Source: Lachnospiraceae bacterium (lineage in GTDB: Bacteria > Bacillota > Clostridia > Lachnospirales > Lachnospiraceae). Taken from it: a DNA stretch of 58,138 nucleotides. Positions 1-58,138 of the stretch are shown piece after piece. The position numbers and the translations under genes are program-made. The notes below the pieces were generated by a model that saw only the letters and a program-made list of their open reading frames with translations, did no database searches and was not told where the DNA came from. Within the stretch, counting starts at the first letter, position 1. Each line of letters begins with the position of its first letter. Location: contig JAILBQ010000093.1 of the NCBI GenBank assembly GCA_024680815.1, forward strand, positions 1 to 58,138. The letters are read 5' to 3'.

Positions 1-851
1 TTTCCTAAGCTGACAGCCTTTACATCGTCCATTATCTTTACTGGAGTATCCTTCTTTATAGCATAATTACCCCATCCCCATCCCCAAGTCCACAGTCCTC
101 CGTTTTTATCTATAGCCGCGCTGCGCCTATATCCTAAGCTGACAGCCTTTACATTGTCCATTATCTTTACAGGTTCATAACGGTTTGTTGAGGTTCCGTC
201 GCCTAGCTGGCTATAATAATTATACCCCCAGATCCACAGACCTCCGTTTTTATCTATAGCCGCGCTGTGCTCATATCCTAAGCTGACAATTTCAACATTG
301 TCCATTATCTTTACTGGCTCATAACGTTCTGTTGTGGTTCCGTCGCCTAGCTGGCCGTAAATATTATACCCCCAGGTCCATAGCCTTCCGTTTTTATCTA
401 TAGCCGCGCTGTGCCCACATCCTAAGCTGACAGCCTTTACATTTCCATCCGTACTCGCAATTTCCCCGATGTTCTCCGGAACATCTTCTGATGAAATTAA
501 CTCTTTGTTGAAAGAATTTTCTGATATTTCTTCAAATGGTAATTCTTCTTCTGCTTCATTGACTGATATTTCTTCATCGAAAGATTTTTCAAATGTTTCC
601 TCTGGTCGAATTTCTGGCTGCGGTTCAGGCTGTTCCTCTATTATCTCTTCCGGAGAAACAGGCTGTTCTTCAATATTCTGCTCATGATTCTCTCCTGTAT
701 TTCCCTCTGTAATCTCTCCTCCTGCAGGTATACTACCAGACGGCTGAGCACCCTGCTCTACCGCCAATACCGGCGTGACCTGGGACATAATCATTGCAAC
801 CGTCAATAATACTGCCCAAAATCTTTTCCTGTAATTCTGAAGCATTCTCAT
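1..851 (-). CDS. Secreted RCC1-repeat protein, 5' part (runs off left edge)
   Basis: The gene is open from the ATG at 849-851 to the window edge, giving 283 codons and no stop. An AGAGGTG ribosome site lies just upstream. The N-terminus is a signal peptide (basic RMLQNYRKR, hydrophobic core, VLAVEQ cleavage region). Then comes a low-complexity Glu/Pro/Ser linker of about 100 residues, then RCC1/ATS1-type repeats of about 48 residues, each carrying SLGxxxSAAIDKNG and LWTWGYN followed by QLGDGT. RCC1 repeats build a beta-propeller; in Clostridia such proteins are exported, often as large surface proteins. The number of repeats and any C-terminal anchor are outside the window. A long structured leader with a terminator hairpin precedes it. 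Base composition is AT-richer than the core genes further right, which suggests an accessory gene. Confidence 0.85.
   Translation of the reverse strand, partial: MRMLQNYRKRFWAVLLTVAMIMSQVTPVLAVEQGAQPSGSIPAGGEITEGNTGENHEQNIEEQPVSPEEIIEEQPEPQPEIRPEETFEKSFDEEISVNEAEEELPFEEISENSFNKELISSEDVPENIGEIASTDGNVKAVSLGCGHSAAIDKNGRLWTWGYNIYGQLGDGTTTERYEPVKIMDNVEIVSLGYEHSAAIDKNGGLWIWGYNYYSQLGDGTSTNRYEPVKIMDNVKAVSLGYRRSAAIDKNGGLWTWGWGWGNYAIKKDTPVKIMDDVKAVSLG
4..442 (-). repeat. RCC1-coding tandem repeat
   Basis: The element CCTAAGCTGACAG recurs (with one variant, CTGACAAT) at 4, 133, 277 and 421, giving spacings of 129, 144 and 144 bases, that is 43, 48 and 48 codons. The nucleotide identity between units is high, so they look recently duplicated or homogenised. 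Confidence 0.85.
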
Positions 852-886
852 TTTCACACCTCTACTGAATAACATCTTCAAAACAT

Positions 887-925
887 AAAAAAAACGGACA
901 CAGGCAAAAACCTCACCTGTATCCG
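887..925 (-). terminator. Intrinsic terminator in the RCC1 gene leader
   Basis: Read on the minus strand, CGGATACAGG pairs with CCTGTGTCCG around a loop of about 11 bases and is followed by eight T. It sits after a promoter and about 36 bases before the RCC1 start codon, so it is placed as a conditional (attenuator or riboswitch-like) terminator rather than an end-of-gene one. Confidence 0.8.
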
Positions 926-1225
926 CTAAAGACACGAATCCTCGCAGAATAAGATAGTAAACGAGCAAAGCCGTTTACTATCATTAGAAGCCTGCCGCGG
1001 CGCAGCTTGCAGGGTGTTATTGCAGAGCCTCTTTTAATAGGGTACAATAAGCCTGTGGTGCGTCGCGGAGGTTTCCGTTTGGTGAGGCAGGTGTCGTCTG
1101 CCTATATCAAGCCCGGTGCAGTTTGCCGCTACACCGGGTGACCACCCGTAAATTAAAAAAGTCCGGAACCCTGCCGTTTGCAGGGCATTTCGATCCCGTA
1201 AAAATCCAATTCGAACTTATTTTTT
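926..1225 (-). ncRNA. Structured 5' leader RNA of unknown class upstream of the RCC1 gene
   Basis: About 300 bases lie between a minus-strand promoter (1226-1254) and the terminator at 887-925, with no gene on this strand. Read on the minus strand it holds a series of hairpins: CCCTGC/GCAGGG near 1165-1182, CCCGGTG/CACCGGG near 1112-1141, AGGCAG/CTGCCT near 1086-1103, CGGA/TCCG near 1063-1077, and GATAGTAAACG/CGTTTACTATC near 952-983. A shorter version recurs at 2576-2700 in front of the nucleotidyltransferase gene. I could not place it in a known riboswitch class. The segment CGACGCACCACAGG only loosely recalls the GACGCAAAGCC element of c-di-GMP-I aptamers and lacks its conserved core. Confidence 0.45.
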
Positions 1226-1352
1226 ATCTTATCACAGTTGATTTATACGGTCAAATATGCCGGGGCTTAAAATCGATGGTATTATAAGGAGTATGGGTGT
1301 ATTACTTCGCATATATACCTTTTCAGAAAGGAGTTCCAGATATGCTGGCAGA
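990..1352. repeat. Diverged direct repeat, copy A
   Basis: This block matches 2576-2827 in several long pieces: GCCTGCCGCGG, then AATAAGCCTGTGGT to GTTTCCGTTTG, then TTTCGATC, TTCGAACTTA, and almost continuously from GTTGATTTATACGGTCAAAT to the start codon region CAGATATGCTGG. Copy A carries two extra stretches (about 1001-1043 and 1094-1165), which are hairpin-rich. It contains a leftward promoter and leader, and a rightward ribosome site and start codon for the gene at 1342. Confidence 0.85.
1226..1254 (-). promoter_or_regulatory. Promoter for the RCC1 leader (cassette copy A)
   Basis: Minus strand TTGACC (1249-1254), 17-base spacer, TAAGAT (1226-1231). The same -35, spacer length and near-identical spacer are kept in the second copy at 2700-2728, which argues the promoter is real and faces left. 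Confidence 0.6.
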
Positions 1353-1620
1353 AAGACAGCTTCCAAAAGATATGATCAATAACGAAAATATCGGAACATA
1401 CATGACCTGGAAGGATATTGTTCACCTTTATCCCGATAGGTGGGTTTACCTGACGGATTTTGAATTAGACAGCAGAAGAAATATCGTTGGTGGAATACTT
1501 AGAATAGTTTGTGAAGAACCTGAATTTTCCCTTGTTGAGGATATCATTATGGAAAAAGGGAAAAAAGGGTATCTTAAAAGAACCACCGAGTTACCCGGAA
1601 ATATATTATGGGTGGAATAA
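1342..1620 (+). CDS. Small uncharacterised protein paired with a retropepsin-like protein
   Basis: This is a 92-residue soluble protein with no signal peptide or membrane segment. The ATG at 1342 is chosen over an in-frame GTG at 1297 because AAAGGAG sits 8 bases upstream of it and this context is repeated at the second cassette copy. Its body has YMTWKDIVHLYPDRWVYL near the start and a predicted alpha/beta composition. The stop codon abuts the ATG of the retropepsin-like gene, so the two are translationally coupled. In my recollection such small WEEIxxxYPxxWV-type proteins commonly precede aspartyl-protease-like genes in Clostridia and Bacteroidetes; no defined function is known to me. Confidence 0.7.
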   Translation: MLAERQLPKDMINNENIGTYMTWKDIVHLYPDRWVYLTDFELDSRRNIVGGILRIVCEEPEFSLVEDIIMEKGKKGYLKRTTELPGNILWVE

Positions 1621-2169
1621 ATGATACAAATCAATCTTGATACCGATTATGAAAGACCTGTTATTTCACTTGATGTCGAGGTGGCCGATGTTTCCTGTTT
1701 GATAGATACGGGTGCTCGCATGACTGTCTGGTGCCTGCCCCTTTTGTTTTTCAAAAAATGCTTTCCTGATTCAGTTAAAACAAATTATTGCACTACCGTA
1801 TCCGGCTTTGGTGGAATATCCATAAAGAAACGTGAAATATGGAAAATACCGGAATTAATATTGCCGGATGAAAACGGAAATGGCAAATATACAATAAAAA
1901 ATCTGCTTGTAGCCATAGTTGATGATTCACGTATAGCAGCTTTCAGTATGGTATTAAGCTCGGCTGTTTTTCATGGCTCCTCTTATCATATATTTGATAA
2001 AAAGAATGACAAGCATCTGGAAATTCATCCGGAATATGATCGTCCTGTTGTTTGTATTCCTCACGACATCCCTGACAGAAAAAAGAGAGATGAAAAGCTG
2101 ATCGGCATAATAGAATTGGACGATAATGAGATATTCATCGATGGGATTACAGTATTTTTCGAAAAATAA
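1621..2169 (+). CDS. Retropepsin-like aspartic protease domain protein
   Basis: 182 residues, cytosolic (no signal peptide). The motif SCLIDTGARMTVW near residue 26 is the Asp-Thr-Gly active-site loop of single-domain retropepsin-like proteases, which work as dimers with one DTG from each chain. A hydrophobic strand follows (KNLLVAIVDDS), as in the flap and second half of the fold. It starts directly after the stop of the 92-residue partner. The substrate is unknown; maturation or quality control of the partner is one inference from the coupling. No terminator is obvious after it; an AT-rich stretch separates it from the convergent nucleotidyltransferase. Confidence 0.75.
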   Translation: MIQINLDTDYERPVISLDVEVADVSCLIDTGARMTVWCLPLLFFKKCFPDSVKTNYCTTVSGFGGISIKKREIWKIPELILPDENGNGKYTIKNLLVAIVDDSRIAAFSMVLSSAVFHGSSYHIFDKKNDKHLEIHPEYDRPVVCIPHDIPDRKKRDEKLIGIIELDDNEIFIDGITVFFEK

Positions 2170-2237
2170 ATTTATTTTTTCGCAAATTTTATTCCGAAAT
2201 TTTTTCCGAGTATTGCAACATTTTCTCAACAACTATT

Positions 2238-2543
2238 CTATTTTGCATAGATCACGATCCCGGTTTTTTTTATTTCACTATCAATTTTCGACTCCGGCAT
2301 TATATGAGAAACATCAAAAACGTCTACCGTCTTGCCTTCCAGCGCTTCTCTTATTGATTCTACAAGGCCCACAAAACTAAGACCCTTTAGACCGCTGTCA
2401 ACCAGTATATCCACATCGCTTTTTGCGGAAGCCGAACCTTTGCCATACGAGCCAAACAGTATCGCTTTTGTGACCCCATATCTTTCCAGCACAGGAACTA
2501 TTCGTAGTTTTATATCCGCTTGTGAATAAACCTGTTCGATCAT
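2238..2543 (-). CDS. MNT-type minimal nucleotidyltransferase (MntA-like)
   Basis: 101 residues. GSYGKGSASAKSDVDILVD (residues about 31-49) is the GSx10DxD signature of the minimal nucleotidyltransferase superfamily, with the two metal-binding Asp in DVD and a later Asp in the TVDVFDV strand. Many relatives are MntA antitoxins that AMPylate a HEPN ribonuclease partner. No HEPN gene lies beside it: downstream on the same strand is the convergent retropepsin gene and upstream is the repeat cassette copy B. It is therefore an orphan or a stand-alone enzyme. AAAGGGAA upstream supports the ATG at 2541-2543. Its leader, in cassette copy B, resembles that of the RCC1 gene. Confidence 0.75.
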   Translation of the reverse strand: MIEQVYSQADIKLRIVPVLERYGVTKAILFGSYGKGSASAKSDVDILVDSGLKGLSFVGLVESIREALEGKTVDVFDVSHIMPESKIDSEIKKTGIVIYAK

Positions 2544-2575
2544 AATCCGGTTCCCTTTCGGATGAGGATCATATT

Positions 2576-2827
2576 GCCTGCCGCGGAGTATAATAAGCCT
2601 GTGGTCCGTCGCGGAGGTTTCCGTTTGTGAAGCAGGTAGTACCCTGCAGTATGCAAGACACTTCGATCTTGGAAAAAGCCGATTCGAACTTACGGTTTTA
2701 TCCTATCATAGTTGATTTATACGGTCAAATATGCCGGTTCTTAAAATCGATAGTATTATAGAAGTATGGGTGTAATGCTTCGAGTATATACCTTTTCAGA
2801 AAGGAGTTTCAGATATGCTGGAAGAAT
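2576..2827. repeat. Diverged direct repeat, copy B
   Basis: This is the second copy of the 990-1352 cassette, shorter by two hairpin-rich blocks. It keeps the leftward promoter, the GCGGAGGTTTCCGTTTG core, and on the other strand the AAAGGAG ribosome site and ATGCTGG start seen before the 92-residue gene. The 337-base gap 2544-2880 consists of this copy plus a terminator; nothing else is seen there. Confidence 0.85.
2700..2728 (-). promoter_or_regulatory. Promoter of cassette copy B
   Basis: Minus strand TTGACC (2723-2728), 17-base spacer, TAGGAT (2700-2705). It reads through a shortened leader toward the MNT nucleotidyltransferase gene at 2543. Confidence 0.6.
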
Positions 2828-2832
2828 ATTGA
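2815..2832 (+). pseudogene. Remnant start of a second copy of the 92-residue gene
   Basis: The ribosome site AAAGGAG and ATGCTG of the 1342 gene are repeated here, but the frame closes after five codons (ATG CTG GAA GAA TAT TGA) and runs straight into a terminator hairpin. This reads as a duplicated gene head whose body is lost. Confidence 0.55.
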
Positions 2833-2863
2833 AAAGCGGCAGGAGAATGACCTGCCGCTTTTC
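2832..2863. terminator. Bidirectional terminator hairpin
   Basis: AAAAGCGGCAGG pairs with CCTGCCGCTTTT around a short loop; the A and T tracts make it usable from either side. It ends the leftward acyltransferase-SDR transcript and would also stop transcription from the cassette copy B side. Confidence 0.8.
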
Positions 2864-2880
2864 CTTAATAGCAGTGTCTT

Positions 2881-3690
2881 TTACACGCAGCAGTATCCGC
2901 CGTCCACGATCACGTCGCTTCCCGTGGTATAGCCCGCCGCCGGGGAAGCAAGATAGAGGATCGCGGGAATGAGTTCCTCGGGTTTGGCCATCCTGTGCAG
3001 AGGAAACAGCGGAGCCCAGGCGTCCAAAAGCTCCTGATGAACGAAAGGAGGCTGTGACATGGGAGTCCCCACATAGCCGGGGCTTATGGAATTAACCCGG
3101 ATTCCGTAATCCGCCCACTCAATGGCCAGCGACTTCGTCATGTGAATAACGGCAGCCTTCGAGGCGTTGTAGGAGGCCTGGCACTGAGGGATATTGACAA
3201 TCGTTCCGGACATGGAGGCCATATTGATTATGCTGCCTTTAATGCCTTTGGCTATCATGGTACGGGCCACGGCCACGGACATGATATATTCGCCGGTAAG
3301 GTTCACATTCAGAATATCCCGCCATTCATCGATCGTGGCTTCGCCGTCGTTAAGTCCCTTAAGCTCTTCCCCTTCGAGAAGGATCGCCTTTTTGTGGTAG
3401 CAGGCGCCTGCGTTGTTGAAGAGGATGTCGATTTTTCCGGAACGGGAAATGATCTCCTTTACCGCCTCGTCCACGTTTTTCTCATCCGTCACGTCGCAGC
3501 GCACAAAATAACCTTTTCCGCCGGCTTCCTCTATAAGCTTCACGGTTTCATCCGCTCCGCTCCGGCAGACTATAACAACCTCCGCTCCCGCCTTCGCGAG
3601 CCCCACGGCCACCACCTGGCCGATGCCCTTTCCTCCTCCGGTGACAATAGCGGTCTTCCCCTTAAGACCAAACAGTTCTTCAAGATACAT
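2881..3690 (-). CDS. Short-chain dehydrogenase/reductase (gluconate 5-dehydrogenase / sugar-alcohol type)
   Basis: 269 residues, classical SDR fold. TGGGKGIG (residues 17-24) binds the nicotinamide cofactor, NNAG (92-95) follows, and YNASK gives the catalytic Tyr174 and Lys178 with a Ser near 159-161. DVTDE at 66-70 is the adenine-contacting Asp region. The C-terminus has the TGSDVIVDGGY ending typical of gluconate 5-dehydrogenase, L-xylulose reductase and arabinitol dehydrogenase relatives; the exact sugar cannot be read from sequence. It is the last gene of a leftward group (iorB, PHP, acyltransferase, SDR), 32 bases after the acyltransferase stop, and ends at a strong terminator. Confidence 0.85.
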   Translation of the reverse strand: MYLEELFGLKGKTAIVTGGGKGIGQVVAVGLAKAGAEVVIVCRSGADETVKLIEEAGGKGYFVRCDVTDEKNVDEAVKEIISRSGKIDILFNNAGACYHKKAILLEGEELKGLNDGEATIDEWRDILNVNLTGEYIMSVAVARTMIAKGIKGSIINMASMSGTIVNIPQCQASYNASKAAVIHMTKSLAIEWADYGIRVNSISPGYVGTPMSQPPFVHQELLDAWAPLFPLHRMAKPEELIPAILYLASPAAGYTTGSDVIVDGGYCCV

Positions 3691-3722
3691 TTTTCTTCCC
3701 TCCTTAAAAATTAATATCCTTA

Positions 3723-4697
3723 TTACTCCCGTCCGCGACGGGTAACTGCCTTAACAACAAGTGCCTGCAGCCTTTCAGCGGCGATTGCGAGACCCCATAC
3801 CAGCAGGAAATTCACCAGAAACGAAAGAGGAAATTTTATCCTCTCTCCTATCGTATAGCCTAAAATCCCAAACCCGAAGCACTGTACGAGATAAACCGGA
3901 AGAGCAAGGTTACCCGTATATCTGATAACCCCCGCAAGGCTTCTCTTCTCCGAAAAAAACTTTTCCAGAGCCTGATTCCCTGCATATCCCGCATACAAAG
4001 CGGCACAGCCGGAAACGATAACAAAAACTCCCGTCGCGACCGAAAGCGCCGTCAGCTCACTTCCCGAAAAAATCCTGCCCTTGCAGAACATATAAGCGGC
4101 AAAGGCCAACACGGCGATGATTATTCCCGGTCCTGCCTTTTCGCCCGGAATCTCCTCCAGACCTTCCCTTAACATGCAGCCCGAGGCCATCGAGATAAAG
4201 CCGATGAAGTAATACGACTCAACCGTATTCAGCCGCATTACCCAGAGCAGGAAAAGCGGGACAAGGATAAGCACTCTCACAGGCTTTGATTTTATTTTCA
4301 TAAACAAAAACATAATAAGATAAAACACCAGTATTCCGGTCGCAAACCAATACAGCGTCGGGTAGATAAATACTGCAGCGAGCTGTGAGGGATCCGACAG
4401 GGAATAGTACCCCAGAAGATACGACAGGATATATGCCGCGGCAAGCAGTGGAAGGATCTTACGAAGCCGCTTAAAATACCAGCGGTGAATATTTTTGACC
4501 GGCGTCACGGCTATGGACGGACACAGGGAAAAGCCGCTTATCATGAAAAAAAGATTGTTTCCCATGTCGTTCCCGAAAAAGGTAAGGAACTTATATTCCC
4601 CGGGAAGAATCGTGTTGCAATGATAAAAAAATATCATCAGGCAGGCAACGAAGCGCAGAATGTCAATAATATATATGGTTTTGCTGCTTTCGCTCAT
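3723..4697 (-). CDS. Acyltransferase-3 family integral membrane protein
   Basis: 324 residues with about ten hydrophobic segments. The N-terminus has the family pattern: IDILRFVACLMIFFYHC (the conserved R and H of acyltransferase-3 proteins) followed by NNLFFMISGF. These enzymes move acyl groups, usually acetyl, across or onto extracytoplasmic sugars such as cell-wall or exopolysaccharide residues. The gene starts 4 bases after the PHP gene stops, so it is in the same transcript. The specific acceptor is unknown; the separate MBOAT cassette at 6.1-9.4 kb performs related chemistry, which may point to surface glycan modification here. Confidence 0.8.
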   Translation of the reverse strand: MSESSKTIYIIDILRFVACLMIFFYHCNTILPGEYKFLTFFGNDMGNNLFFMISGFSLCPSIAVTPVKNIHRWYFKRLRKILPLLAAAYILSYLLGYYSLSDPSQLAAVFIYPTLYWFATGILVFYLIMFLFMKIKSKPVRVLILVPLFLLWVMRLNTVESYYFIGFISMASGCMLREGLEEIPGEKAGPGIIIAVLAFAAYMFCKGRIFSGSELTALSVATGVFVIVSGCAALYAGYAGNQALEKFFSEKRSLAGVIRYTGNLALPVYLVQCFGFGILGYTIGERIKFPLSFLVNFLLVWGLAIAAERLQALVVKAVTRRGRE

Positions 4698-4701
4698 CGC
4701 C

Positions 4702-5496
4702 TTAATTACTATCCGCCGGGATATCCATCTGGGGTTTTTTCAGCTCCTTCTTCCTCTTTCTTCTCTTTACCAGCCCTCCGAGCCTGTTGTAAAAGAAAAA
4801 GAGCTGCACGAGAATCTGGTTAAAGGGCCCGATCTTATCTTTCGTGGTCTTTCCGTAGCGCGACCCTCCGTATTCGAAATCCGTTCCCGCCTTTATGTAG
4901 CGTATCAGATCCGACTCGGTCCGCACGTCGTCGGGCACCTCCGTCCAGGCAAGCCCGACACAGTCCAGCTTATGCGCGTCGCTTCCGGCGGTTCCGGGTT
5001 TATGATATATTTCCGCGATACACTGGGCCTCTTCGTTGCTGTCCTCGTTTTCGCAGGCGTTAAAAACCTCCACAAAATCGAAGCGCTTCATCGTGGACGC
5101 CCGGTGAACCCGCCTTGTATTGGCGTAGCTCATATACTTCGCGCCGCAGGGATGAGCCGGCCCCAAAACGCCGCCGTAGCGGTGGACAATGTCGATAAGA
5201 AGAGAAACAGGCAGCCCTCTGAGCTCCAGTATGCGAAGCTTCAGGGTTTCCGGCATGATAACCAGGATATGCCCGGCATCGAGGGTATCATATTCCACCC
5301 CCTTTAAAACCACAAAATCCTGATACTTCCTGCCCCTGAGCTCATATTTATATTTTCGGTAGCCATAATACGAATCGTGGTCCGTCACCAGCATCCCGCC
5401 GAAGCCCAGGCTTTTAAGCTTCTTTATATAGTCCTCAATCGGAACGGAGCTGTCGGGCGAACCCTCCTTCGTATGACAGTGCATGTCAAGCTTCAT
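4702..5496 (-). CDS. PHP-domain metal-dependent phosphoesterase
   Basis: 264 residues. Metal ligands of the PHP fold are visible in order: MHCHTKEGS (residues 5-13), VTDHDS near 38, GVEYDT near 66, GPAHP near 112 and GSDAH near 172. The family hydrolyses phosphoesters, for example 3',5'-nucleoside bisphosphates or histidinol phosphate, with two or three metals. The C-terminal 50 residues are basic (RRKRKKELKKPQ) and not part of the catalytic core. It overlaps the end of iorB by 11 bases and is followed 4 bases later by the acyltransferase. The substrate is not evident. Confidence 0.8.
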   Translation of the reverse strand: MKLDMHCHTKEGSPDSSVPIEDYIKKLKSLGFGGMLVTDHDSYYGYRKYKYELRGRKYQDFVVLKGVEYDTLDAGHILVIMPETLKLRILELRGLPVSLLIDIVHRYGGVLGPAHPCGAKYMSYANTRRVHRASTMKRFDFVEVFNACENEDSNEEAQCIAEIYHKPGTAGSDAHKLDCVGLAWTEVPDDVRTESDLIRYIKAGTDFEYGGSRYGKTTKDKIGPFNQILVQLFFFYNRLGGLVKRRKRKKELKKPQMDIPADSN

Positions 5497-6061
5497 ATCC
5501 CGTTAAAAACGCCTCCACATTGAGATCCTTAAGCTTCTCCGGCACCTTTTCACTCACAACCTTTATCCAGTCTTCCCTGGAAAAATCCATGTGCCTTGCC
5601 GCCATCCCGAGGACAATCACGTTGAACACCTTCGGATTGCCGAGCTTTTTTGCCGCCTCCATGGCATCGATGGAATATACCCTGTGCTTTTCACCCAGTC
5701 CCTCGAGGATACCCTCCGGGTACTCAGCCGCCCCGGTAACAACCGGCATCGGATCGATCCTCTGGTCATTTACGATAAGCACTCCGTCGGCTTTAAGGAA
5801 ATGTGCGTAGCGCAGAGCCTCCAGTCTTTCAAAGGCGATAAGCACATCCGCCTGTCCCTCCTCCACAATTGGCTCCGCCACCTTTTCCCCGTAGCGCACA
5901 TACGTCACCACCGACCCTCCGCGCTGGGCCATGCCGTGCACCTCCGACATCTTTACATCGTATCCGGCATTCTGCATCACTCCGCCCAGAATACGGCTTG
6001 TCAGCAGCGTTCCCTGCCCGCCGACGCCGACTATCATAATGTTTTTCGTCTCTTTTTCCAT
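5486..6061 (-). CDS. iorB: Indolepyruvate:ferredoxin oxidoreductase beta subunit
   Basis: 191 residues from the ATG at 6061, which is preceded by AAAGGGAG; an in-frame TTG 18 bases earlier lacks a site. The gamma-type 2-oxoacid:ferredoxin oxidoreductase domain shows GVGGQGTLL near the N-terminus and HGMAQRGGSV. With IorA it oxidatively decarboxylates aryl pyruvates from aromatic amino acids to aryl acyl-CoA, reducing ferredoxin in the cytoplasm. Usually iorA and iorB are adjacent; here iorA is about 11.4 kb away (17490-19226), same strand but a different transcript. This iorB heads a group with a PHP protein, an acyltransferase and an SDR. Confidence 0.9.
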   Translation of the reverse strand: MEKETKNIMIVGVGGQGTLLTSRILGGVMQNAGYDVKMSEVHGMAQRGGSVVTYVRYGEKVAEPIVEEGQADVLIAFERLEALRYAHFLKADGVLIVNDQRIDPMPVVTGAAEYPEGILEGLGEKHRVYSIDAMEAAKKLGNPKVFNVIVLGMAARHMDFSREDWIKVVSEKVPEKLKDLNVEAFLTGYEA

Positions 6062-6101
6062 ATCTCCCTTTGTTTCCAACCCTTTCCTGCGATTTTATCC
6101 T

Positions 6102-6131
6102 ATTTTACCACAGCAGCACTGTTTTACACAA
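6102..6131 (-). promoter_or_regulatory. Possible promoter for iorB
   Basis: Minus strand TTGTGT (6126-6131), 18-base spacer, TAAAAT (6102-6107), about 45 bases before the iorB ATG and after the AlgJ-like gene. The -35 is imperfect. Confidence 0.4.
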
Positions 6132-6138
6132 CGCTCCC

Positions 6139-7209
6139 TTACATTCCTATGCCGGAATAGTCGTACGCCGTGAATATTTCATACTCCTCTTTTAAATAAT
6201 TTTCCGCGTTATCCTTTGTGAGCTGATATTCTCCCGCCTTCAGCCACCGGAGAATATCACTGTTTACCCAGGGCCCGTAATGCAGACTGTCCTTATAATT
6301 ATCAAGATCCGCAACGAGGTCCAGCTTTGTGTTAAAAGAAAAAAGATGAATATTCTCACAGGGCAGCAAAAGGTCTGTCACAAAGCTTTCGGCCTCCAGT
6401 TGCTTTAAGAGCATCCCCTTATTGTTGAGATCATTCCAGTAGACAATGCTGTAGGGCGAATAGAAATAATAAAAATCGACATCCGGATTCTCTTCAGTGG
6501 TCTTTATAACATTCTGATATATGTTTTCCCTCATCCTCTCCTTAAGCTCATCGGTAAGGGGTGTGTTCTCCCCGGTCTTTTCTGTGCTTATCCCTCCCGG
6601 GCAGACAGCCTCAAAACCATAGGTATAGCCGCTCCGCCAGGAGGAATAGTCGTCAAAGGAGGTTATGCCAGGGAAAAAATCCTTCCTGAAGCGGCCCGAA
6701 AGCATCCGGCATAGCTTTCCGAAAAAGACATCTTTGTTTAAAAGATATTCGATATCGTTAAAAGGGTTTTCGTCATAAAGATAATAGGGAAACGTCCCCA
6801 TATCCTCCCGCATAAGATCCTTGTCTTCCCAGAAGCCTCCCATATCGAGACACCGTATGACCGTTTTGAGCTTCCCCCTTAAAGCGGCCTTCGCCACATA
6901 ATCATTTATCTCCTTAAAGGAAGCCCCGTCGGAAGGAATTTTAATGAAGCTCCCTCCGAAAAACTCCTCAGCCTCAGAAGCCAGGAAATTATCGGTCATG
7001 GAGGTTCCGGTTATAATCCCGTTATAATCAAAATGCCTCACTATTCCGTCGTTCTGGCTTCTCTGATTGTCCAGGGTATAGAAAAACTTCCCGGATTCCG
7101 GCGCGTGATAATGGAAAAAGGGATCAATAACGAAAGTCAGACCCGCCGCCGTCCCTAATGCAATTATGGTTATTACGGCCCAGGATATCAGCCATGTCTT
7201 TGTTTTCAT
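6139..7209 (-). CDS. AlgJ/DltD-like SGNH acyltransferase, membrane-anchored
   Basis: About 356 residues from the ATG at 7209, preceded by AGGAGA; a longer frame to 7269 has no ribosome site. One N-terminal membrane segment (WLISWAVITIIALGTAAGL) leaves the rest outside. ITGTSMTDNF carries the Ser-containing block of SGNH-like acyl-transfer proteins, and DSLHYGPW near the C-terminus gives the Asp-x-x-His pair. In alginate and related systems this partner takes the acyl group exported by an MBOAT protein and places it on a polymer. It lies 17 bases downstream of the MBOAT gene, and the secreted SGNH gene precedes both, forming a three-gene cassette. Confidence 0.8.
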   Translation of the reverse strand: MKTKTWLISWAVITIIALGTAAGLTFVIDPFFHYHAPESGKFFYTLDNQRSQNDGIVRHFDYNGIITGTSMTDNFLASEAEEFFGGSFIKIPSDGASFKEINDYVAKAALRGKLKTVIRCLDMGGFWEDKDLMREDMGTFPYYLYDENPFNDIEYLLNKDVFFGKLCRMLSGRFRKDFFPGITSFDDYSSWRSGYTYGFEAVCPGGISTEKTGENTPLTDELKERMRENIYQNVIKTTEENPDVDFYYFYSPYSIVYWNDLNNKGMLLKQLEAESFVTDLLLPCENIHLFSFNTKLDLVADLDNYKDSLHYGPWVNSDILRWLKAGEYQLTKDNAENYLKEEYEIFTAYDYSGIGM

Positions 7210-7226
7210 CAATTGTTCTCCTGACC

Positions 7227-8624
7227 TCAGAACCCCGAATATATAAACACCGCTTCCGTTCCCATGCACAGCACTCCCATCACAAACATCGCGGCCGATA
7301 AAAGGAGCGAAACCGCGGTTGTCTTTTCCCTTGTTTTATAGCTGTTTTCCGGCACGAGGCAGATAAAAAACGCCGCCAGCAGGAAAACAAACATTTCGTA
7401 TTTTGTCTTTGTGAAGGTGAATAATTCATACAGCCCTTCGCTTACCGCAAGGCTCCGCAGCGAAAGAATCCGCCGCAGTATGAGCTGCCAGAGAGCAACG
7501 GACTGGGAGCTGAAAAGGAGCCACAAAACATTTAAAATCCCGAAGGTCACAACCCACCTTACGGGTGCGAATACCTTTTTTTCAAATTTTTCAAAAGCTC
7601 TGTCCAGGCAGAAAAACGCTCCGTTTAAAGCTCCCCACAGCACAAAGCTCCAGTTTGCCCCGTGCCACAAGCCGCTTATCAGAAAAACAGCCATGACATT
7701 GACACAGGTTAAAACCTTCCCTTTTCTGGAGCCTCCGAGAGGAATATAAATGTATTTAGTGAGAAATTTAGTTAAGGATATATGCCATCTCTTCCAGAAA
7801 TCCCTCATGGAAAGCGCTTTATAAGGGGAGTCGAAATTGACCGGCAGATCAATGTTAAGCATTGAGGATACCCCCAGCGCCATGTCAGAATAGCCGCTGA
7901 AATCAAAATAGATTTCAAAGGTGTAGAAAAGCATGAGAAGGATACAGTCCATCGGGGTCGCGGTGACTATATTGCCGTAGATCCAGCCGACGGCGCCGGA
8001 AAACGCGGCCGCAAGAAAGGTCTTTTTAACAATTCCGGCGGAAAACAGCCTTATTCCGATCGCAATTCTGCCGGGATCAGTTTTTTTACGGGAAGCGTCA
8101 TTAATCTCTTCCAGAAATTCCGCGGGCTCGGTAACCGGTCCCATTAGAATTCTCGGAAAATAAAGAATATAGACAAGATAATCCGTAAGCTTTATATCGG
8201 TTATCTCATTTCTCCATACAGCCACGATATAGGCTATCTGCTGGAAGGTATAAAAGGAAATCCCCGCCGGAAGAATTATGCTCTTAAGCGGAATATTCCT
8301 CCCGAAAAAATCATCTATACTCTGAATCAGAAAATTATAGTATTTGAAATAAAAGAGCAGCCCGACATTTATAATTACCGGGAGAGCCAGAAGAAGCCCT
8401 CGGAAACGGGGACTCCGGCGGATAACAAGGGCAGCAGCGAAATTCACCAGAATGCTTATTCCGAGAACTGGAAGCATTTCCAGCCTTCCGAAGGAATAAA
8501 AGGCCGCACCTGCCAGGATAAGAACCGCTTTCCCGAATGCCGGTTTTATCCGGTTCGCCAGATAGTAGAGCACTATCGAAAGCGGCAGAAAAACAAATAT
8601 AAACGAATAGCTGTTAAACTGCAT
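7227..8624 (-). CDS. MBOAT family membrane O-acyltransferase (AlgI/DltB-like)
   Basis: 465 residues with about ten to twelve membrane segments. Family marks are LNIDLPVNFDSPY, FWKRWHISLTKFL and LWHGANWSFVLWG, the last with the conserved active-site His. MBOAT proteins pass an acyl group, usually acetyl, across the membrane to an extracytoplasmic SGNH partner. The neighbouring AlgJ-like protein fits that role. No polysaccharide synthase is adjacent, so the acceptor (wall polymer, teichoic acid or exopolysaccharide) is unknown. The start MQFNSYSFIFVF is the usual family N-terminus; it lies 9 bases after the preceding SGNH gene. Confidence 0.9.
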   Translation of the reverse strand: MQFNSYSFIFVFLPLSIVLYYLANRIKPAFGKAVLILAGAAFYSFGRLEMLPVLGISILVNFAAALVIRRSPRFRGLLLALPVIINVGLLFYFKYYNFLIQSIDDFFGRNIPLKSIILPAGISFYTFQQIAYIVAVWRNEITDIKLTDYLVYILYFPRILMGPVTEPAEFLEEINDASRKKTDPGRIAIGIRLFSAGIVKKTFLAAAFSGAVGWIYGNIVTATPMDCILLMLFYTFEIYFDFSGYSDMALGVSSMLNIDLPVNFDSPYKALSMRDFWKRWHISLTKFLTKYIYIPLGGSRKGKVLTCVNVMAVFLISGLWHGANWSFVLWGALNGAFFCLDRAFEKFEKKVFAPVRWVVTFGILNVLWLLFSSQSVALWQLILRRILSLRSLAVSEGLYELFTFTKTKYEMFVFLLAAFFICLVPENSYKTREKTTAVSLLLSAAMFVMGVLCMGTEAVFIYSGF

Positions 8625-8633
8625 TGATTCCCT

Positions 8634-9377
8634 CTATAACCCGGACAGCAAAATCTCTCTCTTAATAAGGGTATATATGTCTGCTGTTGTTTTTCCGTTG
8701 TAATGAATCCCGTCGTATGCCGTTTCATACCCGTTTTCAAGAAGATACGAGCAGGTGTCTATATATTTAAGGTACGGCTCGCCCATCATCACATAATTAA
8801 ACACCTTAAGATTCTTATTCATGATTCCGTATTCGGGGATTTCGGGACGGTCCTCCACGGGATTCACGGAAACAAAATACACGAGTCTGTCCCGGGAAAG
8901 CTCAAAAAGCGCCTTCCGGTATTCATAAATATTCCACATGTCATTAAAGCCCATGGAAATAATATAGCGCCAGGTTCTGATTTCAGGATGGGCCTCTTCT
9001 ATCCTTTTCGCCGCCGGAAGGGCAATTTCCTCAAAGTATTCAAAGCCTTCTCCCGAAGCCGCAAGAATATAGATATTATCACGGCGCGCATTAACCTGAA
9101 ACTGACACTCTATGAAAACCGTTCTGGAATCGCCGATTATGATATAGCCGATGCCGTCCGGGGAGTAGGTCAGATTATAAAGGGCAGGGGCGGAAACTCC
9201 GCAGTCTTCATACTCCGTAGTGGGTATCCCTGCCAGCTTCTTCTCCGTAATGGCGCTGATATCGAGGTCAGAGGCGTAAGCGCTGACAGACAGGGACAGC
9301 ATGAAAACCGCAGCAGCAAGCACCGAAAATGTAGTTTTAACGGTCCGGATAAAGATACCCGTCAGCCCCCGATTCAT
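8634..9377 (-). CDS. Secreted SGNH/GDSL-type hydrolase
   Basis: 247 residues with a signal peptide ending near SVSAYAS. IIIGDSRTVF is the block I Ser, SMGFNDMWN the block III Gly/Asn, and DGIHYNG the C-terminal Asp-x-x-His, so all four SGNH positions are present and it should be an active esterase or acyltransferase outside the cell. It is the first gene of the leftward cassette with MBOAT and AlgJ-like proteins; a deacylase or a second transfer enzyme for the same polymer is a reasonable inference. Confidence 0.8.
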   Translation of the reverse strand: MNRGLTGIFIRTVKTTFSVLAAAVFMLSLSVSAYASDLDISAITEKKLAGIPTTEYEDCGVSAPALYNLTYSPDGIGYIIIGDSRTVFIECQFQVNARRDNIYILAASGEGFEYFEEIALPAAKRIEEAHPEIRTWRYIISMGFNDMWNIYEYRKALFELSRDRLVYFVSVNPVEDRPEIPEYGIMNKNLKVFNYVMMGEPYLKYIDTCSYLLENGYETAYDGIHYNGKTTADIYTLIKREILLSGL

Positions 9378-9484
9378 ATAAGACGCATTCCCCCCGGTTT
9401 GTTCAGGACTTTTTAAAAATTATATCATATTTCCTCCACGCGATGTACTCCCGAAGAAAAATGCGCTAAGCACCCTCAAAGATA

Positions 9485-9511
9485 TCTGATAAAAATAAAC
9501 GAATTCTGATA
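9485..9511 (+). promoter_or_regulatory. Candidate AraC-type operator: direct TCTGATA repeats
   Basis: TCTGATA occurs at 9485-9491 and again at 9505-9511, 20 bases apart (two helical turns), upstream of the beta-xylosidase gene. A possible -10 TATACT lies at 9534-9539. The core CTGATATA (9506-9513) recurs on the minus strand in the regulator/binding-protein intergenic region at 12884-12891. Confidence 0.45.
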
Positions 9512-9604
9512 TATTTAAAAATACTCCCCCGCCTATACTTTTCTCGTACTGAACACTTCTTTAATGGTGCGAAGCCGCAGAACACGCGGCAGAAAGGGGT
9601 AAGA

Positions 9605-11608
9605 ATGATCTATTATGTTTCGGCGGAAGCTTTTCGAAGCGGGGACGGCACCAAAGCCCACCCTTTTAAAACCATAGGAGAGGCCGCGCGTCTTGCCGGG
9701 CCCGGCGATGAAGTGCTGGTTTCCCCCGGAGTATACCGGGAATACGTCAATCCGAAAAACGCCGGACTTCCGGGAAAACCCGTAGTTTACCGTTCCGTCG
9801 AGCCCCTGAAGGCCGTGCTAACAGGCGCGGAGATTGTGAAAAACTGGAAGAAGCATGAGGGTGATACCTATGTGGCCCGTATCGGAAACGGGCTTTTCGG
9901 CGACTACAACCCCTATACGGTTCCGGTGGCCGGAGACTGGTATTTCGCCCCGGTTCCGGTACATACCGGCGAAGTCTATCTTAACGGAAAGGCTCTCTAT
10001 GAAGTTATGACCCTTGAGGAGGTGTTAAATCCGAAGCCCTTCAAGCAGTCCTGGGAAAGCGACGAAATCACTGTCCGTAAATGGTATACCAGGCAGGACG
10101 GAAACGATACCCTTATCTATGCCAACTTCTCCGGAGCGGATCCCAACAGTGAGTGCGTGGAAATAAACGTGCGCAGAAACTGTTTCTATCCCTCAAAGGA
10201 GGGCGTGGGGTACATCACCCTCTCCGGCTTTACGGTGAAGCAGGCCGCCACACAGTGGGCTCCTCCCACGGCCTATCAGGACGGAATGGTGGGCCCGCAC
10301 TGGTCAAAGGGCTGGATAATAGAGGACTGCGAAATCAGTGATTCGCGCTGTTCCGGAATAACCCTCGGAAAATATCTCCAGCCTGAAAACAACAATAAAT
10401 GGACGACAAAATACACCAAGGACGGAACCCAGACCGAGCGGGACAACATTATGCAGGCCCAGGCCGAGGGATGGTCAAAGGAAACCATAGGCTCCCACAT
10501 AATCCGCCGCTGCCACATCCATGACTGCGGACAGACCGGTATTGTGGGCCATCTGGGCGGTGTTTTCTCCGTTATCGAGGATAACCATATCCACCACATC
10601 AATAATAAACAGGATCTGGCCGGGGCGGAAATCGGCGGCATCAAGATGCACGCGGCCATTGATGTAATCTACCGCAGAAACCATATCCACCACTGCACCA
10701 GGGGACTGTGGCTGGACTGGCAGGCCCAGGGCACCAGGGTCACAGGGAATCTCTTCCACGACAACACCCCTCCTGCGGGTACGGACATAACTCCCCTCCT
10801 GGGGCTTGGCGAGGACATCTTTATCGAGGTTTCCCACGGGCCCACGCTGGTGGACAACAATCTCCTGCTCTCTCCCTTATCCTGCAGAATCAGCACCCAG
10901 GGGGTGGCCTTCGTCCATAACCTTATTGCCGGATCGTTTACCTGGGTGGGTTACGGGGTACAGAACGGCGGAGCCTATCTTCCGACTCCCCGCTACACTC
11001 CCTACCACATGCCCCACAGCACTTTAGTGGCGGGCTTTATGACGATTCTTCACGGAGATATGCGCTTCTACAACAATATCTTCGTGCAGCAGGAGATTCC
11101 GGAAGATTATCCCGAACACGCGAAAAAGTACGGCACGGAAAAGGAGTATAATTTCGAATGCGGCACCGGCGTCTATGACGGCTATCCCACCTCGGAAAAA
11201 TATTTCGCCCTCTTCGGCCCCTGGAAGGAGAAGGACGAACGCACGAAGGATAAATATTATGAAAAGCTCCCGGTGGACGGCGCAGGCAATATTTATTTTA
11301 ACGGCGCGAAGTCAAACGGCAGCGAGGAAGACGCCTTTATCGACAAAGAGCACAAGGTGGAGCTTTCCCTTTCGGAAGAGGACGGGAAGGTCAGTCTTAA
11401 AACCAATCTCTATGAATTTCTGCCGGAATGCACGGCACGGACGGTCTCAACTGAGGTACTGGGAAAGGCCTTTGAGCCCGAGCAGTGCTTTGAAAATCCC
11501 GACGGAAGCGGGATTGTCTTTAACGAGGATTATTTCGGCGCCCACAGGGGCATAAACCCGATGTACGGGCCTGTTGAGAATCCGGAGGAGCTGAAAAATC
11601 TGTTTTAG
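9605..11608 (+). CDS. xylC: GH120 beta-xylosidase (XylC-like), intracellular
   Basis: 667 residues, no signal peptide. It matches from memory the Thermoanaerobacterium GH120 beta-xylosidase XylC along its length: shared stretches include GDEVLVSPGVYREYV, GADPN, EINVRRNCFYP, GPHWSKGWIIED, GGVFSVIEDNHI and LPHST-like MPHST. The fold is a right-handed beta-helix. The XylC nucleophile and acid/base (Asp382, Glu405) correspond to Asp371 in LWLDW and Glu408 in FIEVSHGP; this protein has about 14 extra residues between them. It should release xylose from imported xylo-oligosaccharides. AAAGGGG at 9593-9599 supports the start, with a small GCCGC/GCGGC hairpin just before. It faces the AraC gene and overlaps its stop by 4 bases. 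Confidence 0.88.
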   Translation: MIYYVSAEAFRSGDGTKAHPFKTIGEAARLAGPGDEVLVSPGVYREYVNPKNAGLPGKPVVYRSVEPLKAVLTGAEIVKNWKKHEGDTYVARIGNGLFGDYNPYTVPVAGDWYFAPVPVHTGEVYLNGKALYEVMTLEEVLNPKPFKQSWESDEITVRKWYTRQDGNDTLIYANFSGADPNSECVEINVRRNCFYPSKEGVGYITLSGFTVKQAATQWAPPTAYQDGMVGPHWSKGWIIEDCEISDSRCSGITLGKYLQPENNNKWTTKYTKDGTQTERDNIMQAQAEGWSKETIGSHIIRRCHIHDCGQTGIVGHLGGVFSVIEDNHIHHINNKQDLAGAEIGGIKMHAAIDVIYRRNHIHHCTRGLWLDWQAQGTRVTGNLFHDNTPPAGTDITPLLGLGEDIFIEVSHGPTLVDNNLLLSPLSCRISTQGVAFVHNLIAGSFTWVGYGVQNGGAYLPTPRYTPYHMPHSTLVAGFMTILHGDMRFYNNIFVQQEIPEDYPEHAKKYGTEKEYNFECGTGVYDGYPTSEKYFALFGPWKEKDERTKDKYYEKLPVDGAGNIYFNGAKSNGSEEDAFIDKEHKVELSLSEEDGKVSLKTNLYEFLPECTARTVSTEVLGKAFEPEQCFENPDGSGIVFNEDYFGAHRGINPMYGPVENPEELKNLF

Positions 11609-12837
11609 GACAAACTCTCAAGAAAGTCCTCTCTGGCGTTTTTCTCCCGGAAGGCTCTGGGTGTCATGCCGGTCACCTTCTTGAACTCCTGTCCCATGTG
11701 GCTCTGGGAGGAAAAGCCGAGATAGGCCGCAATCTGAATATAGGAATATGAGGAATAGGTCAGCATGTTTTTAATCAGGCTGACCTTTTCTTCGAGTATA
11801 TACTGCTTCAGAGTTTTGCCCTCGCATTTATGAAACAGGGCGGAGAGGTAATTGGGCGCCAGCCCGATGGCCCTTGCGATATCGTTTATGGTAAGCTTTT
11901 CGTGCATATGGGCAAAGATATAATCCTTGCAGTGGGAAATATGGCGGTTTTCTTCAGCGGGATTAACACTCCCCGCGTTTTTTAATTCCGCAACCAGCTC
12001 CGCGTAGTGGATTTCCGCCTCATAGACAGTCTTCAAAGCGGTATTCGGATCGGAGCACGCATCCAGCCGCTGGATAGAAATATCACTTAAATAAAAGGCC
12101 GTTTCCGGATGGAGCCCTCCCTCTATTGCGGCCCGGCTCGCAATGGTTATGGCAACAATCCCCAGATAAATCTCCTGCTTTAACGGATCCGGTGAAAGTC
12201 TTCCGTAGCGCCCCGGAAAACGCTCCGTCAGGATTTCCTTAAGTCCCCCGACATTTCCCTCTCTGATGCAGTTGCACTCCCTCTTCTCGTGGTTAAACGG
12301 ATTATGTGCAAAGCTGTTTTCCACATTTTCGAAAATCGTGTTATAGAGGGTCTTGAGAGTATCGTCCTTTGAAGCTGTGGAAACGCAGTTCCAGCGCAGA
12401 AGCTCCGTATCGATAAGGAAGGGCTCCTCCTTCGAACCGCTACGGTTAAGATTAAAGAGCAGGAGGAGATCCTCCACGAAAAGTTCAAGTGTGCTCCGGG
12501 GTATGCTCTGGGCATAGGAGTTTTCGTCAAAGCCCGGAACATCCAGATTGTGCACAAAGGACAAGCTGCCGGAAAAGCGGGCCGGCCCCAGGAGAAAATT
12601 CGCCTCCCCCGAAGGCACCCAGCCGTAGATCAGGTCATGGTTCACCGTAAAAACAAGAGGCATGCTCTCACTGTGTTTGCGGATCAGATCGCTTTTTAAA
12701 ATGAGCGCCGCATCCTCATCGTCCGTAAGCTCGGGATCTATCCTGCAAAGCCTCACCAGTCTGAAATTTTCGTCATACTGCCTTGCGGCCGTGTATAAAT
12801 GCAGAGCCGCCTGTCTCAGAAGATATTCGTAGGTCAT
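11605..12837 (-). CDS. AraC-family transcriptional regulator
   Basis: 410 residues. The C-terminal 100 residues contain two helix-turn-helix units: LTINDIARAIGLAPNYLSAL and YIQIAAYLGFSSQSHMGQEF followed by KVTGMTPRAFR. The N-terminal 300 residues are a variable sensor region without a receiver domain. It is divergent from the sugar ABC operon and convergent with the beta-xylosidase, so it most likely senses a xylo-oligosaccharide and controls both. The gap between it and the binding-protein gene holds a perfect palindrome containing -10 elements in both directions. Confidence 0.88.
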   Translation of the reverse strand: MTYEYLLRQAALHLYTAARQYDENFRLVRLCRIDPELTDDEDAALILKSDLIRKHSESMPLVFTVNHDLIYGWVPSGEANFLLGPARFSGSLSFVHNLDVPGFDENSYAQSIPRSTLELFVEDLLLLFNLNRSGSKEEPFLIDTELLRWNCVSTASKDDTLKTLYNTIFENVENSFAHNPFNHEKRECNCIREGNVGGLKEILTERFPGRYGRLSPDPLKQEIYLGIVAITIASRAAIEGGLHPETAFYLSDISIQRLDACSDPNTALKTVYEAEIHYAELVAELKNAGSVNPAEENRHISHCKDYIFAHMHEKLTINDIARAIGLAPNYLSALFHKCEGKTLKQYILEEKVSLIKNMLTYSSYSYIQIAAYLGFSSQSHMGQEFKKVTGMTPRAFREKNAREDFLESLS

Positions 12838-12881
12838 ATTAATCCTTTTCGGAAAAACACTTTTTCAGTAGAAATGTGATA

Positions 12882-12905
12882 ATTATATCAGTTTTTTGAT
12901 ATAAT
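12882..12905. promoter_or_regulatory. Palindrome with -10 boxes on both strands
   Basis: ATTATATCA (12882-12890), 6-base spacer, TGATATAAT (12897-12905). TATAAT is present on the plus strand at 12900-12905 and on the minus strand at 12882-12887, so the element overlaps the divergent start regions of the AraC gene and the ABC operon. It includes CTGATATA on the minus strand, also seen before the beta-xylosidase. It looks like a shared operator. Confidence 0.5.
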
Positions 12906-12984
12906 GTTAAGGCAGGAAAAAATACAATATAAGCATGTTATACATCGTTCTATATATTGATTACAAAGGAGGACGGACAACAAC

Positions 12985-14376
12985 ATGAAAAAGAGAATTC
13001 TTGCAACTCTGTTAACCACTCTGATGGTGGCATCCCTGGCGCTCTCCGGCTGCAGCGGCAAACAGCCCACAATGGACGGCAGCAACGCCCCCGATGCCGC
13101 TCCCGCGGCTGAGGCTCCCGCAGCTGAAGCTCCCGCTGACGCAGCTGAGGCTCCTGCCCCCGCTTCCGGCGACGACAAGACCATTACCTTCTGGAACATC
13201 GCCACGGACGAGCCGGATCACACGCTCTATATCTGGGCTGTTGACAAGTACAACGCCGAGACCTCTCCTGAAAGCGGCTACACCGTCGAAATGGTGCCCA
13301 CTGTCAACGATCAGTACAAGGAAAAGCTGGCGGTTGCCATGGGCGCAGGTCAGTGCCCTGACATGTACACCAACTGGACCGGCGGTTCCCTTGTGGAATA
13401 CGCAAAGTCCGGCCTTGCCCAGGATGTGACCGATCTGGTCGATAAATACGGCCTTCGTGACCGCTACACCGAGGCTTCCCTTGCCCAGGCTTCGATCGAC
13501 GGCAAGATCTATGCTATCCCCGTAAAGAGCAATTCCGTTGCTTCTTTCTTCTATGACAAGAAGATGTGGGCGGAAAAAGGTTATGAGATTCCGAAGACCC
13601 TCGATGAGCTTGAGGCTCTCTGCGACAAGATGGTTGCCGACGGCATCACTCCTTTCGCACTTGCGAACCAGCCCCAGTGGACAGGCTCCATGTACTATAT
13701 GTATCTCGTGGCAAGACACGGCGGACCGGAAATCATCAGCAAGGCTTATGACGGAACCGGTTCTCTTGAAAACGAATCCACCATCTTTGCCGGTGAAAAG
13801 ATCGAGGAGTGGGTTGACAAGGGTTACTTCCCCGAGGGCGTCAATTCTCTTTCTCCCGACAACGGCGATGACCGCGCCCTTCTTTACAAAGGCGCCGGCA
13901 TGATGCTTCATGGCTCCTGGCAGGTTTCTTCCATCAAGAGCGAGAATCCGGATTTCTATGAGAATCTCGGCGCATTCCCGTTCCCTGAAATCACAGGCTC
14001 CAGCGCGGATCAGACCGCGGTCGTCGGAACTCTGGGCGACAACTTCATTTCCTTCAGCTGCACAGGTGAAAAGCTGGAAGAGGCCTTCAAGCTTGCCACC
14101 CTCTATTCCACGGATGAATTCATGCAGATGGATATCGACAGCGGCAACCTTCCTCCTTTGAAGGCTGCGAAGTCCGACGAGCCCGCATGGCAGGATATCC
14201 TCGCAGTGCTTAACAGCGCTTCCTCCGTACAGCTGTGGTGGGATCAGTATCTGCCTCCCGCAGTGGCGGATGTCCATAAGTCAGCCACCCAGAAGCTCTT
14301 CGACAAATCCGAGACTCCGGAAAATGTCGCCAAAGAGCAGCAGGCGGCCATGGATGAATGGTTAAGCCAGCAGTAA
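12985..14376 (+). CDS. Sugar ABC transporter substrate-binding lipoprotein
   Basis: 463 residues. Signal peptide with lipobox LSGC (Cys23), then an Ala/Pro/Glu tether of about 40 residues, then the family-1 extracellular solute-binding fold (ITFWNIATDEPD near the start, GAGQCPDMYTNW, GAGMMLHGSW). The tether is a repeating AEAPA tract. It should bind an oligosaccharide, probably xylo-oligosaccharide given the GH120 enzyme. GGAGG lies before the ATG. It is followed by a strong hairpin and the two permeases. No ATPase gene is present; such importers usually share one MsmX/UgpC-type ATPase from elsewhere. Confidence 0.92.
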   Translation: MKKRILATLLTTLMVASLALSGCSGKQPTMDGSNAPDAAPAAEAPAAEAPADAAEAPAPASGDDKTITFWNIATDEPDHTLYIWAVDKYNAETSPESGYTVEMVPTVNDQYKEKLAVAMGAGQCPDMYTNWTGGSLVEYAKSGLAQDVTDLVDKYGLRDRYTEASLAQASIDGKIYAIPVKSNSVASFFYDKKMWAEKGYEIPKTLDELEALCDKMVADGITPFALANQPQWTGSMYYMYLVARHGGPEIISKAYDGTGSLENESTIFAGEKIEEWVDKGYFPEGVNSLSPDNGDDRALLYKGAGMMLHGSWQVSSIKSENPDFYENLGAFPFPEITGSSADQTAVVGTLGDNFISFSCTGEKLEEAFKLATLYSTDEFMQMDIDSGNLPPLKAAKSDEPAWQDILAVLNSASSVQLWWDQYLPPAVADVHKSATQKLFDKSETPENVAKEQQAAMDEWLSQQ

Positions 14377-14402
14377 AACAGCTTATCTTTAAAGAGTAAA
14401 AC

Positions 14403-14433
14403 GGAAGCGGATGGGGATTCCCCGTCCGCTTCC
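14403..14433 (+). promoter_or_regulatory. Intercistronic hairpin after the binding-protein gene
   Basis: GGAAGCGGATGGGG pairs with CCCCGTCCGCTTCC around ATT. It has no T run, so it is more likely a 3' stabiliser or partial stop that keeps binding-protein mRNA more abundant than the permease mRNA. Confidence 0.7.
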
Positions 14434-14482
14434 CTGCGGAAAAAACATCATTTCAGCAACTTAAAAAACGGAGAAAATTAAG

Positions 14483-15376
14483 TTGAATAAAAAGAATTCA
14501 ATGACAGCCAAAAACAAAAAAGACATAGCCTTATGCGCATTTGTTTTTTTGCTGCCGGTTCTGATACTTTTGACAACCTATCTGCTCTATCCGATTATCG
14601 CCACGTTTGTAAACAGCTTCTTCCAGTGGAACGGTATTTCCGCCGAAAAAAAATTCATAGGCTTTGCCAACTGGAACAAGCTCCTTCACGACAAGGATTT
14701 CTGGGCCGCTTTTTTCAACAACATCAAGGTAATGGTGCTCTCTCTCCTGGTTCAGATGCCCATCGGAATACTTTTAGCCACGTTTCTGGACGCGGGGGGA
14801 AGGAAGTTTAACTTCTTTAAGGTTATCTGGTTTTTACCGATGCTCATGAGCGCCGTGGCGGTGGGCTACCTCTTCCGCTATGCCCTTGCCACCAACGGAG
14901 GCCTGATTTCCTCCTTATCGGAGCTTTTAGGCGGTAAAAACGTGGATCTTCTGGGAAACCAGAAAACGGCCCTTTTTGCCGTCATCGGCGTTATCTGCTG
15001 GCAGTTCATTCCGTTTTATATGGTGTACTACCTGGCAGGGTATTCCAGCATTCCCGAGGATGTATACGAAGCGGCCATAATTGACGGGGCCACAAGATCG
15101 CAGTATGTGACGAGGATTGCCCTTCCGCTTCTTGTACCCACGATCCGGAGCGCGATAATCCTCTCCCTGATCGGCTCGCTTAAATATTTTGATCTGGTAT
15201 ATATCATGACGGGCGGAGGACCGGGTACGAGTACGGAGCTGATGGCTACCTATATGTATAAAAATTCCTTCGTCACTTTCAACATGGGGTACGGCTCCAC
15301 CATCGCGGCGGGCATGTTCATCCTTATCACAATCTTTGCGGCTGTCGTCATGAGGCTTTTAAGAGGAAAGGGGTGA
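14483..15376 (+). CDS. Sugar ABC transporter permease (MalF/UgpA type)
   Basis: 297 residues, six membrane segments. The EAA loop reads EAAIIDGATRSQYVTRIALP, the contact point with the ATPase. The TTG at 14483 is preferred because GGAG lies 8 bases before it; the next ATG (14501) has no such site. It is the first of the two permeases of the putative xylo-oligosaccharide importer and is followed 7 bases later by the second. Confidence 0.92.
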   Translation: MNKKNSMTAKNKKDIALCAFVFLLPVLILLTTYLLYPIIATFVNSFFQWNGISAEKKFIGFANWNKLLHDKDFWAAFFNNIKVMVLSLLVQMPIGILLATFLDAGGRKFNFFKVIWFLPMLMSAVAVGYLFRYALATNGGLISSLSELLGGKNVDLLGNQKTALFAVIGVICWQFIPFYMVYYLAGYSSIPEDVYEAAIIDGATRSQYVTRIALPLLVPTIRSAIILSLIGSLKYFDLVYIMTGGGPGTSTELMATYMYKNSFVTFNMGYGSTIAAGMFILITIFAAVVMRLLRGKG

Positions 15377-15383
15377 CAAAAAA

Positions 15384-16244
15384 ATGAAACAGGAAATTAA
15401 TTACGAAAACGAACAGAGAAAGCGGACCGTTGCCTGGGCCGTCGCCATGGCGCTGGCGATAATCTGGTTTCTTATCACTTTCATCCCGTTTCTCTTCATG
15501 GTTTTAACGGGCTTCAAGCAAAAGCTGGAAACCATTTTATACGGCGCCTTTCATCTTCCGGAAACGCTGTATGCCCAGAACTATGTGGATGTCATCACCG
15601 ACAAGAATTTCTGGGTCTATTTCAGAAATTCAGTCGTGGTGCTGGTTATATCCCTTGTTATTCTGCTGTTTATTTCGGCCTGCGCGGCCTATCCCCTGTC
15701 GCGCTTCCGTTTTAAACTCCGGGATCCCATCTATCTTCTTATCGTGGCAGCCATGTCGGTTCCGATCCACGTCACTATGATCCCGGTGTTCCAGATGACC
15801 ATCGGAATGGGCCTCTACGACACGATCTGGGCCCTTGTGCCGACCTCGGTGGCCTTTGCCACCCCTATTTCGGTGTTCATCCTTGTGGGCTTTATGGACG
15901 GTATACCGAAAGAACTGGAGGAAGCGGCGGACATTGACGGCTGCGGAAGATACGCAAGATTTTTCAGGGTGATTCTCCCGCTCTCCGCTCCGGGGCTTTC
16001 CACTCTGGCGATCTATAACGGCGTCAATATCTGGAACGAATTCATATTCGCCTTTACGCTGACCCAGTCAAATGAAAACCGGACCCTGCCCCTGGCTCTC
16101 TGGAATTACCAGGGACAGTACGCGGTCAACACGCCGATGATCATGGCCTGTCTATCCTTATCCGTGCTGCCGATGATAATTCTCTTTATCATAATGCAGG
16201 AGAAGCTGATTAAGGGCATGATGGCCGGTGCAGTGAAGGGATAA
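15384..16244 (+). CDS. Sugar ABC transporter permease (MalG/UgpE type)
   Basis: 286 residues, six membrane segments. The EAA loop EEAADIDGCGRYARFFRVIL lies near residue 175. It pairs with the upstream permease to form the membrane channel. It is the last gene of the rightward operon and is followed directly by a terminator. AAGGGG just before the ATG is its ribosome site. Confidence 0.92.
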   Translation: MKQEINYENEQRKRTVAWAVAMALAIIWFLITFIPFLFMVLTGFKQKLETILYGAFHLPETLYAQNYVDVITDKNFWVYFRNSVVVLVISLVILLFISACAAYPLSRFRFKLRDPIYLLIVAAMSVPIHVTMIPVFQMTIGMGLYDTIWALVPTSVAFATPISVFILVGFMDGIPKELEEAADIDGCGRYARFFRVILPLSAPGLSTLAIYNGVNIWNEFIFAFTLTQSNENRTLPLALWNYQGQYAVNTPMIMACLSLSVLPMIILFIIMQEKLIKGMMAGAVKG

Positions 16245-16279
16245 AAAAAGGCCCGCGGCTTTCGCCGCGGGTGTTTTTT
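16243..16279. terminator. Bidirectional terminator
   Basis: GCCCGCGGC pairs with GCCGCGGG around a short TTT loop, with seven A on the left and six T on the right. It ends the rightward ABC operon and the leftward degT-iorA-malic enzyme transcript. Confidence 0.9.
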
Positions 16280-16281
16280 CG

Positions 16282-17454
16282 TCAGATACGGGCGACACCG
16301 CTTTTTATCGCGGCCTGGGCCACTGCCTTTGCCACCGCCGGCCCCACGGCAGGATCAAAGGCATAAGGGATTATATAGTCGGCGCTTAGCTTCTCTTCGC
16401 TGATAAGGCCGGAGAGCGCCCGGGCAGCCGCCATTTTCATTTCCTCGTTTATATCCGAGGCCCGGACATCGAAGGCGCCGCGGAAGATTCCGGGAAAGGC
16501 CAGAACATTGTTTATCTGGTTCGGAAAGTCGCTCCGTCCGGTGGAAATAACGGCGGCCCCGCCTTTCTTTGCCTCCTCCGGGAATATCTCCGGGGTCGGG
16601 TTCGCACAGGCAAAGATTACGGGATCCCTCCTCATGGAGCGGACCATTTCGGCATTGACCGTTCCGGGCGCGGAAACCCCGATAAATACGTCCGCATCCC
16701 TGATTGCGTCCGCAAGGCTTCCGGTTCTCTTTTCCCTGTTGGTGACCCCGGCCATCTCTTCCTTAATCCAGTTAAGCCCCTCTCTTCCCTCATAGATCGC
16801 GCCCTGCCGGTCGCACATTGTGATGTCCTTAAAGCCTGCGGAAAGAAGGAGCTTCACAATCGCAACCGCCGCAGCTCCCGCGCCGGAGGTGACGATTCGT
16901 ACCTCTTCCTTCTTTTTTCCCACCACCTTCAGGGCGTTGGTAAGACCCGCCAGGGTAATGACAGCCGTACCGTGCTGGTCGTCGTGGAAAATCGGGATAT
17001 CCGTTTTTTCCTTCAGCTTTCTTTCGATTTCAAAGCATCTGGGCGCGGCTATATCCTCAAGATTAATGCCTCCGAAGGAGCCGGATATCAGAGCCACGGT
17101 ATTGACAAATTCATCCACGTCCTTTGTATTTACGCAGAGAGGAAAGGCGTCCACATCCCCGAAAGCCTTGAAAAGCACGCATTTTCCTTCCATAACCGGC
17201 ATCCCGGCAACAGGGCCTATATCCCCCAGCCCCAGAACCGCCGAGCCGTCGGTTATGACCGCGCACAGATTATGGCGGCGGGTAAGCTCATAGGATTTTT
17301 CAGGCTCCTTCTGAATCGCCAGACACGGCTCCGCCACTCCGGGAGTGTAGGCTAAGGACAGATCCTCCTTTGTTTTCACGCTGACCCGGCTCGTCACCTC
17401 TATTTTTCCTCTCCACTCCCCGTGGAGCCGTAAGGATTCCTTTGCGTAGTCCAT
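16282..17454 (-). CDS. NAD(P)-dependent malic enzyme
   Basis: 390 residues from the ATG at 17454, preceded by AAAGGAG; the longer frame to 17556 lacks a site. Family marks are YTPGVAEPC, TDGSAVLGLGDIG, FHDDQHGTA (metal ligands), TSGAGAAAVAIVKLL (dinucleotide fold) and ANPTPEIFP. It decarboxylates malate to pyruvate with reduction of NAD(P). It is the last of three leftward genes after degT and iorA, ending at the shared terminator. Its length matches the short bacterial form without a phosphotransacetylase domain. Confidence 0.92.
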   Translation of the reverse strand: MDYAKESLRLHGEWRGKIEVTSRVSVKTKEDLSLAYTPGVAEPCLAIQKEPEKSYELTRRHNLCAVITDGSAVLGLGDIGPVAGMPVMEGKCVLFKAFGDVDAFPLCVNTKDVDEFVNTVALISGSFGGINLEDIAAPRCFEIERKLKEKTDIPIFHDDQHGTAVITLAGLTNALKVVGKKKEEVRIVTSGAGAAAVAIVKLLLSAGFKDITMCDRQGAIYEGREGLNWIKEEMAGVTNREKRTGSLADAIRDADVFIGVSAPGTVNAEMVRSMRRDPVIFACANPTPEIFPEEAKKGGAAVISTGRSDFPNQINNVLAFPGIFRGAFDVRASDINEEMKMAAARALSGLISEEKLSADYIIPYAFDPAVGPAVAKAVAQAAIKSGVARI

Positions 17455-17489
17455 TTTTTCTCCTTTATTGCACTGCTTCGACCCATGGC

Positions 17490-19226
17490 TTACCTGGTTT
17501 TCAGGCTGAGAGCGCCGAAGGCACAGAGTTTCGTGCAGAGTCCGCAGCCGTTGCACATCGTGTCGTCGATTTTAACCGTGCCGTCCTCTCTCTTTGTCAC
17601 GGCCGGACAGCCGGGCTTTAAGCAGGCTCCGCATTTTCTGCATTTTTCGGTATCGCACTCAGCCCGGTTCGGGAATACCTGCCCCTTTAAGAGGGCGCAG
17701 GGAGCACAGGCAATAATTACCGAAAGAGCATCCCGGGCGATCTCTTCCTTAACGACCCGTTCAAATTCATCGATCTCAAAGGGATTGACCTCCACCACAT
17801 GCTCTATATTCATGGCCCTCACGAGGGCGTAGATCGATACCGCGGGAACGGTTTCTCCGGAGAGGGTCTTTCCGGTGGCGGCGTGATCCTGATGCCCGGT
17901 CATTCCGGTGGTGGAATTGTCCATGATAATGACCGTGCCGTGCACCTGGTTATAGGACATATTAAGCAGGGAATTGATTCCGGTATGCAGGAAGGTGGAA
18001 TCCCCGATTACCGCCACCATCTTCTTTGCTCCTTCGTGTCCCAGGGCCCTTTCAAAGCCGTGAAGCGTGGAAATCGAGGCTCCCATACAGACCGTGGTAT
18101 CCACCACGGAAAGCGGCGCGACAGCTCCCAGGGTGTAGCACCCGATATCGCCGCAGGCGCTTAAGCCCAGCTTCTTTAAAACATGGAAGGTGGCGCGGTG
18201 CGGGCAGCCCGGGCAGAGAATCGGAGGCCGTGCGGGAACCTTTGCGGCTTCGAAGGATGTATTCTCACCCTTTAATACCTTTCTTAAAAGATTTGCGGAA
18301 TACTCTCCCTCCAGAGTAAAGAGCTCCTTTCCCTCGCAGGGGATGCCCCAGGACTTCACCATGGTCTCGATAAAGGGCTCCAGCTCCTCGAAGATGATAA
18401 GACGCTTAACCTTTGAGGCAAAGTCCCGGATAAGCTTCTCCGGCAGAGGATAGACCATCCCCAGTTTAAGGACGCTGGCCCCGGGGAAAACCTCCTTAAT
18501 ATATTCATAAGCGATTCCGCTTGTAATGAAGCCTATGGAATTATCCCCCTCTTCGATACGGTTGATTTCAAGGGAATCTGCATCCCGGGAGAGCCTCTCC
18601 TCCCGCTTAACCACGGCGCTGTGTCTGCCGATGGCGCTGGCGGGCATCATGCAGTATTTTTTAATATCCCGTTCATAGGGCTTTACCGGCGGCACGATTC
18701 TTTCTCCCAGTTCCACCATTCCCTGGGAATGGGCCAGTCTCGTCGTTGTCCTTAAGATCACCGGCGTATCGTATTTCTCGGATATTTCGTATGCAAGCTT
18801 CACGAATTCCTTAGCCTCGGCGGAATCCGAGGGTTCCATGACCGGCACATGGGCCGAGCGCCCTATAAGACGCGTATCCTGCTCGTTCTGGGAGGAATAG
18901 AGCCCGGGGTCGTCCGCCACGACCAGCACCAGGCCTCCGTTTACGCCGATATAGGACACGGTATACAAAGGATCGCTGGCCACGTTGAGCCCCACGTGCT
19001 TCATACACGCAAACGACCGTACACCGGCAAGCGAAGCCCCTATCGCCACCTCCACGGCCACCTTCTCGTTTGGAGACCACTCCGCGTATACATCCTCATA
19101 TTTCACGAGATTCTCCGATATTTCCGTACTCGGCGTTCCGGGATAGGCGGCACTTACCTTAACTCCTGCTTCCCATAAGCCTCTGGCTATGGCTTCGTTT
19201 CCCAGCATCATTTTTCTTTCAGACAT
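17490..19226 (-). CDS. iorA: Indolepyruvate:ferredoxin oxidoreductase alpha subunit
   Basis: 578 residues. Order: pyrimidine-binding half (YPGTPSTEISE near residue 29), C-terminal thiamine-diphosphate half (CPGCPHRATF, GDIGCYTLG, MGASIS, GDSTFLHTG) and two ferredoxin-like clusters at the end (CRKCGACLKPGC and CNGCGLCTKLC), each binding 4Fe-4S. It catalyses oxidative decarboxylation of aryl pyruvates together with IorB. The iorB gene is not beside it but at 5486-6061. It sits 35 bases upstream of malic enzyme and 61 bases downstream of degT in one leftward group. Confidence 0.95.
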   Translation of the reverse strand: MSERKMMLGNEAIARGLWEAGVKVSAAYPGTPSTEISENLVKYEDVYAEWSPNEKVAVEVAIGASLAGVRSFACMKHVGLNVASDPLYTVSYIGVNGGLVLVVADDPGLYSSQNEQDTRLIGRSAHVPVMEPSDSAEAKEFVKLAYEISEKYDTPVILRTTTRLAHSQGMVELGERIVPPVKPYERDIKKYCMMPASAIGRHSAVVKREERLSRDADSLEINRIEEGDNSIGFITSGIAYEYIKEVFPGASVLKLGMVYPLPEKLIRDFASKVKRLIIFEELEPFIETMVKSWGIPCEGKELFTLEGEYSANLLRKVLKGENTSFEAAKVPARPPILCPGCPHRATFHVLKKLGLSACGDIGCYTLGAVAPLSVVDTTVCMGASISTLHGFERALGHEGAKKMVAVIGDSTFLHTGINSLLNMSYNQVHGTVIIMDNSTTGMTGHQDHAATGKTLSGETVPAVSIYALVRAMNIEHVVEVNPFEIDEFERVVKEEIARDALSVIIACAPCALLKGQVFPNRAECDTEKCRKCGACLKPGCPAVTKREDGTVKIDDTMCNGCGLCTKLCAFGALSLKTR

Positions 19227-19287
19227 CTTCTTCTCCGTTTCCTTTTTTATTTATTACCGTGCGCATTTCCGATTTTCGCCCGGAAAG

Positions 19288-20400
19288 TCAGGCGTTTTTA
19301 ATTCTGATGATCTCCTCCGCAACCTTTTCGGCTCCCGAAACCCCCAGCTCCTCAAAGAGGGGCAGGGTCAGCACCCGCTCCGCCGTCCGGAGGGCCACCG
19401 GGGTTTCCTCCGGCTTAAACCGTCCCCTGTAGCACTCCATGGCGCTCGTTAACGGATAGAAATATTTTCTGACCAGAATCCCTTTTTCCGCCAGCTTCTC
19501 CGCCAGAACGTTTCTGTCCTTACCGAAAAGCTTTTCATCCACCACCACCGGGAAATAGGCGTAGTTGGGAGTGACCCCGCTCTGTACGGGGGGAAGGATG
19601 AGACCCTCCACCTCTGAAAGCCGCTCCCTGTAGTGCTCTGCCGCCGCCTTCCTGCTCTGCACCGCCCTGTGGAAATGTCGCAGGTTGCAAAGTCCCATGG
19701 CGGCCGAAAATTCGTTCATCTTTCCGTTGCCGCCGATTTCGTCCACATGCTCCTCATCCCTTATTCCGAAATCCTTTGTTTCCCTTATCCTTTCGGAAAG
19801 CGCCGGGTCGGAAAAGCAGACAGCCCCGCCCTCTATGGTATGAAAAACCTTTGTGGCATGGAAGGAAAAGCAGGAAATATCGCCGAAGGAGGCTATCCCT
19901 TTTTCTCCAACCCTTTCCCCGAAGGTGTGGGCGGCGTCATAGATGACCTTCAGGCCGTGACGCTTCGCAATATCCTCTATCGCAGACGTATCGCATACAT
20001 GGCCGTAGACATGGACCGGCAGAATCGCGCCGGTGCGCTCCGTAATCTTATCCTCGATTTTTTCCGGATCCAGGCAGCAGGTCTTACTGTCTATGTCGCA
20101 GAAAACCGGTTCAAGTCCGCTCCTGACTATGGCATGGGTGGTGGATACAAAGGTAAAGGGGGTGGTGATTACCTCTCCGGTAATTCCAAGGGCCCCAAGG
20201 GCAAGCTCCAGAGCCGTATGGCCGTTTACCACGGGCTCGGCAAAGGGAACCCCCAAAAAGGCCGTAAGCTCAGCCTTAAATGCTTCGTGCTTCGCTCCGT
20301 TATTGGTGAGCCACCTGCTGTCCCAGAGCTCTCTTATCTCTTCTGTATATTCCTCCAGCGACGGCATGGAGGAGCGCGTAACGGGTATGATGGTTTTCAT
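19288..20400 (-). CDS. DegT/DnrJ/EryC1/StrS-type sugar aminotransferase
   Basis: 370 residues. Pyridoxal-phosphate fold with FSFHATKVFHTIEGG, in which Lys184 forms the Schiff base; other marks are NGHTALELAL, TTPFTFVSTTHA and YDAAHTFG. The family aminates keto sugars bound to nucleotides for surface glycans. There is no nucleotide-sugar synthesis gene nearby, so the substrate is open. It lies between the pnp terminator and iorA; the association with iorA and malic enzyme looks positional rather than functional. Confidence 0.88.
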   Translation of the reverse strand: MKTIIPVTRSSMPSLEEYTEEIRELWDSRWLTNNGAKHEAFKAELTAFLGVPFAEPVVNGHTALELALGALGITGEVITTPFTFVSTTHAIVRSGLEPVFCDIDSKTCCLDPEKIEDKITERTGAILPVHVYGHVCDTSAIEDIAKRHGLKVIYDAAHTFGERVGEKGIASFGDISCFSFHATKVFHTIEGGAVCFSDPALSERIRETKDFGIRDEEHVDEIGGNGKMNEFSAAMGLCNLRHFHRAVQSRKAAAEHYRERLSEVEGLILPPVQSGVTPNYAYFPVVVDEKLFGKDRNVLAEKLAEKGILVRKYFYPLTSAMECYRGRFKPEETPVALRTAERVLTLPLFEELGVSGAEKVAEEIIRIKNA

Positions 20401-20423
20401 AGCAGCAGTATAGCATAATAATC

Positions 20424-20450
20424 GGGCTGCCGCAAAACCTGCGGCAGCCC
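20424..20450 (-). terminator. Terminator after pnp
   Basis: GGGCTGCCGC pairs with GCGGCAGCCC; the minus-strand tail GATTATTAT is only moderately T-rich, so termination may be partial. Confidence 0.65.
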
Positions 20451-20475
20451 ATTAATAACCTAATTGAACGGATCT

Positions 20476-22566
20476 TTATCTGGCATCCTTGATGGAGAAG
20501 GAAATACGTCCCATACGATCCTTTCCGAGACACTTGACCCGGACATGGTCTCCCAGGGTCAGCACGTCCTCCACATGATCGATCCTGCGGGGCGCGATCT
20601 TGGAAATGTGAACCATTCCCTCCTTGCCCGGCGCGAACTCGATGAAAGCTCCGAATTCCTTGATGGAAACCACGGTTCCCTCGTAGAATTCTCCCTCCTC
20701 GAATTCGGTGACGATCATGTTGACCATCTCCAGAGCCTTCTGCATGGCAGCGTCGTCAGTACCGCAGATGGAAACCGCGCCGTCATCGTCAATATCGATC
20801 TTGACGCCCGTGCGGGCAATGATTTCGTTGATGGTCTTGCCTCTGGCACCCACAACCTCGCCGATCTTCTCGGGATCGATTCTGGTCTGGATGATCTTCG
20901 GAGCGTATTTGCCCACGTTCGGTCTGGGCTCGGCGATTGCGGGAGTCATGATCTCATTCATGATGTATTCCCTCGCCTCATGGCACTGCTTAATAGCCTG
21001 CTCAACGATGGGTCTTGTGAGGCCGTGGATCTTTATATCCATCTGGATGGCCGTGATTCCGTCATGGGTGCCGGCCACCTTGAAGTCCATGTCTCCGAAG
21101 AAATCCTCGAGCCCCTGGATATCAGTAAGCACGATATAGTCGTCATCCGTCTCTCCCGTAACCAGACCGCAGGAAATTCCGGCCACCTGCTTCTTAATGG
21201 GCACGCCTGCCGCCATAAGGGCCATGCAGGAGGCACAGATTGAAGCCTGGGAGGTGGAGCCGTTGGATTCAAAGGTCTCGGACACCGCACGGATCGAATA
21301 AGGGAACTCGTCCTCGCTGGGAAGCACAGGAATAAGAGCCTTTTCCGCGAGAGCCCCGTGCCCGATTTCCCTTCGTCCCGGCCCTCTCGAGGGCTTTGTT
21401 TCCCCTACTGAATAGGACGGGAAATTATACTGATGGATATATCTCTTTTCTGTAATATTGTCATCAAGGCCGTCAACCCTCTGCTTCTCCGAAAGGGGAG
21501 CCAGGGTCACGACATCGCAGATCTGGGTCTGGCCTCTGGTGAACATGGCCGAGCCGTGTACTCTGGGAATGATGTCGACTTCCGCGGCAAGAGGCCTGAT
21601 CTGGGTGATCTCTCTTCCGTCGGGGCGTTTGTGATCCTTAAGGATCATCTTACGCACCGTCTTTTTCTGGTACTGGTAAACCGCCTCGTCAACTAAAGGA
21701 GCAAACTCCTCATTGTCGGCAAGGGCTTCGGCGACCTTAACTCTGACCGCGTCCACCGCGGCCTCCCTGGCCTGCTTGTCGTCGTTAAAGACCGCTTTCT
21801 CCATTTCTTCGGGAGGAACGATGCGCTTAATTTCCTCAAAGAGGGCCTCGGGAATCGCCTGGCTTATGTATTCACTCTTTTCTTTTCCGACTTCACTCTG
21901 AATCTTCTTAAAGAACTCGATGATCTCGAGGTTGATGTCGTGGCATTTATAAATCGCCTCCAGCATCTTCTCATCAGTAATCTCGTTTGCGCCGGCCTCG
22001 ATCATGATAACCTTCTGCCCGACGGAGGCCACCGTAAGCTGCAGATCTCCCTCGTCCCATTCCTTCTGGGAGGGATTGACGATAAACTTTCCGTCCTTTA
22101 AGCCCATCTGGGTCATGGCGCAGGGGCCGTCAAAGGGGATGTCGGAAATCGTGGTGGCCAGGGCGCAGCCCAGCATACCCACAAGCTCCGGACGGCACTC
22201 GGGATCCACGCTCATAACAAGCGCGTCCAGCGTCACGTCGTTGCGGTAATCCTTCGGAAAAAGCGGCCGCATGGGGCGGTCGATAACGCGGGAAGTAAGA
22301 ACCGCGTTTTCGCTGGCCTTTCCTTCTCTCTTGTTGAAGCCCCCGGGCATTTTCCCGGCTGAATAAAACTTTTCCTCATACTCCACTGAAAGCGGGAAGA
22401 AATCGATACCCTCCCTGGGCTCCCTTGAAGCCGTAGCAGTGCAGAGTACGGTGGTTTCGCCGTAGTGCATGAAAGCCGCGCCGTTGGCCTGGGCCGCAAC
22501 TCTCCCGATGTCGATGGAAAGGGTCTTTCCGCCGAGTTCCATTGTGTAGGTTTTGTAATCTGACAT
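20476..22566 (-). CDS. pnp: Polyribonucleotide nucleotidyltransferase (PNPase)
   Basis: 696 residues. Two RNase PH domains (first with GETTVLCTATASREP, second with TRGQTQICDVVTL and NFPSYSVGETKPSRGPGRRE), then a KH domain (IGEVVGARGKTINEI) and an S1 domain (EGTVVSIKEFGAFIEF). It degrades RNA 3' to 5' phosphorolytically and can add tails. It follows rpsO on the same strand with a terminator hairpin between, the usual arrangement. The first ATG sits after an AAGGAG-like site. Length is normal for the family. Confidence 0.98.
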   Translation of the reverse strand: MSDYKTYTMELGGKTLSIDIGRVAAQANGAAFMHYGETTVLCTATASREPREGIDFFPLSVEYEEKFYSAGKMPGGFNKREGKASENAVLTSRVIDRPMRPLFPKDYRNDVTLDALVMSVDPECRPELVGMLGCALATTISDIPFDGPCAMTQMGLKDGKFIVNPSQKEWDEGDLQLTVASVGQKVIMIEAGANEITDEKMLEAIYKCHDINLEIIEFFKKIQSEVGKEKSEYISQAIPEALFEEIKRIVPPEEMEKAVFNDDKQAREAAVDAVRVKVAEALADNEEFAPLVDEAVYQYQKKTVRKMILKDHKRPDGREITQIRPLAAEVDIIPRVHGSAMFTRGQTQICDVVTLAPLSEKQRVDGLDDNITEKRYIHQYNFPSYSVGETKPSRGPGRREIGHGALAEKALIPVLPSEDEFPYSIRAVSETFESNGSTSQASICASCMALMAAGVPIKKQVAGISCGLVTGETDDDYIVLTDIQGLEDFFGDMDFKVAGTHDGITAIQMDIKIHGLTRPIVEQAIKQCHEAREYIMNEIMTPAIAEPRPNVGKYAPKIIQTRIDPEKIGEVVGARGKTINEIIARTGVKIDIDDDGAVSICGTDDAAMQKALEMVNMIVTEFEEGEFYEGTVVSIKEFGAFIEFAPGKEGMVHISKIAPRRIDHVEDVLTLGDHVRVKCLGKDRMGRISFSIKDAR

Positions 22567-22640
22567 AATTTACTCCTTCTTCTTCTCTTCTCTCTTTCCT
22601 TCTGCCGCGGATTGCGGCGACGGTGACCAAAGTCACTTTA

Positions 22641-22667
22641 AAAAGGCGGGTGAGGTTCCACCCGCCT
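22641..22667 (-). terminator. Terminator between rpsO and pnp
   Basis: Minus strand GGCGGGTG, short loop, CACCCGCC followed by TTTTT. It separates the abundant S15 message from pnp. Confidence 0.85.
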
Positions 22668-22680
22668 TTTGCGTCCTTTC

Positions 22681-22947
22681 TTACTTCCTGATTCCCAGCT
22701 TTTCAATCAGGTCACGATACCGTTTGATATCCTTTCTCTTCAGATAGTCCAGAAGCCCTCTTCTGGCACCGACCATCTTTAAAAGGCCCCGCCTGGAATG
22801 ATGGTCGTGATCGTTTACCTTAAGATGTTCCGTGAGCTCCCTGATGCGTTCCGTAAGAATCGCGATCTGCACCTCCGGCGAACCCGTGTCGTTCTCGTTC
22901 TTCCCGTAGGTTTTCACAAGCTCCGCTTTCTTTTCCTTGCTGATCAT
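22681..22947 (-). CDS. rpsO: 30S ribosomal protein S15
   Basis: 88 residues, the normal length. [17 protein letters not shown] and [19 protein letters not shown] are the family signature and the 16S rRNA-contact region. A promoter with TTGACG and TATATT lies about 100 bases upstream, leaving a leader of roughly 85 bases, which is long enough for the S15 autoregulatory fold known in other bacteria; I did not confirm such a fold. Confidence 0.98.
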
Positions 22948-23041
22948 TTCTTTTCTCCTTTGAACTTATACTTTTTTCGCCAGCTGCTAAGCCCCGGCTT
23001 TGAGATGCCGCGGACTGGGCAGCGGTCACACACACCGCATT

Positions 23042-23070
23042 AATATAACACCCTTTATGAAAAACGTCAA
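23042..23070 (-). promoter_or_regulatory. Promoter for rpsO-pnp
   Basis: Minus strand TTGACG (23065-23070), 17-base spacer, TATATT (23042-23047). Both boxes are near consensus at optimal spacing. Confidence 0.85.
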
Positions 23071-23125
23071 GCAAAGGATATTTTGTGTATTGAAACTCCC
23101 CGGTTTTATGATGTAGGATTAACAT

Positions 23126-23605
23126 ATGATCGGAATAGTACTTCACGAACCGGAAATCCCCTATAACACCGGAAATATCGGCAGAACCTGCCTGGACGCG
23201 GGAGCGGGGCTCCACCTTATCGAGCCCCTGGGCTTTATATTGTCGGACAAAAAGCTGAAGCGGGCGGGGATGGACTACTGGGACAGGCTGGAGGTGACGC
23301 GGTATATAAACTACGGGGATTTTCTGGCAAAACACCCGGGGGAAACCATCTGGTACGCCAGCACCAAGGCGGGCCAATGTTATACCGAAGTGCGTTACTC
23401 CCCGGATGACTTCATCATGTTCGGCAGGGAAGGAGGGGGAATCCCCGAAGAGATCCTCCGCGCCAATCCCGCTCACTGCATACGCATCCCCATGAAAGAG
23501 GGCTGCCGCTCACTGAACTTAAGCAACTCCGTGGCCATAGTCCTCTACGAAGCCCTGCGGCAGAACGGTTTCCCGGGTCTCAAAACGACGGGCGTCTTAC
23601 CCTGA
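23126..23605 (+). CDS. trmL: tRNA (cytidine(34)-2'-O)-methyltransferase
   Basis: 159 residues, SPOUT fold. EPEIPYNTGNIGRTC at the start, FGREGGGIPEEIL and CIRIPMKEGCRSLNLSNS form the trefoil-knot SAM site. It methylates the wobble ribose in tRNA-Leu isoacceptors. It is a single gene divergent from rpsO; the stop lies 20 bases from the convergent stop of the NlpC/P60 gene with no clear terminator between. Confidence 0.93.
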   Translation: MIGIVLHEPEIPYNTGNIGRTCLDAGAGLHLIEPLGFILSDKKLKRAGMDYWDRLEVTRYINYGDFLAKHPGETIWYASTKAGQCYTEVRYSPDDFIMFGREGGGIPEEILRANPAHCIRIPMKEGCRSLNLSNSVAIVLYEALRQNGFPGLKTTGVLP

Positions 23606-23625
23606 AGCCTCAAAGAAACACTCCC

Positions 23626-24771
23626 TTAATCCTGAATAACCCGCCGTACAGCCGCGGGAGTGCGGTAATAAGCATTATTAATTCTGATGCCCACCCTGGG
23701 GTTGGAGGCATTGATGACCTGGCCGTTTCCGATGTAGATGGCCACGTGATTAATCCGCCCCGCCTTCGAGTAGAAGAAGAGGTCGCCGGGTTTGGCCTCT
23801 CCGGGCTTTATCTTAACGCCCACATTGACCTGCTGTCTTGAGGTACGGGGCATCTTGATTCCGAATTTCTTGAATACCTGCATAACGTAGCCCGAGCAGT
23901 CGCAGCCCTTCGTGAGCGAGGTGCCGCCCCAGACATACGGATTTCCGAGGAACTGCTTGGAATAGTTGACGAGATTGACCCGCAGCTCCGAAACGCCCTG
24001 GCCGTAGCGCAGCTCCTTCATAGTGACGGCCTTTTCCAGCTGCTCCGAAATGGTACAGAATTCGGTGCTTATATACCCCTCGTCCTCATCTATGCGAATT
24101 TTAACCCAGTCGTCGTCCGCGGTTCCCTCCACGATCTCCAGCTCCTCGCCCATGGGCACCATCGTAAGGACGATGGAATCCGTCGTGGGCTCGCCCCGGA
24201 CAAAGAGGGTGGTGGTGGTTACCTGGGCCATCAGGGTAAGGTACTTCTTCGCCGCTTCCACGGCGCCCTCTCCCACCAGAAGAAAATCGTTATGGACGTA
24301 GCCGTCCACCTTGCCGGATTTTATCCTTATCCAGTTCCCGCTTACATCCACGATTTCACAGCCGGCGTGCTTGTTCATCTTTCCCACCAGCTCGAAATTT
24401 TCCCCTGGCCCCTCCCTGACATTCAGGTGGTTCTGTACCTCGGCTATACCGATATTGGTGTAGCCGGCGATGAGCCCGTCTCCATCGGTATCCAGCTCAA
24501 GGGTGTCGAGATTCAGGGCTGAGGTCTTGGAGGAATCCACGCCCGCGGAAAAATCCAGATCATTTCCGCCGTTTTCAAAAACCGCGCCGGCTCCGGCGGC
24601 AAAAACCATTTTCCCGGAATTATCCGAGGACGAGGCCTTGGAAGAAGAGAAATTTCCCGTCCCCCGCCGGCCTCCCGCAGCCCGTACAGAAACTATCCCG
24701 CCCTGCATCATGGAAAAAAGCAGCACAAGACATAAGACTAGCCCTATCGCCCCTTTCTCCTGCCGGCTCAT
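23626..24771 (-). CDS. Secreted NlpC/P60 peptidoglycan endopeptidase with SH3 domains
   Basis: 381 residues. Signal peptide (core LVLCLVLLFSMM), a Ser/Gly-rich stretch, two bacterial SH3 domains (VQNHLNVREGPG and TTTLFVRGEPTT) that bind wall peptides, and a C-terminal NlpC/P60 domain with the catalytic Cys in CDCSGYV and His in INHVAIYIG. It cleaves stem peptides in the wall. Its ATG overlaps the stop of the Na/Pi transporter gene by four bases (ATGA), placing it at the end of the long rimP-infB-ribF operon, an unusual place for a wall hydrolase. Confidence 0.92.
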   Translation of the reverse strand: MSRQEKGAIGLVLCLVLLFSMMQGGIVSVRAAGGRRGTGNFSSSKASSSDNSGKMVFAAGAGAVFENGGNDLDFSAGVDSSKTSALNLDTLELDTDGDGLIAGYTNIGIAEVQNHLNVREGPGENFELVGKMNKHAGCEIVDVSGNWIRIKSGKVDGYVHNDFLLVGEGAVEAAKKYLTLMAQVTTTTLFVRGEPTTDSIVLTMVPMGEELEIVEGTADDDWVKIRIDEDEGYISTEFCTISEQLEKAVTMKELRYGQGVSELRVNLVNYSKQFLGNPYVWGGTSLTKGCDCSGYVMQVFKKFGIKMPRTSRQQVNVGVKIKPGEAKPGDLFFYSKAGRINHVAIYIGNGQVINASNPRVGIRINNAYYRTPAAVRRVIQD

Positions 24772-26429
24772 TTTGTCACCGCCTGTTTCGTAGTCATGTC
24801 CTCCAGTTCGGAATCCCGTATCGCGAAGGCAATGTTGGTGGCGTGGTCAGCCACTCTCTCAAGCCCTGAAATGATATCGGAAAAAAGCGTACCCGCCTCG
24901 GGCGTACATTCGTTGTTCTGCAGTCTTGCTATATGTCTGTCCTGCAGCTCCCTCTCCTTTATATCAATTTTCTCCTCCAGCTCCTCCACGTCCTTCACAT
25001 GCTCGTCGCTGTCGGTGGAAAAGATCACAATGGCATAGTGCACGATCATATTGACCATATCCAGAAGCTCGCCCATCTCTTTCTGGGCCTCCTTCGAGAA
25101 CGAAACATTGTGATCGATCCTGACCTTCGCGGCATCGGCCACGTTCTCGGCATGATCTCCGATGCGCTCAATGTCGTTGGCTATATGGAACAGGGCGCCG
25201 ATCTGACGTAAATCGTCCACGGGCAGGTTTATCTGGTTGATTTTAACCAGATAGTTTGTTATCGATCGGTTCAGGAAGTTTATGTTGTCTTCGACCTGAT
25301 AGACCTCCTCTATATCCTCCTCGTCCAGGGTTATGAGGGCGTTCATGGCCCGGTTGATATTCTCGCTGGCCAGGGACGCCATTCTCTCCAGCTCCTTTAT
25401 GGCGTCAACAACAGCCGTGGCCGGGGAAAAGATGACCTTCGAGCCGATATACTGAAGCTGATGGGCCGTCCTGTAGCCGATTCCCTCGTCCTTGCCGGGT
25501 ACCAGGATATAGGTGATCTTAACGATTATAGTGGTAAAGGGCAGGAGAAGAGCCACCTGGAAAATCTTGAAAATCGTGTGGGCATTGGCGATTTCTCTTC
25601 CGGGATTGGCGGAAATCATTCCGAGAAACGCCACTACCTGATTCATGAAGAACTGAAGGATAATAAAGATAATGATTGTGCCCATGATATTGAACACAAG
25701 GTGAATAAGGGCCGTGCGCTTCGCGTCCTTGTTTCCGGCGATACCGGCTAAAAGCGCGCTCATGCAGGCTCCGATATTACAGCCAAGGATCACATAGAGG
25801 CAGATCGGGATTTCCAGCAGTCCCTGATTCGCCATCAGCAGCAGAATTGAAACGGTCACGGAGGAGCTCTGGATTATGGCGGTCAAAACCGTGCCCACGA
25901 TAATTGCTAAAACCGGACTCGTAAGGGAGGAAAGCACGTCCCGCACAGCCTGCACGTCCTTCATTACGGCCATCGTGCCGCTCATCTGACTTAAGCCGAA
26001 GAACAGAACGCCGAAACCGGTTACTATATCGGCAACCTTCCGTACCATGGCGTTTTTTGAAAACATCGAAAAGAGTACGCCCACAATGAGGAAAAGCGGC
26101 GCAATCTCTGAAAGATTGAAGGAAACCAGCTGGCTGGTCACGGTGGTACCGATATTGGCGCCGAGGATCACTCCCGCGGCCTGATAGAGATTCATAAGGC
26201 CTGAATTCACGAATGAGACCACCATGACCGTACAGGCGCTGGAGGACTGGATAAGTGCCGTAAAGACAACACCGAGAAGCATCCCGACGACCCGGTTCGA
26301 GGTGATCCGCTCCAGAATTCCTCTGAGCTTTGCCCCGGCGGCCCGTTCGATGCTCTCGCCCATCAGCTTCATGCCATATAGAAAAAGTCCCAGTCCGCCG
26401 GCCATCGGCAGAAGAATTGTCACTATCAT
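24768..26429 (-). CDS. Na/Pi cotransporter family protein with C-terminal PhoU-like domain
   Basis: 553 residues. About eight to nine membrane segments, with the duplicated transporter signature seen twice: TALIQSSSACTVMVVSFV and TAIIQSSSVTVSILLL (QSSS repeat). The last 200 residues are soluble and PhoU-like (ANDIERIGDHAENVADA, LERVADHATNIAFAI). It probably moves phosphate with sodium. Its start overlaps the ribF stop by four bases and its stop overlaps the NlpC/P60 start by four bases. Confidence 0.92.
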   Translation of the reverse strand: MIVTILLPMAGGLGLFLYGMKLMGESIERAAGAKLRGILERITSNRVVGMLLGVVFTALIQSSSACTVMVVSFVNSGLMNLYQAAGVILGANIGTTVTSQLVSFNLSEIAPLFLIVGVLFSMFSKNAMVRKVADIVTGFGVLFFGLSQMSGTMAVMKDVQAVRDVLSSLTSPVLAIIVGTVLTAIIQSSSVTVSILLLMANQGLLEIPICLYVILGCNIGACMSALLAGIAGNKDAKRTALIHLVFNIMGTIIIFIILQFFMNQVVAFLGMISANPGREIANAHTIFKIFQVALLLPFTTIIVKITYILVPGKDEGIGYRTAHQLQYIGSKVIFSPATAVVDAIKELERMASLASENINRAMNALITLDEEDIEEVYQVEDNINFLNRSITNYLVKINQINLPVDDLRQIGALFHIANDIERIGDHAENVADAAKVRIDHNVSFSKEAQKEMGELLDMVNMIVHYAIVIFSTDSDEHVKDVEELEEKIDIKERELQDRHIARLQNNECTPEAGTLFSDIISGLERVADHATNIAFAIRDSELEDMTTKQAVTK

Positions 26430-27361
26430 CCGGAGGTTCCTTTTCTTTGGAAAAACCGCTTTGCCACTAGCATATCAGAATGCATCGCGCTTTTCAACTG
26501 TTTCACAGAGTCAAACTTCCACTCCGGACGTTCAAAATGCAGGAGTCTCACCTCGATTTCCTCTCCGTAAAGATCCTCATCGAAATCAAAAATATGACTT
26601 TCCAGCGTTACTCTCCTGTCTCCGGATACCGTGGGCTTAACCCCGAGGTTGGCAACTCCCTCAAAGCTCTCGCTCCCCACCATAACCCTCACCTCGTATA
26701 CTCCGAATGGCGGCAGAAGCTTTCCCTCCGGCGGGATAAGGTTCACCGTGGGCATTTCTATTCTTCTTCCGAGCTTCCTGCCGTGCCTTACCCTTCCTCC
26801 GACAGAATAGTCCCGTCCCAGCAGGGCCCTTACCTCTTCCATCTTCCCTTCCTTCAGCACGAAGCGTATCCGGCTCGAGGAAATCGGTTCCCCGTTTAAA
26901 AGCACCTTATCCACAGATACAACACGAAACTTAAGTTCATCTGCCATTTTCCTCAGCAGGGCAAGATCGCCCTTCCCGCCGCGTCCGAAGGAGCAGTCGG
27001 GACCGGAAACGACAACGGAAGCGTGAAGGGTTTCAACGAGAGTATGGCGCACAAAGGCTTCGGGCGGAGTGGAAAGGGTTTTATCATCCACCGGCAGGAA
27101 AAAGACTTCCTCTATTCCCATATCCCGAAAAAGCTCCATACGCTCTTCGTTTGTTGTAAGAGTCAGGGGTTCCTCGTCCGAAAAGACGGCCGAAAGCGGT
27201 TCCGCGAAGGTGCAGACCAGGGGATAAAGCCCCTCCGACCTGAAGGAAAGCACAGTATCAAGGAGCTTTAAGTGACCGAGATGTATTCCGTCAAACTTGC
27301 CTAAAGCTACGGCCCGCCCCGCCGTCGGGGGTATGCTTATGTCAGAAAAAATGCGCAGCAT
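26426..27361 (-). CDS. ribF: Bifunctional riboflavin kinase / FAD synthetase
   Basis: 311 residues. The N-terminal adenylyltransferase half has LGKFDGIHLGH; SSSRIRFVLKEGKMEE is the linker; the C-terminal kinase half has GRRIEMPTVNL and VANLGVKPT followed by LESHIFDF. It converts riboflavin to FMN and FAD. It overlaps truB by 25 bases and the transporter gene by 4, in the conserved truB-ribF order. Confidence 0.96.
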   Translation of the reverse strand: MLRIFSDISIPPTAGRAVALGKFDGIHLGHLKLLDTVLSFRSEGLYPLVCTFAEPLSAVFSDEEPLTLTTNEERMELFRDMGIEEVFFLPVDDKTLSTPPEAFVRHTLVETLHASVVVSGPDCSFGRGGKGDLALLRKMADELKFRVVSVDKVLLNGEPISSSRIRFVLKEGKMEEVRALLGRDYSVGGRVRHGRKLGRRIEMPTVNLIPPEGKLLPPFGVYEVRVMVGSESFEGVANLGVKPTVSGDRRVTLESHIFDFDEDLYGEEIEVRLLHFERPEWKFDSVKQLKSAMHSDMLVAKRFFQRKGTSG

Positions 27362-28221
27362 TTTCCAGTTCCATTCCTTATTTCATAGAGCCCGGCAAAT
27401 CGCCCGTCGGAAAGATAGGCCCGGATTTTTCCGTCGGAAAGCTTCGGAAGCAAGAGACGGTTTCCGTTTTTTAAGAGCCTGTCGCTTGTTACATCTTCCG
27501 AGCGGAATTCAGGATATTCCGAAAAGATTTTATCAGGCGGAACGATATGGGCGGAAAGGTTTCCCGAAGCCTTCAGTTCTTCGATTTCCTTTAAGGTCAG
27601 ACAGTCCTTAAGACTGAAAATACCGGCACGAATCCGGATAAGCTCCTCCATGGCCGCCCCGCAGCCTAAGACCTCTCCCGCGTCCCTGCACAGGGATCTG
27701 ATGTAGGTGCCCTTTGAGCACTCCGTCTCAAAGGTAACCAGAGGCAGGGCCACGTTTAAAATTCTGAGAGAGAGTATCTCAACCCGTACGCTTTTCCGCT
27801 GAATTTCCACCCCGTCACGGGCGTACTCATAGAGTCGTTTTCCGTCCACCTTCTTAGCCGAATACATGGGCGGAACCTGGTCATACGGCCCGACAAAGCC
27901 CATAAGAGCCTTTTCGATATCAGAAGAGCCGATACCGTTTATATCCCGTTCTTCAAGAACCGTACCCGTCATATCCTCGGTATCGGTCTTTATTCCCAGA
28001 CGCATCGTGCAGCGGTAGGCCTTGTCGGTGTCCGTCAGCATCCCCGCCAGCTTCGTTCCCTTTCCGAGGCAGCAGGGCAGCACCCCTTCCGCCTCCGGAT
28101 CCAGCGTCCCGGTATGACCGATTTTTTTCATGGACAATATTCCACGAAGGAGCGCGACCACATCAGCTGATGTATAGCCCCGCTCCTTATATACCGGAAG
28201 AATCCCGTTACAGGCACTCAT
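27337..28221 (-). CDS. truB: tRNA pseudouridine(55) synthase
   Basis: 294 residues. GHTGTLDPEAEGVLP includes the catalytic Asp41; YRCTMRLGIKTDTED and YIRSLCRDAGE are further family motifs. It forms pseudouridine 55 in the T-loop of tRNAs. The ATG lies inside the end of nrnA (14-base overlap), so translation is coupled. Confidence 0.97.
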   Translation of the reverse strand: MSACNGILPVYKERGYTSADVVALLRGILSMKKIGHTGTLDPEAEGVLPCCLGKGTKLAGMLTDTDKAYRCTMRLGIKTDTEDMTGTVLEERDINGIGSSDIEKALMGFVGPYDQVPPMYSAKKVDGKRLYEYARDGVEIQRKSVRVEILSLRILNVALPLVTFETECSKGTYIRSLCRDAGEVLGCGAAMEELIRIRAGIFSLKDCLTLKEIEELKASGNLSAHIVPPDKIFSEYPEFRSEDVTSDRLLKNGNRLLLPKLSDGKIRAYLSDGRFAGLYEIRNGTGKCCAFFLT

Positions 28222-29182
28222 GCTTCTTAAGCTCGCTCTCGATCTGTCCGGAAATATTATTTATGATGTCATGCACCGTGCCGCTCATATTGAAGCCCGC
28301 CGCCCGTTTATGTCCTCCTCCGCCGTAGGAGCTGGCGATGCGGGCCACATCCACGGTGTCGTCCGATCTTAAGGAAACCTTGAACAGCATTGGTTTCTTT
28401 TCATACATGAATATCGCACAGTGAACACCTCTGGTCAGACGCAGTTGGTTCACTATGCCCTCCATATCCGCTCCGGTCACGTTGTAGAAATCCATCGTTC
28501 TCTTGTCAATGGCGGAAAAAACACAGTTCCCGTCCAGAAACAGAATGCTTTCCAGCAAAGCCCTTCCCATAATCTGATTCTGCACGTAGGTTTTTTCATA
28601 GAACGTGAAATCAATGATGGAGCTGAAATCGAAGCCGTGTTCAACAAGCTCTCCGGCTATTTCGAAGGTCCGCTTCGAGGTATTGGAATACTGGAAAACC
28701 CCTGTGTCATGGATTATACCGGTATAGATGCATTTCGCTATTTCCGCGTCCACATATTCCTTCTGAAAAAGACCGTAGAGAATTTCACAGGTGGAGCTGG
28801 CCCCCGGCTCAATCAGCGCATGGCGGGCAAAGCCGGTATTGCTGATATGGTGGTCAATGCACATGGTCTCCCTGGCGATTTCCAGATATTTTTCCGCGCT
28901 TCCCAGCCTCGACATATCCCCACAGTCAAGGGCAACAAAAGCGTCAAACACCATTTCGGGGTTCGTTTCCTTTTCCGGTGTGACAATATCCTCAAACCCT
29001 TTAAGATAATCGAATATCCTCCGGGGCTGTTCCATAAAAAGTGTAACCTCTTTATCCGGATAAGCCGCAAGAAGATAATTGTAAAGGCCGAGACAGGCCC
29101 CCACACAATCGCCGTCAGGATTTGTGTGGCCGCCGATCCCGATGGAATGCGCACCCGCGATCATGGTTCCAAAATCAAACAT
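28208..29182 (-). CDS. nrnA: DHH-family oligoribonuclease / pAp phosphatase (NrnA-like)
   Basis: 324 residues. GHTNPDGDCVGA and CIDHHISNTGFA are the DHH metal site; the DHHA1 domain ends with SYGGGGHKRAAGF. It removes short RNAs and dephosphorylates 3'-phosphoadenosine 5'-phosphate. In Clostridia and Bacilli it commonly sits between rbfA and truB, as here, overlapping both (8 and 14 bases). Confidence 0.94.
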   Translation of the reverse strand: MFDFGTMIAGAHSIGIGGHTNPDGDCVGACLGLYNYLLAAYPDKEVTLFMEQPRRIFDYLKGFEDIVTPEKETNPEMVFDAFVALDCGDMSRLGSAEKYLEIARETMCIDHHISNTGFARHALIEPGASSTCEILYGLFQKEYVDAEIAKCIYTGIIHDTGVFQYSNTSKRTFEIAGELVEHGFDFSSIIDFTFYEKTYVQNQIMGRALLESILFLDGNCVFSAIDKRTMDFYNVTGADMEGIVNQLRLTRGVHCAIFMYEKKPMLFKVSLRSDDTVDVARIASSYGGGGHKRAAGFNMSGTVHDIINNISGQIESELKKHECL

Positions 29183-29552
29183 TCTCTTCCTCTCTGTCGT
29201 GACTTCCCCTTATTACTTCGTCAATCTTCTTAGACATGTCAATGCCGTAGCGGATGGAATCATCCATAACAAATGTTAACTCCGGAGTATTCCGAAGATT
29301 AACCCTCAAAGCCAGCTCGCGGCGTATGAAGCCTTTCGCCGAATTAAGCCCCTCGAGGGTGGACTTACACTCTTCCTCGCTCCCCAGCACGGAAATGTAC
29401 ACCTTGCAGGTTTTTAAATCCGGCGCCACCTTTACAGCGGTAACTGAAGTCATAACACCGATCCGGGGGTCTTTGAGCTCCCTGATTATTCCCGAAAGGG
29501 AGCGCATAACCTCGCCGTTTACCCTGTTGTTTTTGGCGGAATCCTTCCTCAT
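29175..29552 (-). CDS. rbfA: Ribosome-binding factor A
   Basis: 125 residues, KH-like fold. [20 protein letters not shown] and [14 protein letters not shown] are the family motifs. It helps mature the 16S rRNA 5' end. It overlaps infB by 4 bases and nrnA by 8. Confidence 0.96.
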
Positions 29553-32479
29553 TCCCTTTCCACCTCAACCATCTTGAAGAACTCGATCGTATCCAGCTCC
29601 TCCACAGCGTCAAAGCCTTCAAAGACGAGTCCGCACTCATACCCTTCCCGGACTTCCTTTACGTCATCCTTAAACCGCTTCAGGGAGGCGAGCTTTCCCT
29701 CGAAAATCTGCTCGCCCGCTCTGGAAATCCTTACGGAGCAGCCCCGTTCCACAACGCCGTCCGTGACGTAGGAACCGGAAATGTTTCCGATGCCGGAGGC
29801 CTTGAAAATCTGGCGTATCTCGGCATGGCCGATGATCTTTTCCTCAAATACCGGAGCCAGAAGCCCCTTCATGGCGGCTTCCACGTCGTCGATGGCCTGA
29901 TAGATCACCTTGTAGAGCCTAATATCCACATCCTCGCTCTCGGCGGACTGCTTGGCCATAGTATCGGGCCGAACATTAAAGCCTATAATAATGGCGTTGG
30001 AGGCACTGGCCAGTATAACATCGGATTCGTTTATTGCTCCGACGCCGCCGTGGATTATCTTCACCACCACCTCGTCGTTTGAAAGCTTTTCAAGCGACTG
30101 CGTCATGGCTTCCACCGAGCCCTGAACGTCCGCCTTCACAACGATATTGAATTCCTTTAAGTTCCCTTCCTGAATCTTTGAATAGAGGTCGTCCAAAGAC
30201 ATCTTCTGCCTTGTTTCGTTTAAGAGCTCCTTCTTATGCTGCTCCACATACGTCGCGGCAAAATTTCTGGCCTCCTTGTCGGTAAGAGGAGACACAAAGA
30301 CCTCTCCGGCGTCCGGAACCTCGTTAAGACCCAGAATCTCCGCGGGAGTTGAGGGCAGAGCCTCTTTAATCTGTCTGCCGTTTTCATCCAGCATCGCACG
30401 CACCTTGCCGTGGCAGGGGCCTACCGCGATAAAGTCGCCCACATGCAGCGTTCCCTTCTGCACAAGGAGGGTAGCCACAGTGCCCCGGCCCTTTTCCAGA
30501 CGGGACTCGATAACCATTCCTCTGGCCTGTCTGTTGGGATTTGCCTTAAGCTCCAGCACGTCCGCGGTAAGGAGAATCATTTCGAGAAGCTGGTCAATGC
30601 CCTCTCCGGTCTTTGCCGATACCGGCACATAGACCGTGCTGCCGCCCCAGTCCTCGGGAATAAGCTCATATTCCGCCAGCTCCTGCTTGACCCGGTCGAT
30701 ATTGGCGTTGGGCTTGTCTATTTTGTTGACGGCAACGATAATCTCGACATTGGCCGCCTTCGCGTGATTTATGGCCTCAATAGTCTGGGGCATAACGCCG
30801 TCATCCGCCGCCACCACAAGAATCGCGATATCCGTGGCATTGGCTCCCCTCATACGCATGGCCGTAAAGGCTTCATGACCGGGGGTGTCGAGGAAGGTGA
30901 TTTTCCGCTCTCCGCTTTTTACCACATAGGCGCCGATGGCCTGGGTGATTCCGCCGGATTCCCTGTCGGTAACGTGGCTCTTTCTTATCTGGTCCAGCAG
31001 GGAGGTCTTTCCATGATCGACATGGCCCATTACGCAGACCACGGGAGGCCGCATCACCATATCCTTCTCATCCTCTTCCTCTTCGGAAAGGAGCTCGGCG
31101 ATAACGTCCACGGTCTGGGCGTGCTCGCAGATTATATCGTAATCAATGGCAATGTTCTCCGCTTCTTCATAGGTTATCTCTGAATTGAGAGTAACAACCT
31201 GACCCGAGAGAAACAGCTTTTTGATTATACCGGAGGGCTGGATTTTCATGTGATCCGCCAGCTCTCTGATAGTCAGGGAATCGGGAATCGTTATTACCTT
31301 TATCTCTTCCTCAGGCTTCTTTTCAACAGCCACAGGCTTATGGAAGCCGTGGGGGTTGAACTTCTTTACATTCTTCTCTTCCCTGCTTTTTTCGAAATTC
31401 TGATCCTTTTTCTTGCGCTCGTCGTTTTGTCTGCGTCTTCCCGCGTCCGGTCTTGAACGGTCGCTTCCCGGCGCTTTAGCAGGCGCATCAAACCCGCCCC
31501 GGCCCGGCGCACCCGATCCGCGGGAACCCGGCCTCTGGTTTCCCCGAACACTTCCCGGGTGATTTGCACCGCCGCTATAAGGACGGCCGCTCCCGTAAGC
31601 CACATTTCCGCTTCGTCCAGCGCTTCCCGGAGCCACATTAGCCCCTTGTCTTGTCTGCCTCGCACCGCTCACTCCTCCGTTTCTGGGCGCGCCCGCGTCC
31701 GTGCTCCGTCTGGGCGCCGCATATGAGCTGCTGTATACGTTTCCATATATTTTCTGTCCCGCGGTTTTTGCTTCTGCCCCGCCCTTTGCGGCATTTCCGG
31801 CTTCCGCGGGCTTTTCGGTTTTCTCCTTTACCGGAGCTTTGGCCGGAGCGGGAGGCGTCTCCTTCGGGGTTTCCGCCGCCTTAGGTGCAGGCGCAGGCGC
31901 AGCTTCGGGCTTTTCCTTTACCGGAGGAGTCTCAGGCGCTGCAGGTTTCTTCTCCGGCTCCTCTTTGGGTCTGGCGAAGGATTCCGGCGTCGTGACCTCC
32001 ACGTGCTTGAAAGGCCGCCTGGCCCGGGGCTGCTCGATCTGCCCGTTTGTGATATGCACTATCTGCCGGCCGCCGCCCTGCATGTTGGAACGGCTGTTGG
32101 CGGTATTTGTGGAGAAGATAATGTTCGGCTTCTTCTTTTTAACAGGCTTCGGACCTCCCGCACTGCCCTGAACCGGACGTTTTACAGGAGCGGCCGGTGC
32201 CCTGCCCTCTGTGGGAGTCTGAGGTCTGACGGCGGCTTTTTTCTCCGTTCCCTCCTTTTCAGGCGCAGGAGGTGCCGCGGTCTTCGCAGGTTTCTTCCGC
32301 TCCTCCGACGGATCAAACTTCGCGCGTACCCGTGCGATGGCGTCATCCTCGATGGCGGACATGTGGTTGGCCACCTCTATGCCTTCCGAATTCAGAAAGC
32401 TCACGATATCCTTATTCGTGACCTCCACACCCTTGTCCTTTAATTCCTTTGTCAGTTTCAAAATCTGCATCTTCGCCAT
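29549..32479 (-). CDS. infB: Translation initiation factor IF-2
   Basis: 976 residues from the ATG at 32479, preceded by GAGGAA; a GTG five codons earlier lacks a site. A short N-terminal helical domain ([13 protein letters not shown]) is followed by about 370 residues rich in Ala, Pro, Lys and Gly, then the second IF2-N domain, the GTPase ([24 protein letters not shown]) and the C-terminal domains binding initiator tRNA. It brings fMet-tRNA to the small subunit. The start lies inside ylxQ (68-base overlap). Confidence 0.97.
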
Positions 32480-32792
32480 ACATTTCCTCCACACTTACCA
32501 CGCTGCGTATCGCATCCGCAAAACCCTGATCCGTCAGCGCAGCCACTGAGCGCATGTCTTTTCCTATCGCATGCGCGAGTGTCTCCACGGTTGCGTACCG
32601 AATCAGAGGCACCCTGTAATATGAGGTTTTATCCCCGAATTTCTTTGCGGTATTTTTTGAAGCGTCTTCCGCGAGAATCACCAGAAACGCTTTTCTGCTC
32701 TTTATTGCCTCCAGGGTGGAAAAATCACCGCTCACAACCTTTCCCGCCTTTGCCGCAAGGCCCAGCAGGGAAAGCACTCTGTCATTCCTCAA
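32412..32792 (-). CDS. ylxQ: L7Ae-family RNA-binding protein YlxQ
   Basis: About 126 residues. [18 protein letters not shown] at the start and [17 protein letters not shown] match YlxQ, a kink-turn RNA-binding relative of L7Ae. The start is uncertain: a TTG at 32792 matches the usual protein start, whereas a GTG at 32777 has GAGGAA seven bases before it. The C-terminal 35 residues ([19 protein letters not shown]) are extra and acidic, in the segment overlapping infB. Its 5' end overlaps ylxR. Confidence 0.85.
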
Positions 32793-33048
32793 AGCCTTCC
32801 AACGCCTCCGAAAGCCTGTCATAAACCGCCCCGTCGACGCTCCTCCTGAAAGATCTTTCCAGTCCCTTTCTTTTTATCGCTTTTTCCAGGCAGGCCTTCC
32901 TTTTGCAGATATAGGCCCCTCTCCCGTCTGCGCTCAGCGTTTCGTCGGGTCGTATTTCCCCCCGGAAAGAAACCACACGCATAAGCTCTTTCCTGGGTCT
33001 TATTTCCCCGCAGCCGACGCAGCGCCTGGTCACTTCCTCTTTGTTCAT
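32782..33048 (-). CDS. ylxR: YlxR / RNase P modulator (DUF448)
   Basis: 88 residues. RRCVGCGEIRPRKELMRVV and DGRGAYICKRKACLEKAIKR are the family motifs. The protein binds RNA; the Bacillus homologue has been reported to modulate RNase P. It sits 12 bases after nusA in the conserved order nusA-ylxR-ylxQ-infB. Confidence 0.93.
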   Translation of the reverse strand: MNKEEVTRRCVGCGEIRPRKELMRVVSFRGEIRPDETLSADGRGAYICKRKACLEKAIKRKGLERSFRRSVDGAVYDRLSEALEGFEE

Positions 33049-33060
33049 CAGCCTCAGTCC

Positions 33061-34413
33061 TTAAGTTTCGGACTTCTCCTCCAAAGAGGTCTCTTCCCCA
33101 TCAGCTCCGTCCTCTTCGGTATATTCTCCTTCTTCAGCGTATTCTCCTTCTTCAGCGTATTCTCCTTCTTCGGCGTACTCTCCTTCTTCGGCGTATTCGC
33201 CTTCGTCAGCGTACTCTCCTTCTTCGGCGTACTCTCCCTCTTCGTAGTATTCACCGTCCTCAGGATATTCGCCTTCTTCGTATTCATCCTCCAGATCCAG
33301 ATAGTCCTCCATGCGGAAGCCCGGGGCATCCTTGGCCTGGGTCTCGGATTTGATATCTATTTTATAGCCGGTGAGCCTTGCCGCCAGTCTGGCATTCTGT
33401 CCTTCCTTGCCGATGGCGAGGGAAAGCTGGTAGTCCGGCACCACGACCTTCGCTGTTTTTTCATCTCCGTCCACAATAACGGAGACGACCTTTGCCGGAG
33501 AAAGTGCGTTCTCTATATAGATAGCCGGGTTTTCGTCCCAATTGACAATGTCGATCTTTTCGCCGTTAAGTTCATCCACAACGGCGTTGACCCTTGAGCC
33601 GTTCATTCCGACGCAGGCTCCCACCGCGTCCACATCGGGGTTATTTGACCAGACCGCAATCTTTGTGCGCGACCCCGCCTCTCTGGAAATCGAGCGTATC
33701 TCCACGGTCCCGTCCGCAACCTCGGTGACCTCGCTCTCAAACAGCTTTTTCACCAGTTCGGGATGGGTCCGGCTCACAATAATCTTCGGGCCCCGGGGAG
33801 TATTTTTCACGTCCAGAATATAGACCTTGATCCGGTCGGTTGCCCTTAATATCTCGCCCCGGACCTGCTCGTTTTCGGAAAGAAGGGCATCGGCCCTGCC
33901 CAGGTTGACGCTGATGTTCCGGCCATTGACTCTCTGAACAATGCCGGTTACCACATCATGAGCCTTTCCGCTGAAACGGTTGAAAATGGCGGCGCGCTCC
34001 TCTTCCTTGATTTTCTGTATGATAACGTTTTTCGCGCTCTGGGTGGCAATGCGCCCGAAGCCGTCGCTCTTTAACCATACCTTTACGGTTCCGCCGACCT
34101 CGGCATCCGGATCCAGCTCTTTAGCATCTTCAAGAGAAATCTCAAGGGCGCTGTCCGAAACCTCACCCTCCGTTACGGTTTTTTCGGCATAGATCTTAAC
34201 CGCGCAGGTTTCCCTGTCCATTTCCACATGAACGTTGTCGGCCTTTCCGTAGTGATTTCGGCAGGCGGTGATCAGGGAATTTTCGATTGCCTCAAAAAGC
34301 ACTTCCCGGCTGATATCCTTTTCGTGCTCGAGCATTTCGATTGCTTCCAGGAGTTCAAGATTTGCTCCGCCGCTCTCCTGCGGAGCGGCTTCCTTCTTTT
34401 TTCTGGCTGCCAT
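33061..34413 (-). CDS. nusA: Transcription termination/antitermination factor NusA with repeat tail
   Basis: 450 residues from the ATG at 34413, preceded by AAAGGA. The N-terminal RNA-polymerase-binding domain (ISREVLFEAIENSL), S1 domain (GIVQRVNGRNISVNLG) and two KH domains (GACVGMNGSRVNAVV, LAIGKEGQNARLAARL) are complete. After DYLDLEDEYEE the protein ends in about ten copies of a hexapeptide of the type EYAEEG, then GADGEETSLEEKSET. The acidic tail replaces the AR domains of the E. coli protein and is unusual in being so regular. It follows rimP by 45 bases. Confidence 0.96.
   Translation of the reverse strand: MAARKKKEAAPQESGGANLELLEAIEMLEHEKDISREVLFEAIENSLITACRNHYGKADNVHVEMDRETCAVKIYAEKTVTEGEVSDSALEISLEDAKELDPDAEVGGTVKVWLKSDGFGRIATQSAKNVIIQKIKEEERAAIFNRFSGKAHDVVTGIVQRVNGRNISVNLGRADALLSENEQVRGEILRATDRIKVYILDVKNTPRGPKIIVSRTHPELVKKLFESEVTEVADGTVEIRSISREAGSRTKIAVWSNNPDVDAVGACVGMNGSRVNAVVDELNGEKIDIVNWDENPAIYIENALSPAKVVSVIVDGDEKTAKVVVPDYQLSLAIGKEGQNARLAARLTGYKIDIKSETQAKDAPGFRMEDYLDLEDEYEEGEYPEDGEYYEEGEYAEEGEYADEGEYAEEGEYAEEGEYAEEGEYAEEGEYTEEDGADGEETSLEEKSET
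33117..33285 (-). repeat. 18-base tandem repeat coding the NusA acidic tail
   Basis: About nine to ten units of roughly GAATACGCTGAAGAAGGA occur in tandem (seen on the plus strand as tandem TATTCTCCTTCTTCAGCG). Several adjacent units are identical, so copy number is likely to vary between strains in steps of six residues without breaking the frame. Confidence 0.9.
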
Positions 34414-34458
34414 TGTTTTCCTTTCCGTGTCATCTCCCGACACTTCAACATTTACCCT

Positions 34459-34722
34459 TCAGGACATAAACCCCGGAGAGCTTATCTCCATTGTATAGGC
34501 TTCCTCTATATAATCTTCACTGTCCAGCTTTTTACTTACTATACGGCTCACCATCACGCAGTCATCGATTGTGATGCCCCCCGGTTTGTCAATAAAGGCC
34601 CGTAAAAAATAGTTGCCGCTCTCACAGACGTATTCCGTCTTTATAAGAGAAAAGCCCTTTTCCTCGGCCACGGGCCGGACAATGCCGGCAAAACGCTCCG
34701 CGATTTTTTCGTTACGATCCAA
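34459..34722 (-). CDS. rimP: Ribosome maturation factor RimP, N-terminal domain only
   Basis: About 87 residues from a TTG at 34722 that has GGAGG six bases upstream. Family motifs are FSLIKTEYV, LRAFIDKPGGITIDDC, SRIVSKKLD and YTMEISSPG. Normal RimP is about 150 residues: after SSPG comes a C-terminal SH3-like domain of about 60 residues. Here the frame ends three residues after SSPG (FMS, stop) and nusA starts 45 bases later, so the coding DNA for that domain is absent rather than frameshifted. RimP assists 30S assembly. It is the first gene of the operon after a near-consensus promoter. Confidence 0.85.
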   Translation of the reverse strand: MDRNEKIAERFAGIVRPVAEEKGFSLIKTEYVCESGNYFLRAFIDKPGGITIDDCVMVSRIVSKKLDSEDYIEEAYTMEISSPGFMS

Positions 34723-34742
34723 AACCATCCTCCATAACGAAC

Positions 34743-34769
34743 GGAAGTGGGCTTTTGCAGCCCACTTCC
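34743..34769 (-). promoter_or_regulatory. Hairpin in the 5' UTR of the rimP-nusA-infB operon
   Basis: GGAAGTGGGC pairs with GCCCACTTCC around a seven-base loop, between the promoter and the rimP ribosome site. No T run follows on either strand, so it is more likely a leader stabiliser or regulatory hairpin than a terminator. Confidence 0.65.
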
Positions 34770-34784
34770 AGTTAATCCTTTGAA

Positions 34785-34813
34785 AATATAGCACGATTAC
34801 CAGACAACGTCAA
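34785..34813 (-). promoter_or_regulatory. Promoter for the rimP-nusA-infB-ribF operon
   Basis: Minus strand TTGACG (34808-34813), 17-base spacer, TATATT (34785-34790). The start would fall near 34778, just upstream of the leader hairpin. No other clear promoter was seen in the next 10 kb. Confidence 0.88.
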
Positions 34814-34818
34814 GCTTT

Positions 34819-35589
34819 TTACTTTATATATCTCTGGGTTCCGAAGAATTCCTCGATCTTTTCCACCAGATCCGAGCGGTCCATGGATTTTAACAGATAC
34901 CCCACGGGCTTTAAGTCCACGACGCTTAAGATACTCTCCCTGTCGCTTTTTCCCGTTAAAAACATAACCGGTATCGAGCTGAAGCTGGCTTCGGAACGGA
35001 GCATTTCCACAATCTGAGGCCCCTTTGTCACCGGTATCTCATAGTCCATAAGGATAAGATCCGCCCTGTTCGCCGTTAAGAACGTTATGGCCTGAGGTGC
35101 GCTGGCGGCCATCCCCACCCGGAACTTATCCTTAAGCCACTGTCTCATCATCTGAAGATAGGTCACGTCGTCGTCCACGATGAGCACGCATTTTTTTCTC
35201 TCCTCCTCGTACTCCTCGTCCGTGACCTCCTCCACCTTGCTCATGAGTACATGCATGTCGAGGGGCCGGAGTATCTTCGCCACAATATCCTCCGACGGGA
35301 TATGCTGATCGATAAATTCGAATTCCTCCCTGTCGCCTACGACAATCAGGATTTTGTTTTCCTCGCCGCACAGATCCTTAAGATACACCAGAAATTCCTC
35401 GGCTTCGAGAATGCTCTGATCCGCGTAGAGAATCATCACGGCGGATTCATCCTTATGCTTGCTGAGCTCGCGCACGGTTATTCCGATAACGTCAACCTGA
35501 TAATCGTTGTTGATTAAATTGCTCCTTATGGCATCCACCAGAAAGGTTTCCTCTTTGCGAAGAAGCAGTATCCTGTTTTCCCTCAGCAC
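34819..35589 (-). CDS. Tandem receiver protein (pseudo-receiver plus receiver)
   Basis: 256 residues with no DNA-binding or output domain. The C-terminal receiver has the acidic triplet VDDD (139-141), phospho-acceptor Asp182 in LILMDYEIP, Thr in FLTGK and Lys234 in YLLKSM. The N-terminal 115 residues have the same strand/helix pattern (RILLL, VMILYADQS, KILRPLD) but lack the acidic pocket and have Arg in place of the conserved Lys, so it is a pseudo-receiver. It starts 10 bases after the hybrid kinase gene stops and is probably its phosphorelay partner. Confidence 0.8.
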   Translation of the reverse strand: MLRENRILLLRKEETFLVDAIRSNLINNDYQVDVIGITVRELSKHKDESAVMILYADQSILEAEEFLVYLKDLCGEENKILIVVGDREEFEFIDQHIPSEDIVAKILRPLDMHVLMSKVEEVTDEEYEEERKKCVLIVDDDVTYLQMMRQWLKDKFRVGMAASAPQAITFLTANRADLILMDYEIPVTKGPQIVEMLRSEASFSSIPVMFLTGKSDRESILSVVDLKPVGYLLKSMDRSDLVEKIEEFFGTQRYIK

Positions 35590-35599
35590 CTCTTTCCTC

Positions 35600-38500
35600 C
35601 TATATGAGCTGCTTTAATTCCCGGGTCAGCTTTTCCCATTTGAGACGGCTCACCAGATCCCGGATACGTTCCACAATCTGCCTGTCCTCTCCGGGAATCC
35701 GGTATTCCTCCAGAGAATCCAGCACAAACATGACATTATCATAATCCATGCTTCCGGAAAACTCGTAGATCGCGCGATAGGCATCGATAAGCTTGCCAGG
35801 GGGGAGCTCGGGCTTGTTATCCGCCTTTTCATTAAAGAACACTCCTAGAACCTCGTTGAATTCGCGGTACATTTCAAGAAGATCCCCGGTGCCCTCGCGG
35901 ATAGCCTCCACGTCCCGGTCATTTCCCGCTGCCTCCAGAGACTCCGCCATCCGTGAAAGCTCCTCGGCGCCTATGATCCTCGAGGTGCTTTTCAGGGAAT
36001 GAACATAGGTGGTATAGTCCTCCCAGTTTTCATCCCGGTAGGCGGTTTCGATATTGATGGCGTCGTTATCGATGGATCCGTAGAAAACCTTGAGTACGTT
36101 CATATAGCCGTCTTCGGAGCCGCAGCGCTTTATGCCGGCTCTGGTATCGAGCCCCGGAATAACCGGAATCTCGTTTTCCGGCTTCTCGGTTTTTAAGACC
36201 TCCACCTTGTCCTTCGGAAGATATTTTATCAGCATCGTTTCAAGGTGGTTTCCGTCTATGGGCTTGGTCAGATAATCCGTAAAGCCGTTCCGTATAAAGT
36301 TTTCCCTGGCTCCCGAAACCGCGTTGGCTGTCAGGGCCACCACCGGAGTGTCCAGATTCAGGCTCTCCTCGTCCGCGCGCATGGCAGAAAGTGTCTCGAT
36401 ACCGTTCATGCCGGGCATCCGGTAATCCAGGAAGATAATATCATATTTCTTTTTGCGCTGCATTTCGAGGCATTCCCTGCCGTCTTTGGCCGAATCAATT
36501 TTGAGCCCTGTCTGCTTTAAAAGCTCGATAACGACCGTATGGTTCATCGGAGTATCGTCCACCACCAGGATAATTCCCGCGGGAGCGCGGAAGGTCTCAT
36601 GATATTTAAGCAGATTCTTTGAGTAGGTCAGGAAACGTTTCCGGAAATCCCCTATAGGCTCGGAATTAACAATGTGCTGCGGAACGGTCACGGTAAAGGT
36701 CGACCCCTCCCCGTAAACGCTCTGTACGGAAATATCGCCGTGCATGAGCTCCAGCAGATTATGGGTGATGGCAAGCCCCAATCCGCTTCCCTCCTCGCTC
36801 CGGTTCTGCTCCAGGTCGAGACGGCGGAACTTATCGAAGAGCTTATCGAGATCCTCCTCCTTTATTCCGATCCCGGTATCGGAAATAGAGGCCACCAGCT
36901 CTATGAGATCCGACTGTTTAAGCCGTCCGTCGATCCGGAGGCTGACAGAGCCGTGGGCGGTGTATTTGACCGCGTTATTAAGGATATTGACCAGGATCTG
37001 ACGAAGCCGCATCTCGTCACCGAAAAGCTTATTGGGCAGCTGCTCGTCGATCTGAAGGTTGAATTTCAGCTCTTTTTGCTGGGCCTTGATCTGTATCATA
37101 TTATAGACATCGTTTAAAACGGAGCTTAATTCATATTCACCGTTGACGATCTCCATGCTTCCGGCTTCGATTTTGGAAAAGTCGAGAATGTCATTTATGA
37201 TCGAAAGCAGGGTTCTCCCGGCCCCGGCGATGTTCTGGGCGTATTCAAGGATTTTTTCGTCCTTGCATTCCCGGAGTATCATCTCGTCCATGCCCAGCAC
37301 CGCGTTTATCGGAGTGCGGATTTCATGGGACATGTTGGCCAGGAAATTACTCTTTGCCTCATTGGCGGCAAGGGCCCGCTGCTCCTCCATCCGGGCAAGC
37401 TCCGTCGCCCTGAGGACTCCGATAAATTCATTCTGGGAAATGGGACGGGAGAAATAGAAGCCCTGAAGATAGTCGATGGGCATCTTTTCAAGAAGCTCAA
37501 TCTGCTCCGCGGTTTCCACACCCTCAACGGTCACAAGCTTTCCCATCTCGCGCATCAGGGAGACACTCTTTTCCAGGATGATCCGTCCTATTTCACTCTT
37601 CTGGGCACCCCAGAGAGTCGTGATGTCAAACTTGATGGAATCAAACTCCAGATTAAAGGCGGAATAGAAATTGGAATTACCCGTTCCGTAGTCATCTATT
37701 GTGCAAAGGAACCCGTATTCCTTAAGCTCCGCCAAAGAAGCGGCCAGAAGATCATGGTCGCGCACCGCCGCGGATTCCGTGATTTCGAAATTGATAAGCT
37801 GGGGCCGCACGTTGTATTCCGCCACCCGGTTTTCGATATGCTTAACAAAGCCGCTTCGCATGATCTGAACCACCGAAAGGTTAATGCTGATATAGGCGAT
37901 GCCCATTTCCTCCGGAATTCCGCTGGAAAGAAACAGACACACCTCTTCAACAACAAAGTCTCCGATAGCGTCGATAAAGCCCTTCTGCTCCGCCACCGTA
38001 AGAAATTCATCCGGCGTTATTTCCCCGAGCTCCGGATCCCGCATTCTGATAAGGGCTTCCGCGGACACTATGGTGTGTCCCGACTTTGTATAAACCGGCT
38101 GGTAGACCACCTCGAAGCTGTGCTCCTCAAAGCCCCGCTGCAGGGCACGTAAAACATCCACTCTTCTTAAAAGGAAACCCAACTCCCTCCCGGATAAGAT
38201 CTGCTTTTCCTCGGCCCTGTCCATGGGACTGTCTGACATTAAGAGTATATCCGCCACGCTCTTAAACTCCGAAGGAACCTCGGTGCACATAATCAGAGCT
38301 TCCAGATAAATCTCCGAGTCCTGGCAGATCCAGGTGGTGTGGAAGCGGTCGCTCACAGCCTCCGCGGTGTTTATACCCCGGCTTTCGTCCCCGTCCCTTG
38401 TAACAAGGAAGAAGGAAAAAGGATTTGTGCGGTAAATACCCGCCTCCGGCATGGTCTCCCTGAAATACGCCGCCACGGTTTTCATGACGATTTCCGTATT

Positions 38501-39325
38501 GGAGGAGCCCGTCACCCGTTCATAGACCTCGGAATTTTTTACGCGGATACAGATAACCTCAAAGGGCTGCCCCCCATGCAGAAGACTCTCGATATCCAGG
38601 AGAAAAGCGCTGCGGTTAAAGGCCCCGCTTCCGGGATCGATTCTGTCGTCCTCGTTTTCCACCGTGATCATTACACCCAAAAGGCCGAGAGCCTCGGTGA
38701 AAAGCTCAACGTACAGCTCCTGAACAAAAAGCTGAATCACAATCCCGCTCATGGCAAAGCCGAAGAACAGGAGGAGGGCGAAGCGCCGTCTCTGATTTAT
38801 GGTACGCCAGAAAAGGAAGAAATTCCCTACCCCGTAAGCAATGTAAAAACCCGCTGCCAAATAGATAAAGGTCTCTCCCCACTGTCTGGTCATGGAAAGA
38901 TCATCGTTTATCCGGTAGACAAAATGAAACAGGGGATTTACTAAAACAAGAGCCTCGGTAAAGACCACGGGAACAAGGAGAACGGTTCTCCATTGCTGCT
39001 TTAACCTGCTGCCCCTGCCGCAGACCTCGATGATATAATAGCAGAGAATCGGAGCCAGAAGGGCATGCAGCAGGAAATAAAGGAAGGTAAGCATCTCCAC
39101 CGTCACCCGGTTTAACAGGGACGGCTCCCCTGTATGGCGGATAATATATATGGCTACGGCCATAAGGGAGGTAAACATCACGTTTAAAAGCAGCGCGAAG
39201 AAAAGGCGGTTCTGCAGGCGCAGGAACCGTTTCTGTATCAGAATATAGATTGCGCTGCAGAACGTAATCAGAAAAGCCGCCTGAAAATATGAGGTATGCT
39301 GTATAACCTCCACAAAATTCGTCAT
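35600..39325 (-). CDS. 7TM - degenerate GGDEF - EAL - histidine kinase - receiver - HPt hybrid protein
   Basis: 1241 residues. Seven membrane segments (about 15-225) form a 7TM sensor. Residues 228-380 resemble GGDEF but the GGDEF motif itself is replaced (RTNPFSFFL). The EAL phosphodiesterase domain (400-640) keeps its catalytic set: Glu423 (EAL), Asn482, Glu514, Asp544-Asp545, Lys565, Glu601 and Gln621. Then a HisKA domain with His667 in SHEIRTP, an ATPase domain (NNAVKYT, SDTGIGI, GSGLGLA), a receiver with Asp967 (FLDYRMPG) and an HPt domain with His1109 (VHSLKSTSR). It joins c-di-GMP breakdown to a complete phosphorelay in one chain. Its partner receiver follows; PilZ is divergent. Confidence 0.9.
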   Translation of the reverse strand: MTNFVEVIQHTSYFQAAFLITFCSAIYILIQKRFLRLQNRLFFALLLNVMFTSLMAVAIYIIRHTGEPSLLNRVTVEMLTFLYFLLHALLAPILCYYIIEVCGRGSRLKQQWRTVLLVPVVFTEALVLVNPLFHFVYRINDDLSMTRQWGETFIYLAAGFYIAYGVGNFFLFWRTINQRRRFALLLFFGFAMSGIVIQLFVQELYVELFTEALGLLGVMITVENEDDRIDPGSGAFNRSAFLLDIESLLHGGQPFEVICIRVKNSEVYERVTGSSNTEIVMKTVAAYFRETMPEAGIYRTNPFSFFLVTRDGDESRGINTAEAVSDRFHTTWICQDSEIYLEALIMCTEVPSEFKSVADILLMSDSPMDRAEEKQILSGRELGFLLRRVDVLRALQRGFEEHSFEVVYQPVYTKSGHTIVSAEALIRMRDPELGEITPDEFLTVAEQKGFIDAIGDFVVEEVCLFLSSGIPEEMGIAYISINLSVVQIMRSGFVKHIENRVAEYNVRPQLINFEITESAAVRDHDLLAASLAELKEYGFLCTIDDYGTGNSNFYSAFNLEFDSIKFDITTLWGAQKSEIGRIILEKSVSLMREMGKLVTVEGVETAEQIELLEKMPIDYLQGFYFSRPISQNEFIGVLRATELARMEEQRALAANEAKSNFLANMSHEIRTPINAVLGMDEMILRECKDEKILEYAQNIAGAGRTLLSIINDILDFSKIEAGSMEIVNGEYELSSVLNDVYNMIQIKAQQKELKFNLQIDEQLPNKLFGDEMRLRQILVNILNNAVKYTAHGSVSLRIDGRLKQSDLIELVASISDTGIGIKEEDLDKLFDKFRRLDLEQNRSEEGSGLGLAITHNLLELMHGDISVQSVYGEGSTFTVTVPQHIVNSEPIGDFRKRFLTYSKNLLKYHETFRAPAGIILVVDDTPMNHTVVIELLKQTGLKIDSAKDGRECLEMQRKKKYDIIFLDYRMPGMNGIETLSAMRADEESLNLDTPVVALTANAVSGARENFIRNGFTDYLTKPIDGNHLETMLIKYLPKDKVEVLKTEKPENEIPVIPGLDTRAGIKRCGSEDGYMNVLKVFYGSIDNDAINIETAYRDENWEDYTTYVHSLKSTSRIIGAEELSRMAESLEAAGNDRDVEAIREGTGDLLEMYREFNEVLGVFFNEKADNKPELPPGKLIDAYRAIYEFSGSMDYDNVMFVLDSLEEYRIPGEDRQIVERIRDLVSRLKWEKLTRELKQLI

Positions 39326-39405
39326 TTCGTGTGTTCCCTCTTGCTCCCCTTTTTCTTCCTCCCCGCTTTCAGACGGAGGAATTGCATTGCGTTTATGAAA
39401 ATATA

Positions 39406-39434
39406 ATTATAACACAATGTGAGGCCCCGGACAA
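39406..39434 (-). promoter_or_regulatory. Promoter for the hybrid kinase gene
   Basis: Minus strand TTGTCC (39429-39434), 17-base spacer, TATAAT (39406-39411). Confidence 0.7.
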
Positions 39435-39448
39435 TTCCGCAAACCTTA

Positions 39449-39478
39449 TTGCAATTCTGCCTCCTTTAAGGTTATGAT
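39449..39478 (+). promoter_or_regulatory. Promoter for the PilZ gene
   Basis: Plus strand TTGCAA (39449-39454), 18-base spacer, TATGAT (39473-39478). It is divergent from the kinase promoter, with 14 bases between the two -35 boxes. Confidence 0.6.
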
Positions 39479-39514
39479 TAGGATGATCTGTCAGCATGAA
39501 GGAAAAGGATAAGA

Positions 39515-40399
39515 ATGTATCTTTGGGAGATACCTAAACAGGATAATATCATTATACATTTTGACCTCGGGGGCAAACATTTCGGCTTCACCACGAAGCT
39601 ACTGCCGGGGGACGCCAGCATGGAGCACGCGGTTTACACGGAGCCTGTCCTTATTTCAGGCACCATTCTGCGTATTAATAAGCAATGCAAAAATCTGGCC
39701 GTGTCATATTTCAGCACAGCCTCCGGAAGAACGCATTACTGGGATCAGGACCTTACCATAGAATTTGATAAGGCCGGACATGAGAAATATGTGATACGCT
39801 CAAAACAGGACAGCATACCGCAAAACAGGCGCATGGCCATCAGGGTAACCATCAACGCCCCATCCGAATGCACCATAAGTTTGCTGGAGGGTAAATATCC
39901 CTGCACCGTTATGAACGTTTCCGTAACCGGAATCGGGATCAATGTCGCCGGAGGGCTCACGGAAAGGCAGTTGTCCCATCATATCATAGTCACTTACTTT
40001 ACCGATGATATGACAAGAGAAAGATTTATCGTCAAGGCCCGCATTCTTCATGTTAACCCGGTCAACGCGACTGTCATGCGCTGCGGCTGTGAAATTATAG
40101 ATGTCACTCCGCCCATCAACGAATTTATCAACCTTCGGCAGATGAACAGACTTTCAAAGTCCTCCAGGATTGAAAGCCCCGGAATCCCGAACCAGCCCCA
40201 GCAGCCGGATAAAGCCGTTATTCCCGAAGCGAATGAGCTGATACCTGAGCCGCCTGATGAAAAGTCCATAGATCTGACCGGAGTCGAGCTCAAGGAGGAC
40301 GCGGAATGTCCGGCCTGCCACAAAGGGAGACTCTACCGCTCCATGGGCTGCTATATCTGCGATGACTGCGGAATTATGCTTCACAAACCGAAGACCTGA
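39515..40399 (+). CDS. PilZ-domain c-di-GMP receptor with C-terminal zinc ribbon
   Basis: 294 residues. An N-terminal YcgR-like beta domain (1-95) is followed by PilZ with the RxxxR ligand motif (Arg106 and Arg110 in RRMAIR) and NVSVTG (Asn134, Ser136, Gly139), both required for c-di-GMP binding. A Pro-rich linker (220-255) leads to a C-terminal zinc ribbon with Cys265-x2-Cys268 and Cys282-x2-Cys285. The ribbon is not part of usual PilZ proteins and may bind nucleic acid or protein. The gene is divergent from the EAL hybrid kinase, suggesting that it reads the c-di-GMP level set by that protein. Confidence 0.85.
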   Translation: MYLWEIPKQDNIIIHFDLGGKHFGFTTKLLPGDASMEHAVYTEPVLISGTILRINKQCKNLAVSYFSTASGRTHYWDQDLTIEFDKAGHEKYVIRSKQDSIPQNRRMAIRVTINAPSECTISLLEGKYPCTVMNVSVTGIGINVAGGLTERQLSHHIIVTYFTDDMTRERFIVKARILHVNPVNATVMRCGCEIIDVTPPINEFINLRQMNRLSKSSRIESPGIPNQPQQPDKAVIPEANELIPEPPDEKSIDLTGVELKEDAECPACHKGRLYRSMGCYICDDCGIMLHKPKT

Positions 40400-40413
40400 A
40401 ATCCCTGACTTCT

Positions 40414-40908
40414 TCAGACTTTTTCCGAAAACTTCGACAGCCCGTCCACGGCCTCTTCTATTGAGCGGTACATCCCGTACCCGCGCATGGCTCTTCTTGC
40501 TTCCGCGAGCATTTTTTCATCCGGCTTTTTTCCGGCGGAAATCTCCTTAAGCAGAAGGTCGATCTGGAAACGCATCGTATACATGGTTCTCGCCATGTTG
40601 CGCATGATTTCCATGATATTCCTGTGATTTTCCCTGACAAAGTCCCCCATTTCGCCTTCCCGGATCAGCATGACATATACGTCCGAATATGCCACTACCG
40701 TATATATGGAGGGCTTGTGCAGCAAAAGACCGAACTCTCCGAAGCAGGAATGCTCCCCTATAATTCCGATAAGGGTTTCCTGCTCCGATCCGTAGTCCAC
40801 ATAAACCTCCGCATGCCCCTTAACTATCTTGAACATTTCGGAGTTTATCTCCCCCTCCCGGAGGATCACAGATTCAGCTTCGTATTTTACCAGTTTCGCG
40901 TCAGCCAT
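40414..40908 (-). CDS. Stand-alone cyclic-nucleotide-binding domain protein
   Basis: 164 residues. CNB fold: ILREGEINSEMFKIVKGHAE, GEHSCFGEFGLLLHKPS (phosphate-binding cassette region, FGEFGLL) and YVMLIREGEM. It lacks the helix-turn-helix of Crp/Fnr regulators; the last 45 residues are helical (LLLKEISAGKKPDEKMLAEA). The usual Arg of the cAMP site in the cassette is not in place (HKPSIYTV), so the ligand may differ or be absent. It converges on the PilZ gene with 14 bases between stops and has its own promoter. Confidence 0.78.
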   Translation of the reverse strand: MADAKLVKYEAESVILREGEINSEMFKIVKGHAEVYVDYGSEQETLIGIIGEHSCFGEFGLLLHKPSIYTVVAYSDVYVMLIREGEMGDFVRENHRNIMEIMRNMARTMYTMRFQIDLLLKEISAGKKPDEKMLAEARRAMRGYGMYRSIEEAVDGLSKFSEKV

Positions 40909-40969
40909 TTTTTCACATCCTTCAGTCGCCGAAAAGCTTTAACTTTTCACCGTAAAACCACCAAAACAA

Positions 40970-40998
40970 ATATTATACTTCCCCTTTTTTACCGTCAA
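40970..40998 (-). promoter_or_regulatory. Promoter for the cyclic-nucleotide-binding gene
   Basis: Minus strand TTGACG (40993-40998), 17-base spacer to TAATAT (40970-40975); an overlapping TATAAT is at 15 bases. Confidence 0.65.
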
Positions 40999-41014
40999 GC
41001 AATACGGTCGCAGC

Positions 41015-41043
41015 TTGAATTCCCCTGATGAATATGCTACATT
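41015..41043 (+). promoter_or_regulatory. Promoter for modBC
   Basis: Plus strand TTGAAT (41015-41020), 17-base spacer, TACATT (41038-41043), about 43 bases before the modB ATG. No ModE-like palindrome was recognised. Confidence 0.55.
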
Positions 41044-41085
41044 CCAAACTGCCGGGTATAAATCTGTTCTTCATGAAGGGATGTG

Positions 41086-41763
41086 ATGAAACTGGACTGG
41101 TTTCCGCTTTGGAATTCATTGCGCATAGCGCTTATTTCAACGATCATGGTTTTTTTCCTCGGAATTTTTGCAGCCTTTAAAATCGCGAAATACCCCCGTG
41201 CGGTCAAAGGCTTCCTGGATGTGTTCCTGACCCTTCCGCTGGTTCTGCCGCCGACGGTAGTGGGCTACCTTCTGCTGAGAGTGCTTGGCCCCAACCGCAT
41301 AGTCGGGAAATGGGTGCTTTCGGTATTCGGTCTGAAGCTGACCATGACCTGGTACTCTGCGATTTTCGCAACAGGCGTGGTTATTTTCCCGCTGATGTAC
41401 AGAACGGCCCGGGGCGCCTTTGAGAGCTTCGATCAGACCCTCGCCTTCAGTGCGCAGACCCTGGGTCTTTCAAACACCTGGATTTTCTGGCGCATCCGTA
41501 TTCCGGTCTGCCGTCAGGGAATTCTTGCCGGCACGGTGCTCTCCTTTGCCAGGGCCCTGGGCGAATACGGCGCAACAAGTATGATCACCGGCTACACACC
41601 GGGACGGACGGCCACAATTTCCACTACTGTCTATCAGCTCTGGCGCACAAACTCTGACGCGGAAGCATTTTGCTGGGTAATGGTGAATCTCGCCATCTCC
41701 GCCATGGTGCTACTTGCCGTCAACATGCTGGAGGAACGGCAGAAACGGAGGTTGAAAGCATGA
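41086..41763 (+). CDS. modB: Molybdate ABC transporter permease
   Basis: 225 residues, five to six membrane segments. FLTLPLVLPPTVVGYLLL near residue 45 and RARALGEYGATSM-like ARALGEYGATSMITGY are typical of ModB; the EAA-like loop includes TLGLSNTWIFWRIRIP. AAGGG five bases upstream favours the ATG at 41086 over a GTG at 41083. It imports molybdate with ModC; there is no modA (binding protein) on either side, so the periplasmic-type receptor must be elsewhere or missing. Confidence 0.9.
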   Translation: MKLDWFPLWNSLRIALISTIMVFFLGIFAAFKIAKYPRAVKGFLDVFLTLPLVLPPTVVGYLLLRVLGPNRIVGKWVLSVFGLKLTMTWYSAIFATGVVIFPLMYRTARGAFESFDQTLAFSAQTLGLSNTWIFWRIRIPVCRQGILAGTVLSFARALGEYGATSMITGYTPGRTATISTTVYQLWRTNSDAEAFCWVMVNLAISAMVLLAVNMLEERQKRRLKA

Positions 41764-42803
41764 GCCTTGAGGTTAACATCGAAAAGAACTTCGGTGCCTT
41801 TCATCTGAAGGCTCATTTTCTGACGGAGGGCTCCGTCACAGGTATCCTCGGGGCCTCCGGCAGCGGAAAGAGCATGACGCTTAAGTGTATAGCCGGAATC
41901 GAGACGCCGGACAGCGGCAGTATTGTTCTTAACGGAAAGACACTCTTCGATTCCGAAAAGCATATCAACCTGCCTCCGCAGAAAAGGCAGGTCGGATATC
42001 TCTTTCAGAACTATGCGCTCTTCCCGAATATGACCGTAAAAAAGAATATCCTCTGCGGTCTGCATGCCGTAAAGGACAGAAGCGAACGTGAGGCGTTGTT
42101 AAAGGAAGCCCTCCGGCGGTTTCAGCTGGAGGATGTGTCGGACCATAAACCCTCCGAAATATCAGGCGGCCAGGCTCAGCGCACGGCTCTCGCACGGATA
42201 CTCGTCAGTGCCCCGAAGCTCCTTATGCTCGACGAACCCTTTTCCGCCCTCGATTCACACTTAAGACTCCGCCTTCAGCTGGAGCTCAAAGAAACTCTTT
42301 CTTCCTACAAAGGCCCGGTGCTTATGGTGACCCACAGCCGGGACGAAGCATACCGCATGTGCGGTTCCATTACAATAACGGACAACGGGGTTTTCTCTCC
42401 CGTGAGAGAAACGAAGCCTTTGTTTGCCGACCCCGGCTCCTTTTCCGCCGCCGCCATCACAGGCTGCAAGAATATTGCCGCCGCGGTTAAGACAGGTGAA
42501 TACGAGGTTGAAGTCCCCGAATGGAATGTACGCTTCAGGACGGCCCGTAAAGTCCGGGACGGCTTAAAAGGCGTGGCCTTCCGCGCGCACTATCTGAATA
42601 CCCGGACGAATGAAAACCGTTTTCCGGTTCTCTTTGAAAGTGAACTGGAGGAACCCTTTGAATGGGTATTGCTTTTCCGCTATGAGGGTCAGAGCCCTGA
42701 GAGCTCACCGATCTGGTGGCGGCTTCCCAAGGATAAGCGTCCGCAGGTCTTCCCGAAAGAGCTCGGCATCGCACCGGCGAACATACTGCTGCTATATGAG
42801 TGA
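41760..42803 (+). CDS. modC: Molybdate ABC transporter ATP-binding protein
   Basis: 347 residues from the ATG at 41760, which overlaps the modB stop (ATGA) and has GGAGG upstream; a longer frame to 41670 runs inside modB. Walker A GASGSGKSMT, Q-loop LFQNYALFP, signature SGGQAQRTALARI, Walker B LMLDEPFSALD and His loop MVTHSRDEA are complete. The C-terminal 110 residues form a TOBE-like region. It powers ModB. The gene ends 12 bases inside the convergent ptsI stop region. Confidence 0.92.
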   Translation: MSLEVNIEKNFGAFHLKAHFLTEGSVTGILGASGSGKSMTLKCIAGIETPDSGSIVLNGKTLFDSEKHINLPPQKRQVGYLFQNYALFPNMTVKKNILCGLHAVKDRSEREALLKEALRRFQLEDVSDHKPSEISGGQAQRTALARILVSAPKLLMLDEPFSALDSHLRLRLQLELKETLSSYKGPVLMVTHSRDEAYRMCGSITITDNGVFSPVRETKPLFADPGSFSAAAITGCKNIAAAVKTGEYEVEVPEWNVRFRTARKVRDGLKGVAFRAHYLNTRTNENRFPVLFESELEEPFEWVLLFRYEGQSPESSPIWWRLPKDKRPQVFPKELGIAPANILLLYE

Positions 42804-44402
42804 ATTATCAGTCGGGAATGAGCTCTCAATTTCCGCAACAGCCTCTCTAACCTCATACAGCTTTGAAACGGAAACGGACAGTTCGTCCACCCCAAACCGG
42901 ATAAGCTTTTCAACCGCGTCCGGGCGGGATGCCAGCTCTCCGCATACCGCCACCGGAATATCATGAGCGTGCGCGGCCTCCACCGTCATCCCGATCATCC
43001 GGAAAAGACCCTCATGGAGCGGATCAAAATAATCGTCAAGCCCCTTCGCCTCTCTGTCAATAGCAAGGGCATATTGGGCAAGATCATTTGTTCCTATGCT
43101 GAAAAATCTGACCTTTGAGGCCAGTTCGGCCGCAATCATCACGGCAGCCGGCGTCTCTATCATAACACCGGTCTCCGGCATGCAGTACGATTCTCCCTTT
43201 TCTTTAAGCTCCTCCGCGGATTGCTTAAGCTCCGAGATCGCCTCATCCACCTCCCAGAGAGCCGTAACCATCGGAAGCATGAGCTTTAAGTTCCCGTAAA
43301 CCGCGGCCCGCAGAATCGCCCTCAGCTGGGTTCTGAAAAGCTCACGGTTGTTAAGGGAAACCCTGATTCCCCGCTGTCCCAGCGCCGGATTTATTTCGTC
43401 CGGAATCGTGAGCCACTCCGGGCTTTTATCCGAGCCGATATCCATCGTCCGTATTATGACCTCTTTACCCTTCACGGCTTCGACGATATGTTTATATGCC
43501 TCAAACTGCTCTTCCTCGGCAGGCGGATTCTTCCTGTTTAAAAACAGAAACTCCGATCTGACAAGACCTATGCCGTCGCAGCGGGCTCTTTCTGCGGCTT
43601 CAGCCTCCTCCGTCCCGGTAATATTGGCATAAATCCCTGTTTTTGTTTTCTCTGTTTCGGCCTGTTTCCGCCTTTCTGCCCGGGCCTTTTCGTTTTCTTC
43701 CTGTTTTCTTTCCGCCTCTTTTTTTACGGTTTCCTCAGGATTTATCAAAACAGAGGCTTTTCCCCCGTCAACAACGAGATAATCTCCGGTGTGAATTACC
43801 TCCGTGATGCTGTCCAGCCCGAAGAGATAAGGCACACCGAGGTTCCCGGCAAGGACCGAAAGATGTGACGTGGGAGAGCCGGTATTCGTTATTATCCCTT
43901 TGATTAATCCGTGGTCAAATGCGGCCAGGTCGCTTATGCTGAGCTCCTCTCCCGCAAGGATGCACGGTTTTTCGGGGCTCGCAGTCTCATTGCCGGTAAT
44001 AATCGCAGCGAGAGAGGAAATAAGCCCCTTTATGTCCTCACTGCGCTCTTTAATATAATCATTTTCCGCGGCGGCAAGCCTTCCACAGAGAATTGCCTCC
44101 GCCCTCTCCAATGCTCCGGGCGCATCAGCTCCTTCGTTTTTTATAAGGGAGCTGACAGTGCCCGTAAAGCTTTCATCGTTTAAGATCATGAGCTCGGCAT
44201 CAATAAGCTCCGCCTCCGTATTATCCGAGCTATCCCGCCGTTCTTCAAGTCTTTTTCCGAGGGTTAAAACCGCCCGGTTTAAGCGGTTTTCCTCCTCTTC
44301 TTTATCGCCCCTTTCATACCGGATGGTCTTTTCTTTTTTGAACACAAAGGCATATCCCGCGCAAAAACCGGTCTGGGCTGTTTTGCAGTCATATCTTTCC
44401 AC
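42792..44402 (-). CDS. ptsI: PTS phosphoenolpyruvate-protein phosphotransferase, enzyme I
   Basis: 536 residues, slightly short of the usual 570. His180 in SPTSHLSVLAG is the phosphorylated residue (the usual context is GGxTSH, here GSPTSH). The PEP domain is present: IGLVRSEFLF, IRTMDIGSDK, MLPMVTALWEV, FSIGTNDLAQY and VCGELAS with the catalytic Cys. The start is GTG at 44402, eight bases after GGGGGAG, overlapping the TAG of a ptsH remnant. It normally passes phosphate from PEP to HPr, yet no intact HPr gene is here. It is downstream of a nucleoside ABC operon. Confidence 0.92.
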   Translation of the reverse strand: MERYDCKTAQTGFCAGYAFVFKKEKTIRYERGDKEEEENRLNRAVLTLGKRLEERRDSSDNTEAELIDAELMILNDESFTGTVSSLIKNEGADAPGALERAEAILCGRLAAAENDYIKERSEDIKGLISSLAAIITGNETASPEKPCILAGEELSISDLAAFDHGLIKGIITNTGSPTSHLSVLAGNLGVPYLFGLDSITEVIHTGDYLVVDGGKASVLINPEETVKKEAERKQEENEKARAERRKQAETEKTKTGIYANITGTEEAEAAERARCDGIGLVRSEFLFLNRKNPPAEEEQFEAYKHIVEAVKGKEVIIRTMDIGSDKSPEWLTIPDEINPALGQRGIRVSLNNRELFRTQLRAILRAAVYGNLKLMLPMVTALWEVDEAISELKQSAEELKEKGESYCMPETGVMIETPAAVMIAAELASKVRFFSIGTNDLAQYALAIDREAKGLDDYFDPLHEGLFRMIGMTVEAAHAHDIPVAVCGELASRPDAVEKLIRFGVDELSVSVSKLYEVREAVAEIESSFPTDNSLI

Positions 44403-44506
44403 TACAGCTTCTCCCCCATATATTCGTAAAGCTCTGTCAGCGCTTCCAGAGCGTCTTTCCCCTCAGCCGTAACGGTAAAGGTCCCCTTATCTTTTTGATT
44501 TATCGT
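44402..44506 (-). pseudogene. ptsH: Remnant of ptsH (HPr C-terminal third)
   Basis: One frame between the ABC permease stop and the ptsI GTG encodes TINQKDKGTFTVTAEGKDAL and then EALTELYEYMGEKL before TAG. This matches the last strand and helix of HPr (G-x-x-F-T-V-x-A-x-G-x-D-A-x-x-A-L). The first two thirds, including the phosphorylated His15 region, are missing: their place is taken by the 3' end of the permease gene, which overlaps by 20 bases in another frame. There is no plausible start codon with a ribosome site, so it is unlikely to be made, though it supplies the ptsI ribosome site. Confidence 0.72.
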
Positions 44507-45455
44507 AAGCCTCCCCAAGAGCCCGGGGAGCCTGGCTGTTCTTTGCGAGGAAGATTAAAAGCAGAAGGGTCAGTACATAGGGCAGGATCATGACCAGATC
44601 CGAATAGCTGCTGGGCAGCCCCAGCTTCTGAACAAGCTGGTAGCCGGCCGAACGGGCAAAGCCGAAAATCAGGCAGGCGCCTAAGGTCGGCATGATTTTC
44701 CACCCTCCGAAGATCAGCGCCGCGATGGCAAGATAGCCGTAACCCATGTATATATCGGAGGAAAACTTGGCGGATATGGAGTAGGCAAAACAGATTCCCG
44801 CAAGTCCGGAAAGCGCTCCTGACATCATGACAGCCTGGTAGCGTATTTTTGATACATCAATTCCCGCCGCGTCCACAGAGGCCGGATTATCTCCCGCCGC
44901 CCGCAGATGGAGCCCGAAGGAGGTCTGATACAGCAGGTACCAGACGATGATAGCGATAATAACAATGACGAGTTCAAAGGGATACACGTTGGTAAAAAAG
45001 GCGCCGATTACGGGTATCCCGGAAAGTCCCGGGACGGTAATACGCGGCAGGACCCCCAGATCGAACTTGTTGGAGGCCGCCCCGAATACCGTGCGGTTGA
45101 TGGATTTTGTTAAAAAAGCGGTCAGCGCCATGGCCAGGATATTGATCACGACGCCGCTTATTACCATGTCTGCCTTAAAGCGGATACACAAAACCGCGTG
45201 CAGAAGGGAATAGATCATTCCTCCCAAAATGGCGAAAACAACAGCCACGCATTGGGGCAGCCTGGAATCCGCCCCGACCTTCAGCCCCACGATATAGGCA
45301 GCCAGGGCTCCCGTAAAGGCCCCGACTCCCTGCAGCCCCTCCAGCGCCAGATTCGTTACTCCGCTTCGTTCGGAATAGATTCCTCCTATAGCCATGATAA
45401 ATAACGGCAGTGAAAAGGACATTCCGTTTATTATGATCGTATTGAGCATATTCAT
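44487..45455 (-). CDS. BmpA-type (nucleoside) ABC transporter permease, second subunit
   Basis: 322 residues, eight to nine membrane segments of the BPD_transp_2 family. SGVTNLALEGLQGVGAF near the start and LRAAGDNPASVDAAGIDV are motifs shared with NupQ/YufQ. The end ALGEAYDKSKR is the usual one for the family, so the gene itself is intact even though a ptsH fragment follows. It forms the channel with the preceding permease (4-base gap). Confidence 0.9.
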   Translation of the reverse strand: MNMLNTIIINGMSFSLPLFIMAIGGIYSERSGVTNLALEGLQGVGAFTGALAAYIVGLKVGADSRLPQCVAVVFAILGGMIYSLLHAVLCIRFKADMVISGVVINILAMALTAFLTKSINRTVFGAASNKFDLGVLPRITVPGLSGIPVIGAFFTNVYPFELVIVIIAIIVWYLLYQTSFGLHLRAAGDNPASVDAAGIDVSKIRYQAVMMSGALSGLAGICFAYSISAKFSSDIYMGYGYLAIAALIFGGWKIMPTLGACLIFGFARSAGYQLVQKLGLPSSYSDLVMILPYVLTLLLLIFLAKNSQAPRALGEAYDKSKR

Positions 45456-45459
45456 GGCT

Positions 45460-46527
45460 CTATGACTCCTTTTTCTTTATAACAGACAGAATGAAGGCAC
45501 TGCAGGCGGTGGTTAAAAGAATCAGCCCCATAATAACCGATGCGATTTCCGCCTCCAGTCCCGCCTGTGAACTCATATAGGTGGATCCCTTTTCTATTAT
45601 CTCCAGAAAGAATGTGGCGAAGAATATCCCCACCGGAGAGCTTCCTCCCACCAGACAGACCGCTATGGCGTCAAAGCCTGTGGAAGGCAGGACCTTGGGC
45701 TGGATCGAAGCGAAGTAGCCCAGGTAATAGGTTGCCCCCGCAAGCCCCGCGAGTATTCCGGAGAGTGTCATGGACAATACTACGGATCTGCTGACCCGGA
45801 TTCCGGCGTAACGCGCCGCTTCACGGTTTGCCCCGACTGCCCTGAGCTCGTAGCCAAGCACCGTCCGGTCCAGGAGAAAGCGGACAAGAATTATCATTAT
45901 AATCGCAAGGATAAAGCCTATGGCCAGGTCATAACGGTATCCGCCGATTTTCACCTGATGCAGGGTAAGCCTGCTGGCGCTGCTTATTTCCTCCGACTGT
46001 CTGGAAACCGGATTCACATACCGTGTATTGATGAAAAAGCTGATTATATACTCGGCAATATAATTCAGCATGATCGATGAAACGACCTCGTTTATATTAA
46101 AGCGGTACTTAAGAAAGCCGATAAGAGCCCCAATAAGGCCTCCCGCGGCTGCCGAGACAAGAATTACCAGCGGCTTGGCTAAAATGGCAGGGAGAGGACT
46201 GTAGCCCACAAGCACCGTGGCAAGAAACGCTCCCACAAGCATCTGCCCCGAAACCCCGATATTAAATAACCCCGTCCTGTACGCTATGGCAACAGCCAAA
46301 GCCGCAAAAAGCATAGGTGTCAGGAAATCGATATAGCTGAAAAAATCCGTAAACATGCTCTTTCCGCCGGCATACTTCCCCTTCGGCGCAAGGCCCGAGC
46401 CCTGGAGCAGGTTATAATATGCGGTAAGGGGGTTCTTTTTCAGAATCAGAATCAGTACCGCGCCGGCCAAAAGCCCCAGGATTATCGCAATCGCGGCGAC
46501 GAGCACCGTATCGTTTCTTTTCTTCAT
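45460..46527 (-). CDS. BmpA-type (nucleoside) ABC transporter permease, first subunit
   Basis: 355 residues, about nine membrane segments (NupP/YufP-like). AYRTGLFNIGVSGQMLVGA and LRAVGANREAARYAGIRV are family motifs, also seen in its partner. It starts 4 bases after the ATPase gene ends. Confidence 0.9.
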   Translation of the reverse strand: MKKRNDTVLVAAIAIILGLLAGAVLILILKKNPLTAYYNLLQGSGLAPKGKYAGGKSMFTDFFSYIDFLTPMLFAALAVAIAYRTGLFNIGVSGQMLVGAFLATVLVGYSPLPAILAKPLVILVSAAAGGLIGALIGFLKYRFNINEVVSSIMLNYIAEYIISFFINTRYVNPVSRQSEEISSASRLTLHQVKIGGYRYDLAIGFILAIIMIILVRFLLDRTVLGYELRAVGANREAARYAGIRVSRSVVLSMTLSGILAGLAGATYYLGYFASIQPKVLPSTGFDAIAVCLVGGSSPVGIFFATFFLEIIEKGSTYMSSQAGLEAEIASVIMGLILLTTACSAFILSVIKKKES

Positions 46528-46531
46528 CGCA

Positions 46532-48067
46532 TCAAGCCTCTTTTATTCCCATCATGAATTCTCCCACCTCCTGCGTCGTAAATTCCTCTGCCGGAGCGAT
46601 CTTTCCGATTTCACCGCTGTAGATCACGGCTATGGTATCCGCCAGATCCATGATCTCATCCAGCTCCAGAGAAATAAGCAGCACAGCCTTTCCCTTATCC
46701 CTTTCATCAACGATCTGACGGTGGATGTTTTCAATGGCGCCTATATCCAGTCCGCGGGTGGGCTGCACAAAGATCGTAAGGGACGCGTCCTGCTCGATCT
46801 CCCTTCCTACGATGGCCTTCTGCTGGTTTCCGCCGCTCATGGCGCGCACAATAGTATCCGTGGAATTCGCGCAGCGGATGTCATAGCGTTCGATAAGCTC
46901 CTTTCCGTAGAGCTCAAACTGCTTCCGGTTTCTCACATGGCTTTGGGCGAAGGGCTTTTGATAGTATTTTTTCAGGGCCAGATTGTCCTTTAAATCAAAA
47001 TCCAGAATAAGCCCCATTTCCTGCCTGTCCTCCGGAATATAGGCGACTCCCTCCTCGATACGTTCCCTGACGTTTAAAGGGAGCAGACTTTTTCCGTTAA
47101 GCAGAATATCCCCTTCCCCGACCTTCATAAGACCGGCTATGGCATGGGCGATCTCCACCTGCCCGTTGCCCGAAACCCCGGCGATCGCAAATATCTCTCC
47201 GGCATGAATCGTAAAGGATACTTTTTTCACCACCGGGAATCTGTCCTCGTTTAAAACCGTGAGCTCCTTCACGTTAAGAATCTCTTTACCGAATTCGGCC
47301 TTTTTCTTTTCCGTATTGAAGGACACCTCCCGGCCCACCATGAGATTGGCCATTTCCTTCGTTCCGGTACTCTTCACATCCTTTACAGCGATCAGCTTTC
47401 CCCGCCGGAGAATTGCACAGCGGTCCGCAATCTGCTTGATCTCCTCCAGCTTGTGGGTTATAAGGATGATGGTCTTTCCGCCGTCTCTTAAGGACCGGAT
47501 AATATTAAGAAGAGCCTCAATCTCCTGAGGGGTCAGAACGGCGGTGGGCTCATCAAAGATAAGTATCTCCGCCTCCCTGTAGAGCATCTTTAAGATTTCC
47601 ACACGCTGTCTGACCGAAACATTCACCTGGGATATCACTGCCTTCGGATCCACCTCCAGAGAATATTTCTTTGACAGAGCCGAAATCTCTTCCTCCGCCC
47701 TTTTTTTATCCACACAGGGCAGGAAGCCGGCTATCTTTTTCTTCGGTTCCCTGCCCATAATGATATTTTCGGTCACGGTATAATTTGATACAAGCTTGAA
47801 GTGCTGATGTACCATTCCGATGTTTAATTCGGTGGCGTAATTCGGGCTTGTTATATTTTCCTTTTTTCCCCGGATAAATATTTCTCCCTCATCCGGCTCG
47901 TACATACCGAAGAGCATACTCATCAGCGTGGATTTTCCGGCGCCGTTCTCTCCCAGCAGGGCATAGATTTCTCCCCTTTTCACCCCGATGCTTACGTCGT
48001 CGTTCGCCACGATCCCCGGAAATCTCTTGGTGATATGCTTCATCTCAATAATATAGTCTTCCGCCAT
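46532..48067 (-). CDS. BmpA-type (nucleoside) ABC transporter, double ATPase
   Basis: 511 residues from the ATG at 48067 (GGAGGG five bases upstream; a start four codons earlier has none). Two ATPase halves: the first with Walker A GENGAGKSTL, signature VSVRQRVEIL and Walker B LIFDEPTAVL; the second with degenerate GVSGNGQVEIA, signature MSGGNQQKAIVGRE and a Walker B of the form VQPTRGLDIGA. The degenerate second half is normal for the RbsA/NupO type. It energises uptake of a nucleoside or similar ligand. Confidence 0.92.
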   Translation of the reverse strand: MAEDYIIEMKHITKRFPGIVANDDVSIGVKRGEIYALLGENGAGKSTLMSMLFGMYEPDEGEIFIRGKKENITSPNYATELNIGMVHQHFKLVSNYTVTENIIMGREPKKKIAGFLPCVDKKRAEEEISALSKKYSLEVDPKAVISQVNVSVRQRVEILKMLYREAEILIFDEPTAVLTPQEIEALLNIIRSLRDGGKTIILITHKLEEIKQIADRCAILRRGKLIAVKDVKSTGTKEMANLMVGREVSFNTEKKKAEFGKEILNVKELTVLNEDRFPVVKKVSFTIHAGEIFAIAGVSGNGQVEIAHAIAGLMKVGEGDILLNGKSLLPLNVRERIEEGVAYIPEDRQEMGLILDFDLKDNLALKKYYQKPFAQSHVRNRKQFELYGKELIERYDIRCANSTDTIVRAMSGGNQQKAIVGREIEQDASLTIFVQPTRGLDIGAIENIHRQIVDERDKGKAVLLISLELDEIMDLADTIAVIYSGEIGKIAPAEEFTTQEVGEFMMGIKEA

Positions 48068-48092
48068 GCATCCCTCCATGACTAACTAAGAA

Positions 48093-48120
48093 CCGCCGGC
48101 AGAGTCAGTTCTGCCGGCGG
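48093..48120 (-). terminator. Hairpin between bmpA and the ABC ATPase gene
   Basis: CCGCCGGCAG pairs with CTGCCGGCGG around an 8-base loop. On the minus strand the tail is TTCTTAG, so it probably ends part of the transcripts and keeps the lipoprotein message more abundant. On the plus strand it has five T, but no gene would need it there. Confidence 0.7.
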
Positions 48121-48129
48121 TTTTTCTGA

Positions 48130-49299
48130 TCAAAGTCCCGTAAAGCTGTCCGGAGCCTCTCCGTTGAAGTTTGCGGCGGGAATGATTTCTCCGCTCTTCA
48201 CCTTTGCAAAAGCCTCGTCCATGTTTTTGATGGTTTCGGGGGAAAGCTGCTGTCTGCCCTCTTTGCTGACATAGCCTGTGGAATCGGTATCCGCTCCAAG
48301 CAGAGCATTCTCTCCCTTAAAGGTTCCGTTCTTTATCTCGTTAAGCTGCTTGGTGACGTTCTTATCCATCACCTTCAGGCAGGAGGTCAGTACCACGTTG
48401 CTGCTGCCGTTTGCGCCGTCATCATACTGATCCACGTCGCAGCCGATGTAATAGACGCCCTTTGCCTCCTTGACCGCGGTCAGAACACCGTTTCCGGTAG
48501 CGCCTGCCGCAGTAAAGATGATATCCACGCCCTGGCCTATAAGCGTCTCGCCGATCACCTTGCCGGTGGCCTCGTCATTAAAGTCACCCGCATAGTTTCC
48601 GCCCACATTCGCTCCGGTCACATCCGTCCCCGCATAGGAGGGAAGCTCCACGACCTCTGCCTTCGCGCCGTAATACTTGTTTGCATAGTTTACGCCGGAT
48701 TCAAAGCCCCACTGATAGTTGACGTTGGTGGGGAATGCGATGCCGTTAACCACCGCCACCTTTCCGGTCTTTGTTTCCATAGCCGCAGCAAGTCCGGCAA
48801 GGAATCCGCCCTCCTGCTCCTTGAAGGTCATGGAATAGATATTGTCAAACTCCGCTTCCTCACCGGCTTCGTTTGTGGGAGCGGTGTCCACCAGAAGGAA
48901 CTTCACATCCGGATTCTCCTCCGCGATGGAACCGATGCCGGCAAACTGGAAGCCGCAGCAGACGATGGCGTCATAATCAGCCACAATGTCCGAGACAGCC
49001 TGGAGTGCGGCTGCCACATCTCCGGATTCCTCGCGAACCGGAGTAACGGTCGAATCCGGGTTTTCATCAATAAAAGCCAGGATTCCGTCGTAATTGTTTT
49101 CGTTAAAGGATCCGTCGTCCACCCCCGAAGGAGAACTGACGATGGCGATCTTCAAAGCGCCTCCCGCTTCGCCCTCAGAAGCCGGGGCCTCTGTCCCGGA
49201 AGCCTCCGGGGTTTCGGGTGTACCTGCCGCCGCACAGCCCGCAAGGAGTGACACAACCATAGCTGCTGAAAGCACTGCACTGAGTAATTTCTTTTTCAT
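48130..49299 (-). CDS. BmpA/Med-family substrate-binding lipoprotein
   Basis: 389 residues. Lipobox LAGC (Cys22), Ala/Glu/Pro tether, then the PnrA/BmpA fold (GGALKIAIVSSPSGVDDGSF, NGIAFPTNVNYQWGFESGV, GCDVDQYDDG). Relatives bind purine nucleosides. It is the first gene of the leftward operon with the double ATPase and two permeases. AGGAGGAAAAG precedes the ATG. Confidence 0.92.
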   Translation of the reverse strand: MKKKLLSAVLSAAMVVSLLAGCAAAGTPETPEASGTEAPASEGEAGGALKIAIVSSPSGVDDGSFNENNYDGILAFIDENPDSTVTPVREESGDVAAALQAVSDIVADYDAIVCCGFQFAGIGSIAEENPDVKFLLVDTAPTNEAGEEAEFDNIYSMTFKEQEGGFLAGLAAAMETKTGKVAVVNGIAFPTNVNYQWGFESGVNYANKYYGAKAEVVELPSYAGTDVTGANVGGNYAGDFNDEATGKVIGETLIGQGVDIIFTAAGATGNGVLTAVKEAKGVYYIGCDVDQYDDGANGSSNVVLTSCLKVMDKNVTKQLNEIKNGTFKGENALLGADTDSTGYVSKEGRQQLSPETIKNMDEAFAKVKSGEIIPAANFNGEAPDSFTGL

Positions 49300-49343
49300 C
49301 TTTTCCTCCTGTTAATTGGTTGACATAATATTTTCCGATTCAA

Positions 49344-49383
49344 AGTCAACATGTAACATTAATCAGTATACCAAACGTTTCCG
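49344..49383 (-). promoter_or_regulatory. Regulatory region of the bmpA operon
   Basis: CGGAAACGTTTGG (49371-49383) is a palindrome resembling LacI-family/CcpA operators. It adjoins a -10-like TATACT (49365-49370), and TTGACT lies at 49344-49349. I cannot decide which box set is the promoter. Confidence 0.35.
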
Positions 49384-49409
49384 TTTTTTTAAACAGTTCC
49401 TTAAGCCGG

Positions 49410-51425
49410 TTATAAGGTATATTGGGCCAGATGCGAATTGATATCGTCGGAATAATTATTCAGCTGCTCCGAAATACTGGCTATACTGTCGGTTTCCTTA
49501 AGCAGCTTATCGCTTTCCTCCACAATCTGGTCGCTCAGGCTTAAGATCTGGTTTATGGAAGCCGCCTGCTCTTCGGTGGTGGCTGCATTGTTTGCCGCCA
49601 CGTCATTTATCATCTCAATTCCGTCCGCAATTTCAACAATACCATCGGTAGCCTTTGACAGGTCATCCGAAATCAGGCTGAAGGACTTATTAACACTGTC
49701 CACGCCTGACAGACAGGCTTCCATATCGGTAATACATATATCCGCCTTATGATTGATGGCTTCTATGTTATCCGTTACCCCGGCAATAAGCTTGCAGATA
49801 TTCTCCGTAGCTTCGGAAGACTGCTGTGCGAGCGCACCCACCTCGGAGGCCACTACTGCAAAGCCCTTGCCCATCTCTCCTGCCCTCGCGGCCTCAATCG
49901 AAGCATTGAGCGACAAAAGATTGGTCTGATTGGAAATGGCGCTTATGGTATCGGTAATTCCCGTTATCTCATTCACGGATCTGGCTGTCGCATGAATAAT
50001 ATCCGTAAGCTCGCGTATCGTGGCGTTAAGCGTATTCACGTTCGTCGTCATGCTCGCCATCTCATTCTTTCCGGATGAAGATGATTCCATTGTTTCCATG
50101 CACAGGCTCTTCACATTCTCTGCCTTCTGCTGCAGATCGGCTGAAGTTGAGGCCAGATTGGTTGCTGCGTTTGCAATCTCACCAATCGAAGAATTCATGG
50201 AATTCAATGTGAAATTAAGCTTTTCGATCGAGCCTCCCTGAGCCTGGTTGGAGGAAGCGAGATTCCTGGAAATATCCGTACATCTTCTCGCACTGTTGTT
50301 CATATTGCCTGAAATATCGGCTATTCCCAAAAGCATATCCCTCATCTTCACAATATACTGATTCAGGCTTTCACTTAAGGTCGTGATCTCGTTATTTCCC
50401 TCGGGCATAAGATTTACCGTGAAGTTTCCGTCGCTGATATCCCCGATCCGCTCCGTTACCTTTGTTACTGGATTGGTATATTTGGAAATGATGATATAGA
50501 GCAATACCGCAAGCAGCAGGAGAAGCACAGCCGAGATCGCGAAAGTGATGAACATGTTTCTTTCAATACTGTCGCTGACAAAGGTAAAGGGCACCGCACT
50601 CACCACCACCCAGGAGGTTCCTTCAATATCTGTCGCGGCATACATCATTTTACCCTGGGATGTCTTTGCCGTCTGAACCTTATTCGTATCCATGGAATCC
50701 TGCGTATTAAGGGAAGAAAACACTTTGTTCAGTCCCTGGATGACCGGATCGGAGGAATCCGAAACCGTCTGTCCGGCAAGCTCCGGATTGTTGGCAACAA
50801 GAATGTCCTTCGATTCCTTGTTTATGATATAGAAAGAAGTCTTATCCGAGCTTGATTTAAACTGGTTAAGCTCCCCGGTGACCTTATCGAAATTTATATC
50901 GCTGCTTAAGACGACCTGATCCTTTACCATTACCGCGCACGCAAGGCAGGTCTTTCCGGTTGAGGCATCGACATAGGGCTCGGAGGTGTAGATCTCACCG
51001 TTCTTTGCAAGCGCCCCCTGATACCAGGGTCTGTCAGTGAACTCAAAGGTATCGTCCGGAACCCATCCCGAACCGTCCAGGAAGACCGAAGTATCCCCGT
51101 AAGCCATATAGATATCCTGGGAGTCAGGATCGAGCTCCGTGAGCTTAAGCAGCATGGCAAGAGCATCCTCATAGGACAGGTCCGGGATACTCCTTAATAC
51201 GTCCGCCGACTGCTTAACCCTCTCCTCTATACCGGCCCACCAGTTATTTACCTCCTTCGCGTAGGAAACGGATTCTCTGGCCAGAATCGTTTCCGACAGA
51301 CCGGTTATCTTATCCACCTGGAGCTTAACGCTCACATTGGTGATTATCACGATCATCAAAGCCGCATATATAATCACCTGGCTCAGCAACAGTTTTTTCA
51401 GTGAACTCCTTTTCTTTCCGCTCAT
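49410..51425 (-). CDS. Methyl-accepting chemotaxis protein with dCache sensor
   Basis: 671 residues. Membrane segments near 12-32 and 290-312 enclose an extracellular dCache domain ([42 protein letters not shown]), whose motifs resemble amino acid and amine sensors. HAMP (310-365) and the signalling domain follow with [19 protein letters not shown] at the hairpin tip. No CheW-binding pentapeptide is seen at the end. It faces the same way as bmpA, upstream of it, with a 110-base gap. Chemotaxis genes are otherwise absent from the window. Confidence 0.93.
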
Positions 51426-51477
51426 TTCAATTCTTCCTCCTGTGTTGTATATACCCCCTTCATTTTTTTAAATAAAA

Positions 51478-51506
51478 CGCCGGCCGCAGGAAATGATACG
51501 GCCGCC
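51478..51506 (-). terminator. Terminator after the GH13 glucosidase gene
   Basis: Minus strand GGCGGCCG pairs with CGGCCGGCG around about 12 bases, followed by TTTTATTTAAA. Confidence 0.75.
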
Positions 51507-51512
51507 TTAAAC

Positions 51513-53285
51513 TTACGGCTGTTCCTCATAAATCACTGCTTCATACGGACGCAGGATTCCTTTTTTCTCCCCGGAACAGGTGCTCATAATGCATTTACCG
51601 TCCTTTACATATCCGGGATCATACTCTGCTTCCCCGTCAGTAAAATTGATGAGAACAGTCACCTTTGCGTTTCCTTTACTGCGGGTGTATGCGACGATGT
51701 TCTGATTATCCGGCATTATCTCTTCATAATCCCCGTCCGTCAGCTCCGGAAGCGCTCTGCGAAGCTTTGAGAGCGTCAGATAGAAATTCAGGACGGAGTC
51801 CGGATCAGCCTTTTCAGATTCCCGGTTATACACCGTATAATCGGGGTATACCGGCAGCCACGGTTTCCCGGTGGTAAAGCCCGCATTCTCTGATGCGTCC
51901 CATTGCACCGGCGTCCTGGCGCTGTCCCTGGAAAAATGGTGTACCCCGTCCATGGCCTCTTCTTCGGAATAACCCTCGCCCAGGGCAAATTCATAATGAT
52001 TCTTTGTGGAAATATCGTTGTAATCATCGATGGAAGGCCAGTCCACATTTACATATCCAAGCTCCTCCCCCTGCATGATGAAAGGGGTCCCCCGCATCGT
52101 AAGGAGCAGTGTGGCAAGAGCCTTACCCCTTGCCGTACGGTCTCCGTTTCCGGGAAGATAATGATCGATGGAACGCGGCTGATCGTGATTCTCCAGAAAC
52201 ACCGGGAACCATCCGCCGGCGCCATCGGCCGCAGCCAGACTGTCTTTAAAAAACGATCTGAATTCCTGAAGCGACCAGTCCCTTGTTTCGCACCAGTTAT
52301 TCTCATCCGGCAGGTCGATATTCACAAGCCCGAACTCAAAGACCATATCAAAGACGCCGTCATCCCCTACCCACTTATCAAGATCTGCAGCAGACACGCC
52401 GTTCGCTTCACCCACCGTGAAGATGTCGGTGCCTTCCTGGACGGATGCTTTGAATTCATGAAGATAATCCAGTATTCCGTCGGTATTGGCCGTCATGGAA
52501 TGGATTCCCACCATCCCGTCCCCGGCATCGGGTTCTCCGTCAGCAAATATTTCCGGCTTCTTTATATAGGTGATGGCATCCATCCTGAATCCTCCCACGC
52601 CTTTATCCACCCAGAACCCGGCAACATCCGTCACGGCTTTGCGAACCTCCGGATTTGCCCAGTTAAGATCCGGCTGCTCCGGCAGGAAGGTATGCAGATA
52701 GTACTGGCCGCGCCCTTCGTCAAATTCCCACGCGGAGCCTCCGAAGATACTCCGCCAGTTTGTGGGAGCGCTGCCGTCTTCCTTCGGATCTGCCCAGATA
52801 TACCAGTCGCTTTTATCGTTGTCCTTACTCTGACGTGACTCAATGAACCATTCGTTTTCGTTGGAGGTATGGTTGAACACCAGATCCATGACGATCCGGA
52901 TATCACGTGCTTTTGCCTCGGCAATAAGCGTATCCATATCCTCCATCGTCCCGTATGCGGGATCTATGCTGTAATAGTCAGCAATATCATAGCCGTTGTC
53001 CGCCTGGGGCGATGCGTAGCAGGGCGTCAGCCATACTGCTCCCACACCAAGCTCTTTAAGATGATCCAGCTCCGATGTGATCCCGTTGAGATCTCCTGTT
53101 CCGTCCCCGTCGGAATCCTTATAGCTCTTCACGTATATCTCATAGGCGATGGTCTTCTGCCACCACTTAAGAGCGGATTCCGATTGCGGTTCAACACTCC
53201 CGGACATACTGCACCCTCCTGTAAACAAGATACACATCAATAATGGAATAATAAAAAATCTTCCTGTCCTGCCGGCATGTCTCAC
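51513..53285 (-). CDS. Lipoprotein GH13 alpha-glucosidase (oligo-1,6-glucosidase type)
   Basis: 590 residues. The start is GTG at 53285, eight bases after GGGAGG; a TTG two codons earlier is too close to the site. Lipobox TGGC (Cys25) places it outside the membrane. Catalytic regions: DLVFNHTSNENEWF, GFRMDAI (nucleophile Asp), FTVGEANG (acid/base Glu) and ENHDQPRS (third Asp). The overall length and the C-terminal beta domain (VLINFTDGEAEYDP) match oligo-1,6-glucosidases and related GH13 members. Anchored outside, it would cut malto- or isomalto-oligosaccharides, unlike the usual cytosolic enzymes. No sugar transporter is adjacent. Confidence 0.92.
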   Translation of the reverse strand: MRHAGRTGRFFIIPLLMCILFTGGCSMSGSVEPQSESALKWWQKTIAYEIYVKSYKDSDGDGTGDLNGITSELDHLKELGVGAVWLTPCYASPQADNGYDIADYYSIDPAYGTMEDMDTLIAEAKARDIRIVMDLVFNHTSNENEWFIESRQSKDNDKSDWYIWADPKEDGSAPTNWRSIFGGSAWEFDEGRGQYYLHTFLPEQPDLNWANPEVRKAVTDVAGFWVDKGVGGFRMDAITYIKKPEIFADGEPDAGDGMVGIHSMTANTDGILDYLHEFKASVQEGTDIFTVGEANGVSAADLDKWVGDDGVFDMVFEFGLVNIDLPDENNWCETRDWSLQEFRSFFKDSLAAADGAGGWFPVFLENHDQPRSIDHYLPGNGDRTARGKALATLLLTMRGTPFIMQGEELGYVNVDWPSIDDYNDISTKNHYEFALGEGYSEEEAMDGVHHFSRDSARTPVQWDASENAGFTTGKPWLPVYPDYTVYNRESEKADPDSVLNFYLTLSKLRRALPELTDGDYEEIMPDNQNIVAYTRSKGNAKVTVLINFTDGEAEYDPGYVKDGKCIMSTCSGEKKGILRPYEAVIYEEQP

Positions 53286-53663
53286 AAGCAAATCCTCCCT
53301 GAACCTTTCTCAAATGTATCCCCCGACAGCTCCCCGTTAAATAAATCTTACCCCAAAGCGCTGTTTCTGTAAACAGCACTTCATGCCGTGCGCACTGTAA
53401 TGGATATCCATGAAGTAATTCATTTCATCCATAACCTTGAGGATACGGGTTTTGACCAGCTCGTAAAAAACAGGGTCTGCCGGTGCCTGCCTGGGATTAT
53501 CGTGTCCTCTGAAAAACCATTGAATAGCACAGATCATGGGGTTTATCAATTCTTACTCCGGCTTTGCGGCACGACGGTTTCCGGCTCGTTAATTATCTCC
53601 GGCAATATTTCACCCTTTCTTTCAGTTCCTCCGAAATATCCAACTGCTTAAACCCTTCCGCAT
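53286..53663. other. Gene-poor gap between glucosidase and subtilase
   Basis: 378 bases. It holds a possible 70-codon frame (53337-53549), an inverted repeat GCTGTTT/AAACAGC at about 53361-53380 and, just after the subtilase stop, a short open stretch (EGFKQLDISEELKERVKY) with no start of its own. No clear terminator for the subtilase gene was seen. Confidence 0.5.
53337..53549 (-). CDS. Small hypothetical protein or gene remnant
   Basis: 70 codons from a TTG at 53549 with GGAG six bases upstream. It reads ICAIQWFFRGHDNPRQ, FYELVKTRILKVMDEMNYFM and FGVRFI; no family is recognised. Its place in a gap between two long genes and its weak start argue either for a small gene or for the end of a decayed one. 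Codon use is not distinctive. Confidence 0.25.
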   Translation of the reverse strand: MINPMICAIQWFFRGHDNPRQAPADPVFYELVKTRILKVMDEMNYFMDIHYSAHGMKCCLQKQRFGVRFI

Positions 53664-56600
53664 TTACTTTACCTTGAGCTTAAATGATGCTTTCTTTCCG
53701 GTACAGTCTGTCGCTTTTATTGTTATCGTACAGCTTCCCTTTTTACGTGCCGAGATAATGCACAAATAAACCATTTCGTCAGACTTTGCCGAATATCTAC
53801 TGACATATGCGTTCGCAACAGCTGGATTACTGCTTATGACCTCCGGTTCGACCACCCTGCCTGTTCCCATGGAATAATCCCATCCGGTATTTCCTGAAAA
53901 CAGGTCAACCTCATTAATAAAGTTTATCGGTACTTTCTGGGGGCTTTTATAATTTGCTTTCAATTTTGTTGTCGGAGCGACGACGAGAAAAGTCTTATCC
54001 TTAGTGAGTCCGGTACCGTCTGTCGCCTTCAGTCTGACCGTAACGTTATAATATTTGTATGACCCTACGGTTGCCAGTTTTTTATTAATGCTCAGTTTAC
54101 CCTTGCTGAGCTTGATATAATTTTTCGCGTTTGAAGTCACATCACTGCCGCTTGTTCCGCTCGTGATACCTTCTACCCTGACTATCTCCCATTCAACCTT
54201 TTTTTCGGTGGGTGTCCCGTAGGCTGAACCGAGCGCCGGTCTTATTTTCATCTTTTTACCGTATGCCACGCACCGCTGAGACTTGTCCGGGAACATATCC
54301 AGCCTTGAAACAGGGACCAAAACCTTTACCGTGAGCACAAGCTTTTTATTTGAGCCGTCGGTCGCTTTACAGGTGATCTTTGCCTTTCCGGCTTTTTTCC
54401 CGGTGATCTTTCCCGAAGCGTCAACCTGCACGATGGAAGGCTTTGAGCTCGTAAATAAAAGCCCGGCACCGTTATCCGCCTTGCCCTCAAGGACGACCTC
54501 GTTTTCGGTGATATCCTTCGTCGCGCTGATGTCCACGTTGTAGATCCTGACGGACTTAAGATTTCCGTTCTTATCCGTTTTGGGATCATTCAGATCCTTG
54601 TTCACGGAAACCGACTTAAGAGTTACCGATCTTGCGGGATCAACGATCTTTACCGCCAGTGTTCCCTTTTTTCCTTCTGCCTCGCCGATCACCGTAAATC
54701 CGCCGGACGCCGATTTTTTAATGCTGACCTTGCCGGTTTTTTTGTTTATCGTGACTCCCGTGGGAGAGCCGTCCAGACTCCATGTAACTTTTCCCTTCTT
54801 AAAGCCGGGATTGAGCTTATAGGTAACGCTCTTTCCCTTTGCGGCAATAACCGGGCCCACAACCTCGTATACTGCCGCGGAATTGGGGATCTGTACGGTC
54901 CGGGTCGCGATGTCTGATGCCGTTCCGATACCGGTGATCCTCAATACCTGGAGTTTTACGGACTCATCCGCCTGTATACCGTTCTTTACAAGCTCCTCCA
55001 CGGAAATAGTTACCGTCCCGGGATCTGCCGGATTTTCGATATAGATCCCTTCCTTTATCTCTCCGCCTTTTATCGAAGGCTTCTTTCCGTTCACGGTATA
55101 TATAAAGCCCTGTGTCTTTCCTGCCGCATTGTTATCGCTGACGGTTATAACGGAGTCGCTCGAGATCGTCCCGGGCACATTTATCACAGGCGCCTGCGTG
55201 CTCTCGATCAGAGAGAGCATTTTCGCCGCATTTATCATTCCCGCACCTATCTTATACGGGCTTGAGATCTTTGTGGCACTCTGTTTAAGAGCCTTCTCCA
55301 CCTCGTCAGGACTGGCTGTTTCTCCTTTCGCCTTTTTTGCGCTTATATAAAGAGCGCAGACACCCGCCACAACGGGGGTAGCCATTGATGTTCCACTCAT
55401 TAGGCCCCAGTAATCATAATCCGTAGAAAGATTATACGCTCCCGAGGAAGCACTGTCGTCAAAATGCCCGTTCCAGGTTGAGTAGATGTCCGTTCCCGGA
55501 GCCGCTATGTCCGCCCATTCCCCATGGGTTGAAAAGTCGGATTTCTGCAGGCTTTCATCCAAAGAAGCCACAGCTATGACATTATCATAGGCGACAGGAT
55601 ATGCCACATTATTGGCCGATTCATTACCCATTGCCACACATATGGTGATACCCGCTTCATGCGCTTTGTTTACGGCATCCTGGACGATCTGGCTGTAAAG
55701 CGGACCTCCGATGCTCATATTTATGACATCGGCTTTTTTACCGTTTGCCACATAATTTACAGCAGCCGCCTCATTGGCTGCACTGCAGCCATTACTTTCA
55801 AATATGGGAAGCCCGAGGATCTTTGCCTTCGGTGCAACTCCGACACCTCCTTCCGAGTTGTTTGCGGCCGAGGCGATTATCCCGGCCACATGTGTTCCGT
55901 GCCCGGAATTATCTACAAGTTTAGTACCCGCGACAACCTCGCTGGTGACAATCTCTGTGACCTGCCCCTTCAGATCGGGATGGCCGCTGTAGACTCCGGT
56001 ATCTATCACCGCGACAGTAACGCCTTCTCCCTGGGTCGCACCCCAGGCCTGGTAGCTTCCTATGGTATCATGCATCCACTGATACATATTTTTATTTATA
56101 TTTTCGTCAAGAGGATCATTCGCCATATATGCCGGATCAAGCGCCTTATCATTGAATCTTTCCCTCCAGTAAGACCAGCCTCTGCCGCCGATGGATCCCC
56201 TTTTGGCCATAACGCTGTTAAGGCTTTCCATATCCGGGTCTCGGATATTGTCTTCCTTTACGGGATCATCAAGCTTTGTAAATGTGTTGGGCTCCACCGG
56301 GGGCAGCGAGTTCGTTATGTCCGCCCCGGCCTTTACGGCATCCTCAACCGTGACACTGGCGGTATCGAGCTTTATGACCGCAACGCCCCAGTCACAGGAT
56401 CGCAGCGTCCCGTTGTAGGCTTTTGCCACGACCTTTGCGTATTCGGGATCGTCGCAGGAAAAGATGACCTCATCCTCAGCGTAATCCTTTCCGGCTTCCA
56501 GGGTTTCCAGAACATTGAGGACATCATGCTCAATGATATTTTTCTTTCCTTCGATCTGCTTTTCGGAAAGTGTGAAAGCTTCCGGCATACCATTGAAAAC

Positions 56601-57008
56601 GGACTCCGCGAGATTTTCCGATATGGTCTCTTCGGGAACTTCTCCTTCTGCCAGATTTTCCGATACCTCAGAGCCTGCCTCCTCTTCGATCGGGATCTCC
56701 GCCGCATTTTCCGAAGGCTGCGTTCCTTCCGCCGGCTCCGCGTCCTCCGCAACCGGGATCTCCGCCGTATTTTCCGAAGGCTGCGTTCCTTCCGGAGCTT
56801 CCGTCGGCCCCTCATCCGCTGCATCCAAATCCTCTGTTCCGTTTTCCGACAGCCTATCGGTTTCGTCCTCAACAGCCGGCTGATCCGCGCTTATAACTGT
56901 CTTGTCCGGTAAGACCTCTTCAGACGCAAAAACAGTCCCGTTCAGCGAAAACACGACCGATACGGCGATCAGGATTGCCAGGAGCCTGTGTTTGATACTT
57001 TTCTTCAT
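53664..57008 (-). CDS. Secreted S8 subtilisin-like serine protease with Ig-like domains
   Basis: 1114 residues. A signal peptide (to about 29, VFASE) is followed by a Glu-rich linker with an in-frame duplication (GTQPSEN-AEIP), a propeptide (about 175-243, containing WGVAVIKLDT), then the protease domain: Asp336 (VIDTG), His370 (GHGTHVAG), oxyanion Asn462 (GNES) and Ser541 (GTSMATP). The C-terminal 500 residues are Ig-like, Big_2 type domains (KISIKKSASG, SGKITGKKAGKAKITCKA). There is no sortase motif, so retention is through the repeats or it is released. The upstream lipoprotein resembles its propeptide; a TATAAT -10 is near 57555. Confidence 0.92.
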   Translation of the reverse strand: MKKSIKHRLLAILIAVSVVFSLNGTVFASEEVLPDKTVISADQPAVEDETDRLSENGTEDLDAADEGPTEAPEGTQPSENTAEIPVAEDAEPAEGTQPSENAAEIPIEEEAGSEVSENLAEGEVPEETISENLAESVFNGMPEAFTLSEKQIEGKKNIIEHDVLNVLETLEAGKDYAEDEVIFSCDDPEYAKVVAKAYNGTLRSCDWGVAVIKLDTASVTVEDAVKAGADITNSLPPVEPNTFTKLDDPVKEDNIRDPDMESLNSVMAKRGSIGGRGWSYWRERFNDKALDPAYMANDPLDENINKNMYQWMHDTIGSYQAWGATQGEGVTVAVIDTGVYSGHPDLKGQVTEIVTSEVVAGTKLVDNSGHGTHVAGIIASAANNSEGGVGVAPKAKILGLPIFESNGCSAANEAAAVNYVANGKKADVINMSIGGPLYSQIVQDAVNKAHEAGITICVAMGNESANNVAYPVAYDNVIAVASLDESLQKSDFSTHGEWADIAAPGTDIYSTWNGHFDDSASSGAYNLSTDYDYWGLMSGTSMATPVVAGVCALYISAKKAKGETASPDEVEKALKQSATKISSPYKIGAGMINAAKMLSLIESTQAPVINVPGTISSDSVITVSDNNAAGKTQGFIYTVNGKKPSIKGGEIKEGIYIENPADPGTVTISVEELVKNGIQADESVKLQVLRITGIGTASDIATRTVQIPNSAAVYEVVGPVIAAKGKSVTYKLNPGFKKGKVTWSLDGSPTGVTINKKTGKVSIKKSASGGFTVIGEAEGKKGTLAVKIVDPARSVTLKSVSVNKDLNDPKTDKNGNLKSVRIYNVDISATKDITENEVVLEGKADNGAGLLFTSSKPSIVQVDASGKITGKKAGKAKITCKATDGSNKKLVLTVKVLVPVSRLDMFPDKSQRCVAYGKKMKIRPALGSAYGTPTEKKVEWEIVRVEGITSGTSGSDVTSNAKNYIKLSKGKLSINKKLATVGSYKYYNVTVRLKATDGTGLTKDKTFLVVAPTTKLKANYKSPQKVPINFINEVDLFSGNTGWDYSMGTGRVVEPEVISSNPAVANAYVSRYSAKSDEMVYLCIISARKKGSCTITIKATDCTGKKASFKLKVK
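56692..56794 (-). repeat. In-frame duplication in the subtilase linker
   Basis: The 40-base stretch beginning GGGATCTCCGCCG (plus strand) at 56692-56731 recurs at 56755-56794, 63 bases (21 codons) apart, with one mismatch. It encodes EGTQPSENxAEIP twice. Confidence 0.85.
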
Positions 57009-57093
57009 ACTCCACCTCTTTTTTCTGGGATTTATGTTAAGTTACAGCAGTTTTTTTACTCCCAAATGACCGTAATTCCTTTGTCATCACCCT

Positions 57094-57528
57094 TCAATGA
57101 ACATTTTTGTCGACCTTTAACTCCCCCGGAACTGCAGGCTCCGGAAATGTGGTCGCCATAGTGTTCAGTGAAAGTTCCGGAAGTCCGTCCTTTTTCCCGC
57201 GTTCGATAACTGAAGAAGGATCCTCTTCGGTATGAAAAACGGCAACGCCGGATGTATAATCCACGAACTCTATCCCGTACCCGGCAGCTATTTCCTTTGC
57301 TTCTTTTTCACTCTGCACCGAAGCCGTAAGCTCTTTGCCCGAGACCGGAGAGATAAGACTGTCGGTGCTTTGCGGGTAATTTGCGATATCATCATGTTCC
57401 GGATCTGTCACAGCCTTCATTTCCCCTGCCTCTCCATGCTCTTTGCCGCAGCCGGCCGCTGCGGCCGCAAACAGGCAGAGCATCGCGCTTATCAGGATAA
57501 CATATCCTTTCGTCTTTTTAAATCCCAT
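57094..57528 (-). CDS. Small lipoprotein resembling the subtilase propeptide
   Basis: 144 residues. Lipobox AAGC (Cys27), then a short acidic tether, then residues 64-128 that align with the subtilase propeptide downstream: KELTASVQSEKEAKEIAAGY with VIFSCDDPEYAKVVAKAY, then GVAVFHTEED with GVAVIKLDT, SSVIERGKKDGL with VEDAVKAGAD and ATTF with PNTF. That is the I9-like inhibitor/propeptide fold, here without a protease. It is 85 bases upstream of the subtilase on the same strand with no terminator between. A membrane-bound folding chaperone or inhibitor of the protease is the inference. A TATAAT -10 is at 57555-57560. Confidence 0.75.
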   Translation of the reverse strand: MGFKKTKGYVILISAMLCLFAAAAAGCGKEHGEAGEMKAVTDPEHDDIANYPQSTDSLISPVSGKELTASVQSEKEAKEIAAGYGIEFVDYTSGVAVFHTEEDPSSVIERGKKDGLPELSLNTMATTFPEPAVPGELKVDKNVH

Positions 57529-57554
57529 GATGCACCTCCGTTACCGTTTATGTT

Positions 57555-57560
57555 ATTATA
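57555..57560 (-). promoter_or_regulatory. -10 box upstream of the lipoprotein-subtilase pair
   Basis: Minus strand TATAAT 27 bases before the lipoprotein ATG; no good -35 at 16-18 bases was found. GGAGG lies just before the start codon. Confidence 0.4.
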
Positions 57561-57705
57561 TCATGATTGAAACGCCAAAAGTATTTGCAGCGGCGTCAAC
57601 TGCGAGGAACTGTTGATTATGTTCCTTGACAACTGAATACAGTTCATGATCCAAGAAAAGCCTGATTTCTGCTGATTTTATGCGGATTTTACGGCCTCTT
57701 CGTAG

Positions 57706-57711
57706 TATAAT
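57706..57711 (+). promoter_or_regulatory. -10 box of the transposase gene
   Basis: TATAAT on the plus strand about 40 bases before the transposase ATG; the -35 is weak. The left end and inverted repeat of the insertion sequence were not identified. Confidence 0.4.
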
Positions 57712-57749
57712 AGAGATAGCAGTTTTCCTATTTTCTATGAGGTGCCGAT

Positions 57750-58138
57750 ATGTCCTTCGTTCAGAATTCCTCTCAACAGATATCTCTTTTCGACAAGCTG
57801 GCCTTTCTTTCCCCGAGAAAACAACAGATGCTGGAGAAGTCATGGGCACAGGCTTTTTCAAACCATATCTTTACACGGATCAATGAGAACATCTTTGCTC
57901 CGTTGTACAGCGAAAAGACCAATTCAAGACCAAATGCTCCAATCAATGTACTGGTTAGCGCCCTGATTCTAAAGAATTTCAGAAGCCTTACAGATGAAGA
58001 GGTCACGGAGGCCTGTGAGTTTGATTTCCGATATCAGTACGCACTTCATACAACAAGCTTTGAAGACCAGCCAGTCAGTGAACGGACATTGAGCCGTTTC
58101 CGTTCCAGACTTGCTGCTTATGAACTGACTACAGGTGA
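57750..58138 (+). mobile_element. IS1182-like transposase, 5' part (runs off right edge)
   Basis: The frame is open from the ATG at 57750 (GAGGTG upstream) to the window end, 129 complete codons. It reads LSPRKQQMLEKSWAQAF, NAPINVLVSALILKNFRSLT, ACEFDFRYQYALHTTS and VSERTLSRFRSRL, the DUF772-type N-terminal domain of IS1182/IS5-type transposases. The catalytic DDE part lies beyond the edge, so activity cannot be judged. It is the only mobile element seen and flanks the subtilase-lipoprotein pair. Confidence 0.85.

Follow-up and report, generated by a model that had tools for sequence, protein, structure and literature searches.

What would a small lipoprotein that resembles the propeptide of a subtilase do beside a subtilase that carries such a propeptide itself? 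The question is raised by a contig of 58,138 nucleotides from a Lachnospiraceae bacterium (JAILBQ010000093.1, assembly GCA_024680815.1), the whole of which is hereafter called the window, and on which the two genes are neighbours. The likeness had been noticed by eye in an original prediction made from the letters of the window; here, I follow it through sequence profiles, structure models, gene neighbourhoods and trees.

The two genes and their products

The subtilase gene lies downstream of the lipoprotein gene on the same strand, at a distance of 85 b (Table 1), and this spacing suggests an operon. Between them (57009-57093), the promoter and terminator scan found the minus strand free of terminator-like sites. 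Over 53300-57760 there are 8 terminator-like and 6 promoter-like sites, where shuffles give 5.0 (sd 1.7) and 4.9 respectively, both counts being weak or not decisive.

Table 1. Features of the lipoprotein and subtilase genes in the window
Feature	Position	Strand	Evidence
Gene for the 144-aa lipoprotein, a free-standing protein resembling a propeptide	57094..57528	-	ORF; homology to S8 propeptides; structure model m4911d096a7f0
Signal peptide and lipobox AAGC, Cys27 the predicted lipidation site	57448..57528	-	pattern match; predicted helix 6-24
Low-complexity tether, residues 28-63	57340..57447	-	model pLDDT <50 at 28-41 and 43-62
Propeptide-like domain (with conserved Asn122) and tail as far as Phe128, residues 64-128	57145..57339	-	model; propeptide alignment
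C-terminal extension beyond the presumed propeptide end, residues 129-144	57097..57144	-	tail comparison; low model confidence
Gene for the secreted subtilase (S8), 1114 aa, directly following on the same strand	53664..57008	-	PF00082, E 1.9e-52
Propeptide core of the subtilase, residues 176-245	56274..56483	-	alignment with relatives; strand-helix-strand-strand-helix-strand in model
S8 catalytic domain, residues 327-588, triad and oxyanion Asn present	55245..56030	-	PF00082

The smaller protein has what defines a bacterial lipoprotein, namely a signal peptide and a lipobox cysteine, and the lipobox pattern points to lipidation at Cys27. The tether that follows is, according to the model, disordered, and the domain proper spans residues 64-122, after which comes the tail. 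In the larger protein the catalytic Asp, His and Ser and the oxyanion Asn belong to a set that is invariant across 12 aligned subtilases (11 partners of lipoproteins and one other).

Between signal peptide and propeptide, residues ~50-135 of the subtilase are Glu-rich with repeated S-E-N motifs; by eye, like motifs recur close to the N-terminus of further proteins from the genus (e.g. L043:10784-11737). The next gene downstream of the subtilase (51513-53291, minus strand) encodes, by eye, an alpha-amylase-type lipoprotein. At the other end of the locus, what looks by eye like the start of a transposase-like ORF (57750-58138, plus strand) is divergent from the lipoprotein gene and truncated at the contig end.

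Homology to subtilase propeptides

Compared pairwise with BLASTP, the lipoprotein and the propeptide of its neighbour score 14.2 bits (E about 7), which is not significant alone. When 14 lipoproteins are aligned with 12 propeptides as profiles in hhalign, the probability is 98.1 and the E-value 9.7e-14, with lipoprotein residues 60-131 placed onto subtilase residues 175-245; the alignment made by eye, of residues 64-128 with subtilase residues ~175-243, has the same register. The trimmed hhalign score is 74.0; none of 100 column shuffles exceeds 16.8, and the reversed control gives 9.5. A propeptide-only HMM recovers all 19 lipoprotein-type relatives that were supplied to it (of 22 known) at E<=1e-6; among 815 other ORFs of 60-249 aa it meets five of the same lipoproteins again and none among the remaining 810, where the best E-value is 4.8. 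Conversely, when 48 genomes of the genus are searched with a profile built from six lipoproteins, nine lipoprotein-type genes come up in six of them, together with 84 non-lipoprotein matches at E<=0.01. Sixty-eight of these 84 lie 121-508 b ahead of a same-strand S8 domain, which is the propeptide region of the protease, and the share in such positions is 33/34 at 1e-5 and 17/17 at E<=1e-6. Profile searches, profile-profile alignment and shuffle controls rule out chance resemblance, and on this profile evidence the lipoprotein domain (~64-128) is to be regarded as homologous to the propeptide of the adjacent subtilase.

The propeptides are themselves of a known kind: 8 of the 12 match the Fervidolysin_NPro-like family (best E 8.1e-6), that of the window protease reaching E 0.0056 and 17.5 bits, under the cut-off of 21. 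The label "I9 type", which the original prediction had attached to such free propeptides, does not hold as profile membership. Inhibitor_I9 (PF05922) matches neither the window lipoprotein at E<=10 nor the 14 lipoproteins at E<=5, nor any of the 12 propeptides at E<=1, these negatives having been obtained with HMMER filters that drop most weak matches. The sole Pfam match of the window protein is to the ORF2 chaperone family (ORF_2_N, PF18492), with E 0.026 and 15.1 bits versus a cut-off of 29.2; the family is matched by one of the 14 lipoprotein relatives, and other families match more of them by chance. By curated profiles, the lipoprotein is a member of neither Inhibitor_I9 nor ORF_2_N. Searches of NCBIfam gave no match for it, nor did those of PDB chains by sequence at E<=10.

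Predicted structures

The lipoprotein model consists of strand 65-70, helix 74-84, strands 87-92 and 95-100, helix 104-113 and a bridge at 120-121, with pLDDT of 95-98 in blocks within 71-120. The order of elements is strand-helix-strand-strand-helix-strand in the models of both the lipoprotein and the subtilase propeptide, where pLDDT is about 90 or higher across the domain, although in the lipoprotein the final strand amounts to a two-residue bridge only; the helix-strand-helix pattern originally read from the two sequences was thus imprecise. An unrelated fold, named beforehand as an outcome that would speak against the idea, is not what the lipoprotein model shows: the predicted fold is that of a propeptide. 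Its first matches among solved structures, at modest scores, are to ORF2 of an Aeromonas subtilase (3wqb, 2mk4). The subtilase model aligns with pro-subtilisin E (3whi_A) across propeptide and catalytic domain (319 residues, 3.4 A).

Relatives and gene neighbourhood

Relatives were collected by sequence searches blind to their neighbours, in the genus and its kin, in 84,980 species genomes (one strict peptide pattern) and in 396 genomes of the family (E<=1e-9); for the family and class searches, genomes were drawn evenly from larger groups and at most 10 candidates were scored per genome. Once duplicate locus identifiers are merged (L081=L032, L082=L035, L083=L034, L089=L036, L092=L033), there are 22 distinct lipoprotein-type genes, of which L033 and L034 are near-identical. 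Nineteen of the 22 directly adjoin a same-strand subtilase gene, with gaps from -11 to 132 nt; the lipoprotein gene precedes that of the subtilase in 14 pairs and follows it in 5. PF00082 confirms 18 of these neighbours; in the 19th pair (G026:C84) the contig ends before the catalytic domain, and the protein was judged on an N-terminus like that of its near-identical sister. The three exceptions are one gene with no adjoining S8 and both flanks readable (L036, at G011:C32, in a genome with seven PF00082 matches) and two, G001:C129 and L090, with one side cut by a contig end and no S8 on the other. As a background, the 48 genomes of the genus hold 121 PF00082 matches (E<=1e-10), two to three per genome, so that the adjacency is far above chance. 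The pairing that had been proposed for the window therefore recurs, and the contrary outcome, relatives found mostly with no subtilase nearby, did not occur.

This is a rare family: apart from the window, it was found in six of the 396 family genomes, belonging to five other genera, and the class search of 391 genomes yielded no further ones, just the window and one of the six. The named loci from the pattern scan are labelled Lachnospiraceae or Butyrivibrio, with the exception of L090, labelled Oscillospiraceae. At L090:2-310, the start of a MAG contig, the frame passes from what is by eye an ABC-transporter ATPase-like C-terminus into a propeptide-like domain; this is likely an assembly chimera, a real fusion being the less likely reading.

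Several other loci deserve a remark. L033 and L034 (G026:C84 and G029:C68) carry near-identical lipoproteins and subtilase starts in two species-level genomes, in both cases near genes that look trp-like by eye, and this near-identity suggests a recent transfer or cross-assembly. At L032, a second subtilase of another clade (7148-10234, plus strand) starts divergently right behind the G029:C5 lipoprotein gene, which therefore stands between two subtilases. Downstream of the protease-lipoprotein pair, L086:6204-10408 encodes a PPC-domain protein followed by a transglutaminase core, and L088:6244-8469 a transglutaminase-core protein.

Propeptide retention and phylogeny

All 18 partner proteases examined have kept a propeptide of their own; 11 of them were in the propeptide profile, and the other 7 are recognised by it with E-values from 3.7e-18 to 1.4e-41. 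The lipoprotein is thus an extra copy, and the simple replacement of a lost propeptide is ruled out. What had been predicted for the window, a free-standing anchored propeptide homologue beside a subtilase that retains its propeptide, therefore recurs as a gene pair among the relatives.

In a tree of propeptide cores, 17 lipoproteins and 28 propeptides stand on opposite sides of one branch (support 100/100, 200/200 bootstraps), in an alignment of few columns from which L102 and L103 were removed by a motif filter and in which L033, L037 and L038 were not included; for either side to be a clade, the root has to fall on the other. This separation argues for one old copy of a propeptide, which is what the lipoprotein family looks like from its sequences, and repeated local copying from each neighbour is rejected on the strength of this branch. 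The family also has an FHT motif of its own, invariant in 14 of 14 lipoproteins but not across the six more distant relatives. Such a motif, the position of the family as one group well apart from the propeptides, and tails that vary in length and sequence would fit a copy that has taken up a new job, e.g. as a decoy or sensor cut by the protease at the surface with no lasting inhibition; but the near-constant linkage to one S8 clade and the fact that the propeptide core is kept whole speak for direct protease binding, and a new job is regarded as very improbable.

That S8 clade has 27 members among 48 sampled S8 domains (support 95/91) and includes all 18 paired proteases, the 30 unpaired ones in the tree being a selection of those fetched and not all 121 PF00082 matches. 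The pairing is one-way, for 9 of the 27 have no same-strand lipoprotein neighbour. Four of the nine are in G011, the genome of the unlinked L036, and no lipoprotein was seen beside them (L109 being near a contig end); one is in G006, where a lipoprotein stands beside another protease; and the remaining four are in G012, G017, G023 and G068, in which the lipoprotein was not found, the assemblies being 94, 85, 77 and 79 per cent complete. A contig end cuts one flank in four of the nine (L047, L109, L112 and L125).

These observations bear on whether the lipoprotein might be an anchored folding helper in trans, comparable to ORF2 of Aeromonas or the membrane-anchored lipase foldases, that would assist folding or maturation at the Sec exit. 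Its nearest solved fold is that of an external chaperone, an anchored site at the exit of translocation would be apt, and the lipoprotein gene comes first in most pairs (14/19). The partners, however, all keep their own propeptides, unlike the propeptide-deficient Aeromonas enzyme; proteases of the same clade occur in assemblies, 77-94 per cent complete, in which no lipoprotein was found; and the protease comes first in 5/19 pairs. An inhibitor or regulator is accordingly favoured by the kept propeptides and the unaccompanied proteases over an obligatory folding helper, and a helper of folding in trans is held to be unlikely, though more probable than the other rival readings.

Across 17 pairs, distances between lipoproteins correlate with those between catalytic domains (r=0.537, with 1 of 5000 permutations as high) and between propeptides (0.453, 0 of 5000), the value for propeptide and catalytic domain being 0.794; shared descent alone could yield such correlations.

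Anchors and C-terminal tails

Counted by pattern among the 22 relatives, 13 have a lipobox and three a Gly-Cys off consensus (L032 was counted among the latter, and L033 was read by eye); two (L104 and L105) have an N-terminal hydrophobic segment with no such Cys, one (L106) shows no anchor, and three have their N-terminus cut off. Membrane attachment, as predicted from these N-termini, is thus retained while its form changes.

The tail ends exactly six residues past the conserved Asn (Asp in L104) in 6 of 21 relatives and within eight residues in four further ones, while none ends earlier (the tails of L088 and L105 were counted by eye). The same spacing is found in subtilisin BPN', from the helix-capping Asp71 (PMC6993865) to the last propeptide residue, 77; the equivalent position in the window protein is Phe128. 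Such a spacing would agree with an inhibitor that inserts its tail into the substrate groove. Against this reading, 11 of the 21 tails are longer and the residue at the propeptide-end position varies, yet tail length also varies among orthologues of the proven inhibitor SUB1-ProM, as described in PMC6993865.

Along another line, the lipoprotein might form a lasting complex with the mature protease and thereby retain or stabilise it at the surface, as a subunit like PrcB of the Treponema dentilisin. PrcB is described in PMC8167434 as a small lipoprotein with an acyl anchor, encoded in one operon with the Treponema denticola subtilase (dentilisin) with which it interacts, and no dentilisin protease protein was detected in its absence. 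With this precedent agrees the lack of an LPXTG-like motif within the C-terminal 60 residues of 18/18 partners; the motif is equally absent from 10/10 unpaired proteases, which renders its absence uninformative. Moreover, a propeptide-like domain would sit in the active site of the enzyme so retained and silence it, and the window protein has no match to the PrcB family in Pfam at E<=10. A retention subunit is therefore considered quite unlikely.

A proposed tethered inhibitor or regulator

The status of the lipoprotein as an extra copy, the spacing of its tail and the kept membrane attachment favour a tethered, membrane-anchored inhibitor or regulator of the subtilase, a reading to which, from the sequences, I would give an even chance. 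The lipoprotein would be a stand-alone propeptide copy held on the outer face of the membrane by its lipid and a flexible tether of ~36 residues. The secreted subtilase would fold with its own propeptide and then shed it; the tethered copy would dock at the same place on the mature enzyme, its C-terminal tail lying in the substrate groove, and would keep the enzyme inactive, or slow it, near the membrane. Protease activity would thus be confined to places away from the cell surface or to the time after the inhibitor is consumed. Envelope protection, the timing of activation or retention of the enzyme at the surface are possible roles. The original prediction had offered three candidate functions, a chaperone in trans, an inhibitor shielding the cell surface and an immunity-like control, any of which may apply. 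Inhibition in trans is, judging from sequence, the most likely step.

A more specific form of this reading, put forward tentatively and with somewhat less than even confidence, is that the anchored propeptide mimic confers immunity to the cell's own released subtilase, as a proteolytic counterpart of a bacteriocin-immunity pair. It would have arisen once by propeptide copying and then stayed next to a single clade of secreted subtilases, the pairs occurring in either gene order and the anchor in two kinds.

If true, the lipid-anchored extra copy would show how such bacteria cope at their surface with a protease they secrete themselves, and the locus would offer a two-gene system in which experiments could tell apart what a propeptide does as chaperone and as inhibitor.

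Comparison with known systems

ORF2 of Aeromonas sobria, to which the first, modest structure matches fall, is likewise a separate propeptide-like protein encoded beside a subtilase, the serine protease for which it is a chaperone. It also inhibits that protease (PMC5638518), which is propeptide-deficient according to the title of Kobayashi 2015 as cited there. The proteins described here differ in that their partners keep their propeptides, that the window protein is a predicted lipoprotein, and that a single relative among 14 matches the ORF2 family; a propeptide-less partner, the mark of the ORF2 type, is found in none of 18 pairs. PrcB shares with the window protein the arrangement of a small lipoprotein gene beside a subtilase gene, and is described as having no homologues outside oral Treponema (PMC8167434); in Pfam, the window protein matches no PrcB family at E<=10. 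In proteases with the Fervidolysin-type prodomain (PF22148) this domain lies within the protease chain, and 0/14 lipoproteins reach it at E<=5.

Stand-alone propeptide-like proteins are otherwise represented by SUB1-ProM of Plasmodium, TgMIC5, the Pleurotus peptidase A inhibitor 1, the yeast peptidase B inhibitor and Arabidopsis SPI-1. According to PMC6993865, SUB1-ProM is encoded beside three subtilase genes in the same orientation, and SUB1 has its own propeptide. The subtilase regulators named in that source are eukaryotic and inhibition by them was measured, whereas the present family is bacterial, predicted to be membrane-anchored and known from sequence. In its action the lipoprotein would resemble SUB1-ProM and the further stand-alone mimics just listed, as well as ORF2 in its role as inhibitor. 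No published account of an anchored bacterial propeptide mimic was found in the literature searched, from which subscription journals were mostly absent. What seems to be new, when set beside these systems, is a bacterial, membrane-anchored propeptide mimic encoded next to proteases that keep their propeptides.
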